DNA from: Balneola sp.
GTDB lineage: Bacteria; Bacteroidota; Rhodothermia; Balneolales; Balneolaceae
Length of the DNA: 64,000 nt
Direction of reading: 5' to 3'
NCBI GenBank assembly: GCA_028284195.1
Contig: JANQSE010000008.1
Coordinates: 62,001 to 126,000 of the forward strand
In this document: positions 1 to 64,000 of the stretch, in pieces
Position numbering within the stretch: position 1 is the stretch's first letter
Layout: every line of letters starts with the position of its first letter
The notes under the pieces: generated by a model
Told to the model about the DNA's origin: nothing
Seen by the model: the letters and a program-made list of their open reading frames with translations, nothing else
The model's database searches: none
Program-made: the position numbers and the translations under genes

Positions 1-476
1 ATAAAATTAGGGATTTACTGATTCATGTATTTGACCAAAAAGATGAAGCAGATCTGGTTGAAAGAATAAGGTCAAGCGAATATTATATTCCTGAGCTTTC
101 AATGGCGGCATTTTTAAAAAATGAATTGGTTGGCCATATTATTTTTTCAAGAATAAGTATTCAATCATCCAGGAAAGAGAGTATTTCTCTCGCCTTGGCC
201 CCGTTAACAGTTGCAAAAAAGCATCAACGAAAAGGTATCGGTTCAACATTGATACTTAAAGGAATGGAAAGAGCTTCTAATTTGGGATATCAATCAGTAA
301 TCCTGCTCGGACATGCAGAATATTATCCTCGTTTTGGGTTTGAGCCAACCTCTACCTGGAATATAAAACCACCTTTTTATGTTCCTAAAGAAAATTTTAT
401 GGGAATTGAACTGGTGCCTGATGGATTAGTAAAATCTCCCGGCATTGTTCGCTATCCTGATATCTGGCAGCTTTAA
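1..476 (+). CDS. GNAT family N-acetyltransferase, 5'-truncated by window edge
   Basis: The reading frame is open from base 3, so the true start lies before the window; about 157 codons are visible. The acetyl-CoA binding loop is clear as KHQRKGIG, preceded by the strand LALAPLTV. Near the C-terminus YYPRFGF is typical of GNAT strands beta6/7. This loop layout resembles the YhbS-like (COG3153) branch of predicted acetyltransferases. The substrate cannot be read from sequence. The gene ends 28 bases before the likely nitrilase start on the same strand, so the two may be co-transcribed. Confidence 0.85.
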   Translation, partial: KIRDLLIHVFDQKDEADLVERIRSSEYYIPELSMAAFLKNELVGHIIFSRISIQSSRKESISLALAPLTVAKKHQRKGIGSTLILKGMERASNLGYQSVILLGHAEYYPRFGFEPTSTWNIKPPFYVPKENFMGIELVPDGLVKSPGIVRYPDIWQL

Positions 477-504
477 ATTTCCACATGTTTTCATACATTG
501 TGGG

Positions 505-1404
505 ATGAAGAACTCAACAATATGCATAGTACAAGCTACACCTGTTTTATTTGATATTGAGCAAACCATCCAAAAAGTTGAGGAGTGGATTAATAAAGCT
601 TCAAGGTATAAACCTGATCTTTTTGTGTTTCCCGAGGCTTTTATTCCAGGTTACCCCAGAGGGTTAACATTTGGTACCAAAGTCGGGGATCGCAGCGATG
701 AAGGAAGAGAAGTTTGGCTTAAGCTTTGGGAAAATTCGATTTCGGTACCGGGAACATATACAGAACAACTTGGCCAAATCGCAAAAACGGCTAATTCCTG
801 GTTAGTTATTGGGGTAATAGAAAGAGGCGGTTCAGGTTCTTTATATTGCACTTTACTTTATTTTGATAGCGAAGGCAACCTGGCGGGAAAGCACCGTAAG
901 CTAAAACCTACAGCTGCAGAACGTATCATCTGGGCGGAGGGCAACGGTGACGATCTGGAAGTTTATTCTACTAGCTTTGGTAACATTGGAGGCCTTATAT
1001 GCTGGGAAAATTACATGCCATTGGCCCGGACTTATCTGTACAAAAAGGGAATTCAAATCTACCTGGCACCAACAGCAGATCAAAGAGAGGGGTGGCAGCA
1101 TTCTTTAAAACATATTGCCTTGGAAGGCCGCTGTTTTGTAATTGGATGTAATCAATATGTTGAAAGAAAGAACTATCCGGAATTGGCGGGTGAAGATTAT
1201 TCCAAATTTCCTGAAGTAATGTGCAAAGGTGGAAGTGTAGTTATTGATCCATTAGGAAATACTATCGCAGGCCCGCTTTGGGACAAGCAGGGAATACTAA
1301 CGGTTGAATTGAATATGAGCTTAATCGCAAAATCACGACTCGATTTTGATCCCGTTGGGCATTATGCCAGAGATGATGTGTTCGAATTGAAGAAGTTGCG
1401 ATAA
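505..1404 (+). CDS. Nitrilase / carbon-nitrogen hydrolase
   Basis: Cytoplasmic enzyme of the nitrilase superfamily, 299 residues from the ATG at 505. An earlier ATG at 445 lies inside the upstream gene and would add 20 residues that do not fit the family, so 505 is preferred (it gives MKNSTICIVQ). The catalytic triad is visible: Glu44 in FPEAFIPGYPRG, Lys132 in KHRKLKPT and Cys166 in GGLICWENY. The CWEN context and the PGYPRG motif fit branch 1 nitrilases, which hydrolyse nitriles to acid and ammonia, rather than aliphatic amidases. The exact nitrile is unknown. It follows the GNAT gene closely and precedes hisF by 124 bases. Confidence 0.9.
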   Translation: MKNSTICIVQATPVLFDIEQTIQKVEEWINKASRYKPDLFVFPEAFIPGYPRGLTFGTKVGDRSDEGREVWLKLWENSISVPGTYTEQLGQIAKTANSWLVIGVIERGGSGSLYCTLLYFDSEGNLAGKHRKLKPTAAERIIWAEGNGDDLEVYSTSFGNIGGLICWENYMPLARTYLYKKGIQIYLAPTADQREGWQHSLKHIALEGRCFVIGCNQYVERKNYPELAGEDYSKFPEVMCKGGSVVIDPLGNTIAGPLWDKQGILTVELNMSLIAKSRLDFDPVGHYARDDVFELKKLR

Positions 1405-1412
1405 GTATTAGC

Positions 1413-1436
1413 AAAACTTCACCTGGGTGGTTTTTA
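1413..1436 (+). terminator. Weak hairpin with T-run after nitrilase
   Basis: An AAAAC...GTTTT outer stem encloses CAC/GTG around a 4-base loop, with a 2-base bulge, and is followed by T-rich sequence 8 bases after the nitrilase stop. It is a plausible but imperfect intrinsic terminator. Confidence 0.35.
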
Positions 1437-1528
1437 TTTATTGCAAAGTTTAACTCAATTGCGGAGGTAAACTCTAAGAAGTTAGATATTGGAGTTCCCT
1501 CCTTTACAAAGAAGCCTTAAATTCCTGC

Positions 1529-2284
1529 ATGCTCACAAAAAGAATCATTCCCTGCCTTGATATTAAAGAAGGCCGAACCGTAAAAGGCGTGAATTTTGAA
1601 GGCCTAAGAGATGCAGGAGATCCTGTAGAACTGGCTCAAAGATATTCAACAGAAGGCGCCGATGAACTTGTTTTCCTAGACATAACCGCCACTCTGGAAA
1701 AAAGAAAAACACTCATCGAACTGGTTAAACGAATATCTTCTCACATCAGCATACCTTTTACTGTAGGCGGAGGAATACGAACTATTGATGAAATTGAGGA
1801 ATTGTTAAAAGCCGGTGCCGATAAAGTTTCTTTAAACAGCAGCATTATAAAAACTCCCGAATTAATTAACGAAGCTTCCAGAATATTTGGAGCACAAGCT
1901 ATTGTTGCTGCGATTGATGCCAAAAAAATGAATGGTTATTGGAACGTATTCATCAAAGGCGGCACTGAAGATACCGGAATGGATGCAATTGAGTGGATGC
2001 AGGAAGTTGAAGAGCGTGGAGCAGGAGAAATTCTGCTTACAAGTATGGATAAAGATGGTACTAAGAGTGGGTTTGATATAGAACTACTTACCAATGTAAA
2101 TGGCAAAGTGTCTATACCTGTAATAGCCAGCGGTGGAGCCGGCACTATTGAACACTGTGTAGAAGCAATACAAACAGCAAACGCAGATGCCGTTCTTGCT
2201 GCCAGTATTTTTCACTTCAAAGAAATTGAAATTCAAAAACTCAAAACTGTAATGAAGGAAAAAGGCATCCCGATAAGGGTTTAG
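1529..2284 (+). CDS. hisF: Imidazole glycerol phosphate synthase cyclase subunit HisF
   Basis: A (beta/alpha)8-barrel synthase/cyclase subunit of 251 residues, the normal family length. With HisH it converts PRFAR plus ammonia to IGP and AICAR in histidine biosynthesis. Catalytic Asp11 (PCLDIKEGR) and Asp130 (AAIDAKK) are present. So are the phosphate-binding motifs FTVGGGIRT near residue 80 and ASGGAGT near the C-terminus. No hisH, hisA or other his gene is adjacent, so this copy stands apart from a his operon. It converges with serA, 97 bases apart. Confidence 0.97.
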
Positions 2285-2381
2285 TTTAGATTTCTTGTAC
2301 CTACTCTTCCGGCAATTTCTTTTTTGCCTCTCTGGTCCGCTTCTCTTCTTTTCATAACACACATACTACTATCTGGTACTC

Positions 2382-3974
2382 TTATCCTGCAAAGCTCACA
2401 TATCGTACATGTTTAATTCCATCCAGCGTTCGAATCACATCTAGCTCACTTTCTTCCAGCTTTTTATCGATAGTGAGTGCAGTTATTGCATTCGATCCTT
2501 TCCCTGTTCTGCCCAATCCCAATGCGCCAATATTGATGTTTTCTCCTGCAAGTGCTCCACTTACCGATGCCAACATACCCGGTACGTCCATGTTTTGGTA
2601 CAGGATAATATCGCCTTCCAATCTCAATTCAACACCATAGTTATTTATCTGAACAATCCGATAATCTTTTTCTCCAAATACCGCAGCTGAAATACTTTGA
2701 TATTCTGCACCTTCAGCAAATCGAATCGTAATCACATCATTAAAAGTTTTTCCCTTAGAAGAAAGCACCTCTTTAATGCTAAAGCCTCGTTCACCTGCAT
2801 AGTACCTTGCGTTGATTAGGTTCACAGAATCTTCCACGTAATTCGAGAGCATCCCTTTCAAAATCCCATCCGTTAAAACATCTGCAAATCTGATGCAATC
2901 ACCCGCATATTCAAACTCTAATGAACTTGCATGTTCAGGAGAAAGCTGCACTGCCATTGCTCCTAATTTCTCTGCCAACTGTAGATATGGCTGTACCTCT
3001 GCATTGGTTAAAAGTGCAATAGATTTGCCATTTAAGCTGCCTTTGTAATTCTTGTTCTCTAAAGCATCTGCCATTTGCTCTGCAATTTGTTCGGCTACTT
3101 TTTCCTGAGCTTCTTCGGTAGAAGCACCCAAATGCGGAGTACAAATAATTCCAGGATGCTTCAAAACTTTATACAGTTCCTCATTTGGAGGTTCCTGTGA
3201 GTAGACATCAAGTGCCACCCCTCCTACAAAACCTTTATCTAATAACTCAAGTAAATCTGCTTCTTCATAGATCCCACCACGCGCACAGTTTACCAGACGA
3301 ATACCTTTTTTCAGTTTTTCAGCATTTTTTAAAGAAACCAATCCTTTTGTTTTTTCTGTAAGCGGGGTGTGTACCGAAAGGAAATCAGAACCTGCCAGCA
3401 GATCATCAATACCAACCAGCTCAATATTTATTTCTGCTGCATATTCTTTAGTGGTGAACGGATCATAGGCTTTTACCTCCATACCGAAAGCCTGCATACG
3501 TTTTGCCACTTCCGATCCGATTTTTCCAAGGCCAACTATGCCTAATGTCTTACCATACACTTCAGAACCCATGTATTTCTTTCTATCCCAACCTCCTGCT
3601 TTTACAGTAGAAACTGCCGTTGGAATATTTCGTGCCAGTGCAATAATCATCCCACATGTATGCTCAGCGGTTGAAATGGTATTTCCATCAGGCGTATTCA
3701 TCACAAGCACCCCTTTTGATGTAGCAGCCGGAATATCAATATTATCAACACCAACCCCAGCACGACCAACCACTTTCATGTTCTTGGCTTTTTTTAGCAA
3801 ATTTCTCGTAATAGTGGTTGCACTTCGCACTACCATTCCGTCGTAATTACTAATTTTGGCAAATAATTCTTCTTCTGTAAGCTTCCCCGGCTGGTCAGCT
3901 TCAATCCCTCTTTGTTTAAAAATTTCTGCACATACCGGATCTATGCTATCGAGTAAAAGTACTTTAAATGACAT
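2382..3974 (-). CDS. serA: D-3-phosphoglycerate dehydrogenase, long ACT-domain form
   Basis: First step of the phosphorylated serine pathway, 3-phosphoglycerate to 3-phosphohydroxypyruvate. The 530 residues match the long bacterial form: substrate/NAD domains (1-310), an intervening allosteric substrate-binding domain (about 315-450) and a C-terminal ACT domain (about 455-530). The NAD loop GLGKIG is at 148-153, and the catalytic residues Arg232 (CARGG), Glu261 (QEPP) and His281 (TPHLG) are all present. The ACT domain suggests serine feedback. It lies 23 bases upstream of nothing on its own strand but directly downstream of engB, and is probably transcribed with engB and purF. Confidence 0.97.
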   Translation of the reverse strand: MSFKVLLLDSIDPVCAEIFKQRGIEADQPGKLTEEELFAKISNYDGMVVRSATTITRNLLKKAKNMKVVGRAGVGVDNIDIPAATSKGVLVMNTPDGNTISTAEHTCGMIIALARNIPTAVSTVKAGGWDRKKYMGSEVYGKTLGIVGLGKIGSEVAKRMQAFGMEVKAYDPFTTKEYAAEINIELVGIDDLLAGSDFLSVHTPLTEKTKGLVSLKNAEKLKKGIRLVNCARGGIYEEADLLELLDKGFVGGVALDVYSQEPPNEELYKVLKHPGIICTPHLGASTEEAQEKVAEQIAEQMADALENKNYKGSLNGKSIALLTNAEVQPYLQLAEKLGAMAVQLSPEHASSLEFEYAGDCIRFADVLTDGILKGMLSNYVEDSVNLINARYYAGERGFSIKEVLSSKGKTFNDVITIRFAEGAEYQSISAAVFGEKDYRIVQINNYGVELRLEGDIILYQNMDVPGMLASVSGALAGENINIGALGLGRTGKGSNAITALTIDKKLEESELDVIRTLDGIKHVRYVSFAG

Positions 3975-3997
3975 GTTTTGATGAATGCTGTTTTGGA

Positions 3998-4594
3998 TTA
4001 ATCTTCGATAAATTCTGTTACAAGTTCCTGTATTTCGGGCACCCCTTTTCTGGAGCTGGATGAATACACAAGTACGGGGACATCGATATTCATCTCTTTT
4101 AAAATGGTTTTTACTTTCTTTTTAGCCTGAGCCAACTTGTTGTTAGAAAGCTTATCTGCTTTTGACATTAACACTGCAAAAGGCATTTGATTTGATGCCA
4201 GCCAATAAAAGAAATCCTCATCCAATGATGTTGGTTCGTGCCTTGCATCAACCACAGATAGTACCAACCTTAAGCTTTCCCGTTCAGATAAGTATTGCCT
4301 GATGTTTCGCCCCCAGCGCTCTCTTTCTTTTTTGGGAACTTTTGCAAACCCATACCCGGGCAAATCCACAAAAAAACAATCTTCCCCGATCTGATAATAG
4401 TTCATTTGCTGGGTTTTGCCCGGCACATTCGAAGTTCGGGCTATATTCTTACGATTTACAATAGCATTAATGAGTGATGATTTACCTACGTTAGAACGTC
4501 CTGCAAAACATACTTCAGGAAAGTTCTCAGCCGGGCACTCTTCTATTCTTGTAGCACTGGTAATGAACCTGGCTTTGCCGTTAAACAAGTTCAT
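3998..4594 (-). CDS. engB: Ribosome biogenesis GTPase EngB/YsxC
   Basis: A TRAFAC-class GTPase of 198 residues needed for late large-subunit assembly. G motifs: G1 GRSNVGKS at 32-39, G3 DLPGYG at 77-82, G4 SKAD at 144-147 and G5 SSS near 174. The N-terminal FAGRSNVGKSSL context is diagnostic of the YihA/EngB family. Its start overlaps the end of purF by 14 bases, which suggests translational coupling. It precedes serA by 23 bases, so purF-engB-serA reads as one transcription unit. Confidence 0.97.
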   Translation of the reverse strand: MNLFNGKARFITSATRIEECPAENFPEVCFAGRSNVGKSSLINAIVNRKNIARTSNVPGKTQQMNYYQIGEDCFFVDLPGYGFAKVPKKERERWGRNIRQYLSERESLRLVLSVVDARHEPTSLDEDFFYWLASNQMPFAVLMSKADKLSNNKLAQAKKKVKTILKEMNIDVPVLVYSSSSRKGVPEIQELVTEFIED

Positions 4595-6083
4595 TTTCTT
4601 CCTTCTCTACCCCAAAATTTACCGGAACCGGATAATTGCTGGTAAAACATGCGGTGCAATAATCATAGCCTGATGGATTCGCCTCTTTCACTGCATTCAC
4701 CAAACCATCAGCAGAAAGATATCTTAAACTATCTACTCCTATTTCTTTTGCAATCTTATCTACATCCCGGTCAAATTTATTGGCTATAAGCTCGTCCGGA
4801 CTTGGGAAGTCCATTCCATAATAACATGGACTGATAATTGGGGGAGAACTCACCAAAAAATGTATCTCTGCGGGGTTACAAGCCCGGATCATATCAACTA
4901 ATAAGCGGGATGTAGTTCCCCGAACGATGGAATCATCTACGATAATCACAGATCTTCCTTCAATTACACCACGAACCGGATTAAATTTGGTACGCACTTT
5001 TTGCTCACGTGATTTTTGCCCGGGAGAAATAAATGTTCTTCCAACATAGTGGTTTCGGATCAGGCCGATATCATATTTGCAATCCCGGCCCATTTTCTGA
5101 TTCTCATTCGCATAACCAATAGCTGCAGTGTTGCTTGAGTCGGGAACAGAAATTACAACCGGCCTTCTTTTAGGGTTCCTTTTCTTTATTACTTCATCAA
5201 CCGGATGCTCTTTAGCTAACGCCTGGCCCAAATTTCGCCGGATCTTATCAACCATTTCGCCAAACACCATACTGTCGGGGCGAGAAAAATATACATACTC
5301 GAAAATACATTGGCTGGTTTTTGAGCCATCTTTAGGCTCAATGAAATATGAAGTTACTTCCCCGGAATCCGAAGCTTCCTGATCGATAACAATCACTTCG
5401 CCCGGTTCTATATCCCGAATATATTCTGCATCGTTAATATCGAACGCACATGTTTCGCTGGCAAGGCAAAACTTTCCGTCTTTCTTTCCCAAAGCCAATG
5501 GGCGGAATCCGTTGGGGTCCCGAACCCCAATCAATTTATCATCAGTCAAAATAACCAAACAATATGCTCCTTCAATCTGATGAAGCGCATCCATTATCTG
5601 GCTCATCTGATCTTGCTTCAGGCTATGAGAGATCAAATGAAGAATTAATTCTGTATCAGAAGTGCTCTGAAATAACACCCCTTCTTTCCTGAAACGAGAA
5701 CGAATCTGCTTGGCATTTGAAAGATTACCATTATGAGCAATTGCAATATTTCCGTTCCTGTAATGAACCCTGAATGGTTGGATATTCGCCGGATTTTTTG
5801 AAGAACCGGAAGTTGAATAACGGTTATGCCCAATAGCCGATTTACCCTTCAAAATCTTGTTCATGATCTTTGGCTTGTTGAATACATTCAAAACCAGCCC
5901 AAAATCTTTGTAAGCTGGCATTATCATGCGTTCTTTGTCGGCATCATAAAAGCTGGTTACGATACCAGCCGATTCCTGCCCGCGGTGTTGAAGGGAATGC
6001 AGGCCATAGTATGTTGTGAGGGCGGCTTCTTCATGATCGAAAATGCCGAAAATACCACAATACTCGCGAGGTTTGTCGCTCAT
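4581..6083 (-). CDS. purF: Amidophosphoribosyltransferase PurF, Fe-S type with propeptide
   Basis: First committed step of purine synthesis, PRPP plus glutamine to phosphoribosylamine. The ATG at 6083 is chosen; the frame extends upstream to 6188, but those residues do not fit the family. From 6083 the catalytic nucleophile is Cys9 (YCGIFGIFD). It therefore sits behind an 8-residue segment that must be cleaved, as with the Bacillus subtilis propeptide. C-terminal CTACFTSNYP, plus cysteines in SPCYYGMD and in QCIFEYVYFSRP, match the four Fe-S ligands of the B. subtilis class. The PRPP loop VIIVDDSIVRGTT is intact. Length is 500 residues. Confidence 0.96.
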   Translation of the reverse strand: MSDKPREYCGIFGIFDHEEAALTTYYGLHSLQHRGQESAGIVTSFYDADKERMIMPAYKDFGLVLNVFNKPKIMNKILKGKSAIGHNRYSTSGSSKNPANIQPFRVHYRNGNIAIAHNGNLSNAKQIRSRFRKEGVLFQSTSDTELILHLISHSLKQDQMSQIMDALHQIEGAYCLVILTDDKLIGVRDPNGFRPLALGKKDGKFCLASETCAFDINDAEYIRDIEPGEVIVIDQEASDSGEVTSYFIEPKDGSKTSQCIFEYVYFSRPDSMVFGEMVDKIRRNLGQALAKEHPVDEVIKKRNPKRRPVVISVPDSSNTAAIGYANENQKMGRDCKYDIGLIRNHYVGRTFISPGQKSREQKVRTKFNPVRGVIEGRSVIIVDDSIVRGTTSRLLVDMIRACNPAEIHFLVSSPPIISPCYYGMDFPSPDELIANKFDRDVDKIAKEIGVDSLRYLSADGLVNAVKEANPSGYDYCTACFTSNYPVPVNFGVEKEENELV

Positions 6084-6250
6084 TAAAAATTCTCCGGGTT
6101 TGAGAAGATTCCTGGGAAATTCAAAGATAAGAAATGCCAAGCGGAATTTTGAATTAGGATATGCTAAAACAAAAAAACTCTCTAACATTACAGAGCTTTT
6201 GATTACTGCTTACTCTTTTACTTCAAATAAATACCTCTGTTCCATTTCTG

Positions 6251-7429
6251 TCAATTCTCTTGAAATCCGGAAATACTCAAAACCCCGAAAACAGGCCCAA
6301 TCAATATTAATAGAAACACAAGTGGATTTTCGGTAGCAGCCCATACAAGATTAACCATTTGGATACTTACAATTGTGATTGCAAAACCAATGCTGTTTAC
6401 TATGGTGAGCCCTGTGGCTACATACGCACGATTTGATGATTGTGCCACTAAAGTTGAGAATTGAGGAGAATCAGGAATTACAAAAATCCCCCAAAGAAGA
6501 ATAAGTACCATGAATAACCATACCGGTAATCCAAAAGAAAATGGGATAAATAAACAGCACACGCCAGAAACCAATAAAGAAACCAAAGCTACTTTCTTGC
6601 TTCCTTTTTTAAGAGAGATATGCCCCCCTACAGCGCAGCTAATCCCGCCAATACCAATTGCAGCAAAAGACCACAACGGAATATCGAACGCCAGGCCAGG
6701 ATTTGAAATTAAATAGAACCCAAACAGAGTTGGTACAAAAGCCCAGAATGTGTACAGCTCCCACATATGCCCAAAATAACCGAACGCAGCTAAGCGAAAA
6801 TTTTGATTTTTGAATAACTGAAAAACCATTTTCGGTTTAAAAGAACCTGACTTTGAACCGAAGGGACCATCTGAGATGGTTAAAAAAAGCAGCAGTCCGC
6901 CAAATACAGAAAGGCACGAAGTTCCAATAAGTACAAACCGCCAGGGTAAATCTCCACCAAGATATTTTAACAAATGCGGAAATGCTGTCCCTAACACTAA
7001 CGCTCCTACCAAATATCCCAGTGCTTTACCCAACCCTTGTTTGTGCCAGTCGGAAGCGATCTTCATCCCCACCGGATAAATTCCGGCTAGAAAAAATCCG
7101 GTAAATACCCTTGCAAGCACTACCTCTGTAAAATTGGAAGAATAAATAGTAAGCAGATTGCAAGCAGCCCCCGCTACAGAACAGGCTAAAAAAACTTTTA
7201 CCGGAGAAAACCGATCAGCTACACTAAGAATTGCAAACATTAACGTGCCGATAATAAAGCCAGACTGTACCGCCATGGTTATAAATCCTACAAACATCTC
7301 AGGTAGGTTTAACTCTTCGATCAGATCCGGAACTACGGCATTACCTGCAAACCAAAGGGAAGTTCCCGCGAACTGGGCAAATACAATAACCGGAAGAATA
7401 TGTTTGGGGATGGACGTTTGGGTTTGCAT
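6251..7429 (-). CDS. MFS transporter
   Basis: A 392-residue membrane protein with about 12 hydrophobic segments split into two halves by a short polar stretch around residues 190-205, as in the major facilitator superfamily. The first helix carries FAGTSLWFAGNAVVPDL, and a motif-A-like SVADRFSPV follows TM2. A conserved basic/polar loop (SLKKGSKK) sits in the equivalent place in the second half. The substrate cannot be inferred. It is preceded by a strong terminator and tRNA-Gly, so it probably has its own promoter. The 167-base gap to purF on the same strand shows no clear signal. Confidence 0.85.
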   Translation of the reverse strand: MQTQTSIPKHILPVIVFAQFAGTSLWFAGNAVVPDLIEELNLPEMFVGFITMAVQSGFIIGTLMFAILSVADRFSPVKVFLACSVAGAACNLLTIYSSNFTEVVLARVFTGFFLAGIYPVGMKIASDWHKQGLGKALGYLVGALVLGTAFPHLLKYLGGDLPWRFVLIGTSCLSVFGGLLLFLTISDGPFGSKSGSFKPKMVFQLFKNQNFRLAAFGYFGHMWELYTFWAFVPTLFGFYLISNPGLAFDIPLWSFAAIGIGGISCAVGGHISLKKGSKKVALVSLLVSGVCCLFIPFSFGLPVWLFMVLILLWGIFVIPDSPQFSTLVAQSSNRAYVATGLTIVNSIGFAITIVSIQMVNLVWAATENPLVFLLILIGPVFGVLSISGFQEN

Positions 7430-7459
7430 AGAAAGAAAGAAACGGAAGTTTTAGCATAA

Positions 7460-7493
7460 AAAAAGCCTCTTAGAAAAATCTAAGAGGCTTTTT
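7460..7493 (-). terminator. Intrinsic terminator after tRNA-Gly
   Basis: A perfect 14-bp stem (AAAAAGCCTCTTAG / CTAAGAGGCTTTTT) with a 6-base loop. It is flanked by A/T runs on both sides, so it could act on either strand. It sits 4 bases past the tRNA 3' end on the - strand and ahead of the MFS gene. Confidence 0.85.
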
Positions 7494-7497
7494 CTTG

Positions 7498-7570
7498 AGC
7501 GAGAAACGAGACTCGAACTCGCGACCCCAACCTTGGCAAGGTTGTGCTCTACCAACTGAGCTATTCTCGC
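7498..7570 (-). tRNA. tRNA-Gly (anticodon GCC)
   Basis: On the - strand the cloverleaf reads with a 7-bp acceptor (GCGAGAA/TTCTCGC), D-arm GCTC/GAGC, anticodon stem CAACC/GGTTG with loop TTGCCAA (anticodon GCC), and T-arm with TTCGAGT. Discriminator base is U and CCA is not encoded. The length of 73 nt is normal. It stands alone between the helicase and MFS genes and is followed at once by a strong terminator. Confidence 0.97.
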
Positions 7571-7719
7571 ATTCAATAAAATATCGTCCATCCTGAACGG
7601 GCGTTAAATATACGGCTGATGGTGAGTACAATTCAACCTTATTTTATAAAATAAAGCCACTAACTCTCAAAAATACTAAACTTCTATCCCTTTTTGTACA
7701 TTCGTACTTCCGTAGCAAA

Positions 7720-9639
7720 CTATAAAGAAATCTCTTTGATCGACCCCAACAACTTCCCCAAAAACTTATTCCCGTAAACCTGTTGCACATGCTGCATATC
7801 GGCAATAATTACCAACAACTCTTTACTTCTTGAAAAAGCCACATTCAACAATCTTGGTACACTCAATCCGTTTTTGACTTCATCGAACGGGCGAACAGAA
7901 TAATGCCGTAATGAGCCGTTTTGCAGCTCGCCGCTCATTACAGTATCAAAAATAATCACTTCCTTTTCCCTTCCCTGGAATGTGTGAATGGTGCCTACTT
8001 CAACATAACGATATCCTTCATCTCTCAAATGATTACGAACAGAATACACGCTGCTTCGGAATGGTACAATTACTCCGATGCTGTCGTCAGCATATTTGAG
8101 GGAAAGCTTTCGAACACTTTCTTCTATAAGCCTTAAATGAACTTCATTGGTTGGTTTAAATCCCTTTGTTCCTTTTTCCTGCTCTATACAGGGCCCGTAT
8201 TTGGATGAATCAACCAGCGCCACCGAATTTTTGCCCACCCCTTTTTCTAATACACTCTCGCCAGATTTTAACCGCCCATCATAGAATACCGAACTTATTA
8301 CTCCGGCAAGATCAGAGCGTAAACGGTATTGAGTATCAAAGAAACAGGTAAACCCGGGATTCTCATCATGCCATTTAAACAATGACCCGGTGGAATCCGC
8401 GCCGGATACAAAGGTAAAAATATCCTGCTCAAGAAAAGCTCTTGCCTCCAGATCAGCATTTATTGCTATTGGAGGAAGCTGCATAGGATCGCCTGCAACT
8501 ACCAGATGTTGTTTGCTCTTTGCCGCCATCAATAGCAGATAAGGAACTCCTGCCATCGAAGCCTCATCAACAACTACTGCATCGTAACTTAGGTTATAGA
8601 ATAATTCGGAAGTACAAACTTTAGCCATTGTAGTGGCAACCAGCTGCTTTTTCTTCAACTCGTAGCGTTCATTCAGATTCAGGAGCTTCTCGATCTTTTC
8701 TTCAACTGCTGCAGGGCCGCCTTCACGATCTACTTTCTCTCCCAGTAACCGACATTGAAGATCCAGAGGATCGGGTACTTCCTCCCCATTAAGCATTATT
8801 TCATCAATCTTCTCCTGCAATTCTCTGTATTGGTCAAGTGATGTACTTAGCTGAATGGCATCTGCTTTTCTGCTATCTAATTTTATCTTCACCTGATTTT
8901 CGAATAAAATATCTTCAAGCCTGTCATCCTGTAATGCAGCTTCCCCAAACCTGGTAGCCTGTTGAAGATCGAACCCGGGCGAGGCTTTGTGCAATGCCTC
9001 AATCACATTAATCAAACCAACATCTACCGCACGGTTGGTATTAGATACAAAAAGAACCCTTTTCTTTTCTCTTAATAAGTTTGCGACAATAAATCCTAAA
9101 GTAGCCGTTTTCCCTGTTCCGGGAGGGCCCCACACATATAGAATGTTGTTCTTAACTGCTTTTTCGATCGCATTTGATTGGGCTTCATTCCTCAATTCAT
9201 CAACCTTAACCGGCAATGAAACACTTTCTTCTTCAAAAGCTGAAGAAGGTTCCAATAAAGCTTTCAACTGGTCAATTTCTTTGTGCTTGTCTTCCAGGGT
9301 ATAAAGATGTTCTTGCATCTTTTTTAGCACAAAATCGTTTTCCCACTCCAAATAAACCTCATCGATAGCCGGGCCAAAATCTTCCGGAAATTCCAGCCAT
9401 ACTTTGCCTTCCTTAAAATCGATTTCGTGAACTTCCGGTTCTTTATTTTGCAGCCTGGCACGAATTTCTTCTGCAAACCGAAGTCCCTGGTTCGTGGTTT
9501 CGAAAATGTAAATATGATGGCCTTTACTTTTTTCCTTCACCCCATTCAAAAGCACATCGTGAGAAGGGGCTTCCCGAACAGCTTCGATCTCTTTTTCAAT
9601 GGCCGAAATAGCCTTGGCGATGGTTTTTTTTATAGTCAA
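7720..9639 (-). CDS. Superfamily 1 (UPF1/IGHMBP2-like) helicase
   Basis: A 639-residue protein with SF1B helicase motifs: Q-motif NEAQSNAI (151-158), Walker A GPPGTGKT (171-178), motif II DEAS (358-361), motif III GDPMQLPP (383-390), motif V HTFQGREKE and motif VI NVAFSRSKE. The first 150 residues match nothing I recognise, and a charged, probably helical insertion lies between motifs Ia and II (about 230-335). The only possible start is TTG at 9639, because a TAA codon sits immediately upstream in frame and the next Met is near residue 108. The UPF1-like core suggests 5'-3' DNA or RNA unwinding. It lies downstream of mutS and gntR on the same strand. Confidence 0.88.
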   Translation of the reverse strand: MTIKKTIAKAISAIEKEIEAVREAPSHDVLLNGVKEKSKGHHIYIFETTNQGLRFAEEIRARLQNKEPEVHEIDFKEGKVWLEFPEDFGPAIDEVYLEWENDFVLKKMQEHLYTLEDKHKEIDQLKALLEPSSAFEEESVSLPVKVDELRNEAQSNAIEKAVKNNILYVWGPPGTGKTATLGFIVANLLREKKRVLFVSNTNRAVDVGLINVIEALHKASPGFDLQQATRFGEAALQDDRLEDILFENQVKIKLDSRKADAIQLSTSLDQYRELQEKIDEIMLNGEEVPDPLDLQCRLLGEKVDREGGPAAVEEKIEKLLNLNERYELKKKQLVATTMAKVCTSELFYNLSYDAVVVDEASMAGVPYLLLMAAKSKQHLVVAGDPMQLPPIAINADLEARAFLEQDIFTFVSGADSTGSLFKWHDENPGFTCFFDTQYRLRSDLAGVISSVFYDGRLKSGESVLEKGVGKNSVALVDSSKYGPCIEQEKGTKGFKPTNEVHLRLIEESVRKLSLKYADDSIGVIVPFRSSVYSVRNHLRDEGYRYVEVGTIHTFQGREKEVIIFDTVMSGELQNGSLRHYSVRPFDEVKNGLSVPRLLNVAFSRSKELLVIIADMQHVQQVYGNKFLGKLLGSIKEISL

Positions 9640-9654
9640 TTATCAGTTACTCAA

Positions 9655-9705
9655 TTAAGAATTAAACTTCCTCATTCTTAATTCTATAATTTTTAATTAT
9701 TAATT
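9655..9705. repeat. AT-rich intergenic repeat (agaattaagaat family)
   Basis: The gap between the GntR and helicase genes carries inverted copies of an AGAATTAAGAAT-like word (for example 9674-9685 read on the - strand). The same 12-mer appears at 49272-49283 after clpB. It looks like a low-complexity dispersed intergenic repeat. Confidence 0.4.
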
Positions 9706-9709
9706 CTTT

Positions 9710-10603
9710 CTATTGATCCCACAGTTCAGCTCTTATCATTTCTGCACTCCGATCAGACAGCTTGTAATTCAATTGAATACGGCTTTTTGCAGGTACTTTC
9801 TGTTCCACTAATTTTGCACTTTCCTGTGTGTAAAGAATAAGATCGGTCTCCCGTACAAAAAGCGGTAACGAGCTTCCGTAAATACTTCCGGCTACAAACG
9901 AACCTTCAAAAGGAATGGTAATTTTTAGTTCATTGATGATCTTAGAAATACTCTCGTCCTCAGCTGTAACCAATCCTATGGTTTGTATAGCAGCCAATTC
10001 TGCAATTCTGTACAGCGTTTCCGGATCAAACATATGAACAATGGGAATAATCATCATGGATTCGCTCAGGCTGCGGTATTTGTTCATGAATTTGATGGGC
10101 ACAAACAAAGCATCGTAAGAGGCCGCTCTTTCATACTCGTTCACATCCATAATGGTGCTTTTTACACCTACTTGTCTTTTGATTGCGCTGGCAAGCATCG
10201 AGGCCATTTCTCTATTCTCACCTACTGTAGCACAAGATTGAATTCGTTCTGGCCATTCCATATAGTCGAGCTGCTCCTGGAACAGTGTTTCTATCTCAGA
10301 ATCGTCCAGGCCATACCCTACCAATTCTTCAATCAATGCCTGAACTTTTCCGCCGCCAATCTCAAGCCGTTCGGCTTTGTCAAGCATGGGAGTTTGCTTG
10401 GTAACGGTAAACCCTCTCCCTTGCTCTCCTTTTATCAGTCCCTCTTCTTCTAAAATGTGATAAGCTTTCCTCACGGTATGAAAACTAGCCTCTAATTGCT
10501 GCCCCAGTTCCCTTGTGGATGGCAATACTTCTCCCACCTGAAATTGCTTGGTGGCAATCATTAACCGGATACGATCGGCAATATGTTTAGCAGAGGTTTT
10601 CAT
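9710..10603 (-). CDS. GntR-family regulator with unassigned C-terminal domain
   Basis: A 297-residue protein. Residues 1-72 form a GntR winged helix-turn-helix, with LPSTRELGQQL and TVRKAYHILEEEGLI as the recognition region and GRGFTV as the wing. The remaining 220 residues are not an aminotransferase (no PLP lysine motif) and do not look like FCD or UTRA. The alternating hydrophobic pattern and TIGLVTAEDES could fit a periplasmic-binding-protein-like sensor, but this is inference. It lies between mutS (80 bases) and the helicase (70 bases) on one strand. Targets are unknown and autoregulation is possible. Confidence 0.85.
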   Translation of the reverse strand: MKTSAKHIADRIRLMIATKQFQVGEVLPSTRELGQQLEASFHTVRKAYHILEEEGLIKGEQGRGFTVTKQTPMLDKAERLEIGGGKVQALIEELVGYGLDDSEIETLFQEQLDYMEWPERIQSCATVGENREMASMLASAIKRQVGVKSTIMDVNEYERAASYDALFVPIKFMNKYRSLSESMMIIPIVHMFDPETLYRIAELAAIQTIGLVTAEDESISKIINELKITIPFEGSFVAGSIYGSSLPLFVRETDLILYTQESAKLVEQKVPAKSRIQLNYKLSDRSAEMIRAELWDQ

Positions 10604-10609
10604 TTGAGA

Positions 10610-10680
10610 TATAGGATATGAGATAATTCTTCTTTCAACTAATTTGGGCTTGTGTCTTAAATCTCATGTCCTGGGTCTTA
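10610..10680 (-). repeat. Purine-rich intergenic repeat (tttaagacacaag family)
   Basis: On the - strand this spacer reads as tandem AAGAC/AGAT/GGACAT-like words. A 13-base word TTTAAGACACAAG (10649-10661 on -) recurs at 36742-36754 upstream of secD. It is a candidate short dispersed repeat. Confidence 0.4.
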
Positions 10681-10683
10681 CGT

Positions 10684-13353
10684 CTATTTATCCACAATCT
10701 TCTTCAATTCTGTAATCAGCATCAACGCTTCGATAGGTGTCATCCGGTTTGGATCACTGGCTTCCAACTTATTTAGCACCGTTTCCAGCCTTGGATCAAC
10801 ATGCGTGGCAAATAAATTCATTTGCTCGATCTCTTCCTGTTTCTCAATTTTGTTAGATAGGTTTTTTGCTGCTTCTTTCTGATTTGTTGCCTTTCCTTCA
10901 ATCGAGCCATTTTTATTAGTGATATCCAAGCTGTGGCTTTCCAGGTTTTTAAGGATTTCTTTTGCGCGGCTAATCACAATCTCCGGTAATCCGGCCATAT
11001 TCGCCACCTGAATTCCATAACTATGATCTGCTCCGCCCCTCACCAGCTTTCTCAGAAATATCACTTTTCCATCATGTTCTTTCACTTGTACATTAAAGTT
11101 CTTGGTGCGCTCGTACATCTGCTCCAACTCGTTCAATTCATGATAATGTGTTGCAAATAAGGTTTTTGCCGCAACCGGAGCATGATTGTGTAAATATTCA
11201 GCCAGCGACCAGGCAATGCTCAATCCATCAAAAGTGCTGGTACCGCGGCCAACTTCATCCAGCAAAATCAAAGACCGCGGGGTTGCGTTATTGAGAATAT
11301 TTGCGGCTTCGTTCATTTCAACAAGAAATGTACTTTCCCCTGCAGCTAAATTATCTGAAGCACCAACACGGGTAAATATCTTGTCCACCATCCCAATAGC
11401 CGCTGACTCTGCCGGTACAAAACTGCCTACCTGGGCTAACAGAACAATTAACCCTGTTTGCCTTAGAATAATGCTTTTCCCTGCCATGTTAGGTCCTGTA
11501 ATAATCATGATCTGCTGATCAGAATTATTCAGCTCAATATCATTGGGAATAAAAGGTTCGCCCATCGGCAAGGTTTCTTCCACCACAGGATGGCGGCCTT
11601 TTTTAATAGAAATTACCTCTGTATCCCTTACTTCAGGTTTGGCATAATTATTTTTAAATGCCACTTCTGCGAAACATTGAATGCAGTCCAGTTCTGCTAA
11701 TGCATAGGCAATCTGCTGTACATCCTCTGCAAATTCTGAAACATATAGCCTCAGTTCCTCAAACAATTCATATTCGAGTGTTTTGCTTCGCTCTTCCGCT
11801 GAAAGCACTTTTTCTTCCACTTCCTTTAGTTCTGGAGTGATGTATCGTTCCGCATTCACTAAAGTTTGTTTCCGAATAAAATGCTCTGGTACTTTATCCT
11901 TGTGGGCATTCGTTACTTCGATATAATACCCAAACACTTTATTGTACCCGATTTTGAGTGATGGAATGCCTGATTCAGCAGAAAGTTTGTCTTTGATCTG
12001 GGCTATATATTTTTTCCCGTTCCTCGAGATGTCCCGCAGTTCATCAAGTTCTTGATTAAACCCATCCAGGATCATATTTCCATCCCGTACACTTGCAGGT
12101 GGTTCTTCGGCCAGTGTTTTGCTTATGCGTTCCTGGAGGTTTATCAAAAGCTTTAACCGGCCAGATATATTTTTGAGAAACGGGTCATCAAAACTGGTAA
12201 AGTAACTTTTTATTGATGGAATTTGAGCTAAAGAAAGCTGTAACTGAACAATATCACGGGCGTTTGTTCTGCCCACGCAAATTCTGGAAATCAACCGTTC
12301 CAGGTCTCCAACATGTTCAAGTTCTTCGCGTAACTGGTTTCTGGCTTCATGATTAGAAAACAAAACCTCCACTGCATCTAATCGCTGTTGGATTGGTTTC
12401 AGCCTTTTTAAAGGGCGCATAATCCATCGGCGAAGTAACCGGCCGCCCATGGCAGTACATGTTTTGTCCATAATGGAAATTAGTGTTCCATCAACACTGC
12501 CTTCCTGTAAACTTGCAGTGAGCTCCAGGTTCCGTTTTGTAGCTGGATCGAGCGACATAAACTCATTGCTCTCGTAAGCATACAGTCTTCGAAGATGCCG
12601 CAGATACGCTTTCTGAGTTTCCTTCATATAGTGCATGAGCGAACCTGCCGCAACATGCGCTGCTTTAAGTTCCTCAACTCCAAAACCCTTTAAAGAATGC
12701 GTATCAAAATGCCCGGTTAAAGTCTTGTATCCGTAATCGCCTTCATATACCCAGTCCTCAATATGTGTAATATTAAAGCGAAGAAAATCATCAACCAGTT
12801 TGTTTTTAAGCTTTGCTGATACCAAAATTTCGGATGGCTGAATGGCTGCCAATAAACTATCGAGTTCCCGCTCGGTAACCTCGCTTAAACCAAACTCCCC
12901 GGTCGATATATCAGAAAATGCGGCACCAATTCTGTCTTTTGCCCAATGCAAAGAAAGAATATAGTTGTTTCGCTTATGTTCGAGAAGTTTTTCGGACAAA
13001 GTAACGCCAGGGGTGGTAATCTCAGTTACCTCTCGTTCAACAATTTTTCGTCCGGCTTTTTTAGCTTCATCAGGGCTTTCTGTTTGATCGCAAACCGCAA
13101 CTTTATGTCCTTTCTTAACCAGTTTTGGCAGATAGGTATCCAGCGAATGAAAAGGAAACCCGGCCAGTGGTGTCTGATCTCCCCCATTGTTTCTCTTTGT
13201 AAGCGTAATGCCCAGCTCTTTGCTTACTAATATCGCATCATCAGAAAATGTCTCGTAAAAATCCCCCACTCTAAACAGTAAAATAGTACCTGGATGCTGA
13301 TCTTTTATCTCAAAGTACTGCTTCATTAAAGGCGTTTGCTTTTTAGCTGCCAT
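10684..13353 (-). CDS. mutS: DNA mismatch repair protein MutS
   Basis: Recognises mispaired DNA and recruits MutL. The ATG at 13353 is preferred (MAAKKQTPLMKQYF, 889 residues); the frame runs 18 residues further upstream without family support. Domain I carries the mismatch wedge F-x-E as Phe32 and Glu34 in DFYETF. The C-terminal ATPase has Walker A GPNMAGKS, Walker B ILLDEVGRGTSTFDG and the composite-site motif ATHYHEL. The final 90 residues contain a linker and a helical tail, with MTPIEALMLITELK at the end as in MutS1 proteins. It heads the mutS-gntR-helicase run. Confidence 0.97.
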   Translation of the reverse strand: MAAKKQTPLMKQYFEIKDQHPGTILLFRVGDFYETFSDDAILVSKELGITLTKRNNGGDQTPLAGFPFHSLDTYLPKLVKKGHKVAVCDQTESPDEAKKAGRKIVEREVTEITTPGVTLSEKLLEHKRNNYILSLHWAKDRIGAAFSDISTGEFGLSEVTERELDSLLAAIQPSEILVSAKLKNKLVDDFLRFNITHIEDWVYEGDYGYKTLTGHFDTHSLKGFGVEELKAAHVAAGSLMHYMKETQKAYLRHLRRLYAYESNEFMSLDPATKRNLELTASLQEGSVDGTLISIMDKTCTAMGGRLLRRWIMRPLKRLKPIQQRLDAVEVLFSNHEARNQLREELEHVGDLERLISRICVGRTNARDIVQLQLSLAQIPSIKSYFTSFDDPFLKNISGRLKLLINLQERISKTLAEEPPASVRDGNMILDGFNQELDELRDISRNGKKYIAQIKDKLSAESGIPSLKIGYNKVFGYYIEVTNAHKDKVPEHFIRKQTLVNAERYITPELKEVEEKVLSAEERSKTLEYELFEELRLYVSEFAEDVQQIAYALAELDCIQCFAEVAFKNNYAKPEVRDTEVISIKKGRHPVVEETLPMGEPFIPNDIELNNSDQQIMIITGPNMAGKSIILRQTGLIVLLAQVGSFVPAESAAIGMVDKIFTRVGASDNLAAGESTFLVEMNEAANILNNATPRSLILLDEVGRGTSTFDGLSIAWSLAEYLHNHAPVAAKTLFATHYHELNELEQMYERTKNFNVQVKEHDGKVIFLRKLVRGGADHSYGIQVANMAGLPEIVISRAKEILKNLESHSLDITNKNGSIEGKATNQKEAAKNLSNKIEKQEEIEQMNLFATHVDPRLETVLNKLEASDPNRMTPIEALMLITELKKIVDK

Positions 13354-13466
13354 CGATGTTAATCTACCCTTTGCTAACTTTTTTGTCTTAAAACCGATCT
13401 GAAACATACCAATGAATTGCCTTAAAAACTATGCAGGATTACACCTTTGAATTAATAGATTAACGC

Positions 13467-13487
13467 ATGTATTTTGCTGCCAACTAA
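13467..13487 (+). other. Six-codon upstream ORF overlapping the YihY start
   Basis: ATG TAT TTT GCT GCC AAC TAA begins 7 bases before the only plausible (TTG) start of the next gene and runs through it in another frame. It may be chance, or a leader that modulates initiation. Confidence 0.2.
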
Positions 13488-14406
13488 TTTCTACGTATTG
13501 CAAAAGTTTAAAGAATTCTGGAAAAGAGCATTAAAGCTGGCAAGTAAGAGAGATTTATTCTTTAGTGCCTCGGCAATTACATTCAATCTCTTTATTTGTT
13601 CTATTCCATTCATTCTTATTTTGATCTCGATTATTGGGTACGTACTCAGCTATGATGAAGCTCTGCAGATGATTATCCAATACGGAAGCGAATTTCTCCC
13701 CAATTTCTCTTATCAATCAGAAACTGCAGATGTTATACAGGGGTCACAAACACTGGAAAACATATTAGAACCACTTATTGGTGCCCGGCAGGTATTTGGT
13801 TTTTTGGGGATTACCATACTTTTGTTTTTTACCCAGGGGTTACTTCATGCAGTAAAACATGTAATGTTTGATGTTTTTGAAATTGAAGAAAAGAAAAGCC
13901 CTTTAAAACAGGTTTTATATAATTTTTTCAGCTTCGGTATTTTTGGAACTTTCATTCTTTTTCTAAGCCTGATTATCTCCTTTATTTCATTCATTAACCT
14001 AGACAAGTTTTCCATCCCTTATACTGAAATAGTAGTTGAACTTCCCTGGATATATGACTTCCTTAATTTCTTAGTTCCTATTCTTTTTACCTTTGTTGTA
14101 CTCTATATCGTATTTCGTTACCTGAGCGAGAGAAGAATTCAGAGAAAAGTGGCACTGATGGGAGCTTTTTCATATACACTTATGTTTGAAATTGCCCGGT
14201 TTATTATTAGCGGCTACCTGGGATATGCTTTTTCTTCTTACCGATATTTCTATCAAGGGTATGCTATAGCTGTAGTAATTGGCATTTGGGTTTTTTACAG
14301 TGCTTTTTTATTTGTTCTTTCAGTTACCCTGGCTCGTGCATATAAAGATATCTACAAATCTCACAAACCTACTATTGCAGATAACCCGTACGCTGCCTTG
14401 GATTGA
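13474..14406 (+). CDS. YihY/BrkB-family inner membrane protein
   Basis: A 310-residue protein with about six membrane helices. Its N-terminal region FFSASAITFNLFICSIPFILILISIIGY is the usual YihY/virulence-factor BrkB signature, once misnamed RNase BN. A conserved PW-x-x-DFLNFLVP segment and the C-terminal VFYSAFLFVLSVTLAR are visible. The role is uncertain; the family is treated as envelope proteins or transporters. No ATG fits: the frame opens after TAG at 13456, and the start is TTG at 13474 or TTG at 13498. Its stop overlaps the next ATG by one base (TGATG), so the two genes are coupled. Confidence 0.88.
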   Translation: MLPTNFYVLQKFKEFWKRALKLASKRDLFFSASAITFNLFICSIPFILILISIIGYVLSYDEALQMIIQYGSEFLPNFSYQSETADVIQGSQTLENILEPLIGARQVFGFLGITILLFFTQGLLHAVKHVMFDVFEIEEKKSPLKQVLYNFFSFGIFGTFILFLSLIISFISFINLDKFSIPYTEIVVELPWIYDFLNFLVPILFTFVVLYIVFRYLSERRIQRKVALMGAFSYTLMFEIARFIISGYLGYAFSSYRYFYQGYAIAVVIGIWVFYSAFLFVLSVTLARAYKDIYKSHKPTIADNPYAALD

Positions 14407-15014
14407 TGGCTCATCCTAAACTAACAAAAAGTTTTTATGCAGGGGATGATCCTGTTGTAATAGCAAAAAACCTACTCGGCAAAGTTCTCTGTACCAATTT
14501 TGATGGCACACTCACATCCGGAATAATCGTTGAAACTGAAGCCTATAACGGGAGAACAGATAAAGCCTGTCATTCCTATATCCATGGAAAAACCGACCGC
14601 ACCAAAGTAATGTATGGCGACCCGGGCGTTGCCTATGTATATCTTTGCTATGGAATTCACCATCTGTTTAATGTTGTTACTAACAAAAAAGAATTTGCCG
14701 ATGCTGTTTTAATCCGTGGCATTGAACCATTGGATGGTATTACTACTATTTTAAAGCGCAGAGGAAAAAAGAAGTTGGAACGCTCGGTTGGCGGCGGCCC
14801 CGGAATTGCTTCGCAGGCTTTAGGAATTACTACAAACCACTATGGAACCGATCTAACTGGAAATATTATTTGGATTGAAGATCGCAGCATTACAATCAGA
14901 CCTTCTCAAATCATAGCAAGCCCAAGGGTTGGTGTAGATTATGCCGGGAAAGATGCTTTACTACCCTGGCGATTCAGGGTTAAAGAAAATAAATTCACAA
15001 GCCCTGCAAAATAA
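14406..15014 (+). CDS. mpg: 3-methyladenine DNA glycosylase (AAG/MPG family)
   Basis: Base-excision repair enzyme removing alkylated purines and hypoxanthine. The 202 residues match the bacterial AAG/MPG fold. The catalytic Glu is in IVETEAYNG, followed by DKACHSYIHGKTDR and the DNA-intercalating segment around VMYGDPGVAYVYLCYG. The C-terminal SPRVGVDYAGKD motif completes the site. The ATG at 14406 overlaps the previous stop by one base. Pairing with a YihY-type membrane gene is probably only operonic convenience. Confidence 0.95.
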   Translation: MAHPKLTKSFYAGDDPVVIAKNLLGKVLCTNFDGTLTSGIIVETEAYNGRTDKACHSYIHGKTDRTKVMYGDPGVAYVYLCYGIHHLFNVVTNKKEFADAVLIRGIEPLDGITTILKRRGKKKLERSVGGGPGIASQALGITTNHYGTDLTGNIIWIEDRSITIRPSQIIASPRVGVDYAGKDALLPWRFRVKENKFTSPAK

Positions 15015-15145
15015 GTTGATGTCTATTACCATAATAAGAAGAAGCAATTTCTTTGAGAGTTAAAATTAGTTTAACATTGAATGAAATTATTTACTGATAC
15101 CTTTGGTTATCAGAAAGAACTAACTTAAAAATCAAAATCAATCCA

Positions 15146-15733
15146 ATGAATAAACCACTAAAAATACTATCCATCGTTTTGTTAGGAGCTATGACCATAG
15201 CTGCAGCTAAACTTATATCTACTCCATGGTCAATCGATAAATCTCATAGTTCAGTAAGTTTTGAAGTACGTCACTTTTTTACTCCTGTGCTTGGAGCATT
15301 CAATGACTATACCGCCGATATAAAATTTGATCCCGATAACCTTGGCGAAAGTATGCTAAACGTTGAGATAATGGTTGGAGGCATTGACACAAAAAATGAA
15401 CGAAGAGACGGACACTTAAAAACCGCTGACTTCTTCAATGCCGAAAAATTTCCCAAGATCACTTTTGAAAGTGATAAAATAGAATCGAAAGGAAATAACA
15501 AATTTGTTGCTCATGGCGAATTAACAATTAAAGATGTTACCAAAAAAATTGAGATGCCCTTCACTCTTTTAGGAGTTATGGATCATCCACGGGGTGGTAA
15601 AGTAGCGGGAATCGCTTCTGAATTTATGATTAAAAGAAATGATTATGGTGTTGGAACCGGCGATTGGGTTTCTGATGCTGTTATCGGTAACGAAGTTACT
15701 GTAAAATTGAATATGGAGCTCAGAGCTGAGTAA
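15146..15733 (+). CDS. YceI family secreted lipid-binding protein
   Basis: A 195-residue protein with an N-terminal signal sequence (hydrophobic residues 7-21). It is followed by the YceI beta-barrel lipocalin-like fold, opening with WSIDKSHSSVSFEVRHF and containing GGIDTKNERRDGHLKTADFF, both hallmark blocks. Family members bind isoprenoid-type lipids in the periplasm. The C-terminal part has the usual FMIKRNDYGVG motif. A strong terminator follows 21 bases downstream. Confidence 0.92.
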   Translation: MNKPLKILSIVLLGAMTIAAAKLISTPWSIDKSHSSVSFEVRHFFTPVLGAFNDYTADIKFDPDNLGESMLNVEIMVGGIDTKNERRDGHLKTADFFNAEKFPKITFESDKIESKGNNKFVAHGELTIKDVTKKIEMPFTLLGVMDHPRGGKVAGIASEFMIKRNDYGVGTGDWVSDAVIGNEVTVKLNMELRAE

Positions 15734-15754
15734 TTTCTTTTTAAAAAGAATTCG

Positions 15755-15788
15755 AAAGCATCGTTTCATTGAGGCGATGCTTTTTTTA
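15755..15788 (+). terminator. Intrinsic terminator after yceI
   Basis: Stem AAAGCATCG / CGATGCTTT with an 11-base loop, followed by a run of T. Confidence 0.85.
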
Positions 15789-15815
15789 TTTTAGGGCAAC
15801 ATTAAAAATTAAGGC

Positions 15816-16364
15816 ATGGACAAGCGACTACTTATTATTTCGGGATTTCTACTTCTTGCAGCAATTTCAAGAATGATCCCTCACCCCTCTAATTTTGCCC
15901 CGATTGGAGCAATGTCTTTATTTGGAGCCGCCTATTTTTCGAATAAAAAACTCGCTTTTTTATTACCATTACTAGCATTTTTTGTGAGCGACCTTTTAGT
16001 AAATAATATTCTTTATGCTGAATATTACACTGGTTTTGTTTTTATATCACCCCACTTTATATACACGTATGGGGCAATGATCGCCATAGTATTTGCCGGG
16101 TTATTCATCTTTAAAAAAGTAAATACCAAGCGTGTGATAGGTGGAAGCTTAACTGCATCTATACTCTTTTTTATAATATCTAACTTTGGGGTATGGATAA
16201 CTTCGCCCACATACGATCTGTCTTTGCAAGGTTTCATTGCTTGTTACACAGCGGCAATTCCCTTTTTCCATATGTCGGTTCTGGGAGATCTTTTCTATTG
16301 CGGAGTTCTTTTTGGTGCTTATGAATTCGCAAAATCCCGTATCCCGGCTCTTCAGAGTACTTAG
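15816..16364 (+). CDS. DUF6580 family membrane protein
   Basis: A 182-residue integral membrane protein with about five helices. The N-terminal RMIPHPSNFAPIGAMSLFGAAYF block is characteristic of the DUF6580 family, common in Bacteroidota and relatives. The topology and small size recall ECF-transporter S components, but no substrate is known. It ends 6 bases before the SDR gene, so co-transcription is likely. Confidence 0.8.
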   Translation: MDKRLLIISGFLLLAAISRMIPHPSNFAPIGAMSLFGAAYFSNKKLAFLLPLLAFFVSDLLVNNILYAEYYTGFVFISPHFIYTYGAMIAIVFAGLFIFKKVNTKRVIGGSLTASILFFIISNFGVWITSPTYDLSLQGFIACYTAAIPFFHMSVLGDLFYCGVLFGAYEFAKSRIPALQST

Positions 16365-16370
16365 TCTCTT

Positions 16371-17090
16371 ATGAAAAGAATTATTATTACCGGTGCTACA
16401 TCCGGGATAGGCAGAGAGTTAGCCATACAACTTGCAACAGCCGGTAATAAGGTAGGGTTAATAGGCAGAAGAGCTGAAAAGTTGGAATCTCTTCAAAAAG
16501 AAATTGGTGAACGGGCATTTATAAAGCCTCTGGATGTAACCGATCTGGAATACGCCGAAAAAGTGTACAAAGAATTGATCGATGAAATGGGTGGATTGGA
16601 TATGGTAATCCTGAACGCTGGAGTTGGCGTTGATAAAATTTTATCTCCCTGGAAAGCTGATAAACTAACGATAGAAGTTAATGTTCTGGCTTTTGCTCAC
16701 GGCCTTCATTTTACATTCGACTATTTTAGAAGGCAGGGATATGGACACATTGTTGGAATGTCTTCGGTGGCTTCTCATCTTGCATCATACAAAGCTGCCG
16801 TTTATACAGCATCTAAACATTTTATATCAAATTATATGACCGGTTTTCGCCAAAAAGCTAAACGGGTTGATGCAGATATTACCATAACAGATATAAAACC
16901 CGGATTTGTAAAATCAGAAATGACTGAAAATGTCCGCGGAATGTTCTGGGTAGCCGAAACAGACAAGGCGGTTCGGCAAATGATCAAAGCCATCAACAAA
17001 AAAAGAAAGATTGTTTACATAACAAAAAGGTGGCGCTTAATTGGCATCGTTGCCAGATTGATGCCTCAATTTGTTTGGGACAGGATTTAA
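16371..17090 (+). CDS. Short-chain dehydrogenase/reductase
   Basis: A 239-residue classical SDR with NAD(P)-binding TGATSGIG at 7-14, structural NAG at 82-84, and the catalytic Ser132 (MSSVAS), Tyr145 and Lys149 (YTASK). The basic residues after beta2 (GRRAEKL) favour NADP(H). The C-terminus KRWRLIGIVARLMPQFVWDRI is amphipathic and may associate with membrane, as in several lipid-acting SDRs. The substrate is unknown. It sits between the DUF6580 gene (6 bases) and a lipoprotein gene (42 bases). Confidence 0.9.
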   Translation: MKRIIITGATSGIGRELAIQLATAGNKVGLIGRRAEKLESLQKEIGERAFIKPLDVTDLEYAEKVYKELIDEMGGLDMVILNAGVGVDKILSPWKADKLTIEVNVLAFAHGLHFTFDYFRRQGYGHIVGMSSVASHLASYKAAVYTASKHFISNYMTGFRQKAKRVDADITITDIKPGFVKSEMTENVRGMFWVAETDKAVRQMIKAINKKRKIVYITKRWRLIGIVARLMPQFVWDRI

Positions 17091-17132
17091 TTATATTGCT
17101 GCCTGTTATTAACAACACCCATTATAATCGTC

Positions 17133-18284
17133 ATGAAAAAGCTCTTCCCTCTTTTGCTCTTTACGCTAATTTTAATAACAGCATGTGAAAATAAAGACAC
17201 AGCTATTCCCGAAAAAAATGGCCCTCCATCTCTTTCTTTGGGATTTTTAGAAGCTCCGGCAGGATTTGAAGTTTCCATATTTGCAGAAGGAGTTAAAAAT
17301 GCACGGCAGATGGCTTTAGGCGGAGACGGTATTTTGTATGTGGGATCACGAAGAGAAGGGAAAGTGTATGCTGTTATTGATAAAAATAATGACTTTAAAG
17401 CCGATTCTGTGTACACCATTATTGAAGGGCTACGACTGCCTAACGGGGTTGCTTATAAAGACGGTTCATTATTTGTAGCTGAAGTAAGTAAGATCTGGAG
17501 ATTTGATAACATCAATGAAAATTATGCGAGTACCCCTACGCCCGAACTTGTAACCGATCAACTCCCTACCGAAGGCCATCATGGCTGGAAATACATCGCA
17601 TTTGGGCCTGATGGCAAACTGTATGTTCCTGTGGGAGCTCCATGCAATGTCTGTAATCATGAAGAAGATAATCCTGTTTTTTCCACACTCACCAGAATGG
17701 ATGCAGACGGCTCTAACCATGAAATTGTGGCAAAAGGCATACGAAACACGGTGGGGTTTACCTGGCACCCCGAAACTGGTAATATATGGTTTACCGATAA
17801 TGGCCGCGATTGGATGGGAGACGACATCCCTCCTTGCGAGTTAAACGAAATTACAGGAGAAGGCCAGCACTTCGGATTTCCTTATCTCCATGGAAATGAT
17901 GTTTGGGATCCTGAATTTGGAGAAGCCGGTAAATCATTATCTGTAGATTTTAAAAAACCCGTTCAGGAGTTGGGGGCTCATGTTGCGCCACTTGGCATCA
18001 TTTTTTACACAGGAGAAATGTTCCCAACCATTTATAAAAACCGGGCTCTTATCGCCGAGCACGGAAGCTGGAACAGAAGCGAAAAAGTAGGGTATCTGAT
18101 ATCTCAAGTCATTTTTGATAATGATGGAAATGCAGTTGATTACAAGCCCTTTATTACCGGCTGGAAACAAGGTGAAGAAGATATAAAAGGGCGCCCCGTT
18201 GCCATCCTGCAATTAGAAGACGGATCGCTTCTTATTTCCGATGACGCAGCAGGAAAAATTTACAGGGTTTCCTACTCCGGTTGA
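17133..18284 (+). CDS. Sorbosone/glucose dehydrogenase-like beta-propeller lipoprotein
   Basis: A 383-residue predicted lipoprotein with a signal peptide and lipobox LITAC, the modified Cys being residue 18. The rest resembles the PQQ-dependent sugar dehydrogenase/L-sorbosone dehydrogenase family (COG2133). Propeller blades include GGDGILYVGSRREGKVY, LPNGVAYKDGSLFVAEV, GPDGKLYVPVGAPCNVC and AEHGSWNRSEKVGY. It probably sits on the periplasmic face or outer membrane and oxidises a sugar or alcohol, but PQQ dependence cannot be confirmed from sequence. It ends 77 bases before the idh gene. Confidence 0.85.
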   Translation: MKKLFPLLLFTLILITACENKDTAIPEKNGPPSLSLGFLEAPAGFEVSIFAEGVKNARQMALGGDGILYVGSRREGKVYAVIDKNNDFKADSVYTIIEGLRLPNGVAYKDGSLFVAEVSKIWRFDNINENYASTPTPELVTDQLPTEGHHGWKYIAFGPDGKLYVPVGAPCNVCNHEEDNPVFSTLTRMDADGSNHEIVAKGIRNTVGFTWHPETGNIWFTDNGRDWMGDDIPPCELNEITGEGQHFGFPYLHGNDVWDPEFGEAGKSLSVDFKKPVQELGAHVAPLGIIFYTGEMFPTIYKNRALIAEHGSWNRSEKVGYLISQVIFDNDGNAVDYKPFITGWKQGEEDIKGRPVAILQLEDGSLLISDDAAGKIYRVSYSG

Positions 18285-18313
18285 TTTCTTCTTCAAAGAA
18301 TTTTTTTACTGCG

Positions 18314-18321
18314 TATCTTTG
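18314..18321 (+). promoter_or_regulatory. TAnnTTTG-like -7 element upstream of idh
   Basis: TATCTTTG matches the Bacteroidota-type -7 consensus TAnnTTTG, 40 bases before the ATG. I see no good TTTG at the ideal -33 spacing, so this is tentative. The same octamer precedes the ALDH gene. Confidence 0.35.
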
Positions 18322-18361
18322 TTTCGATTTGCAATAACTAATTTGAAATAAAAGATTCTTC

Positions 18362-19366
18362 ATGAAGAATGTAGTACTTATTCCCGGAGATGGAATTGGA
18401 ACTGAAATTACAGCATCAATAAAAAAAATTTTTGAAGCTGCAAAGGCCCCTGTTAGCTGGATAGAGTGCAAAGCCGGGTTAAACGCATACGAAGAGCTTG
18501 GAAACCCGCTACCTGCCGAAACCATAAAAGCCATTGAAGAGCATCGCATTGCTCTTAAAGGCCCTTTAACCACTCCTGTTGGCACCGGATTTCGGTCAAT
18601 TAATGTTACTTTGCGACAGAAATTCAACTTATTCAGTAATATTCGTCCGGCCATAACTCTTCCAAATGTACATACACCTTTTAAAGAAGTTGACCTGGTG
18701 ATCTTCAGGGAAAATACCCAGGGCCTTTACATAGGTAAAGAACATTGGGCCGACGATACCGAAAAACACGCTGAAAGCATTGCAGTAGTAACGGAAGAGG
18801 CCAGCCAAAAAATTATTACTGCTGCTTTTGAGTATGCCCGAAAAAAAGAAATGCAGAAAGTAACCCTGGTTCATAAGGCAAACATCTTAAAATTAACTAC
18901 AGGTTTATTTTTAAAAGTTGGCCAATCTGTTGCAAAAGATTTCCCTGATATCGAGTTCGAAGATTTAATTGTTGATAACATGGCTATGCAAATGGTGATG
19001 AACCCGCAGCAATTTGATGTCGTGGTAACCACAAATTTATTCGGCGACATCCTTTCTGACCTGGCATCAGGTTTGGTTGGAGGGCTTGGGGTTACCGGTT
19101 CAGCAAACATTGGCAATGATGCAGCAATGTTTGAAGCTGTTCATGGATCAGCTCCTGATATAGCAGGACAAAACAAAGCAAACCCCATCGCTCTTTTATT
19201 TTCTTCGTTAATGATGCTTGAATACCTTGATGAAAAAAAAATAGCAGATAACATCAGGAAAGCAATTTATAAAACCTTAGTAGAAAAGAAATCTGCTTGC
19301 ACTATGGATATTGGAGGAAAGGGAACAACTACAACTTTTACTGAAGCTATTTGTGCAAATCTCTAA
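18362..19366 (+). CDS. NAD-dependent isocitrate dehydrogenase
   Basis: A 334-residue member of the isocitrate/isopropylmalate dehydrogenase family that oxidises isocitrate to 2-oxoglutarate in the TCA cycle. Family blocks are IPGDGIGTEI at the N-terminus and TPVGTGFRSINVTLR, where the Ser points to isocitrate rather than isopropylmalate. RENTQGLYIG, NLFGDILSDL and HGSAPDIAG follow. The DIAG segment with no basic NADP-binding residues nearby favours NAD. No leu genes are adjacent, which also argues against LeuB. A bidirectional terminator follows. Confidence 0.88.
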   Translation: MKNVVLIPGDGIGTEITASIKKIFEAAKAPVSWIECKAGLNAYEELGNPLPAETIKAIEEHRIALKGPLTTPVGTGFRSINVTLRQKFNLFSNIRPAITLPNVHTPFKEVDLVIFRENTQGLYIGKEHWADDTEKHAESIAVVTEEASQKIITAAFEYARKKEMQKVTLVHKANILKLTTGLFLKVGQSVAKDFPDIEFEDLIVDNMAMQMVMNPQQFDVVVTTNLFGDILSDLASGLVGGLGVTGSANIGNDAAMFEAVHGSAPDIAGQNKANPIALLFSSLMMLEYLDEKKIADNIRKAIYKTLVEKKSACTMDIGGKGTTTTFTEAICANL

Positions 19367-19385
19367 TCCGGTAATTTCTTTCAAT

Positions 19386-19418
19386 AAAAAAGGCGAATCA
19401 TAGTAATTCGCCTTTTTT
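19386..19418. terminator. Bidirectional terminator between idh and YvlD-like gene
   Basis: Perfect stem AAAAAAGGCGAAT / ATTCGCCTTTTTT with a 7-base loop. It lies between convergent genes and has T-runs on both strands. Confidence 0.9.
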
Positions 19419-19440
19419 GATTGGATTAGCTAATTAATGG

Positions 19441-19770
19441 TCATCCAAAAACCCCAAAAAGTACGCTACTTATTAAAGACATTACCAACCCAAAAGCCAG
19501 TGCCCACCAAAAACTCTTAATCTTAAATCCATCTACAAGCGCATCAACCAGCATAATCATCAATGTATTAATAACCAATGCAAACAAACCTAAGGTTAAA
19601 ATGGTTACAGGCAATGAAATTATCTGAATAATTGGGTTCAAAAAAGTGTTAACTATAGATAAAAGTGCAGCCACTACAATTGCACTCCAAAAATTTTTAA
19701 TTTCAACACCAGGAAGTATTTTTGCCGTTGCAAAAACCGCAACACTATTTAAAAGCCAAGCCCAAAGCAT
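19441..19770 (-). CDS. YvlD-type holin-like small membrane protein
   Basis: A 109-residue protein with four hydrophobic helices. It belongs to the phage-holin superfamily IV/YvlD group of chromosomal membrane proteins. Hallmarks are an N-terminal W-x-x-NS-x-A-V-x-x-A-x-x-x-LPGV, then ALLSIVNTFLNPIIQIISLPVTILTLGLF. Despite the holin label no phage genes are nearby; in other bacteria such genes are linked to envelope stress. It ends just before the shared terminator. Confidence 0.85.
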   Translation of the reverse strand: MLWAWLLNSVAVFATAKILPGVEIKNFWSAIVVAALLSIVNTFLNPIIQIISLPVTILTLGLFALVINTLMIMLVDALVDGFKIKSFWWALAFGLVMSLISSVLFGVFG

Positions 19771-19835
19771 AATGGTATAGTTTGGTTAAAATTCTAAGCG
19801 ATGTACGCAACCATTACCAATTTGTTTAGTATTTA

Positions 19836-20276
19836 ATGAAAAAAATATTTGTTCCATTTAATGAGTTAAACACACATCAATTATACGATCTTCTGCAGCT
19901 TCGCCAGCAGGTATTTGTTATAGAACAAAACTGCGCTTATGATGATTTTGATGGATATGATAAAGCTGCAACCCACTTGCTTCTTTATAACAAAAATAAA
20001 CTGGCTGCTTATTCAAGGATTTTTGAACCGGGCATTAAGTATGAAAATGAATCTTCGATAGGAAGAATTGTTGTCGAAAAATCTTATAGAGGAAGTGATA
20101 CCGGCAAGAACCTTATACAAGATAGTATTGATTATTGTCATCAAAACTATCCAAGCTCTAAAATCAGAATTGAAGCTCAATCAGCTTTGATAAATTATTA
20201 TAAACGATATGGATTTACACCAACAGGAAAGAACTATATTGTAGATGGGATAAATCACACCCAAATGGTGTTATAA
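19836..20276 (+). CDS. ElaA-like GNAT acetyltransferase
   Basis: A 146-residue GNAT protein of the ElaA type. It opens with FNELNTHQLYDLLQLRQQVFVIEQ, in which LRxxVFVVEQ is the ElaA signature, followed by DDFDGYDKAATHLL. The acetyl-CoA region is VEKSYRGSDTGKNLI, and YYKRYGFTPTGKNYIVDGINH closes the fold. The substrate is unknown. Its 3' end overlaps the convergent Hpt gene by 6 bases. Confidence 0.9.
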   Translation: MKKIFVPFNELNTHQLYDLLQLRQQVFVIEQNCAYDDFDGYDKAATHLLLYNKNKLAAYSRIFEPGIKYENESSIGRIVVEKSYRGSDTGKNLIQDSIDYCHQNYPSSKIRIEAQSALINYYKRYGFTPTGKNYIVDGINHTQMVL

Positions 20277-20636
20277 ACTTTTTGCTTCTTCTAACTCTTT
20301 TTTCTTATTGGTAAGGCTTCCTTTTATTTCATTAAAACCTTTTTCTAAACTATCAATGTATCCAGAAATAAGGTTCAAACGCTCTCTTTTTTTCGACAAT
20401 CTTTCTACATCACTAGTCTTTTTATGTAATTCTAATGATCCTACATATAAGAAAGTTGGCCGTACCCGGTGTGCCCCGGCTGCTACTGAATCCCAATCTT
20501 TATTAGCTGCTTTTTCTTTTAGCAATTCTAGTTGAGCTGGAGTCTCATCCAAAAAAAGAGTGATCATTTCTATGATTACTTCTACGTCCCCTCCTGTAAT
20601 CTCCTCTAAATATGAGAGATCTAAGCTATTTCTCAT
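20271..20636 (-). CDS. Hpt (histidine phosphotransfer) domain protein
   Basis: A 121-residue all-helical protein. The phosphoryl-accepting histidine is His56 in AHRVRPTFLYVGS, which matches the AHxxKPxxxxxG pattern of Hpt domains. The N-terminus EEITGGDVEVIIEMITLFLDETPAQLELL is the typical first helix pair. It is a stand-alone phosphorelay shuttle with no kinase next to it. The hybrid histidine kinase at 30014-31750 is a possible distant partner (inference). The C-terminus is lysine/glutamate rich. Confidence 0.88.
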   Translation of the reverse strand: MRNSLDLSYLEEITGGDVEVIIEMITLFLDETPAQLELLKEKAANKDWDSVAAGAHRVRPTFLYVGSLELHKKTSDVERLSKKRERLNLISGYIDSLEKGFNEIKGSLTNKKKELEEAKSL

Positions 20637-20879
20637 TACAGTGATGTCCTAGTTAATTATTTACTTGATAAAACCTGCACTTCCATCAAATTAGTCATGC
20701 AGTAAAAATAACGATACTCACCAAAACCAAAACAGTGATTTTAAAAATTATTGCCTTCCAATTTTTCATGATTCTTTTTTGAGCTTTCACAGAGGAATAG
20801 AAGGAAACAATTTCTTCACTTAAAAACAAGTTATCCACATTTTTTCTTTAATCTTTTTTGAAGCGGCTTTCTAATAATA

Positions 20880-22712
20880 CTATTCTACCGTTACACTTTT
20901 AGCAAGGTTACGAGGTTGATCAACATTGCATCCACGATTCACTGCGATGTTATATGACAAAATTTGCAGAGGTATAACAGTAAGAAGCGGAGATAGTTCA
21001 TCTGCAACTTCCGGCACTGAAAAAGAAAATTCTGACAAGTTTTCCACTTCTTCGTTACCCTCTGTTACAATAGAAATAATCCTCCCTTTCCTTGCTTTTA
21101 CTTCTTCTATATTGCTTACCATTTTATCATTGGTATGGCGTGTTCCTGCAATTACAACAACAGGCATCATCTCGTCAATAAGGGCAATCGGTCCATGTTT
21201 CATTTCAGCAGCCGGATACCCTTCCGCATGGATATATGATATTTCCTTCAATTTCAATGCACCTTCAAGAGCAACAGGAAATCCAAAAGACCTTCCCAAA
21301 TACAAGAAATTAGGAGCATAAGAAAACAAATCAGAAACCTGATCCAGTTCTGAACTTTTATCCAAAACCTGTTGCATTTTTTTAGGGATACTATCCAATT
21401 CTGAAATAAGCTTCCTGGCCTTTTCATCAGAAATAGTTCCTTTATACTGTGCAAGCTGAATAGCCATTAATGTTAAAACAGTAACCTGTGCTGTAAAGGC
21501 CTTTGTAGAAGCAACTCCTATCTCAGGGCCTGCATGTATATATACTCCTGCATCGGTTTCTCTGGCAATTGAGGAGCCTACTACATTTACCACACCTATA
21601 ACCAGTGCTCCATTTTTTCTTGCCCGGCGAAGTGCCGCCAAAGTATCTGCTGTTTCACCACTTTGAGAAACAACTATCATTACATCGCCTTCACCTATTA
21701 AAGATTCTTTATAACGCAGCTCGGACGCATATTCAACTTCAACAGGTATTTTTAATAACGATTCAAATAGATATTCACCAACAATACCCGAATGCCAGCT
21801 AGTACCACATGCAGCAATAATCAATCTCTTTGCATCGGTAAGTTGTTCCATCACCCTGGATATACCACCAAGAGTAATAGTACCTTCTTTTGCATTTAAC
21901 CTGCCTCGCAAACAGTCAGATATTGCTTTGGGTTGTTCAAAAATTTCCTTGAGCATGAAAAAAGGATATCCCCCTTTCTCAATTTCTTCCAGGCTAAGCG
22001 CAAGCTCATGTACTTCTTTTATAAGTGAATCATCATCTAACGTATGTACCTGATACTCATCCTTTTTTATTACAGCTACCTCACCATCATCCAGATATAC
22101 AACCTGATCAGTATATTCAGCCACAGCAGAAGCATCAGATGCTATTAACATCTCTCCATTACCAACTCCTATCAATAATGGCGATCCTTTTCGTGCCACC
22201 ACTATTTGTTCCGGAAAATCTGTGTGGATAATTGCCAAACCATAAGTACCGTCTATTTGCGCGAGTGCAAGCTGAACAGCCTTTTTTAAATCTTTTGGAT
22301 CTTTTTCCAAGAGACTTTCGATCAATTTCGCTACAACTTCAGTATCTGTTTCTGAATAGAATTCACACCCATTACCCTCTAGCATCTTTTTTAGGGAAGC
22401 ATAATTCTCAATAATTCCATTGTGAACCAATGCCAGCTTTCCTGAACTACTTGTATGTGGATGAGAATTGATATCATTAGGTTCCCCATGTGTAGCCCAG
22501 CGAGTGTGCCCAATTCCAAGTTTTGCACTATTACCGCCCTCCAGCATTTGCTCCAACTTTGCTACTTTTCCTTTTCCTTTCTTTATCTCAAGCGTGCCAT
22601 TATGGTATGCAATTCCTGCTGAATCGTACCCTCTGTATTCAAGCCTCTTCAAACCTTTAATTATTACTTCACTTGCTCTTTTGTCACCGATATAACCTAC
22701 AATTCCACACAT
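20880..22712 (-). CDS. glmS: Glutamine-fructose-6-phosphate aminotransferase
   Basis: Makes glucosamine-6-phosphate from fructose-6-phosphate and glutamine, the entry to amino-sugar and peptidoglycan synthesis. The 610 residues are full length. Cys2 (MCGIVGYIG) is the class II glutaminase nucleophile after Met removal, and RLEYRGYDSAG and HTRWATHG follow. Two SIS isomerase domains occupy the C-terminal half (CGTSWHSG, SQSGETADT). The C-terminus ends NLAKSVTVE, as the active-site tail requires. No glmS ribozyme-like leader is seen in the 91-base spacer to the divergent GlmU-like gene. Confidence 0.97.
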   Translation of the reverse strand: MCGIVGYIGDKRASEVIIKGLKRLEYRGYDSAGIAYHNGTLEIKKGKGKVAKLEQMLEGGNSAKLGIGHTRWATHGEPNDINSHPHTSSSGKLALVHNGIIENYASLKKMLEGNGCEFYSETDTEVVAKLIESLLEKDPKDLKKAVQLALAQIDGTYGLAIIHTDFPEQIVVARKGSPLLIGVGNGEMLIASDASAVAEYTDQVVYLDDGEVAVIKKDEYQVHTLDDDSLIKEVHELALSLEEIEKGGYPFFMLKEIFEQPKAISDCLRGRLNAKEGTITLGGISRVMEQLTDAKRLIIAACGTSWHSGIVGEYLFESLLKIPVEVEYASELRYKESLIGEGDVMIVVSQSGETADTLAALRRARKNGALVIGVVNVVGSSIARETDAGVYIHAGPEIGVASTKAFTAQVTVLTLMAIQLAQYKGTISDEKARKLISELDSIPKKMQQVLDKSSELDQVSDLFSYAPNFLYLGRSFGFPVALEGALKLKEISYIHAEGYPAAEMKHGPIALIDEMMPVVVIAGTRHTNDKMVSNIEEVKARKGRIISIVTEGNEEVENLSEFSFSVPEVADELSPLLTVIPLQILSYNIAVNRGCNVDQPRNLAKSVTVE

Positions 22713-22803
22713 AGTTATTTTTTAAATATTTGTACTATTCCCTATTCACTAAATATAGATATTATGTACTTTGTTTACGTAATTAAGTTTGAAATTTTCT
22801 GAC

Positions 22804-23985
22804 ATGCAGATTTTCTTTTTTGAGGATAAAACATCAAGACGATTAAAGCCCTTAACTTTGACAAGACCAGTTTGGGACTTAAGAGTTGGGATACAAACTA
22901 TATATGAAAAATGGGATAAAACTTTACAACCTGGTCTTATAGCATGGGAAACTCAAGACCATTTAAAAAAAATGTTTCCATCTCTAAAGATTGACATAGA
23001 AAAAAGCTGCTATTATATCAATTCCAGGTATTTGCCCTCCAAAGAATTAAAAAAAGCAATGTTAGACCTCAAAGCAGGTGAAGCCATTTTTGATGATGAA
23101 CACTTGGTTGCCGCTTACAGCAATGTTGAGATCAAATCTTTCTCTGATCCAGATGTTTATTCTCTGCAACCAATACAAGCAAGGCTAAAGTTTATCAGTA
23201 TCGAGTATATATGGGATATATTAAGATTGAATGGAAATGAAATTTCCAACGACATACAGCTGCTGGAGTGTTCTTTTGATACTGACTTACCGGACAATGT
23301 AATTATATCTAACCAATCTCAAATATTCATATCAGAGTCTGCAAAGGTTGAACCCGGTGCAGTTCTTTTAGCTGATGACGGCCCTATATTTATTGGAGAA
23401 AACACCACTATTGAATCCGGTAGCATACTAAGGGGAAATGTGGCAGTTTGTGATAATGCTACAACAAAAATGTACAGCAGAATCTACAATGGTTCTACTA
23501 TTGGCCCGCATTGTAAAGTAGGCGGAGAAGTTTCAAATACAGTTTTCCATTCGTATTCCAACAAAGCACATGACGGTTTTGTTGGAAATTCCATTTTTGG
23601 CCAATGGTGTAATTTGGGTGCAGATACTAACACTTCGAATTTAAAAAACAATTATAGCATCGTTCATTTACAGGATTGGGATACAAAACAACCATATAAA
23701 GAAGGTGTCCAGTTTTTAGGAACTGTGATGGGAGATCATTCAAAAACTTCTATTAACACTATGTTAAATACCGGTACTATATGTGGGGTCTCTTCCAACA
23801 TTTTTTGTGCGGGCTTTCCTCCTAAATACATCCCTTCTTTCACCTGGCTCGACGGACAAGAAAATCCTGTATTCAAATTTGAAAAAGCCCTGGAAGTAAT
23901 GAAGGCTGTGATGGCAAGAAGAAGCATAAAACTAACCCCCGCTTATCAGCAGCTAATAGAAGCCATTTTTAAGCTAAAAAATTAG
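22804..23985 (+). CDS. GlmU-like putative sugar nucleotidyltransferase with left-handed beta-helix
   Basis: A 393-residue protein. The ATG at 22804 is preferred over a TTG five codons upstream, giving MQIFFFEDKTSRRLKPLTL. The N-terminal half is a degenerate nucleotidyltransferase-like domain: the usual GxGTRM signature is absent and RRLKPLTLTRPVWDLRVG stands in its place. The C-terminal half shows hexapeptide repeats of a left-handed beta-helix (for example IFIGENTTIESGSI and TIGPHCKVGGEV). This arrangement is known in Bacteroidota as GlmU-family putative nucleotidyltransferases. It is divergent from glmS, which supports an amino-sugar role, but activity is unproven. Confidence 0.82.
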   Translation: MQIFFFEDKTSRRLKPLTLTRPVWDLRVGIQTIYEKWDKTLQPGLIAWETQDHLKKMFPSLKIDIEKSCYYINSRYLPSKELKKAMLDLKAGEAIFDDEHLVAAYSNVEIKSFSDPDVYSLQPIQARLKFISIEYIWDILRLNGNEISNDIQLLECSFDTDLPDNVIISNQSQIFISESAKVEPGAVLLADDGPIFIGENTTIESGSILRGNVAVCDNATTKMYSRIYNGSTIGPHCKVGGEVSNTVFHSYSNKAHDGFVGNSIFGQWCNLGADTNTSNLKNNYSIVHLQDWDTKQPYKEGVQFLGTVMGDHSKTSINTMLNTGTICGVSSNIFCAGFPPKYIPSFTWLDGQENPVFKFEKALEVMKAVMARRSIKLTPAYQQLIEAIFKLKN

Positions 23986-24091
23986 CTCACAATCTGTAGC
24001 AAAATGCTATTAGATCTTCTACATCTTCACAAGGGAAACAGACAATAACCAACCCCTAGATTCTTGAATACGCTCTCAAATAATTGTTTTG

Positions 24092-24643
24092 TTAAAGTAC
24101 TCGCCTTGTTGTAAGATAAGCTTCCGCCCAATACCTTTCTTGCAGTGCCGAAATCATTACCCCAGAACTGGTTGAAGCGTGCATAAACTGTTGGCCATTA
24201 ATCATTACTCCTGCATGCAGAGTCTTCTTTCCCGTTCTAAAAAAAACCAGATCGCCAATACGTATATCTTTTTTCTTTACAGATTTTCCAACTTTCATTT
24301 GATCGAGAGTTACCCTGGGAAGTTCTACCTCAAAATAATCAGCAAAAACTGCCTGAAGAAACCCGGAACAATCAACTCCATCATAACCAGTGCCTCCCAA
24401 TAAATAAGGAACACCTTTCCAATCGTTGAAAGCTTCGTCCAGTTTTATACGCAGCTTTTGTTCATCTTTCGAAAGTTCTTTTGCTACCGGTGATATTGCT
24501 ATCATAGCAGGTTTATCGGTGGCGTTTTCAGAAGGATTGGTTTTTTTCTCTTCACGCTCTTCCCAGGGAATAGTACCTTTCTTTACTACACCGCATGCTG
24601 AAATGAGTACCCACATTACTACAATTAAAAGCCTAGATGACAT
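24092..24643 (-). CDS. NlpC/P60 family cell-wall peptidase lipoprotein
   Basis: A 183-residue lipoprotein with lipobox LISAC (Cys17). The NlpC/P60 domain spans about residues 65-183 with the catalytic set Cys92 (VDCSGF), His143 (LHAGV) and His155 (MHAST). Such enzymes cut peptide stems of peptidoglycan in the periplasm. A Lys/Glu-rich linker (residues 20-65) probably spans from membrane to wall. It converges with the GlmU-like gene. Confidence 0.92.
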   Translation of the reverse strand: MSSRLLIVVMWVLISACGVVKKGTIPWEEREEKKTNPSENATDKPAMIAISPVAKELSKDEQKLRIKLDEAFNDWKGVPYLLGGTGYDGVDCSGFLQAVFADYFEVELPRVTLDQMKVGKSVKKKDIRIGDLVFFRTGKKTLHAGVMINGQQFMHASTSSGVMISALQERYWAEAYLTTRRVL

Positions 24644-24734
24644 CTTTGTTGGTTTTCAACAAAATTGAATATTTTAACAGCCAATTGAATTTAGCAGAAT
24701 TCGAACCAAAATCTACTGTAATTAATTAAGCTTA

Positions 24735-25451
24735 ATGCAATTACTGGTTAACATCGATCATATTGCCACCCTTAGAAATGCGCGAGGTGAAGGTTACCCA
24801 AACCTGGTAAAAGCTGCCGAAATTTGTGAGCAAGCAGGTGCAGCAGGAATTGTATTTCATCTACGGAGCGATCGTCGGCACATTAAAGACGCTGACGTAT
24901 TTGATTTGAAAAACTCAGTCCAGGGCACAATTGATTTTGAAATGGCAGCTACCGATGAAATGATTGGCATCCTTAAAGAGGTAAATCCCCACTTGTGTAC
25001 GCTTGTACCCGAAGGGCGTGAAGAGTTAACTACTGAAGGCGGATTAAACATGGAAGTAGTTTTTGATGATTTCAAACAGCGCGTTTTTCCTGCCATTCGA
25101 AAAACCAATATTGAAATCAGCCTATTCCTTGATCCTAATCCCTATGATATAAATTTGGCATTTGAGCTTGGCACTGATGCTATTGAACTGCATACCGGAA
25201 ACTATGCGAATGCTGAATCAGATGAAGCTCAGGAACATGAATTGAAACGATTAAAAAGTGCTGCTATACAAGCTAATGAACTCGGGATCAAAGTAAATGC
25301 CGGGCATGGATTAAATCAACAAAATCTAAAATCATTTATTGAAGAAGTCCCTCACCTAAATGATATTAGTATAGGCCACGCTTTAATTAGCGATGCTGTT
25401 TTTGATGGGTTGGAAACTACTGTTAAAAAGTATCTGAAATTGTTTTCTTAA
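24735..25451 (+). CDS. pdxJ: Pyridoxine 5'-phosphate synthase
   Basis: Last step of the DXP-dependent pyridoxal phosphate route, condensing 3-amino-2-oxopropyl phosphate with deoxyxylulose phosphate. The 238-residue TIM barrel carries NIDHIATLRNARG, FHLRSDRRHI, LVPEGREELTTEGG and the C-terminal INAGHGL-like VNAGHGLN, followed by SIGHALISDAVF. All are family blocks. It sits alone between divergent and convergent neighbours and ends 6 bases from the next gene's end. Confidence 0.97.
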   Translation: MQLLVNIDHIATLRNARGEGYPNLVKAAEICEQAGAAGIVFHLRSDRRHIKDADVFDLKNSVQGTIDFEMAATDEMIGILKEVNPHLCTLVPEGREELTTEGGLNMEVVFDDFKQRVFPAIRKTNIEISLFLDPNPYDINLAFELGTDAIELHTGNYANAESDEAQEHELKRLKSAAIQANELGIKVNAGHGLNQQNLKSFIEEVPHLNDISIGHALISDAVFDGLETTVKKYLKLFS

Positions 25452-25457
25452 CAGCCA

Positions 25458-26018
25458 TTAATCAATCAAAGAGGTTGATAAGATCTCTCCATTCTTGATA
25501 TCAAAAATATATTCCAGGCGGTCTACAGTTACCAGCCTGAACGAATCAGTACAATAATCCAAACATTCAGGTTTTTCTCCTAAAAAATCGTAGTGGCTTA
25601 CCGAATGCTGCACTTTTGATTTATCTTTTATCAGTTCTTCGGTAGAGTATTTTTTTAGAAGCTTCCCGTGTTTATAAAATGCAATTGCTAAATCTTCTGC
25701 CTTTGGTTTGTGCCCCCTTGGCCAATTCCCAATCCGGATAAGATACTCTCCCTGCGATGAAATGAACGTATTGAATGCATACCAGCCTTCTGTATTCCAC
25801 AAGTATTCATCTTGTTGATGAATACTTGTTCTGTATGCCCGACCAAAACCCTTATGTTTGAATAGATCTTCCGTAGTGTCAGGAATCATTTTAAAATATA
25901 CATACCCAAATTCCGATGAAGTTACATAAGGGTATGGGGTAACTTCCTCGTCAATATATAATTCATGCTTCCCTGAAAAATATATCAAGCCGATTATTAT
26001 CACGAATGCTGTTTTCAT
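25458..26018 (-). CDS. Secreted hypothetical protein
   Basis: A 186-residue protein with an N-terminal hydrophobic stretch (residues 3-15, AFVIIIGLIYFSG) that looks like a signal peptide or anchor. The mature part is rich in aromatic residues (WNTEGWYAFNTF, SHYDFLGEKPECLDYC) and carries two cysteines close together. I recognise no domain. It follows the PhoH gene by 9 bases on the same strand, so it is likely co-transcribed, and converges tightly with pdxJ. Confidence 0.7.
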   Translation of the reverse strand: MKTAFVIIIGLIYFSGKHELYIDEEVTPYPYVTSSEFGYVYFKMIPDTTEDLFKHKGFGRAYRTSIHQQDEYLWNTEGWYAFNTFISSQGEYLIRIGNWPRGHKPKAEDLAIAFYKHGKLLKKYSTEELIKDKSKVQHSVSHYDFLGEKPECLDYCTDSFRLVTVDRLEYIFDIKNGEILSTSLID

Positions 26019-26027
26019 TGCCTGGTT

Positions 26028-27359
26028 TTACAATAATTCACTTGCGATATTTGCCAGATTCGATCGCTCGCCTTTTTCAAGATTTATATGAGCATATAAA
26101 TCACTTTGCTGCATTCGATCTACCAGGTATGAAAGCCCATTACTTTGGGTATCCAGGTATGGGGTATCAATCTGGAAAATATCTCCGGTAAAAATCACTT
26201 TTGTATTAACGCCTGCACGGGTAATAATTGTCTTTACTTCGTGCGGGGTCAGGTTTTGCGCTTCATCAATAATAAAAACCACGTTCGACAAACTTCGCCC
26301 GCGAATATAAGCCAACGGTACAATTCGAAGTTTTTCGGTCTGGATCATTTCATCAATTTTTTTGTACTGCTTACTGGTTTCTTTAAACTGATGTTTGATG
26401 AAGCTCAAATTATCCCAAAGCGGCTGCATATATGGATTGATCTTTGCCTCCGCATCGCCTGGTAAATAGCCTATATCTCGGTTGCTCAATGGCACAATAG
26501 GCCGGGCAAGATAGATTTGCTTAAAGCTGCTTCTTTGTTCCAGCGCACTGGCTAAGGCCAACAAAGTTTTTCCAGTGCCTGCCGCTCCGGTAATTGTAGT
26601 AAGCAGAATATTTGGATTTAAAAGTGCGTGCAAAGCAAACGTTTGCTCTGCATTTTTTGGCTGAACACCATACGCATTTACCTTATCTACTAACTCAATA
26701 TGTTTTGATTTTGAGTTGTACCATCCAAGTGCCGAAGAACCATGGCTCTTCATGATATAATAATGGTTGCTTGGCGGTGTAAACTCCATCAAATCCTTAG
26801 GCTTGATTTTGCCTTTCTCATAAAATTTACTCACCAATGAAGGGTCTTCCAGTTCGAGCTCGGTTTTTCCTCTGTACAGATGGTCAATATCCTTTACTTG
26901 TACGGTCTCATAGTCTTCGGCATCCAGGTTAAGAGCCCGGGCTTTTAACCGGAGGTTAATATCTTTCGAAACCAACACCACTCTTGTATCCTTATTCTCA
27001 CTTTTAAGACGAAGTGCCGCATTTATGATGTGATGATCGTTTCTGTTTGCGCCAAATACTTTATTGGCATCTACATGATCTCCCCCATTGCTGATTACTT
27101 TGAGTTTTCCATGGGATCGGCCATTCAACGGAATCCAATCCTGCAGCATATTTTCATCCGAAATTCCATCCAGATAGCGAATAAATTCGCGGGCATGTAA
27201 ATTTATTACTGTGTTACCTTTTTTAAAGGTGTCCAGCTCCTCCAAAACTGTTATTGGGATTGCAACGTCATTTTTTTCGAAATTTTTAACTGCTTCATAG
27301 TCATATAAAAGCACGGAAGTGTCGAGTACGAAGATCTTCTTCGCTTTCTTCTTTGGCAT
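26028..27359 (-). CDS. PIN-PhoH family ATPase (YlaK-like)
   Basis: A 443-residue two-domain protein. Residues 8-150 form a PIN-type nuclease domain with acidic Asp13 (VLDTSVLLYD) and downstream conserved Glu/Asp positions (LEELD, NDHH, SKDINLR). Residues 235-440 form a PhoH ATPase with Walker A GAAGTGKT (258-265) and Walker B VVFIIDEAQN followed by TGDIFQID. PhoH2-type proteins of this architecture are described as RNA helicase/nucleases. The substrate here is unknown. The following secreted gene starts only 9 bases downstream. Confidence 0.93.
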   Translation of the reverse strand: MPKKKAKKIFVLDTSVLLYDYEAVKNFEKNDVAIPITVLEELDTFKKGNTVINLHAREFIRYLDGISDENMLQDWIPLNGRSHGKLKVISNGGDHVDANKVFGANRNDHHIINAALRLKSENKDTRVVLVSKDINLRLKARALNLDAEDYETVQVKDIDHLYRGKTELELEDPSLVSKFYEKGKIKPKDLMEFTPPSNHYYIMKSHGSSALGWYNSKSKHIELVDKVNAYGVQPKNAEQTFALHALLNPNILLTTITGAAGTGKTLLALASALEQRSSFKQIYLARPIVPLSNRDIGYLPGDAEAKINPYMQPLWDNLSFIKHQFKETSKQYKKIDEMIQTEKLRIVPLAYIRGRSLSNVVFIIDEAQNLTPHEVKTIITRAGVNTKVIFTGDIFQIDTPYLDTQSNGLSYLVDRMQQSDLYAHINLEKGERSNLANIASELL

Positions 27360-27522
27360 AAGGTAATCGATTGATTATTTAGTATTGAAACCAACTTCGT
27401 AGATGATGTAGATAGGTTTATTGAATAAAACTAAAGCCCAAATCAGATGCAACGGATGTGGAAAACTCGTGAGAAATTAATGTTGAGCTATATAAAATAT
27501 ACTCCAGTCAATTGTTGATAAC

Positions 27523-28299
27523 TCACACTTTTAGTTGATAGAGTGCGATACTTAATGCAATGGCTGCATTAAGGCTCTCTACATGTGGCTGATTACCCGA
27601 GCGAGGAATCAAAATTCTCTCTCTTTTTGAAGTAATCAGTTTCCTGTTAATCCCATTGGCCTCATTACCAGTCACTAATACGATCTTCTCTTTTGGCTGA
27701 GTTTCTTTGATCGGCCTTGCTCCATCATTACCGTCTAACAACAATACCTGCCACCCATTGTTCTCAAACCAATCCAGATCATGTTCCAGCTCGGCATTCA
27801 TATATGGCAAAATGCCTGTTGCCCCGGCAGTGCTGCGCACCACTTTTGGATGAAATAGGTCTGCAGAACCTTTTCCTGTCAACAATCCCGATGCTCCAAA
27901 CCATACTGCTGTTCGTACAATGGTTCCAAGATTTCCCGGATCCTGAATCCGATCGGCTGCTACTATCAATCCTTTATGCCCGTCTAAATTCTCTGCTGAA
28001 CTCTGCTTTGGAATTTCGCAAACAGCAAGAATACCCTGAGAGTTTTCGGTGTTGGTAATCTCACCCAGTTGCTTCGGGTCAAGTTCGAAAAGATTATTAT
28101 TTGATTGTTGAAGGTTATGAATTTTCCCTTTTTCCAAAAAAACTTCTTTTACACTAACAATCCCATTCTCCAGAACCTGCTCTACAGCTCTTTCCCCTTC
28201 AACTATAAATAGCCCTTCCTTATCCCGGTATTTTTTCTGTGCTAACTTTCTTAAAAGCTTAATCTGATTATTAGAAGTTGATCTCATCCCACTTATCAT
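27523..28299 (-). CDS. TrmH/SpoU family RNA 2'-O-methyltransferase
   Basis: A 258-residue SPOUT-class methyltransferase. A second ATG four codons in (28287, MRSTSNNQIKLL) is an equally likely start. The N-terminal substrate-binding domain has KKYRDKEGLFIVEGERA. The knotted C-terminal domain contains the three motifs DRIQDPGNLGTIVRTA, LVTGNEANGI and IPRSGNQPHVESLNAAIALSIALYQ. This set is typical of rRNA ribose methyltransferases. It ends 163 bases before the PhoH start on the same strand; that gap shows no obvious hairpin. Confidence 0.93.
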   Translation of the reverse strand: MISGMRSTSNNQIKLLRKLAQKKYRDKEGLFIVEGERAVEQVLENGIVSVKEVFLEKGKIHNLQQSNNNLFELDPKQLGEITNTENSQGILAVCEIPKQSSAENLDGHKGLIVAADRIQDPGNLGTIVRTAVWFGASGLLTGKGSADLFHPKVVRSTAGATGILPYMNAELEHDLDWFENNGWQVLLLDGNDGARPIKETQPKEKIVLVTGNEANGINRKLITSKRERILIPRSGNQPHVESLNAAIALSIALYQLKV

Positions 28300-28375
28300 T
28301 TATTACTTAAAAGGTACTTCAAAAAATCCTCACTTTTGCATTCAACATTCACTCTCTATTTGAAGAATGATTTTC

Positions 28376-28383
28376 TATCTTTG
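28376..28383 (+). promoter_or_regulatory. TAnnTTTG-like -7 element upstream of ALDH7 gene
   Basis: TATCTTTG, identical to the octamer upstream of the isocitrate dehydrogenase gene, lies 33 bases before the ATG. No clean -33 TTTG is visible, so confidence is limited. Confidence 0.35.
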
Positions 28384-28416
28384 AACGAATTTTAAAACCT
28401 GAACAACAGAACAAAC

Positions 28417-29925
28417 ATGGATTTTTTAAAAAAGCTTGGAATTGAAGGGGTCAATGCCGGAACCAGTACCGGCCAAAAATACTTCGAAAGCAAAAACCAA
28501 ATTGCCAGTATCACTCCTGTAGATGGTAAAACCATCGCTAACACAACCACTACCACTAAAGAGCAATACGAGCAGGTTGTAGAGGCATCACAAGAAGCTT
28601 TTAAAATCTGGAGAGAAATCCCTGCTCCCCAACGCGGCGAAATTGTTCGGCAAATCGGTGACAAGCTAAGAGAATTCAAAGAGCCATTGGGGAAACTGGT
28701 TACTTACGAAATGGGTAAGATTTACCAGGAAGGTCTGGGCGAAGTTCAGGAAATGATAGATATCTGTGATTTCGCAGTAGGATTGAGCAGGCAACTTTAT
28801 GGTTTAACTATGCACAGCGAACGCCCAAACCATAGAATGTATGAGCAGTGGCATCCTTTAGGTACAGTAGGAATTATATCAGCTTTTAACTTTCCTGTTG
28901 CCGTTTGGAGCTGGAACGCAATGATAGCAGCTGTTTGCGGAGATGTAATGATCTGGAAAGGTTCTGAAAAAACTCCCCTTTGTGGAGTAGCTATTCAAAA
29001 AATTGTTGCAAAAGTACTTAAAGATAATGATCTGCCAGAAGGTATTTTCTGTCTGGTTACCGGAGATCGCGAAGTCGGCGAATGGATGACTGAAGACGAA
29101 CGCATCCCGTTAATATCTGCCACAGGTTCTATAAGAATGGGCAAGGAAGTGGCCAAAGTTGTTGGCGGACGCTTAGGTAAAACTATTCTGGAGCTTGGAG
29201 GAAACAACGCAATCATCATTTCTGAAAATGCCGACATTGAAATGGCCGTACGGGCAACCGTATTTGGTGCCGTTGGTACATGCGGACAACGTTGTACTTC
29301 TACCCGAAGGCTCATTATTCATGATTCCGTTTACGATCAGGTAAAAGATCGTTTACTTAGTGTTTACAAGAATGTGAACATTGGAGACCCACTGGAATCC
29401 GATACTTTGGTTGGACCCATGATCGATCAACTGGCCGTTGACGCAATGCAACATGCATTGAAAGAGATTGAAAAAGAAGGCGGGAAAGTGATCTACGGCG
29501 GAGAAGTACTGGACCGCGATGGTTTCTACGTACGGCCTGCTATCGCCGAAGTAAAGAATGAATTCGATATCGTGCAGGAGGAGACATTCGCTCCGATTTT
29601 ATATCTCATCAAATACAACACTATTGAAGAAGCCATGGGCTATCACAATGGAGTAAAACAAGGGTTAAGTTCTGCAATGTTTACCTTGAATATGCGCGAA
29701 GCGGAAAACTTCCTCAGCACACATGGCTCTGATTGTGGTATTGCAAATATCAATATTGGAACAAGCGGTGCCGAGATTGGCGGTGCATTTGGTGGCGAAA
29801 AAGAAACCGGTGGCGGACGTGAATCCGGCTCTGATGCATGGAAAGCATACATGCGCCGCCAAACCAATACCATAAACTGGAGCGAAGAGTTACCGCTGGC
29901 GCAAGGTATAAGTTTTGATGTATAA
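28417..29925 (+). CDS. ALDH7-type aldehyde dehydrogenase (alpha-aminoadipic semialdehyde dehydrogenase-like)
   Basis: A 502-residue NAD(P)-dependent aldehyde dehydrogenase. The oxyanion Asn159 is in AFNFPVAVW, general-base Glu259 in ILELGGNN and the catalytic Cys293 in CGQRCTSTRR. The FNFPVAVWSWN context, GGNNAIII and CTSTRRL are characteristic of the ALDH7 (antiquitin/piperideine-6-carboxylate dehydrogenase) branch, which acts in lysine catabolism. No lysine-degradation genes are adjacent, so the pathway assignment rests on family alone. A clear terminator follows. Confidence 0.9.
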   Translation: MDFLKKLGIEGVNAGTSTGQKYFESKNQIASITPVDGKTIANTTTTTKEQYEQVVEASQEAFKIWREIPAPQRGEIVRQIGDKLREFKEPLGKLVTYEMGKIYQEGLGEVQEMIDICDFAVGLSRQLYGLTMHSERPNHRMYEQWHPLGTVGIISAFNFPVAVWSWNAMIAAVCGDVMIWKGSEKTPLCGVAIQKIVAKVLKDNDLPEGIFCLVTGDREVGEWMTEDERIPLISATGSIRMGKEVAKVVGGRLGKTILELGGNNAIIISENADIEMAVRATVFGAVGTCGQRCTSTRRLIIHDSVYDQVKDRLLSVYKNVNIGDPLESDTLVGPMIDQLAVDAMQHALKEIEKEGGKVIYGGEVLDRDGFYVRPAIAEVKNEFDIVQEETFAPILYLIKYNTIEEAMGYHNGVKQGLSSAMFTLNMREAENFLSTHGSDCGIANINIGTSGAEIGGAFGGEKETGGGRESGSDAWKAYMRRQTNTINWSEELPLAQGISFDV

Positions 29926-29956
29926 ACTTTTAACTAGTTCTAAGGTTATATATACC

Positions 29957-29988
29957 AAAAGCACCGGTGTTCGACATGTGCTTTTTTT
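29957..29988 (+). terminator. Intrinsic terminator after ALDH7 gene
   Basis: Stem AAAAGCAC / GTGCTTTT with an inner TGT/ACA helix, followed by seven T. Confidence 0.8.
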
Positions 29989-30013
29989 ATATTTATGAAA
30001 CTATATCAGCAAA

Positions 30014-31750
30014 GTGAAGCTTAAAAACATATTTCCTGCAACCGGTAATAAAGTACGTATCGAATTTCGATTATTCGAAATTACATTGGTACTTACTATT
30101 TTGGTAGTCTTATTCTGGTCTGTTTTTGCTTTTGCAGCAGATTATATTCTGCCTATTAAGCTTATATATGTATCATGCCTGGTACTTTATTCTCTGATCT
30201 ATTATGCCCAAAAGAAAAAACTATCTTTTACTTTCCTTGCCACTGCTTATTATGGGCTAGCCTTTTTAATGCTGGCATTTGCCTGGTTGCCTTCAGGTGG
30301 GGTTACAGGAGCCATTCTTCATTTTTTTGTACTCATATTTATCTCAGGGCTGCTCGTTCTTCCTTTAAGGGCATATCTTCTATTTATTGCTGCTACTGCT
30401 ATTCTTGTAGTAAATTTTTCTGTTTATGAAATGTACTACCCGGAGGGCGCTGTCCACTATGTCAACAAAGTTAACCGGATAAGGGATATCTCGATTGCTG
30501 GAACAATTACGATTGGGGTTTTAGGATTTGCGCTTTTTACTTTTAAAAGAGCTTTTCTGGCCGATCGTGAGAACCTCAAAAAAGCCATTGAAAAAATTGA
30601 GATAGAAAAAGAAAAGGCTGAATCTGCCGATAAAGCTAAAAGTCAATTCCTCGCTACCATCAGTCATGAAATGCGAACACCGCTGAATGGAATTATCGGC
30701 ATTTCTGAGCTTCTTACTGATACTAAGCTCAATAACGATCAAAAAGAAATGGTCAAAAATTTGAGGTATAGCGGCAAGCTACTCCATAGTTTAATAAGCG
30801 ACCTTTTAGACCTTACAGTAATCGAGGATGGCAAACTTGGCCTTCAAAAAAATGAGATCCGGTTAGATGTAGAAATAAGGGATGTGCTTGACATTTTTAA
30901 AACAAATATTGATTCAAAAAAAGAACAAGTCGAGGTTAGTTATCAGCACGACTTCAATATTCCGATTTTAGTTTACGGTGATGTTACAAGATTCAGGCAG
31001 ATTCTGGTCAATCTTGTCAATAATGCGGTAAAATTTACAGATAAAGGCAGCATCAGAGTAAGATCAGAGGTGTTGTCAACAACTGATTCGATGATTGATA
31101 TACGTTTCTTGATCACTGATACCGGCTCAGGGATTCCTATAGCCGATCAAAAACATATCTTCACCAAATTCTTCAGATCTGATAACAACTCTAAGATAGA
31201 AGGAACCGGGCTTGGGTTAAGCATTAGCAAGAGTATAGTAGAGTATCTAGGCGGGTCTATTGGTTTTGAATCTGAACCGGGAAAAGGCTCCACTTTCTTT
31301 TTTAACCTTCCCTTTTCTCATGCACCTATTGATCCTTCAAAGCCTTCTGCAAATCAAAAAGATGAAATCGAGAGGCGGTCTTTAAAAATTCTGATTGCTG
31401 AAGATGATATGGTAAATCAGCTTGTACTCTCAAAAACGCTCTCAAAGCTTAATATCACCAACATTGATATTGTAGAAAACGGAGAAGAGGCTGTTAAAAA
31501 AGCTAAGGAAGAATTTTATGACTTTATCCTTATAGATATCCAAATGCCAATACTAGGAGGAGTTGAAGCTTCCAAAGAAATCCTGAAATTTTATGAAGGC
31601 AAACGAAAACCGAAGATAATTGCTGTTACTGCTAATGTGATGAAGTCTGACCAGGATATGTACTTGGGAATTGGAATGTGTGATGTGCTGGGGAAGCCTT
31701 TTAAAATAGAAATGCTGAAAGAAGTACTGCATCGCAATCTGGATACTTAA
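30014..31750 (+). CDS. Hybrid sensor histidine kinase / response regulator
   Basis: A 578-residue membrane kinase starting at GTG. An ATG at 29995 is out of frame and no in-frame ATG fits. Six hydrophobic helices occupy residues 20-177 with no recognisable extracytoplasmic sensor. A coiled linker (185-210) leads to HisKA with the phospho-acceptor His218 (SHEMRTPLNG). HATPase_c follows (N-box VNLVNNAVKF, G boxes DTGSGIP and GTGLGLS), then a REC domain (about 457-575) with Asp508 (ILIDIQMP). No cognate regulator gene is adjacent. The stand-alone Hpt at 20271-20636 could accept phosphate from the REC domain (inference). Confidence 0.93.
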   Translation: MKLKNIFPATGNKVRIEFRLFEITLVLTILVVLFWSVFAFAADYILPIKLIYVSCLVLYSLIYYAQKKKLSFTFLATAYYGLAFLMLAFAWLPSGGVTGAILHFFVLIFISGLLVLPLRAYLLFIAATAILVVNFSVYEMYYPEGAVHYVNKVNRIRDISIAGTITIGVLGFALFTFKRAFLADRENLKKAIEKIEIEKEKAESADKAKSQFLATISHEMRTPLNGIIGISELLTDTKLNNDQKEMVKNLRYSGKLLHSLISDLLDLTVIEDGKLGLQKNEIRLDVEIRDVLDIFKTNIDSKKEQVEVSYQHDFNIPILVYGDVTRFRQILVNLVNNAVKFTDKGSIRVRSEVLSTTDSMIDIRFLITDTGSGIPIADQKHIFTKFFRSDNNSKIEGTGLGLSISKSIVEYLGGSIGFESEPGKGSTFFFNLPFSHAPIDPSKPSANQKDEIERRSLKILIAEDDMVNQLVLSKTLSKLNITNIDIVENGEEAVKKAKEEFYDFILIDIQMPILGGVEASKEILKFYEGKRKPKIIAVTANVMKSDQDMYLGIGMCDVLGKPFKIEMLKEVLHRNLDT

Positions 31751-31816
31751 TTTTTCTGAAACCACTCTTTATTTCTTTCGTGGTATCATTGTCAGTGTCA
31801 TCAAATTTGGGATATC

Positions 31817-32104
31817 ATGAAAAACTCAAAAGCATTTTTCTTTACAGGTTCTGCGCTTCTTTTTTTCTGGATCATTGGTGGATTCAGTCCTTATATAAGC
31901 TGGGAAGCACGTTTATTTAAAATTATTCTTGTAGGTATTTTGGGTACCGTAGCCTGGAAACTCAAAAACTCCAAGAATCCCAAATACAAAAAAAGTGCCT
32001 TGGTTATAGTGCTTTTTTTAGCAGCGGCCACTGCTTATGCCGAACCGTACGTCAGCCATGCCGTGTTCGGGCATCACCATCATCACTTCTTTTGCGGGAA
32101 ATAA
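31817..32104 (+). CDS. Small membrane protein with C-terminal His cluster
   Basis: A 95-residue protein with three hydrophobic stretches (about 5-24, 33-46 and 60-75). The C-terminal tail HAVFGHHHHHFFCGK has five consecutive His plus an upstream His and a Cys. Such a tail could bind a transition metal. No family is recognised. The gene lies 66 bases after the hybrid kinase on the same strand and could be its partner or target (weak inference). The ATG at 31817 is the only reasonable start. Confidence 0.65.
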   Translation: MKNSKAFFFTGSALLFFWIIGGFSPYISWEARLFKIILVGILGTVAWKLKNSKNPKYKKSALVIVLFLAAATAYAEPYVSHAVFGHHHHHFFCGK

Positions 32105-32108
32105 GTTA

Positions 32109-32186
32109 GTCATGCTGAACTTGATTCTCCGAAGGAGTCCTTTGGACAGTATCTGAAGCCTTTATAGATCCCGGATCAACCGGGAT
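32109..32186. repeat. Dispersed intergenic palindromic repeat (GTCATGCTGAACTTG type)
   Basis: It begins GTCATGCTGAACTTG, contains a CTCC-gaa-GGAG hairpin (32127-32137), and ends with the palindrome ATCCCGG-atcaa-CCGGGAT (32168-32186). The opening word matches the sequence at 49300-49314 in 14 of 15 bases. It fills the gap between two convergent genes and resembles REP-like elements. Confidence 0.55.
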
Positions 32187-32205
32187 AACAAAGATTGATT
32201 TGATG

Positions 32206-33483
32206 CTACCTTACAATCGTTTCCGATCTCTTAGGCCCTGTTGAAATAATGGTAAACTTTACACCAAGATACTTTTCTATAAAAGCAATATAGGATTTAG
32301 CGGCTGAGGGAAGCTCATCCCAACTGGTCATCCCTGAAATATCTTTATCCCAGCCTGAAAGTGCTGTATAAACCGGTTCAACACGTTCAATTTCCTCCAG
32401 GTGAAGCGGAAATACTCTGGTTTCTTCTCCGCCACTAATTTTGTAGCCAGTACACACTTTAATTTCTTTAAAGCCGTCCATTACATCCATTTTGGTAAGT
32501 GTGAGCTCATTGATCCCATTTACCCGGCAGGCATACTTCAGAGCAACTAAATCCAGCCAGCCACATCTTCGGGGACGGCCAGTTGTTGCTCCAAATTCAT
32601 GGCCTTTCTTTCTTAATTCTTCTCCGGTCTCATCCAATAATTCGGTTGGGAAAGGACCATTACCCACACGTGTGCAATACGCTTTTGTAATTCCCATCAC
32701 ATGGGTTAGTGCCGTTGGCGGTATGCCGGAACCTGTGCATGCTCCTCCGGTAGTTGGGGATGAAGAAGTAACGTACGGATAGGTTCCATGATCTACATCC
32801 AGCAAACAACCTTGTGCACCTTCAAGCAGCACAGGCTTTCCATCTTCAAGGCCCTCATGTAACATATTCGTAGTATTGCAGATAAAAGGAGCCAGCATAT
32901 CAATAGAGGTTTGTAACTCATCCATTAAATCATCAGCAGAAAGTTCCGGCTCCTGGTATAAGTTTTTGAGGGCAAAGTTTATATCTGAAATATTTTGCTC
33001 AATCTTTGAACGAAGAACTTCTTTGTCCAGCAAATCAACCATTCGTATTCCCACACGGGAAACCTTGCTTACATAAGCAGGGCCAATTCCACGCCCTGTG
33101 GTTCCAATAGCATCCCCGCCGCGGCGTTTTTCTTTAAGTTGATCGAGTAGTTTGTGATATGGTAGAATAACATGCGCCGTTTGGCTGATAAATAAACGGC
33201 CTTCCAGGCTAAAGCCCATTTCTTTTACCCCTTCGATTTCTTTTACAAGAGCTATGGGATCGATTACTACCCCATTGCCAATAACACAGTGAGCATCTCC
33301 ATTAAAAATCCCTGACGGAATTAGATGAAGAACCACCGTTTTATCATCGAACTTTAGTGTATGACCCGCATTTGCGCCGCCTTGGTAACGAACTACAAAA
33401 TCAACTTTATCGCTGAGCAGATCTACAATTTTACCCTTTCCCTCATCGCCCCATTGGGCACCAATTACTACTCTTACAGACAT
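32206..33483 (-). CDS. purA: Adenylosuccinate synthetase
   Basis: Converts IMP, aspartate and GTP to adenylosuccinate in AMP synthesis. The 425 residues are full length. The GTP-binding P-loop is WGDEGKGKIVD, the IMP site includes GRGIGPAY, and the C-terminal signature is TSSSPTTGGACTGSGIPP with TGRPRRCGWLDL. The N-terminus is conserved to Met1, so the start at 33483 is secure. An upstream terminator separates it from the STAS-secF-secD unit. Confidence 0.97.
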   Translation of the reverse strand: MSVRVVIGAQWGDEGKGKIVDLLSDKVDFVVRYQGGANAGHTLKFDDKTVVLHLIPSGIFNGDAHCVIGNGVVIDPIALVKEIEGVKEMGFSLEGRLFISQTAHVILPYHKLLDQLKEKRRGGDAIGTTGRGIGPAYVSKVSRVGIRMVDLLDKEVLRSKIEQNISDINFALKNLYQEPELSADDLMDELQTSIDMLAPFICNTTNMLHEGLEDGKPVLLEGAQGCLLDVDHGTYPYVTSSSPTTGGACTGSGIPPTALTHVMGITKAYCTRVGNGPFPTELLDETGEELRKKGHEFGATTGRPRRCGWLDLVALKYACRVNGINELTLTKMDVMDGFKEIKVCTGYKISGGEETRVFPLHLEEIERVEPVYTALSGWDKDISGMTSWDELPSAAKSYIAFIEKYLGVKFTIISTGPKRSETIVR

Positions 33484-33504
33484 ATCTGAAAAATAATTAA
33501 CAAT

Positions 33505-33532
33505 AAAAAAGGGGTGTAGTTATCTACCCCCC
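33505..33532 (-). terminator. Intrinsic terminator of the secD-secF-STAS unit
   Basis: On the - strand a GGGGGGTAG / CTACACCCC stem (one mismatch, 4-base loop) is followed by TTTTTTATTG. It lies 33 bases after the STAS stop and 22 bases before purA. Confidence 0.8.
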
Positions 33533-33564
33533 CCTTAGATTCTATTTTAGAAACCAAATATCAA

Positions 33565-33909
33565 TCAATCTTCGTTGTATGATTCAGCGGCTTCGTCAAC
33601 CGATTTATAATGCTTAAACACCGTGATTAATTTAGTAACAATCAACAGGCTTTCAATTTTATCGGTTGCGTTTGCAATACGCAGGTCACCACCTGCTTTT
33701 CTCATGGTAGTAAGCGCACCGATAAGCATTCCCAAACCGGATGAGTTCATGAACTTTACTTTTCCGAGATCAACAACAATATTGGTTTTTCCCGCATCAA
33801 TTAGCTCATGAAGTTTCTCGTTCAGGCTAACCGCGTCAGGCCCACCCATAACGTTACCTTTAAATTCGATAACTACGCTACTGTAGCGTTCTGATGTATT
33901 AAAGCTCAT
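33565..33909 (-). CDS. STAS-domain anti-sigma factor antagonist-like protein
   Basis: A 114-residue single STAS domain. The phosphorylatable Ser is in KVKFMNSSGLGML, the SpoIIAA/RsbV switch motif. The rest follows the family (VDLGKV, GALTTMRKAGGDLRIAN). Such proteins bind anti-sigma kinases in partner switching, but no RsbW-like kinase is in the window. It starts 25 bases after secF, is probably co-transcribed with it, and is followed by a terminator. Confidence 0.9.
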   Translation of the reverse strand: MSFNTSERYSSVVIEFKGNVMGGPDAVSLNEKLHELIDAGKTNIVVDLGKVKFMNSSGLGMLIGALTTMRKAGGDLRIANATDKIESLLIVTKLITVFKHYKSVDEAAESYNED

Positions 33910-33934
33910 GATTCCTATCTATTTTTTAAACTTA

Positions 33935-34843
33935 TTATTTATTGGTTTTGGCATCTAACTCAACTACCAAAGAGCTAGCTACAAATAAAGAACTATATGT
34001 ACCAAGCACAATACCAATTAATAGTGCAAAAGAAAAACCTTTTAACACCTCGCCGCCGAAAATAAACAGCACAGCAACTACAAACAAGGTGGTAATCGAA
34101 GTGATTATTGTCCGGCTTAAAGTATCGTTCAAACTTTTGTTTACCATTGGAATATATTCCATGCCTTTGTGAACAATGCTGTTTTCACGAATTCGGTCAA
34201 ACACAACTACGGTATCATTCAGCGAATAACCTACAATTGTTAAGAATGCCGCAATAATGTTTTGATCTATCAACAAACTAAAGTTTACCACATCACTCAA
34301 CAGCGTAAAAGCTCCAAGCGTAATGATCACATCATGGAATAATGCCACAACCGCTCCGGCAGAAAATGTCCACTTTCTAAAACGAATGAGGATATATACA
34401 AAGATAATTGCCATTGAATAAATAATAGACTGCAAACCACCTGATTTGAGATCTTCGGCTACTTTTGGGCCTACCTTATCAGATTTTTCAACAAAAGATT
34501 TGTTATCAGGGTAGCTGGTTACCATCGTAGAAAGAATAATTTCTTCCACATCGTTGATATCACCTTCATTATCTGTTCGCACAAGAACCTCAGTGCTTGA
34601 ACCGAACAATTTCACCTCTGGGGTTGACCCAAGTGGTACTGTTAACGCGCTGCGAACTTCGGTTACATCTACCGGTTGCTCGAACTTAAGTACGAATTCT
34701 GTACCACCTTTAAAGTCGATACCATACTGAAGCCCTTTCATCACAATTGTGCCAATCGAAATTGCGACCAATAATCCCGAGAACACATATGCAATTTTTC
34801 GTTTACTAACGAAATCAAAATTTGGTGTTTCAAACCATCTCAT
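33935..34843 (-). CDS. secF: Protein translocase subunit SecF
   Basis: Membrane partner of SecD that uses the proton gradient to aid late translocation through SecYEG. The 302 residues form six helices. The first periplasmic domain opens with QYGIDFKGGTEFVL, and the TM4-5 block GYSLNDTVVVFDRIREN is diagnostic of SecF. The start MRWFETPNFDFVSKRK is typical. It follows secD by 38 bases on the same strand. Separate secD and secF, instead of the SecDF fusion common in Bacteroidota, fits Balneolota/Rhodothermota. Confidence 0.96.
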   Translation of the reverse strand: MRWFETPNFDFVSKRKIAYVFSGLLVAISIGTIVMKGLQYGIDFKGGTEFVLKFEQPVDVTEVRSALTVPLGSTPEVKLFGSSTEVLVRTDNEGDINDVEEIILSTMVTSYPDNKSFVEKSDKVGPKVAEDLKSGGLQSIIYSMAIIFVYILIRFRKWTFSAGAVVALFHDVIITLGAFTLLSDVVNFSLLIDQNIIAAFLTIVGYSLNDTVVVFDRIRENSIVHKGMEYIPMVNKSLNDTLSRTIITSITTLFVVAVLFIFGGEVLKGFSFALLIGIVLGTYSSLFVASSLVVELDAKTNK

Positions 34844-34881
34844 AATTTTCCTTTTTTAAACTCTTTAAGATTTCTTGTTGA

Positions 34882-36696
34882 TTAACCGAAGTTTACTACG
34901 CTCGATTTTGCCCGTGTCAGGTAATCGATAACCACACGTGTAATTATAATAGCACTAAACAGCGAGCAACAGATTCCTGCAAGCAGTGTTACTGCAAACC
35001 CTTTAATTGGCCCTACACCAAAGCTTAAAAGTACCAGTGCTACAAAACCGGTGGTTATATTCGCATCGATAATAGCACTCATCGCATTTGAATAACCCGC
35101 TGAAATTGCTGCTTTAATGGTTTTACCTGTGCGTTGTTCCTCACGAATTCGATCGAATATGAGTACATTTGCATCCACTGCCATACCTATAGTAAGCACA
35201 ATGCCTGCCATACCAGGCAGAGTTAACGTGGCCTGGAAACCAGCAAGAATACCTAGAATAAAGACGATATTTAGTAAAAGAGCTATGTCAGCTACACCTC
35301 CACCTGTCCGGTAATACACGATCATGAAGATTGCCACGATACTTAATCCAATAAGTACAGAGTTTAAACTAGCTTCGATGGAAGCCTGACCTAGTGAAGC
35401 TCCTACTGTACGTTCCTCTACAATTTCTAAGGGAGCAGGAAGTGCCCCCGAAAGCAGAATGTTTACTAAATCTTCTGCTTCACCTACGTTTTCTACTCCT
35501 GTAATAGAAGACCGACCATTATTGATCTTAGTTATCACATTTGGGTAAGTATAGATATAACCATCTAATACGATTGCAACTGGTTTACCGATATTAGCAC
35601 CAGTGATACGGGCCCAATCTCTGGCTCCTTCCGCATTCATCGTCATAGACACTTCGGGAACATTTGTGGTAGGGTCGAATTGTACACTTGCCTCTTCAAT
35701 TACTTCCCCCGTCATTTCTACATCAGTTCTAACCCCAAACAATGTGAATACCTCAGCACCGCCCGCTACAAGCGGAGAGGTATTGGCGCTCCACATCATG
35801 GTAGTATTTCTTGGAAGCAGCTTTTGAACTTCAGAGTCGCTGATTAGTGCGCTTACTTTAGCAGTGTCCTGTTCTTCAGCGTATCCTAACGCATAAGGGC
35901 TCTGCCCGGGGCTTAGTACTTCTAAAAGTGCATTTGGCTGAATTACATCCAAACTGTCACTTTCGTCGCTTGCAGCTTTTTCATCAAAGTAGTTATAAAC
36001 CTGAGTAATAAATGAACTGAAATCGTTTGCATTGGCAGCCAAACGAAACTCCAGGCGGGCTGTACCTTTTAACAGGTTTCTTACGCGTTCGGGGTCATCC
36101 ACACCGGGAAGCTCAACTACGATGCGATCAGTTCCCTGCTTTACAATAGAAGGTTCTGTTACACCAAATCTATCCACACGGGTACGGATGATTTCGATAG
36201 CCCTGTCTAACGCCTCTGTTCGTTGCGCTTTTAAGAAAACTGCTATTTCCTGATTGCTGGATCGCCGGGTTATATCAGCTGCGTCATTCCGGAAATAACG
36301 ACTTAGTCGGGCACCTTCATTTCCTGCTTCAAAAACAGTAACCATTTCATCAATAAAGTCACTATTGTTGGCCAGTGCAGTTTCTCTTGCTGTTGAAACC
36401 ACCTGCTCAAGCTGTTCATCTCTGTTTTGCCCTGCAAGTTCGAGTATAAGTTGAGAAGTTCCTACTTCAAGCATTACATACATTCCGCCCTGGAGGTCAA
36501 GCCCCAGATTTAGCGTACGTTCTTTGATACTTGCAAGCTTCTCTCTGTTGTCTTCAACATATTGCAGACTGTCTGCCGAAGGAAGCTCGCTGATTTGTTT
36601 TTGTTCCAGATTCCACTGGATAGTTGGGAAAAGGTACCACAATGTCATAGCCAAAAAGGCTACAATGAGACCTATTTTAAATCCATTTCCTTGCAT
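34882..36696 (-). CDS. secD: Protein translocase subunit SecD
   Basis: A 604-residue SecD with an N-terminal helix (residues 5-24), a large periplasmic P1 domain (about 50-420) and five C-terminal helices. Key blocks are LNLGLDLQGGMYVML near residue 65, RTRVDRFGVTEP (P1 base), the TM block PGMAGIVLTIGMAVDANVLIFDRIREE, and ANITTGFVAL. Asp and Arg of the DANVLIFDRIRE motif are essential in the family. The upstream 150 bases carry a purine-rich repeat; no clear promoter is visible. Confidence 0.96.
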   Translation of the reverse strand: MQGNGFKIGLIVAFLAMTLWYLFPTIQWNLEQKQISELPSADSLQYVEDNREKLASIKERTLNLGLDLQGGMYVMLEVGTSQLILELAGQNRDEQLEQVVSTARETALANNSDFIDEMVTVFEAGNEGARLSRYFRNDAADITRRSSNQEIAVFLKAQRTEALDRAIEIIRTRVDRFGVTEPSIVKQGTDRIVVELPGVDDPERVRNLLKGTARLEFRLAANANDFSSFITQVYNYFDEKAASDESDSLDVIQPNALLEVLSPGQSPYALGYAEEQDTAKVSALISDSEVQKLLPRNTTMMWSANTSPLVAGGAEVFTLFGVRTDVEMTGEVIEEASVQFDPTTNVPEVSMTMNAEGARDWARITGANIGKPVAIVLDGYIYTYPNVITKINNGRSSITGVENVGEAEDLVNILLSGALPAPLEIVEERTVGASLGQASIEASLNSVLIGLSIVAIFMIVYYRTGGGVADIALLLNIVFILGILAGFQATLTLPGMAGIVLTIGMAVDANVLIFDRIREEQRTGKTIKAAISAGYSNAMSAIIDANITTGFVALVLLSFGVGPIKGFAVTLLAGICCSLFSAIIITRVVIDYLTRAKSSVVNFG

Positions 36697-36729
36697 TTTT
36701 ATAGATGTTTAGATTTTAGTATTTAGATT

Positions 36730-44977: not shown

Positions 44978-46465
44978 ATGAATACCACTATAAGAAATAC
45001 ATTCGGAGTAGCCGCGGCAGTATTACTTCTGTTAGGGATGAATGCAATCACCGGGGAAAAGTCAATAAGCTTTCCCGATTACAACACAAGCGTTACTTCT
45101 GCCAAAAACAGAAGCGTTTCCTCCTTACTAGATCTGAATAACGCAATTGTAGATATAGCAGAAAAAACAAACCCTGCTGTTGTAACAATTACGACCGAAA
45201 AAATACAGGAACGCCGCATTATGCAGAACCCTTTTTCGCAATTTTTTGGAAACCCATATGGGCAACGTCAACCCGAATCAAGAGAATACACTCAACGCGG
45301 GTTGGGCTCAGGTGTTATCATATCTGATGAAGGCTACATTCTTACTAACGACCACGTAATTGCTGATGTGGATGAAATCAAGGTTCAGCTTTTCAATGGT
45401 GATGAAGTTGAAGCAGAGTTAATAGGAAGAGACCCCTCTACTGATATTGCAGTAATTAAGGTAGATATAGACAATCTTCCAGCTGTGAAAATGGGCGACA
45501 GTGAAACATTAAAAGTTGGCTCATTTGTATTGGCAATAGGAAGTCCACTTAGCCAAAACCTGGCCCATACCGTTTCATTTGGAATTGTATCCGCAAAAAG
45601 CCGCTCAATTGGGTTAATTAATCAGGGAGCGGGGTATGAAGACTTTATACAAACTGATGCCGCCATCAATCCTGGCAATTCCGGCGGTGCATTGATTGAC
45701 ATGAATGGAGAGCTGGTGGGGATTAACTCCGCCATCGCCTCCCGTTCCGGTGGAAATGACGGTATCGGTTTTGCCATCCCAATCAATTTAGCCAAAAGAA
45801 TTATGGACGACCTGATCGATGATGGTGAAGTATCCAGAGGATATCTGGGCTTATATTTTGGCGGTGAAGTGGACAGAACCATGGCAAAAGCTCTCGGTTT
45901 GAATAACGCGAGAGGAATCATTGTTGCAAAAGTAGAAGAAGGCGGGCCATCTGATAAAGCAGGCTTAAAAGAACAAGATGTTATTGTTTCGATAGATGGA
46001 GAACAGATTACAAATTGGAATATGTTCCGATCTAAAATAGCTGGTATGAAGCCCAATGAAAAAGTGGAACTGGATATTATCAGAGATGGTAAAGAACGAA
46101 CACTCACTGTAACACTTGGTGAACGTAATGAAGAAAGTATTGCCAGCGCAGCACCAGAAAAGGTGGAAACAATGGAAGAAAAACTTGGATTCTCTGTTTC
46201 AAATCTTACAAGCGAGTTAAAACGGAGATTGGATCTGGATAATTCTGTTGATGGCGTTATTGTAAACCGGATAAAAAGTTCCAGCAATGCTGCAGAACGC
46301 GGGCTTCAACAGTATGATGTAATTACAATGGTGAAAAATACCAAAGTAAAGAATGCTGAGGAATTCTATGATGAACTCGAAAATTTGGAAGAAAAAGGTG
46401 AAGAAGTAGCTCTGTTAAAAATAATTCGAAATGGCGGGAACCAATTCATCGCTTTCGAGTTATAG
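44978..46465 (+). CDS. degP: DegP/HtrA family periplasmic serine protease
   Basis: A 495-residue Do-family protease and chaperone. An N-terminal signal or anchor (residues 8-25) is followed by the trypsin-like domain with His126 (LTNDHVI), Asp156 (STDIAVIK) and Ser235 (NPGNSGGALI). Two PDZ domains follow (about 280-370 and 395-490); the first has YLGLYFGGEV and KAGLKEQDVIVSI. It degrades or refolds damaged envelope proteins. It lies between hsp20 and clpB but has a terminator on each side, so the three are probably separate transcription units. Confidence 0.96.
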   Translation: MNTTIRNTFGVAAAVLLLLGMNAITGEKSISFPDYNTSVTSAKNRSVSSLLDLNNAIVDIAEKTNPAVVTITTEKIQERRIMQNPFSQFFGNPYGQRQPESREYTQRGLGSGVIISDEGYILTNDHVIADVDEIKVQLFNGDEVEAELIGRDPSTDIAVIKVDIDNLPAVKMGDSETLKVGSFVLAIGSPLSQNLAHTVSFGIVSAKSRSIGLINQGAGYEDFIQTDAAINPGNSGGALIDMNGELVGINSAIASRSGGNDGIGFAIPINLAKRIMDDLIDDGEVSRGYLGLYFGGEVDRTMAKALGLNNARGIIVAKVEEGGPSDKAGLKEQDVIVSIDGEQITNWNMFRSKIAGMKPNEKVELDIIRDGKERTLTVTLGERNEESIASAAPEKVETMEEKLGFSVSNLTSELKRRLDLDNSVDGVIVNRIKSSSNAAERGLQQYDVITMVKNTKVKNAEEFYDELENLEEKGEEVALLKIIRNGGNQFIAFEL

Positions 46466-46497
46466 AGCATATCCTATTTATTATACCCCGAAAAACA

Positions 46498-46530
46498 AAG
46501 CCCAGTTCCTGATACGGACCGGGTTTTTTT
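46498..46530 (+). terminator. Intrinsic terminator after degP
   Basis: Imperfect CCCAGTTCC / GGACCGGG stem with a 6-base loop and a run of seven T, 32 bases after the stop. Confidence 0.75.
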
Positions 46531-46555
46531 ATGCAATTCCGTCAGCCAAATGCTT

Positions 46556-46571
46556 TGGCACGATTTTGGAC
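46556..46571 (+). promoter_or_regulatory. Possible sigma-54 promoter upstream of clpB
   Basis: TGGCACG at 46556-46562 is a perfect -24 box. The -12 region reads TTTTGGAC, where G is kept but C is not (or the spacing is one base short). A GCCAAA-tgc-TTTGGC palindrome overlaps the -24 box. Transcription would start near 46582, about 25 bases before the ATG. Confidence 0.4.
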
Positions 46572-46606
46572 TTAGTTACTGTGGAATTACTAAAGAGGAC
46601 GAGACT

Positions 46607-49249
46607 ATGAATTTGAATAAATACACTTTAAAAGCTCAGGAGACTATACAAAAGGCTTTAGAATTAGCACAGTCTGGTAATAATCAGGCATTGGAACCTG
46701 CTCATATTCTGAAGGCATTTTTGATTGATGCAGAAAATGTGGTGGTAAACCTTCTGAATAAGCTGGGAGCTAATCTCAGAGTTATTGAAGAGGTAGTTGA
46801 TGCAGAGTTGAGCAGGTTGCCTAAAGTTCAGGGAGCCTCTGTTTCCGGTCAGTATTTATCAGTTACAGCAAAAGAAGCTTTCGACAAGGCCCAGAAAGAA
46901 GCGACTGCTTTAGGGGATGAATACATCAGCTCCGAGCATATTCTGATTGGATTTACAGAAACTAAAGGATCGATTGCGGATTTACTCAAAGATCAGGGAG
47001 TTACCAAAGACAATATTCTGAAAGTACTTACTGATGTTCGTGGAAATCAAACCGTGGATGATCCAAATGCAGAAAGCAGATACGGAGCCTTAAAAAAGTA
47101 CGCTCGTGATCTGAATGAACTTGCTGAAAAAAATAAACTCGATCCTGTGATCGGGCGCGACCAGGAGATCCGAAGAGTAATGCAAATTCTGACTCGTCGT
47201 ACCAAGAACAATCCTGTATTGATTGGTGAACCAGGTGTAGGCAAAACAGCCATAGCCGAAGGTATGGCATTGAGAATAGTGCGTGGCGATGTTCCGGAAG
47301 GTTTAAAAACCAAGCGTATTGTTGCTTTGGATATGGGAGCATTGGTTGCCGGAACTAAATTCCGTGGAGAGTTTGAAGAGCGATTAAAAGCAGTAGTAAA
47401 AGAGGTCACCGAATCTGACGGGGAACTCATCCTCTTTATTGATGAGATTCACACACTTGTCGGAGCAGGAGCCACCGAGGGAGCTATGGATGCCGCTAAT
47501 ATTTTGAAGCCGGCTCTTGCCCGTGGCGAAATGCATGCCATTGGTGCTACTACACTTGATGAATACCGTAAGTACATTGAAAAAGACAAAGCACTGGAAA
47601 GAAGGCTGCAAACCGTATTTGTTGGGGAGCCTTCTATTGAAGATTCTGTTTCAATACTTCGCGGATTGCAGGAGCGATACGAAGTTCACCACGGTGTTCG
47701 AATTACTGATGCCGCTATTGTTGCTGCTGCAGAACTTTCTCATCGTTATATTGCTGATCGGTTTTTACCGGATAAAGCCATTGACTTGATTGACGAAGCT
47801 GCTTCCCGCCTGCGATTACAGATTGATTCTTTACCCGAAGAACTGGATGGTATTGAACGACAAATCCGCCAGCTTGAAATTGAACGGGAGGCACTAAAAC
47901 GAGAAAAAGACAAAGGCAAAATAAAAGGCATCGAGAAAGAACTTGCCGATCTCGAAGAAAAGCGAAGTTCCATGCGTGTACAATGGGAACAGGAACGCGA
48001 CACCATCCAAAAAGCACGGGAATTAAAGCAAGCAATTGAAGTAAGCCGAAATGAGGCTGACAAAGCGGAACGATCGGGAGATTATGAGAAAGTGGCTGAA
48101 CTGCGGTATGGAACTATTACCCGTTTAGAAAAAGAGCTGGAAGAAACTAAAACCAAGCTCGATGAAATGCAGGATTCCAAAGCGCTGCTTAAAGAAGAAG
48201 TAGATGCCGAAGATATTGCCGATATCGTTGCACGCTGGACCGGAATTCCGGTACAACGAATGCTGCAAAGCGAGCGACAAAAACTGCTGCTTCTGGAAGA
48301 AGAACTTCATAAAAGAGTGATTGGCCAGGACATTGCTATAGAAGCCGTTTCGAATGCGGTTCGCAGATCCCGTGCAGGACTACAGGATGAAGAACGTCCT
48401 ATAGGATCTTTCTTTTTCCTTGGCTCAACGGGTGTAGGTAAAACTGAATTGGCGAGAACGCTCGCTGAGTTCCTGTTCAATGATCAGAATGCGATGATCA
48501 GAATCGATATGAGTGAATATATGGAGAAACACTCTGTAAGCCGGTTGGTGGGAGCCCCTCCGGGGTATGTGGGTTACGATGAAGGCGGGCAGTTAACTGA
48601 AGCGGTCCGTCGGCAGCCTTATTCTGTGGTTCTTTTAGATGAGATTGAAAAAGCGCACCCGGATGTATTTAACATTCTGCTGCAGGTTTTGGATGAAGGG
48701 CGACTTACCGACAACAAAGGAGTCACCGTAGATTTCAAGAATACGATCATCATCATGACAAGTAACATCGGCTCGCATTTGATTGTGAACGAAATGGAAA
48801 AATCCGGTGGAGAGTTAAGCGACGAACAATATGCTTCGCTGCAACAGCAATTGATTGATCAGTTGAAGATGACTATACGGCCTGAGTTCCTAAACCGTGT
48901 GGATGATACAATCATATTCCATCCGCTTGGTAAAGAACACATCCGGTCTATCGTGGATATTCAGTTGCGGCGTGTACACCAGTTGCTTGAAAAGAATAGT
49001 GTAAAGCTCAATATATCTGATTCCGTAAAAGACTGGTTAGCAGGCCGTGGCTACGATCCGGTATATGGTGCCCGACCTCTGAAAAGGGTTCTTCAACAAA
49101 ATATCACCAATAAACTGGCAACTCAGTTGCTGATGAGAGACAGTGAAGAACCGGTTGAGTATGATACAACCATTTCAAAATCGGGAGAAGAAATAACTTT
49201 TGCAGAAGTGATAAGCGATCCTGAGAAGTGGGCAGAGGAGGAGAAGTAA
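46607..49249 (+). CDS. clpB: ATP-dependent disaggregase ClpB
   Basis: An 880-residue Hsp100 that, with DnaK, resolves aggregates. The ATG at 46607 ([12 protein letters not shown]) is preferred over an upstream frame extension to 46550. It has an N-terminal double Clp-N domain (1-145) and AAA1 with [13 protein letters not shown] and [21 protein letters not shown]. The middle coiled coil (about 400-525) is rich in Glu/Lys. AAA2 has [13 protein letters not shown] and [15 protein letters not shown]. The presence of the middle domain separates it from ClpA or ClpC. It probably belongs to the stress regulon with hsp20. Confidence 0.97.
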
Positions 49250-49271
49250 GGAATTGAGAATTATTCAATGA

Positions 49272-49283
49272 AGAATTAAGAAT
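49272..49283. repeat. agaattaagaat word (second copy)
   Basis: AGAATTAAGAAT lies just after clpB, the same 12-mer as in the gntR-helicase spacer. Low complexity. Confidence 0.35.
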
Positions 49284-49299
49284 AAGCTCTCGCATCTAC

Positions 49300-49325
49300 G
49301 TCATCCTGAACTTGTTTCAAGATCT
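49300..49325. repeat. Dispersed intergenic repeat fragment (GTCATCCTGAACTTG type)
   Basis: GTCATCCTGAACTTG followed by TTTCAAGATCT matches the opening of the element at 32109 in 14 of the first 15 bases. The downstream palindrome is missing, so this is a partial or decayed copy. Confidence 0.5.
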
Positions 49326-49340
49326 TTGTAGAGACCTTTT

Positions 49341-49445
49341 TTAATCAGATTGAATTCTAAACCCCAAATCCAGCCTTCGGTTTCCGTCTTTATTATACAC
49401 GGCGTAATTAAATCCTTTCTGGATGCTGTCAATGTCAAAGACCAT
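49341..49445 (-). CDS. Small ORF, possible gene fragment downstream of gcvP
   Basis: A 34-codon frame (ATG 49445 to TAA) reading VFDIDSIQKGFNYAVYNKDG then NRRLDLGFRIQSD. A stop lies three codons upstream. The composition looks like the tail of a longer protein rather than a random frame, so it may be a decayed remnant or a tiny gene. It shares the strand of gcvP, whose stop is 50 bases upstream. No family recognised. Confidence 0.25.
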   Translation of the reverse strand: MVFDIDSIQKGFNYAVYNKDGNRRLDLGFRIQSD

Positions 49446-49494
49446 GCACGATTACCCGATATGAAGATTCTCCACTACTGCTAAAATTAATCCT

Positions 49495-52392
49495 CTACGC
49501 TTCTACTTCCTCAATGGAATACGCATCAATTGGAATACACGAACAGATCAGATTCCGGTCTCCGTAGGCATCATCTACTCTGGAAGTGCTTGGCCAGAAT
49601 TTGTTTTCCCGAAGATGTTCGAGCGGAAACACTCCTTTTTCTCTTGAGTATTCTCTGTTCCAGCTTTCGTCCATAACCACCCGCATGGTGTGGGGAGCAT
49701 GCTTTAGAACGTTACTTGTTTTATCTGCTTTGCCTTCTTCAATTTCACGGATCTCATTTCTGATTTCGATCATGGCATCGCAGAACCGATCAAGTTCTTC
49801 TTTACTTTCGCTTTCAGTTGGCTCAATCATCAAAGTACCTGCCACCGGGAAGCTCATTGTTGGAGCATGGAACCCGTAATCCATAAGCCGTTTTGCAATA
49901 TCTACCGCTTCTATTCCGGCGGTTTGCTTAAATGGACGAAGATCTGCAATAAACTCATGAGCAGAACGTCCGGTTTTACCGGTGTATAAAATCGGATAAT
50001 AATCTTTCAACCTGTCTTTGATGTAATTGGCGTTCAAGATCGCCATTTGGGTGGCATCAGTAAGCCCCTCTTCTCCCATCATTGCAATGTATGCGTACGA
50101 AATAGTTAGAATGCTTGCACTGCCGTACGGTGCAGCCGAAATGGCGGGAATTGCCTGGGTTCCTCCTGTTTCAACAACGGGATGACCCGACAAAAACGGA
50201 GCTAAATGTTGTGCCACACCAATCGGCCCCATTCCCGGCCCGCCCCCGCCGTGGGGAATACAAAATGTTTTGTGCAGATTCAGGTGGCATACATCTGCGC
50301 CGATTTCTCCCGGGCTGGTTAGCCCAACCTGAGCATTCATGTTAGCTCCATCCATATACACCTGCCCGCCGTGCTTGTGAATCAGATCACAAATGTCTTT
50401 AATGCGATGTTCAAACACGCCGTGCGTGGATGGATATGTAACCATTAATGCAGCCAGACGATCGCTGTACTTCTCAACTTTTTCCTTAAGATCATCCATG
50501 GAGATATTCCCATGTTTATCACATTGAGTTACCACTACATCCATCCCGGCCATAACCGCACTTGCCGGATTCGTTCCATGAGCAGAAGACGGAATTAAAG
50601 CCACATTTCTATGATGATCTCCTCTGCTTTGATGATATGCCCGAATGGTCATTAATCCCGCATACTCGCCTTGAGCACCCGAATTAGGCTGCATAGAAAC
50701 TTTGTGGAATCCGGTAATCTCACTCAGCCATGCATCCAGTTCTTCGAACAATTGATGATATCCCCGGGCTTGATCTGCCGGCACAAATGGATGAATTTGC
50801 CCGAACTCAGGCCATGTAAGTGGAATCATTTCAGCAGTTGCATTCAGCTTCATCGTACAGGAACCCAAAGAAATCATAGAATGAACCAGTGAAAGGTCTT
50901 TGTTTTCCAACCGCTTCATGTAGCGGAGCATTTCGTGCTCGGTGTGATAAAGGCTAAATACCGGATGATCCAGGTACCCCGAAGTTCTGGTTAAAGCATC
51001 CGGCAGCTTTACTTCTATCTCCTCTGCATGCGCATGCACGTCAAAATTCGATGTTCGCCCTTCTGCTTCGGCAAAAACGGAAAGCACTGCTTTTACATCA
51101 TCAAGTTCCTTCGCTTCATCAAAAGAGATACCTATTCTGCCATCACCAAAATAGCGGAAGTTGATTTTATTAGCCTCAGCTACTTTTCGAACTTTCTTTT
51201 CATTCGCTTTTATGGTAATGGTATCAAAAAATGCATCTGTTTCAACCGCCACACCCATCGCTTCCAGTCCGGCCTTTGTGAGTTTGGTTAGGCCATATAT
51301 TTTGGCGGCAATTTTCTTTAATCCTTTGGGCCCATGATATACCCCATACATCCCAGCGATTACAGCCAGCAAAACCTGTGCAGTACAAATATTTGAAGTA
51401 GCCTTTTCCCGGCGAATATGCTGTTCCCGGGTTTGAAGTGCCATCCGGTACGCAGGTTTACCTTCCGCATCTTGTGTTACTCCGATTATTCTTCCCGGAA
51501 TTTGGCGCTTAAAGTCTTCTTTGGTGGCAAAATAAGCAGCATGGGGGCCTCCATAACCCATTGGTACCCCAAAACGCTGGGTAGTTCCAACCACAACGTC
51601 TGCACCCATTTCTCCCGGAGGGGTAAGCAATGTTAAGCTTAATAAATCGGCGGCAACTACACTATATACTCCATTTTCGTGTGCAGCTGTAATCAAATCA
51701 GAATAATTTTCTACAGAGCCATCGGTAGCCGGGTATTGGAGCAGCATCGCATATAATTTTGGATCGGTTACATCCAGCGATGTATGATCACCTACTACAA
51801 CCTCAACCCCAATTGGTTCGGATCTGGTTTTTAACACATCAATGGTTTGTGGATGGCAGAGCTCACTTACAAAAAATACATTCGCTTCTTTACGCTTTGC
51901 ACCTTTTCGCTGTCCAAATAACATGCTCATGGCTTCAGCGACAGCTGTGCCTTCGTCCAGTAAAGATGCGTTAGCCAATTCCATTCCTGTTAAATCACTA
52001 ACCATCGTCTGGAAATTGATCAACGCCTCTAGTCGCCCTTGTGCAATTTCTGCCTGATAAGGTGTATATGCAGTGTACCAGGCGGGATTTTCCAAAATAT
52101 TTCTCTTTATCACATTAGGCACATGGGTATCATAATATCCCATCCCGATGAATGATTTGAATATTTTGTTTTTTGAAGCCAGCACCCTAAAGCTTTCTAA
52201 AAAGTCAACTTCGCTTTGTGCCTTTGGTAAATGTAGTTTTTCAGTAAGCCTGATATTTTCCGGAATAGTTTCATCAATTAACTGGTCAATGGAATCTGCC
52301 TTAATAACCTCCAGCATATCTTTAGTTGACTGTTCATTGTTCCCGTTATGTCGATGTGCGAAAATTTCTTTTCCAAAGTTGATGGTACTCAA
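49495..52392 (-). CDS. gcvP: Glycine dehydrogenase (decarboxylating), P protein
   Basis: P protein of the glycine cleavage system, a PLP-dependent decarboxylase. The 965 residues form the fused two-lobe type (like E. coli), not GcvPA/GcvPB. The N-lobe opens with [17 protein letters not shown] and YIGMGYYDT-like [12 protein letters not shown]. The C-lobe holds the PLP lysine in [17 protein letters not shown]. The start is TTG at 52392: no ATG fits, an in-frame TGA lies 14 codons upstream, and an AGGA ribosome site sits 6 bases before it. gcvT and gcvH are not in the window, and I see no glycine riboswitch in the 200-base upstream region. Confidence 0.96.
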
Positions 52393-52593
52393 ATCTGATT
52401 CCTGATTATTCGTGATTAAGATCTGTGAGGCTCAAATGTTGATAGCAATAAACATGTGATTAAAAGCTCCCAAAATTACAAAAAAACAGAATATAAATAA
52501 GCGTAAAAACCTGTTCGAAAAATACTATTTCTCCCTTTTTTTTGATTTATTACAACCCTGATTTTTTAAACTATTATAAGGAAGGTTAAAACA

Positions 52594-54585
52594 ATGAAAA
52601 CACCCCGGACAACAAGTGTTCTTGCACTTATAATTATAGCTTTAATAGTTGCTCCAGCCTCAGCTCAGGATACTGATAATGGCCTCCGAATCGTTCTGGA
52701 TAATGAAAACATCACGCTTGATGTTGGACAAGAAGTACAGCTAAACGCTAAACTTATAAATGCAGATGGCGAAGTTCAGCCGGACACTATGCTGTATTTT
52801 TCCAGAGCCCGCCGCTCTTTATCTGTTACACGAAACGGATTAATGAAAGCATTGCAACCCGGCTCGTTCACCATAATTGTATATAAGACTGCTCAGGGAG
52901 ATCATCCGGTAATGCGAAAAAATATAACCGTGAATGTAAACTACCCGGAATTGGATCGCATCGTTTTCAACGACATTCCTAAAAAGATGTATGCAGGCAC
53001 ATCCCTCCAGGTAGAAACACGCATATACGATGTACTCGATTTTAAACGCGATGATCTTGAAATTTCAGATTTTTCATCTTCCAATACCAAAGTTGCCGAA
53101 GTAGATCGCTTTGGAAACTTAAAGGCAAAATCTCCCGGTAAATTCAAACTTACTGCAAAAATAGAAGGCATTACAGAAACCTGGGAAGGGCATGTCGTTA
53201 AAAATCCGGTTACCTCAGTAGAAGTTTCCTTAGATGATGATATCGTCAGAACAGGCGATGTACTAAATATCAAAGCAGTAGCAAAAGATAAAAAAGGCAA
53301 TGTTGTTGAAGATGCGCCATTCGTGTATTCATTTACTGCTCGTCCGGATGATTCTCGTGGAGAGGCTGCACCCGCTCAAATTGAACAAAACGGAAAGTTT
53401 GTAGCCAATAAATCAGGGTTATATACCATTATGGTACGCAATGCTAATACATTTGCTGAAACCACCGTCAAAATCAATCCAAGAAATGTTCGAAGAGAAA
53501 TTGAAATTCTCGGGAATGCTAAAGTAACAGATGTGCCAACCTCTGACCTTTGGGTTTGGGAAGGCGTTGACGGCAGAGACTATGCCGCAACCGGAACCCA
53601 CGTTGGCCGGGGCGAAGCATTCTTTTGGGATGTAACCGATCCAACCAATATGATCGCGATTGACACCATTACCGTAGATGCCCGTGTAGTAAATGATGTG
53701 AAAGTTTCTGAAGATGGGCGAATTGCAGTGATTTCCCGGGAAGGAGCATCTAACCGAAAAAACGGGCTCGTAATTCTTGACGTAACTAATCCAAGCGATG
53801 TTAAAATTCTATCTCGTTTCGATGATGGATTGACTGGTGGTGTTCATAATGTGTTCATCTACGAAAACCACATTTACGCAATAAATAATGGGCGACGTTA
53901 CGATATCATAAATATCGAAGACCCAACAAATCCCTACCGTGTCAGCCAGTTTGAGCTGGACACCCCTGGCCATGCTGTCCATGATGTGTGGATCGAAGAC
54001 GGCATCGCGTATTCATCAAACTGGGCAGATGGTGTTGTTGCTGTTGATGTGGGCAGCAAGCTGGGCGGCGATATGCAAAGCATAGGGGGCTCGCCCGAAA
54101 ATCCCAAATTACTGGGAAGCTTTACTTACCCAAGTGGATGGAACCATGCCGCATTTCCGTTCAAAAGTAAATCATCTGATAATTTTTATATCGCGGCCGG
54201 AGATGAAGCATTTCCAGGAGGCATACCCGCAGGCTGGATACATTTCTTTAAGCTTAATAATTGGGAAGAAGCTGAGGAAGTGGCTCGCTATGAAGTACCC
54301 GAAGCCGGAACGCATAATATCTGGATAAAGGATGACATCATGTACGTAGCTTATTACCAGGGAGGACTTCGCATAGTAGATGTTTCCGGTGAATTAATGG
54401 GCAACTTATATGATCAGGGACGCGAAATAGCTAAATTTCTGCCCAGTGTTAATGAGGGCATCGGACCAAATTCGCCTATGTCGTGGGGCCCGCAACCGTA
54501 TAAAGATATGATCTTTGTTTCTGATATGAATTCAGGACTTTGGGCCATTAAACTTAAGCCTGTTCAGGGAACAGCAAGCAATTAA
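52594..54585 (+). CDS. Secreted Ig-like/LVIVD-repeat surface protein 1
   Basis: A 663-residue exported protein. The signal peptide runs to about Ala24 (APASA-Q). Residues about 30-290 look like two to three Big_2-type Ig-like domains (NENITLDVGQEVQLNAKL, VRTGDVLNIKAVAKDKKG). Residues about 305-655 are LVIVD-repeat propeller blades, for example NGLVILDVTNP, VHNVFIYENHIYAINN, YDIINIEDPTNPYRV and GGLRIVDVSGE. A strong AAGGAAGG ribosome site (52578-52585) lies 8 bases from the ATG. No type IX sorting domain is seen at the C-terminus. Function unknown; it ends 6 bases before its paralog and heads a three-gene unit. Confidence 0.88.
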   Translation: MKTPRTTSVLALIIIALIVAPASAQDTDNGLRIVLDNENITLDVGQEVQLNAKLINADGEVQPDTMLYFSRARRSLSVTRNGLMKALQPGSFTIIVYKTAQGDHPVMRKNITVNVNYPELDRIVFNDIPKKMYAGTSLQVETRIYDVLDFKRDDLEISDFSSSNTKVAEVDRFGNLKAKSPGKFKLTAKIEGITETWEGHVVKNPVTSVEVSLDDDIVRTGDVLNIKAVAKDKKGNVVEDAPFVYSFTARPDDSRGEAAPAQIEQNGKFVANKSGLYTIMVRNANTFAETTVKINPRNVRREIEILGNAKVTDVPTSDLWVWEGVDGRDYAATGTHVGRGEAFFWDVTDPTNMIAIDTITVDARVVNDVKVSEDGRIAVISREGASNRKNGLVILDVTNPSDVKILSRFDDGLTGGVHNVFIYENHIYAINNGRRYDIINIEDPTNPYRVSQFELDTPGHAVHDVWIEDGIAYSSNWADGVVAVDVGSKLGGDMQSIGGSPENPKLLGSFTYPSGWNHAAFPFKSKSSDNFYIAAGDEAFPGGIPAGWIHFFKLNNWEEAEEVARYEVPEAGTHNIWIKDDIMYVAYYQGGLRIVDVSGELMGNLYDQGREIAKFLPSVNEGIGPNSPMSWGPQPYKDMIFVSDMNSGLWAIKLKPVQGTASN

Positions 54586-54591
54586 TCTTAA

Positions 54592-56616
54592 ATGAATCAA
54601 AACATGAAAAAACCAAACCAACTTACTTCAATACTGTGTGTTTCTTTATCTGTAATAATTTTTATGAGCAGTAACGCATTCGCTCAGGAAAAGAAAATCG
54701 TTTTTGAAAACGATAAACTGATTATGAAACTAAACGAAGAAACCAAGATTAACGCCAAAGTTGTAGGTGCCAATGGAGAAGCCACATCAGATTCTTTGAT
54801 TTTCTTTACCAGAAACAGAAGATCTTTGCAGGTTACACTTAATGGGCATGTAAAAGCCTTAGACTCAGGCTCTTTCACCATTTTTGCAAGAACAGTAACT
54901 GCAAACAGAGCAGAAAGAATCTCAGCCGTACTTCCTGTTGAGGTTGCCTACCCTCCCGTTAAATCTGTCACATTTACTAATGTACCTAGTAATTTTTACA
55001 ACACTACGACTGTTAAGTTAAATCTTGAAATAGTTGATGAAGCAGGTAAAATACGAGACAATGTGCAGGTAATGCTTTCCAGCTCAAATCCTGATGTAGC
55101 AGGTGTAGATGCATTCAATAACGTAGTTGCTCATAAAAAAGGGAACTTTACCATAACGGCCAAAGCTGAAAACGTTGCTACCACCTGGAAAGGTAAAGTA
55201 GTTAATAACCCTGTCGACAGAATGGAGCTAACTCATAACTACGATGGTAAAACCATTCGAACAGGCGATGTGGTTACATTTGCAGCAATGGCTAAAACCG
55301 GTAAAGGCAAAATGGTAGATGATGCCCCTGTTACCTACACCTACATTGCAGAGCCCGATGACCAATTAGGCCAGGGTACCTCAGCCCAGATTGCACAAAG
55401 CGGAAAATTTGTAGCCAGTAAACCGGGTACATATACTATTGTTGCCACATCAGGAAACCGCTCAACCAGAACCACTATAAAAGCGGTTCCAAGAAATGTG
55501 CAGCGCCCTTTAACTTTGGTTGGTAAAGGGATTGTAAGCCACACCCGGACTTCTGACCTTTGGGTTTGGGAAGGCGTTGACGGCAGAGACTATGCGGTTA
55601 CCGGAACATGGGGTGGATATGGCGAAGCCATTTTCTGGGACGTAACCGACCCTTCAAAAATAATTCCAATCGATACTGTTACCGTTGATGCAAGAACCGT
55701 AAATGATGTGAAAGTTTCTGAAGATGGACGAATTGCTGTAATTACCCGTGAAGGCGCTTCTGATCGTAAGAATGGGATCATTATTCTGGATGTTACCAAT
55801 CCCAGAGACGTTAAAATCCACTCTGAGTACACCCAGGATTTAACAGGTGGTGTGCATAATGCATTTATTTATGACAACCATGTTTACGCCGTAAATAATG
55901 GACGTAAGTACGATATCATTAATATTGAAGATCCCAAAAACCCAAGAACAGTTGGGGTATTTGAATTAGATACTCCAAGCCATTCTATCCATGATGTGTG
56001 GATCCAGGATGGTATTGCATATTCATCGAACTGGAGCGATGGAATTATTGCTGTAGATATTGGAAGCAACGCCAGTGCAGACCTGCCCGGAGCAGGCGGC
56101 TCTCCTGAAAATCCCGTTAAGCTCGGAAGCTATGCCTACCCAAGTGGATGGAACCATGCCGCATTCCCATTTAAGAGTGAATCTACCGGCGACTTTTATG
56201 TGATCGGTGGTGACGAAGCTTTCCCTTACGGGTTAAATGTAAACGGTGCTAACAGAGCAGCAGGCTGGCTTCACTTCATCAAATTTGATGATTGGGATTC
56301 ACCTGCAGAAGTAGCCCGTTACCAAGTACCAGAGGCCGGAACCCATAACTACTGGGTTGAAGGCGACATCCTTTATGTAGCCATGTATAATGGTGGTGTG
56401 CGTGTTGTTGATATTTCAGGCGAACTGATGGGAGATTTGTATCAGCAAGGGCGCGAAATCGCATCCTTCTACCCATCTGACAGCAACGCTTTCATCCCTA
56501 ATGCTACTTTTACCTGGGGGCCGCAACCTTATAAAGGCCATATTTTCCTTTCTGACTGGAACTCAGGGATATGGGCATTAAAACTTGGAGAAAGCACTTC
56601 TCAAGGAACTAATTAA
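54592..56616 (+). CDS. Secreted Ig-like/LVIVD-repeat surface protein 2 (paralog)
   Basis: A 674-residue protein, the same architecture and order as the upstream gene and clearly its tandem duplicate. Either the first ATG or the fourth downstream codon (54604, MKKPNQL) may start it. Signal peptide to about Ala30 (SSNAFA-Q). Ig-like domains span about 35-300. LVIVD blades follow, with TSDLWVWEGVDGRDYAV, NGIIILDVTNPRDV, YDIINIEDPKNPRTV and GGVRVVDISGEL. It is slightly longer in the last blades (EAFPYGLNVNGANRAAG). Several nucleotide tracts are identical to the first gene, including 44 consecutive bases. Function unknown. Confidence 0.88.
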   Translation: MNQNMKKPNQLTSILCVSLSVIIFMSSNAFAQEKKIVFENDKLIMKLNEETKINAKVVGANGEATSDSLIFFTRNRRSLQVTLNGHVKALDSGSFTIFARTVTANRAERISAVLPVEVAYPPVKSVTFTNVPSNFYNTTTVKLNLEIVDEAGKIRDNVQVMLSSSNPDVAGVDAFNNVVAHKKGNFTITAKAENVATTWKGKVVNNPVDRMELTHNYDGKTIRTGDVVTFAAMAKTGKGKMVDDAPVTYTYIAEPDDQLGQGTSAQIAQSGKFVASKPGTYTIVATSGNRSTRTTIKAVPRNVQRPLTLVGKGIVSHTRTSDLWVWEGVDGRDYAVTGTWGGYGEAIFWDVTDPSKIIPIDTVTVDARTVNDVKVSEDGRIAVITREGASDRKNGIIILDVTNPRDVKIHSEYTQDLTGGVHNAFIYDNHVYAVNNGRKYDIINIEDPKNPRTVGVFELDTPSHSIHDVWIQDGIAYSSNWSDGIIAVDIGSNASADLPGAGGSPENPVKLGSYAYPSGWNHAAFPFKSESTGDFYVIGGDEAFPYGLNVNGANRAAGWLHFIKFDDWDSPAEVARYQVPEAGTHNYWVEGDILYVAMYNGGVRVVDISGELMGDLYQQGREIASFYPSDSNAFIPNATFTWGPQPYKGHIFLSDWNSGIWALKLGESTSQGTN

Positions 56617-56625
56617 TCACACAAT

Positions 56626-56646
56626 AAAGGGGTCTCCAGCCCCTTT
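56626..56646 (+). terminator. Hairpin between surface protein 2 and the YncE-like gene
   Basis: AAAGGGG / CCCCTTT stem with a 7-base loop but only three T after it. It may be a weak or attenuating terminator that lowers expression of the third gene. Confidence 0.35.
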
Positions 56647-56674
56647 AACTCCTAAAAACAGATATGCTATTACT

Positions 56675-57910
56675 ATGAGTGTTTTAGATCGTATTAAAAA
56701 TTTCCATTGTAATTCTAGGTGTATAATTGCAGTTCTTGCTCTAATGATGACTACATCCCAAAGCTTTGCACAAGAATATTATGTGTATGTAGCTGCTGAG
56801 TCTGAAGACGAAGTCCACCTCGTTCACTTCAATGGCAAAACTAACGAAGCAAAAATTGCCAAAACCATTGAGGTTGGCCGTTACCCTACCGAAACCGATG
56901 GGCCACATGGAATCAATATTTCGCCGGATGGAGAATACTGGTTTCTTTCTATTGCTCATGGCAACCCTTATGGGATGCTTGCTAAATACAAAACTGGAAC
57001 TGATGAACTTGTTGGTACTACCGATCTGGGAATGTTTCCTGCCAGTATGGAAATTTCTAAATCAACAGGGTTACTCTATGTAGTCAATTTCAACCTGCAT
57101 GGCGAGATGATTCCAAGCACGGTATCAGTAGTGGATCCTGATTTAATGGAAGTAGTTACCGAGATAAAAACCGGAGTTATGCCTCATGGTTCGCGTATCT
57201 CTGATGATGGCTCAAAGCAATACCATGTTTCTATGATGACGGACGAGCTTTATGAAATCAATACGGCAGGCCTGAATGTAAATCGCATTTTAAGCCTGAA
57301 AAAACAAGCCATGAACATGGATGGCAAGGATCATTCAAAACATGGTATGGATAAAGATAAAAAAGAGCGATCAGACCACGAGAAGAAAGGGGAAGATCAT
57401 TCCGGCCATGATATGGACAACATGAAGGAAGTGAAAAAGGATGGAATGAAAATGATGCACCATAAACCAGAAGTTAAACCAACATGGGCAGATCCCCATC
57501 CAACAAAACCTCTTGTTTATGTAGCCGGCAATGGATCGAATGAAATCATAGAAATAGATACTGAAAAGTGGGAAATCACCCGCCGCTTTAAAGCCGGCAA
57601 AGCTCCTTATAATTTAGAAGTATCGCACGATGGCAAACTTTTAGTTGCAAGTTATAAAGGCGAGGCTGCCTCTGGAATTTTTGACCTTAAATCAGGTAAA
57701 GAAATTGCTAAGATTGAAAACAGCCGAAGAATTACGCATGGCGTTGCTATTTCAAAAGACAACCGCTACGCTTTTCTATCTGTAGAAGGCATTGGCGGTG
57801 AACCAGGTTCGGTTGACGTTATTGACTTAAAGACAAAAAAACGAGTCGCTGTTATAGAAACAGGAAAACAAGCGGGCGGCATTGTTTTCTGGAAACAAAC
57901 AGCACCATAG
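56675..57910 (+). CDS. Secreted YncE-like beta-propeller protein with His/Met-rich insertion
   Basis: A 411-residue protein from the ATG at 56675; the frame opens 30 residues earlier inside the previous gene. The signal peptide ends near TSQSFA-Q. Seven-bladed YncE-type propeller blades: EYYVYVAAESEDEVHLV, HGINISPDGEYWFLSI, PHGSRISDDGSKQY, PYNLEVSHDGKLLVASY and HGVAISKDNRYAFLSV. Between blades a low-complexity loop (residues about 212-264) carries 7 His and 8 Met, with words DHSKHGMDKD, DHSGHDMDNM and MKMMHHKP. These resemble copper/silver- or zinc-binding tails. It sits in the same run as the LVIVD genes and is followed by a terminator and a ZIP transporter. Confidence 0.85.
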   Translation: MSVLDRIKNFHCNSRCIIAVLALMMTTSQSFAQEYYVYVAAESEDEVHLVHFNGKTNEAKIAKTIEVGRYPTETDGPHGINISPDGEYWFLSIAHGNPYGMLAKYKTGTDELVGTTDLGMFPASMEISKSTGLLYVVNFNLHGEMIPSTVSVVDPDLMEVVTEIKTGVMPHGSRISDDGSKQYHVSMMTDELYEINTAGLNVNRILSLKKQAMNMDGKDHSKHGMDKDKKERSDHEKKGEDHSGHDMDNMKEVKKDGMKMMHHKPEVKPTWADPHPTKPLVYVAGNGSNEIIEIDTEKWEITRRFKAGKAPYNLEVSHDGKLLVASYKGEAASGIFDLKSGKEIAKIENSRRITHGVAISKDNRYAFLSVEGIGGEPGSVDVIDLKTKKRVAVIETGKQAGGIVFWKQTAP

Positions 57911-57930
57911 AATAAGCTAAACAACTTATT

Positions 57931-57965
57931 AAAGTTCTTTCATCTAAACGGAAGAGCTTTTTTAT
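57931..57965 (+). terminator. Intrinsic terminator of the surface-protein unit
   Basis: AAAGTTCTTTC / GGAAGAGCTTT stem (two G-T wobbles) with an 8-base loop and T-run, 21 bases past the YncE-like stop. Confidence 0.7.
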
Positions 57966-58094
57966 TTCCAGCAATAAATGAGCAGAGACTTTGTGTCCGG
58001 CGTTATCTCTCTTGCTTCCATAACTCAGCTGAATCTATTTTTATAAAATCCGGATCAGATGGATTATAATATTTAGTCTTGGCTAAAAATTTAT

Positions 58095-58102
58095 TAAGTT
58101 TG
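58095..58102 (+). promoter_or_regulatory. TAnnTTTG-like -7 element upstream of ZIP transporter
   Basis: TAAGTTTG with a TTTA at the ideal 19-base distance upstream (58072-58075). It lies 14 bases before the ATG, so the leader would be very short. Confidence 0.4.
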
Positions 58103-58115
58103 TTTAAAAAAGAAT

Positions 58116-58946
58116 ATGGAATTTTTGCCCGACTTTTTCTACGAACTTAATCCAATAATCCAAGCCCTTTTAGGAGGGCTTTTTACCTGGGCAGTAACCG
58201 CGCTTGGTGCTTCGCTGGTTTTCTTTACAAAAAAAGTAAATTATACTTTACTGGATAGTATGATGGGCTTTGCAGCTGGCGTAATGATAGCAGCAAGCGT
58301 TTGGTCTTTGATTATTCCCTCTATTGATATGGCTGAAGCACAGGGATCGATCCCCTGGTTACCTGCTGTAATCGGCTTTTTGGGCGGAGGTATTTTTCTT
58401 CGAATCTGTGATCAATACTTACCTCATTTACACTTAGGAATGGAAACATCTGAAGCTGAGGGCGTACCAACAAGCTGGAGACGATCTACCCTTCTGGTTC
58501 TTGCAATAACACTGCATAACATACCTGAAGGCTTAGCCGTAGGTGTTTTATTTGGAGCGGCGGCTTCCGGAGTTGACCCTACAGGAACAGCATCTGTTGC
58601 TGCAGCTATTGCGTTAGCTCTAGGAATTGGAATTCAAAACTTCCCGGAAGGAATGGCTGTTTCAATGCCTTTACGCCGTGAAGGAGTTAGTGTAAAGAAG
58701 AGTTTTTGGTATGGTCAGATTTCAGGAGTTGTGGAACCAATATCTGCAGTTATTGGAGCTGCTGCTGTAATTTTTATTGCTCCAATTTTGCCATACGCAT
58801 TGGCCTTTGCAGCCGGGGCAATGATCTACGTGGTTGTTGAAGAATTAATACCCGAAAGCCAACATCATGGAAACACCGATATTGCTACTTTAGGCACTAT
58901 GGTTGGTTTCTGTGTTATGATGGTACTTGATGTATCTCTTGGATAA
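58116..58946 (+). CDS. ZIP family divalent metal transporter
   Basis: A 276-residue membrane protein with eight predicted helices, of the ZIP (GufA-like) family that moves Zn and other divalent metals into the cytoplasm. The binuclear metal site is visible as HNIPEG (His134, Glu138) in TM4 and QNFPEG (Asn175, Glu178) in TM5. The loop [10 protein letters not shown] supplies two extra His. The family transports Zn2+, Fe2+, Mn2+ or others; metal specificity cannot be read. It follows the secreted propeller genes on the same strand after a terminator, with its own candidate promoter. Confidence 0.93.
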
Positions 58947-58964
58947 AGGCGCATAGTGTAATAG

Positions 58965-59081
58965 ATGTCAGATAATTCATTGATTGTTTTTGTCATTTCT
59001 GTGATAAGCCCGCCTATCATAGCATCTGCCTGTATTCTAAAAACCCGTCATAGCTCAAATAAAGAAAAGAAATGTTCTTAG
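58965..59081 (+). CDS. Possible 38-residue membrane microprotein
   Basis: ATG at 58965 opens a 38-codon frame with one hydrophobic helix (LIVFVISVISPPIIASACIL), a positively charged tail RHSSNKEKK, and two Cys. It begins 18 bases after the ZIP stop and overlaps the convergent arsC stop by 4 bases. Microproteins that modulate metal pumps have this shape, but a chance frame is equally possible. No strong ribosome site. Confidence 0.25.
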   Translation: MSDNSLIVFVISVISPPIIASACILKTRHSSNKEKKCS

Positions 59082-59500
59082 TTTAATAAGCTAAGCTCTT
59101 CTAACAACGTGCGGGAGTAATCACGAATTTCATCCCGTACTTTTTTGAAAACAGCCAGTTTTTCCTCTTCCGAACCCTCAGCTTTTGCAGGATCAGTAAA
59201 ATTGTGATGCTCTTTTCTTGCAGTGGTAGGAAATACAGGACAACGTTCTTTTGCATGATCACATACTGTCACAACCAAATCAAAATTTATAGTGAGGTAT
59301 TCATTGATGTTATTTGAAGTATGGTTTGAAATATCAACTCCAGCTTGCCTCATTACCTTAATTGCAGTTTCATTAACCCCATGTGTTTCCACACCTGCGC
59401 TATAAACTTCAACTTTTTCTTTTCCAAAATAACGCAGCCAGCCTTCCATCATTTGGCTTCTGCAACTGTTGCCTGTACACAGAACTAAGATTTTTCTCAT
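59078..59500 (-). CDS. arsC: Thioredoxin-coupled arsenate reductase (ArsC/LMW-PTP family)
   Basis: A 140-residue low-molecular-weight phosphatase fold. The P-loop CTGNSCRS (Cys8, Cys13) and the redox pair Cys80/Cys87 (VVTVCDHAKERCP) give the three-cysteine relay of Staphylococcus-type ArsC, which reduces arsenate to arsenite at the expense of thioredoxin. The ATG at 59500 is preferred (MRKILVLCTG); upstream extension to 59569 is unsupported. No arsB, acr3 or arsR is seen in the window. It is the last gene of a - strand run beginning with the UMF1 transporter. Confidence 0.92.
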   Translation of the reverse strand: MRKILVLCTGNSCRSQMMEGWLRYFGKEKVEVYSAGVETHGVNETAIKVMRQAGVDISNHTSNNINEYLTINFDLVVTVCDHAKERCPVFPTTARKEHHNFTDPAKAEGSEEEKLAVFKKVRDEIRDYSRTLLEELSLLN

Positions 59501-59599
59501 TTCTCCAATCCGGTTAAAAATTTCTGCCATATTATACGCAAATAACTCCATTGCTATGTTATCAAACAAAAATATTACCCACAGAAAACAATATGGTTT

Positions 59600-60046
59600 C
59601 TATGATATTTGGAAAGGCTGGCCAATGCTTAGTACCATGCAAACTGCACTATCCGGGCATATATCCTGAAATTGCGGAAGTTTATGAATGGCTGTTGGAG
59701 CCTCCGTTTTTAAAATTGAAACAAATCCAAGCTTCTTGAAAAATTCTTCGGCATCGGTTGTTAATAAATAGATCTTTTTGATTTCTCTTTTTTGAGCAAT
59801 TTCAAGAACATTCCTGGTAACTTTCTCTCCTACACCTTTCCCGCGATGCTCTTCGCGAACAGCCAAAGATCTAAGCAGCCCATATTCACCGTAAATTTCG
59901 ATGGCACCGCATGCGATCAGTACATCGTTCAAATATTCGGTCTCAAAATGGATATTCTTCCAGTCTATGTCTGAAGTTGGCAGTCCTGCATTCGCCAACA
60001 GCAAAATGATATCGTCCTTATAAGCTTTGAAGTCATTATCCATCAT
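59600..60046 (-). CDS. arsN2: ArsN2-like GNAT acetyltransferase
   Basis: A 148-residue GNAT protein. The acetyl-CoA loop is EEHRGKGVGEKV, preceded by GLLRSLAV. Downstream YLLTTDAEEFFKKLGFVSI and QFQDICPDSAVCMVLS match the ArsN2 pattern, including the conserved CPxSA near the C-terminus. ArsN2-type proteins are associated with arsenic resistance operons, and arsC follows 99 bases downstream, supporting the assignment. Start: ATG at 60046 (or 60043; GTG at 60049). It overlaps the upstream PH gene by 11 bases. Confidence 0.82.
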   Translation of the reverse strand: MMDNDFKAYKDDIILLLANAGLPTSDIDWKNIHFETEYLNDVLIACGAIEIYGEYGLLRSLAVREEHRGKGVGEKVTRNVLEIAQKREIKKIYLLTTDAEEFFKKLGFVSILKTEAPTAIHKLPQFQDICPDSAVCMVLSIGQPFQIS

Positions 60047-61484
60047 CACGAGGAATTTGAGTGTTTCCTGTAAGCATCCATTTTCTTATTCGGGAAGTGT
60101 CAGATTTTTCAAGATCGGTAATGTTAAGTGCTATCCCTTTAGCCCCCGAAGCAGCCGTAACGGTAAGGCTGGCTAGTTGCTTGCGCTCCTGAAATGGATT
60201 TGTTCTTTCATCAATAACCTGCACCCTTTTGCGTTTTATAAAAGCAGTTTTTCTGTTCAGATTTCTAAAGCGCAAAGCCATCATTTCGGGATCAATATAC
60301 AAACCTGCATCTTTGAATCTGAAAAGTCCAATAACTGTAGCAGGTATAACTAAAAAAGCTAACAACCATCCCCATTCCCAAAAATACCACGCTAATGGAG
60401 TAGCGATTATCAACAGATAATTAGGGCGCCTCAAATATCGAAAAAAAGACCTTTCTGGTGGTTTTACATCCAATTCAGGAATATGAAAATCAGTTAAAAA
60501 CCGATCAAAAAACAATTTCAGTCTTTTTTTGGCGATAAATGGAACCAATACTATGGAACGTTCTTTTTGATTTAGTTCAAAACCTGCGCTTTCTACATAA
60601 AGCATTCCATGCCCCAGGGGCTGCCGCAAAATTCCTTCTACAAAACGAATGGCCTGTATTCTATTGAAAGGAATGGTTATGTGTTTTTTTTCTATAAGCC
60701 CCGACCGGATAAGGAGCTCTTTTTCTGTTTTTTTTAGGCTGAAGTCAGAGTAACTGAAAATCACTCCTAGAAAAGAAAATGCCCATGATACTACCAAAAT
60801 TATTATTACTACCGTAATGATAAAGGTTACATCATTTAACCCCGGTAATGCTTCTTTCGCATACTCGATACTTTCCTCATTTATCACGGAGTCTAGCTGC
60901 CCGGACAACGCACCTAGTATAGAAGCGATCAACCCAAAGTTGCCCGAAGTGAATGCTGCAATTACCAGTTCTTTTGTGCTGATATTCCACTCATCTAAAA
61001 ACTCACTTTCAGCCGTTTCTTCCACATCTTCAATCAACGCAGATTTGGCTTTATTTGATCTTAGATTTTTTTTGAGCTCTTCTGCTTCTTCAAAAGTAAT
61101 GGCATTGATAGTTGCACTTTCAGTTCCTCCACCGGCTGTTTTTACCTCTACCTTCACCAATCCAAAAACCCGTTGAACCAACCCCTCCGTAATATCAATA
61201 ACCTGAATACGATCCTTACTCATAAAAATATTCTTGCGGACGAAGACTCCTTTTTTAATCTGCAGCTCTTCTTCAATTACCCGGTATTGGAACCTGAACC
61301 AGCCTAAAATTCCACCTAAAAGAGCCAGCATTATCGTTCCAATAAGAATATATAGCAAATAGCCTTCACCGGGCTCCTGCGTACCAACAAATACCACTAT
61401 TAAAAATGTGATGAAATTTTGACGAAGGATCATGAATAACCGGTCAACTGCAGCTGCCCAGTGCTGCCTTCTGAATTCAGACAT
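60036..61484 (-). CDS. Large bacterial PH-domain membrane protein (YdbT-like)
   Basis: A 482-residue protein from the ATG at 61484, preceded by an AAAGAGG ribosome site; the open frame extends to 61565 but overlaps the previous gene. Hydrophobic pairs (about 20-60, 200-260 and 365-400) alternate with three bacterial pleckstrin-homology (bPH_2) domains. Each has a pattern such as VIEEELQIKKGVFVRKNIFM, SRxQ-type RIQVIDITEGLVQRVFGL, and IPFNRIQAIRFVEGILRQPLGHG. Role unknown. It overlaps the small PH gene by 8 bases and arsN2 by 11. Confidence 0.88.
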   Translation of the reverse strand: MSEFRRQHWAAAVDRLFMILRQNFITFLIVVFVGTQEPGEGYLLYILIGTIMLALLGGILGWFRFQYRVIEEELQIKKGVFVRKNIFMSKDRIQVIDITEGLVQRVFGLVKVEVKTAGGGTESATINAITFEEAEELKKNLRSNKAKSALIEDVEETAESEFLDEWNISTKELVIAAFTSGNFGLIASILGALSGQLDSVINEESIEYAKEALPGLNDVTFIITVVIIILVVSWAFSFLGVIFSYSDFSLKKTEKELLIRSGLIEKKHITIPFNRIQAIRFVEGILRQPLGHGMLYVESAGFELNQKERSIVLVPFIAKKRLKLFFDRFLTDFHIPELDVKPPERSFFRYLRRPNYLLIIATPLAWYFWEWGWLLAFLVIPATVIGLFRFKDAGLYIDPEMMALRFRNLNRKTAFIKRKRVQVIDERTNPFQERKQLASLTVTAASGAKGIALNITDLEKSDTSRIRKWMLTGNTQIPRDDG

Positions 61485-61959
61485 CCTCTTTGACCTGCCG
61501 TACAAGTTGAGAGATTTTGTTCCTGACATCAGCAGCCATTTCATCATCAAGTGCAGGGATCTCATGCGTTGTTGCCGCAGTGGATACTTTCACGGAAGAT
61601 AATGAGTACTTTCGGTAGATAGGGCCCTGGCTCGTATCAACATGTTGAATTCTGTTTATTGGAACAACCGTTCTGGTTTTAAAAATGAACCCGCGATACA
61701 AATCTATAGCATCCTCATTTACCTCGTATCGCCACCGCTGCCATCTGATTTTTGGGTAAACAAACCCGGTAAGCAGGTATACAGTTAGTGCTGGTACTAT
61801 GAACAGTAAGAATATCGCTGTATTGAATGAGCCTTGGTTAAGAGTAACCAAAATGTACACCCCAGCTGGTGCAAACCAAAAGAGCCCGAATATAAACGCG
61901 TTGAGCCGCCATGCCTTAATTGCTTTTTTGTCGATTCTGTTTACAGGAATATGATTCAT
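61477..61959 (-). CDS. Small bacterial PH-domain membrane protein (YdbS-like)
   Basis: A 160-residue protein with two helices near the N-terminus (about 17-33 and 43-63) and one bPH_2 domain, RWRYEVNEDAIDLYRGFIFKTR then NRIQHVDTSQGPIYRKYSLSSV. Genes of this kind are usually paired with a larger YdbT-like protein, exactly as here. The stop overlaps the next start by 8 bases. Function unknown. Confidence 0.9.
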   Translation of the reverse strand: MNHIPVNRIDKKAIKAWRLNAFIFGLFWFAPAGVYILVTLNQGSFNTAIFLLFIVPALTVYLLTGFVYPKIRWQRWRYEVNEDAIDLYRGFIFKTRTVVPINRIQHVDTSQGPIYRKYSLSSVKVSTAATTHEIPALDDEMAADVRNKISQLVRQVKEDV

Positions 61960-61961
61960 TA

Positions 61962-63248
61962 TTAATCAGGAATTACTTCAATTACCGAAGTTTCGTTCTC
62001 CTTTACTGTGAACATAAGAACTAATCCGATGAGCAACATGACAAGAATTGCAGACATACCCAGCCTTTGGCTCCCAAACTGAAGTGTTAAAAAACCTACA
62101 AGAAATGGCCCGATAAACGATGTTACCTTTCCCGAAAGAGCAAGCAACCCAAACATTTGGTTGGTTAGCTCAGGGGGTGAAAGCCGAGCCATAAACGATC
62201 TGGACGCAGCCTGAATAGGCCCCACAAAAATACCCAGAATTAATCCCCAAATAATGAACCAGGTTGTACTTTTCACAATAATTAAAGCAATGAGCGGAAT
62301 AACCAAACCAACGATGGAGGCATTAATAGTAAACTTGCTTCCCGATTTATCATCCAACCAGGCAAAACCAAAAGCTCCAAGCCCGGCAGTTACATTTAAC
62401 CCAATCCCGAACATCAAAATCTGCTCTTCATTCATATCAAAAGTACCCGCAGCATAAACACCACCTAATGCAAAAATGGTTACTATACCATCATTGTAAA
62501 ACATTCTGGCGATTAAAAAGCGGACTATATTCTTAAACTTCTTTACTTCTTTTAGAGACTCTTTAATCTGAACAAAACCATGATGAATTGCTTCCTTTAT
62601 TTTCTTTTGTTTAGATGGATTATCCGGCGTTTTAAAGAACAAGGGCAGGCTAAATAGTGCGTACCAAATTGCGGTTAGTATAAATGTTGCCCTTACTGGT
62701 TCTGAAGTTTCTTTATCCAATCCCAGCCAAAGTCCATCCGTCTGAATGAAAGCAAACAGAGCTACCAACAAACAGGCCAAACCTCCTGCATAACCTAATC
62801 CCCATCCCCAGCCGCTCCAACGGCCAAGTTTTTCCGGTGGAACTAAATCAGGAAGCATCGCACTATAAAAAATAAAGGCAAACTCGGCCCCGATCGTTGC
62901 CAAAAATCCCATTGTTAAAGCCAGCCAAAGTGAATCTGTACCCGGCTCGGCAAACCATAGCAATGCACATGCAATAATGCATAAAATAGTAAATGCAGCG
63001 ATCCAGGGTTTTCTCCTCCCCGCTTGATCGGCAATGGCTCCGAATATGGGTGCGCCTATTGCAATTATAATTCCTGCCACACTGATCATGTTTCCCCATT
63101 GAGCTGTTCCAACCTCTACATTTTCAGCGATGGTTTTTGTGAAGTAGGCAGCAAAAATAAAAGTTTGGATTATTACGAAATATGAACTGTTAGCCCAATC
63201 ATATAATGCCCATGCAAAAAGCCCCTTAGTACCCGGTTTTTCTATCAT
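61962..63248 (-). CDS. UMF1-family MFS transporter (Atg22-like)
   Basis: A 428-residue, about 12-helix transporter. The opening GLFAWALYDWANSSYFVIIQTFIFAAYF is the UMF1/Atg22-like signature. A typical AGRRKPWIA motif follows TM3, and SRSFMARLSPPELTNQMFGL lies near the C-terminal half. Substrates of bacterial members are mostly unknown. It ends 2 bases before the small PH gene, so UMF1, both PH genes, arsN2 and arsC form one likely operon. Confidence 0.9.
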   Translation of the reverse strand: MIEKPGTKGLFAWALYDWANSSYFVIIQTFIFAAYFTKTIAENVEVGTAQWGNMISVAGIIIAIGAPIFGAIADQAGRRKPWIAAFTILCIIACALLWFAEPGTDSLWLALTMGFLATIGAEFAFIFYSAMLPDLVPPEKLGRWSGWGWGLGYAGGLACLLVALFAFIQTDGLWLGLDKETSEPVRATFILTAIWYALFSLPLFFKTPDNPSKQKKIKEAIHHGFVQIKESLKEVKKFKNIVRFLIARMFYNDGIVTIFALGGVYAAGTFDMNEEQILMFGIGLNVTAGLGAFGFAWLDDKSGSKFTINASIVGLVIPLIALIIVKSTTWFIIWGLILGIFVGPIQAASRSFMARLSPPELTNQMFGLLALSGKVTSFIGPFLVGFLTLQFGSQRLGMSAILVMLLIGLVLMFTVKENETSVIEVIPD

Positions 63249-63369
63249 CGAAAAGATTTAATTCGTCCGAATATCTCTTAACTATTTGGAAAAGTAAAAT
63301 GAGAATTTAATTAAACACATACACTAAAACCGGTTAAATCGACGCTGGTTGCCCTCGATAACACTTTTT

Positions 63370-64000
63370 CTATTTAATCCCATCTAAACTAAATAATTTA
63401 CTCGCAGTTAAACTTGTTTTATTAACTAATTCGTTGACTTCCATTTTAAAAATATCAGCAAGCTTCTCTGCAATATACTTTATGAAAGAAGGTTCGTTTC
63501 TCTTTCCGCGCATTGGGCTTGGCGCAAGATAAGGTGCATCTGTTTCTAAAACCATTTTATCCAGGGGTAGCTGAGCTACCGTTTTATCCACTCCTCCATT
63601 CTTGAAAGTAACCACTCCACCAATTCCTAGATGTAAACCCATATCTATAGCTCGTTTCCCTTCTTCAACTGTTCCATTAAAACAATGCCATATTCCTTTT
63701 AATCTTCCATCCTGCTCTGTTTCAATCAAATCCAGAAGCTCATCTGTACTTTCCCTGTTGTGAAGCACAATCGGCTTTCCGGTTTGCTTAGCAATGCAAC
63801 AATGTATCTTCAGGCTTATTTTTTGATCGTTTACGAAATCTGTGCTCCAATAATAATCCAATCCTGTTTCTCCAACCCCAATAACTTCTTCCTTCTCACA
63901 AAGCTCTAACAATAACTCTTCAAAGTTCTCTGCAACTTCTTTTACATCACAAGGGTGGATTCCAGCCATTTTATAAAAAGTGATTGAATCATGAGTCAGC
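63370..64000 (-). CDS. tatD: TatD-family metal-dependent hydrolase, 5'-truncated by window edge
   Basis: The frame is open to the window edge on the - strand, giving 210 visible codons of a family usually near 250-260. Metal-binding blocks are AGIHPCDV, GVGETGLDYYW, VLHNRES, WHCFNGT and VLETDAPYLAP. These are the order and spacing of TatD DNases/amidohydrolase-like hydrolases. The first metal motif HxH lies beyond the edge. It is 121 bases upstream of the UMF1 gene on the same strand. Confidence 0.95.
   Translation of the reverse strand, partial: LTHDSITFYKMAGIHPCDVKEVAENFEELLLELCEKEEVIGVGETGLDYYWSTDFVNDQKISLKIHCCIAKQTGKPIVLHNRESTDELLDLIETEQDGRLKGIWHCFNGTVEEGKRAIDMGLHLGIGGVVTFKNGGVDKTVAQLPLDKMVLETDAPYLAPSPMRGKRNEPSFIKYIAEKLADIFKMEVNELVNKTSLTASKLFSLDGIK

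Follow-up and report, generated by a model that had tools for sequence, protein, structure and literature searches.

Beta-propellers of the YVTN/YncE and LVIVD types are frequent among exported bacterial proteins and are poorly understood. Among the closest described systems are propellers that handle metal. AztD is described as a zinc metallochaperone whose propeller carries a three-His zinc site in its central pore together with disordered His-rich tracts (PMC6689063), and it is reported to pass its metal to a partner (PMC6689063, PMC7463823). Thiocyanate dehydrogenase is described with three copper ions in the central tunnel of its propeller (PMC9456337), and the title of the structure paper on Sb-PTE, as it stands in the references of PMC11656708, names a binuclear metal centre in a seven-bladed propeller.

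The locus discussed here lies in a window of 64,000 nucleotides (the whole stretch of DNA that was analysed) from a Balneola draft genome (2.68 Mb, 19 contigs, 98.5% complete), and it places two LVIVD proteins directly before a YncE-like propeller (Table 1). We tentatively propose that the YncE-like and LVIVD proteins form an undescribed periplasmic two-propeller metalloprotein module, a reading that is quite possible while falling a little short of probable. Both protein families are known and the pair is undescribed in the open papers searched; as an earlier reading of the sequence had supposed, no named system with this layout was found in the open-paper literature searched for LVIVD and choice-of-anchor B.

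Table 1. Features of the LVIVD/YncE-like locus, in positions of the window.
Feature	Positions	Strand	Basis
LVIVD1: exported (predicted), Ig-like (Big_2) domains followed by an LVIVD/choice-of-anchor-B-like propeller	52594-54585	+	ORF, profile matches
LVIVD2: tandem paralogue of LVIVD1, 55% identical; propeller from about residue 301	54592-56616	+	ORF, alignment
YncE-like propeller, 411 aa from ATG, predicted seven-bladed	56675-57910	+	ORF, predicted model
His/Met-rich loop of the YncE-like protein, residues 211-264; judged accessory	57305-57466	+	sequence, predicted model
Weak intrinsic-terminator-like stem-loop with T tail, after the YncE-like gene	57931-57960	+	sequence scan
ZIP transporter (ZupT-like): neighbour, judged outside the module	58116-58946	+	PF02535 match, neighbourhood comparison

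The open reading frames, their strands and their spacing are as the sequence-only reading had given them, with 6 bases between LVIVD1 and LVIVD2 and 58 bases between LVIVD2 and the ATG of the YncE-like gene; a TTG start at 56585 in the list of open reading frames overlaps LVIVD2 and is unlikely, and the ATG is preferred. A hydrophobic N-terminal segment ending in A/Q can be picked out by eye in LVIVD1, LVIVD2 and the YncE-like protein, all three of which look exported, and the view that these genes form one unit is supported. The unit had been said to end at a terminator. A stem-loop with a T tail is indeed found there, but the 11 terminator-like sites in positions 50000-61000 are no excess over chance (shuffle mean 10.0, sd 3.2). 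The domain labels likewise hold in part. LVIVD1 scores above the Pfam cut-offs for Big_2 (33.4 vs 22.8) and LVIVD (PF08309, 21.5 vs 20.2), whereas LVIVD2 lies under both (17.6 and 15.4, respectively), the choice_anch_B model (TIGR04312) gives LVIVD1 64.9 and LVIVD2 74.1 against a cut-off of 100 bits, and the YncE-like protein stays under the cut-offs of the YncE models (PF21783, 23 vs 27.1; NF052280, 31.7 vs 400 bits). The ZIP transporter passes its own model (PF02535, 78.9 vs 35.1). The closest named loci to LVIVD2 (82-83% identity) come from Balneola and Balneolaceae genomes. A contig search restricted to close relatives returned 11 loci, 10 under the names Balneola or Balneolaceae and one under Rhodothermia bacterium, and plasmid searches gave remote relatives only, all below 60% identity.

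The evidence that the two kinds of propeller belong together comes from genome scans, all within one phylum, that covered the window's family (f1) and three other families (f11, f12 and f36), the last being a distant family with patchy gene presence. Among 92 f1 genomes, 44 were counted as positive for the YncE-like gene at E <= 1e-50, with 13 weak-match genomes (best 9.5e-6) excluded, and the LVIVD and ZIP searches took in 89 of the 92. An LVIVD gene is present in 70 of the 70 genomes carrying the YncE-like gene: 44/44 in f1, 5/5 in f11, 7/7 in f12 and, in f36, an identical set of 14 picked from 60 genomes by separate searches for the two genes. A phylum sample of 394 genomes contains the YncE-like gene in 42 and LVIVD in 43, and all 42 are among the 43. 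Since the genomes share ancestry, 70 co-occurrences are not 70 independent events; f36 argues best against the view that the two genes were simply passed on as neighbours. The dependence is one-sided: no genome examined has the YncE-like gene without an LVIVD gene of this subfamily, and LVIVD is sometimes alone. It was found in 45 f1 genomes, where the additional one is 86% complete and its contig stops about 50 bases past the LVIVD match, and in one f12 genome that lacks the YncE-like gene. Additional copies lie away from the YncE-like gene in three genomes (one of them G485), and more distant LVIVD relatives occur outside any pair of this kind that was looked for. Within the window's genus, 7 of 8 genomes have two LVIVD copies, and G035 has three.

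The pair is adjacent on the same strand, usually in the same order, in 62 of the 70 genomes (f1 44/44, f11 5/5, f36 13/14). About 0.76 kb separates the two genes in two genomes (G024, G025); some f1 YncE matches are split, so that several of the computed gaps are overestimated. The pair is non-adjacent in G485 and in all seven f12 genomes; f12, with the two genes on separate contigs, shows co-occurrence without linkage. Oxidoreductase-complex genes lie near LVIVD in 4/4 f12 loci, with a cytochrome oxidase gene as well in one of them (L117). In f11, a mercuric-reductase-like FAD oxidoreductase is directly upstream of LVIVD in 5/5 loci and a binding-protein ABC transporter is found in 4/5; both were set aside as synteny inside one family, with no clear substrate.

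The sequence-only reading had put the ZIP transporter into the system, with capture or storage of a divalent metal at the surface followed by import through ZIP. Proximity speaks for this, ZIP lying within about 4.1 kb of the pair on the same contig and strand in 41 of the 44 pair-bearing f1 genomes. At E <= 1e-60, however, ZIP is found in 82 of 89 f1 genomes and is about as common without the pair (40/45) as with it (42/44), and two genomes (G031, G032) have the pair and no ZIP at that threshold. Of 13 pair-less f1 genomes examined, 10 have gcvP no more than 1.8 kb from ZIP, the remaining three having no gcvP within about 9 kb of ZIP, and in one genome ZIP adjoins gcvP though the pair is on another contig. 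The arrangement gcvP-ZIP thus looks like the default, and in most genomes that bear the pair, the pair fits into it. A similar minus-strand open reading frame of about 240 aa, with no Pfam match, follows the YncE-like gene in 10 of 13 loci examined and separates the pair from ZIP in 8 of the 11 that bear ZIP; it does not do so in the other three, and it is absent in the window. No ZIP was found around the YncE-like gene in f11 (5 genomes), f12 (7) or f36 (14), in stretches of 3.7-19.9 kb searched by blastp at E 1e-4 against open reading frames of at least 80 aa. ZIP was rejected as a module member on these grounds and appears to be next to the pair by accident of gene order. The import model is largely refuted and we consider it very improbable; conserved co-occurrence, which had been suggested as the check, is found for LVIVD and the YncE-like gene and fails to single out ZIP.

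In the YncE-like protein, the constant part is a set of polar residues. Among 64 distinct sequences, H78, H95, H142, H171, H355, M187, M188, K328, E42, E371, N286, N313 and Q399 are identical in all 64, and S43 is also invariant in the aligned homologues. The pocket these residues would make up thus comprises five His, two adjacent Met, two Glu, two Asn, Lys and Gln; the protein has ten His at well-occupied columns, and the five others are 33-97% conserved. The strand order of an AlphaFold2 model (pLDDT 80.5, pTM 0.77) fits seven blades, and by its strand list the invariant residues map to the starts of first strands or to positions at or just after the ends of second strands. The same list has the His/Met-rich loop leading from the final strand of blade 3 into the first strand of blade 4, with residues 213-261 at pLDDT <50 and the loop mostly predicted to be disordered. 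By topology reasoning, the invariant residues and the loop would open on one shared face.

The loop had been the main metal argument of the sequence-only reading. It is present as described, with 7 His and 8 Met in 54 residues, a density matched in 8 of 20000 shuffles of residues 33-411 and therefore unlikely by chance. HxxM occurs at least once in the loop in 25 of 39 f1 and 11 of 14 f36 sequences and in none of the 11 from f11 and f12, where the loop is shortened to 6-7 residues by the length measure used. It is absent in some Balneolaceae, and variants include one that is His-rich with a single Met (L112) and one with neither residue (L070). Because two families and some Balneolaceae lack it, the loop is best read, from these alignments, as accessory and the pocket as the constant part. 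The reading was right about the unit and about the hint of metal, both of which are real, but it linked them to a neighbour that does not belong and to the more variable part of the protein. Peptides of SilE are described as binding Ag+ at HxxM sites (PMC10080550), and the protein has been described as a disordered metal sponge of the periplasm (PMC5008109). A literature search for the literal DHSxM motif returned no relevant paper for a copper reading, so the soft-metal argument draws solely on HxxM, with silver and SilE as its precedent. Copper or a related metal would be likeliest for the YncE-like protein because of its paired Met and the HxxM loops; the choice is a guess all the same, since f11, f12 and some Balneolaceae do without the loop, which is the part that looks most like a metal binder.

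Conserved polar faces bind organic ligands too. The pockets could hold a lactone-, sugar- or peptide-like ligand, with the His/Met loop a separate sponge of the detoxification type, for which SilE would be the precedent. The YncE-like protein scores above the cut-off of the Pfam Lactonase model (32.2 vs 21.7), and the pocket stays unchanged where the loop has been lost or replaced. Yet five invariant His and two adjacent Met are, in our judgement, unusual for a sugar or lactone pocket, and the LVIVD relatives are homologous to Sb-PTE (see below). We regard this alternative as rather doubtful.

A second alternative makes the YncE-like protein a copper redox enzyme in the style of thiocyanate dehydrogenase or N2O reductase, with a copper cluster in the pore and LVIVD maturing or assisting it. 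The model aligns with N2O reductases at Z 34.0-35.0 and with thiocyanate dehydrogenase 8z75 at Z 33.3 over 315 aligned residues; the central-tunnel coppers of the latter, the mixture of His, Met, Lys and Glu in the invariant pocket, and the f12 oxidoreductase and cytochrome oxidase genes mentioned above would all suit such an enzyme. Non-copper propellers, however, reach equal or higher scores (1l0q, Z 41.1; 6-phosphogluconolactonase, Z 37.5), and 1l0q is also matched in sequence at E 4.1e-12. An hhalign comparison with six Balneolaceae NosZ proteins gave a probability of 10.6, the L-NosZ model scores 46 against 700 bits, and the nine window proteins scanned with Pfam include no cytochrome, cupredoxin or ABC transporter, the YncE-like protein itself having no match to a cupredoxin (CuA-type) domain. 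Kinship with NosZ or hydrazine synthase, for which only weak generic propeller matches were obtained, was rejected, and the redox enzyme is unlikely on balance. PF02239 (Cytochrom_D1) scores above its cut-off (29.6 vs 25.5 bits) and might suggest heme d1 or a related cofactor, but this family cross-matches ordinary YVTN propellers, and the model of NirJ, for d1 biosynthesis, is weak in the genome (42.7 vs 515 bits) and equally so in 14/14 control genomes; a heme d1 protein is extremely improbable.

The LVIVD proteins had been taken for surface scaffolds or sensors. To judge from profile matches, kinship with a metalloenzyme looks more likely. A profile built from ten LVIVD relatives, LVIVD1 and LVIVD2 included, matched only the Sb-PTE entries 5hrm (E 2e-11) and 5ioj (E 4.1e-11) in the PDB; direct phmmer searches and window-subfamily profiles (LVIVD2, A2 and A3 queries) did not recover Sb-PTE there, so that sequence homology to Sb-PTE was found via intermediates only. 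The LVIVD2 model (pLDDT 83.2, pTM 0.72) has 5hrm as its top fold match (Z 32.2, 2.8 A, 334 aligned residues, 19% identity), and because WD40 propellers tie with it, at Z 31.8 and below with identities of about 10%, the fold by itself settles nothing. In 69 aligned homologues of LVIVD2, D322, D372, H422, H467, D468, H522, E542, H585 and D655 are invariant. Among the nine invariant columns of a broader LVIVD set are H267, H346, E362, H415 and D495 (L129 numbering), which correspond in the alignment to H467, H522, E542, H585 and D655 of LVIVD2; the position of H422 is nearly invariant in the broad set and, like these five, fully conserved in the 69 closer homologues. Such His, Glu and Asp positions are found again in LVIVD relatives from haloarchaea and rhizobia.

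We take the metal ligands of Sb-PTE to be E201, H258, H389, E407 and H475. The rhizobial blade-6 His (H415) aligns with the His of 5ioj that we count as H475, the His of the blade-4 'HD' of LVIVD relatives aligns with H317 of Sb-PTE, and H258 aligns two residues off the position of LVIVD2 H422. Thus LVIVD His lie at or near the equivalent Sb-PTE strand starts in blades 3, 4 and 6, in alignments that leave out blade 5. From propeller topology, the invariant polar cluster, at strand starts and in loops, would open on one face.

Metal binding by the proteins of the pair is likely on this sequence evidence. We infer the pockets of both from conservation, from predicted models used without coordinates and from topology, and on the two-propeller reading both invariant clusters would be metal sites. 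The LVIVD protein would carry a binuclear site like that of Sb-PTE and would probably be a hydrolase acting on a putative substrate. The His/Met pocket of the YncE-like protein may bind copper or another metal of like, soft or borderline, character, which the flexible HxxM-rich loop, where present, would collect for it on the same face. The YncE-like protein would then be a dedicated LVIVD partner that loads LVIVD with metal or shares its substrate, the simplest division of labour, and ZIP would have no part in the mechanism. A more specific version, in which a new copper site of five His and two Met (with Lys and Glu) and a swappable HxxM loop loads or joins an Sb-PTE-like binuclear hydrolase, is doubtful as it stands. 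Were that version true, the pair would be a periplasmic metal system of a new kind, in which a seven-bladed metal propeller never occurs without a second metal propeller. The strict partnership would replace labels such as 'beta-propeller, function unknown' by candidate metal ligands named residue by residue. If metal binding holds, a propeller metal site would be added beside the examples with zinc (AztD) and copper enzymes (N2OR, TcDH), and a hint would be gained at the role of this choice-of-anchor-B-like subfamily.

Compared with known systems, the YncE-like protein has a common fold and a distant sequence similarity with E. coli YncE and the YVTN and S-layer propellers (3vgz, 1l0q), and it is far under the YncE equivalog cut-off given above. 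It also has its fold in common with N2O reductase and thiocyanate dehydrogenase, whose central pore bears metal; the match to thiocyanate dehydrogenase, with its three-copper ligand set, is one of fold alone, and there is no sequence relation to NosZ beyond generic propeller matches. Like AztD, the YncE-like protein looks to be an exported propeller with a His pocket and a disordered His-rich tract. Unlike AztD, which has eight blades and a conserved disulfide, it is predicted to be seven-bladed, its mature part has no Cys, and its putative pocket includes two Met, Lys and Glu; in the AztD model NF038015 the window protein is unlisted at E 1 and an f11 homologue scores 29 against 400 bits. In contrast to AztABCD, no ABC transporter is among the nine window proteins, most genes at other loci being unannotated. 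Closest to the LVIVD proteins is Sb-PTE, the haloalkylphosphorus hydrolase of Sphingobium sp. TCM1 (5hrm, 5ioj) and sole PDB sequence match of the LVIVD-relative profile. By blade register, the place of its ligand E201 is taken by N371/D372 in LVIVD2, and we know of no phosphotriester link for the LVIVD pair. In contrast to Sb-PTE, the LVIVD proteins have Ig-like domains in front and pair with a second propeller.

The ZIP transporter gene is adjoined in the window by a gene for an arsenate-reductase-like small phosphatase, whose product scored 168 bits against TIGR02691, under the cut-off of 174.3; such a phosphatase gene also lies close to the same locus in several relatives. After the YncE-like gene, 10 of the 13 relatives' loci examined carry a minus-strand open reading frame (ORF), which had no match in a Pfam scan and is absent from window positions 57911-58115.

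Features near the ZIP and YncE-like genes in the window and in loci of relatives
Feature	Location	Strand	Family model
Arsenate-reductase-like small phosphatase gene, adjoins ZIP	window 59078-59569	-	TIGR02691
ORF of ~240 aa	L031:13405-14124 and equivalents in other loci	-	

Neighbors of the LVIVD and YncE-like genes were also noted in two other families of the phylum, f11 and f12. Immediately upstream of the LVIVD gene in f11 is a MerA/lipoamide-dehydrogenase-like FAD oxidoreductase gene (5/5 loci, L071-L075), with a binding-protein ABC transporter farther upstream in four of the five. Genes for an iron-sulfur/NrfD-like membrane oxidoreductase complex are found near the LVIVD homologues of f12 in all four loci (L117-L120), the family matches coming from L117 alone, where a cytochrome oxidase subunit I gene is present too. 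The same two genes follow the f12 YncE-like gene in 7/7 loci (L076-L082): one is a DUF58 gene, by a family scan of L082 only, and the other is BatA-like in appearance.

The NosZ propeller domain (loci L121-L126) is present in 52 of the 89 genomes of the window's family, but within the window's genus a single genome out of eight has it.
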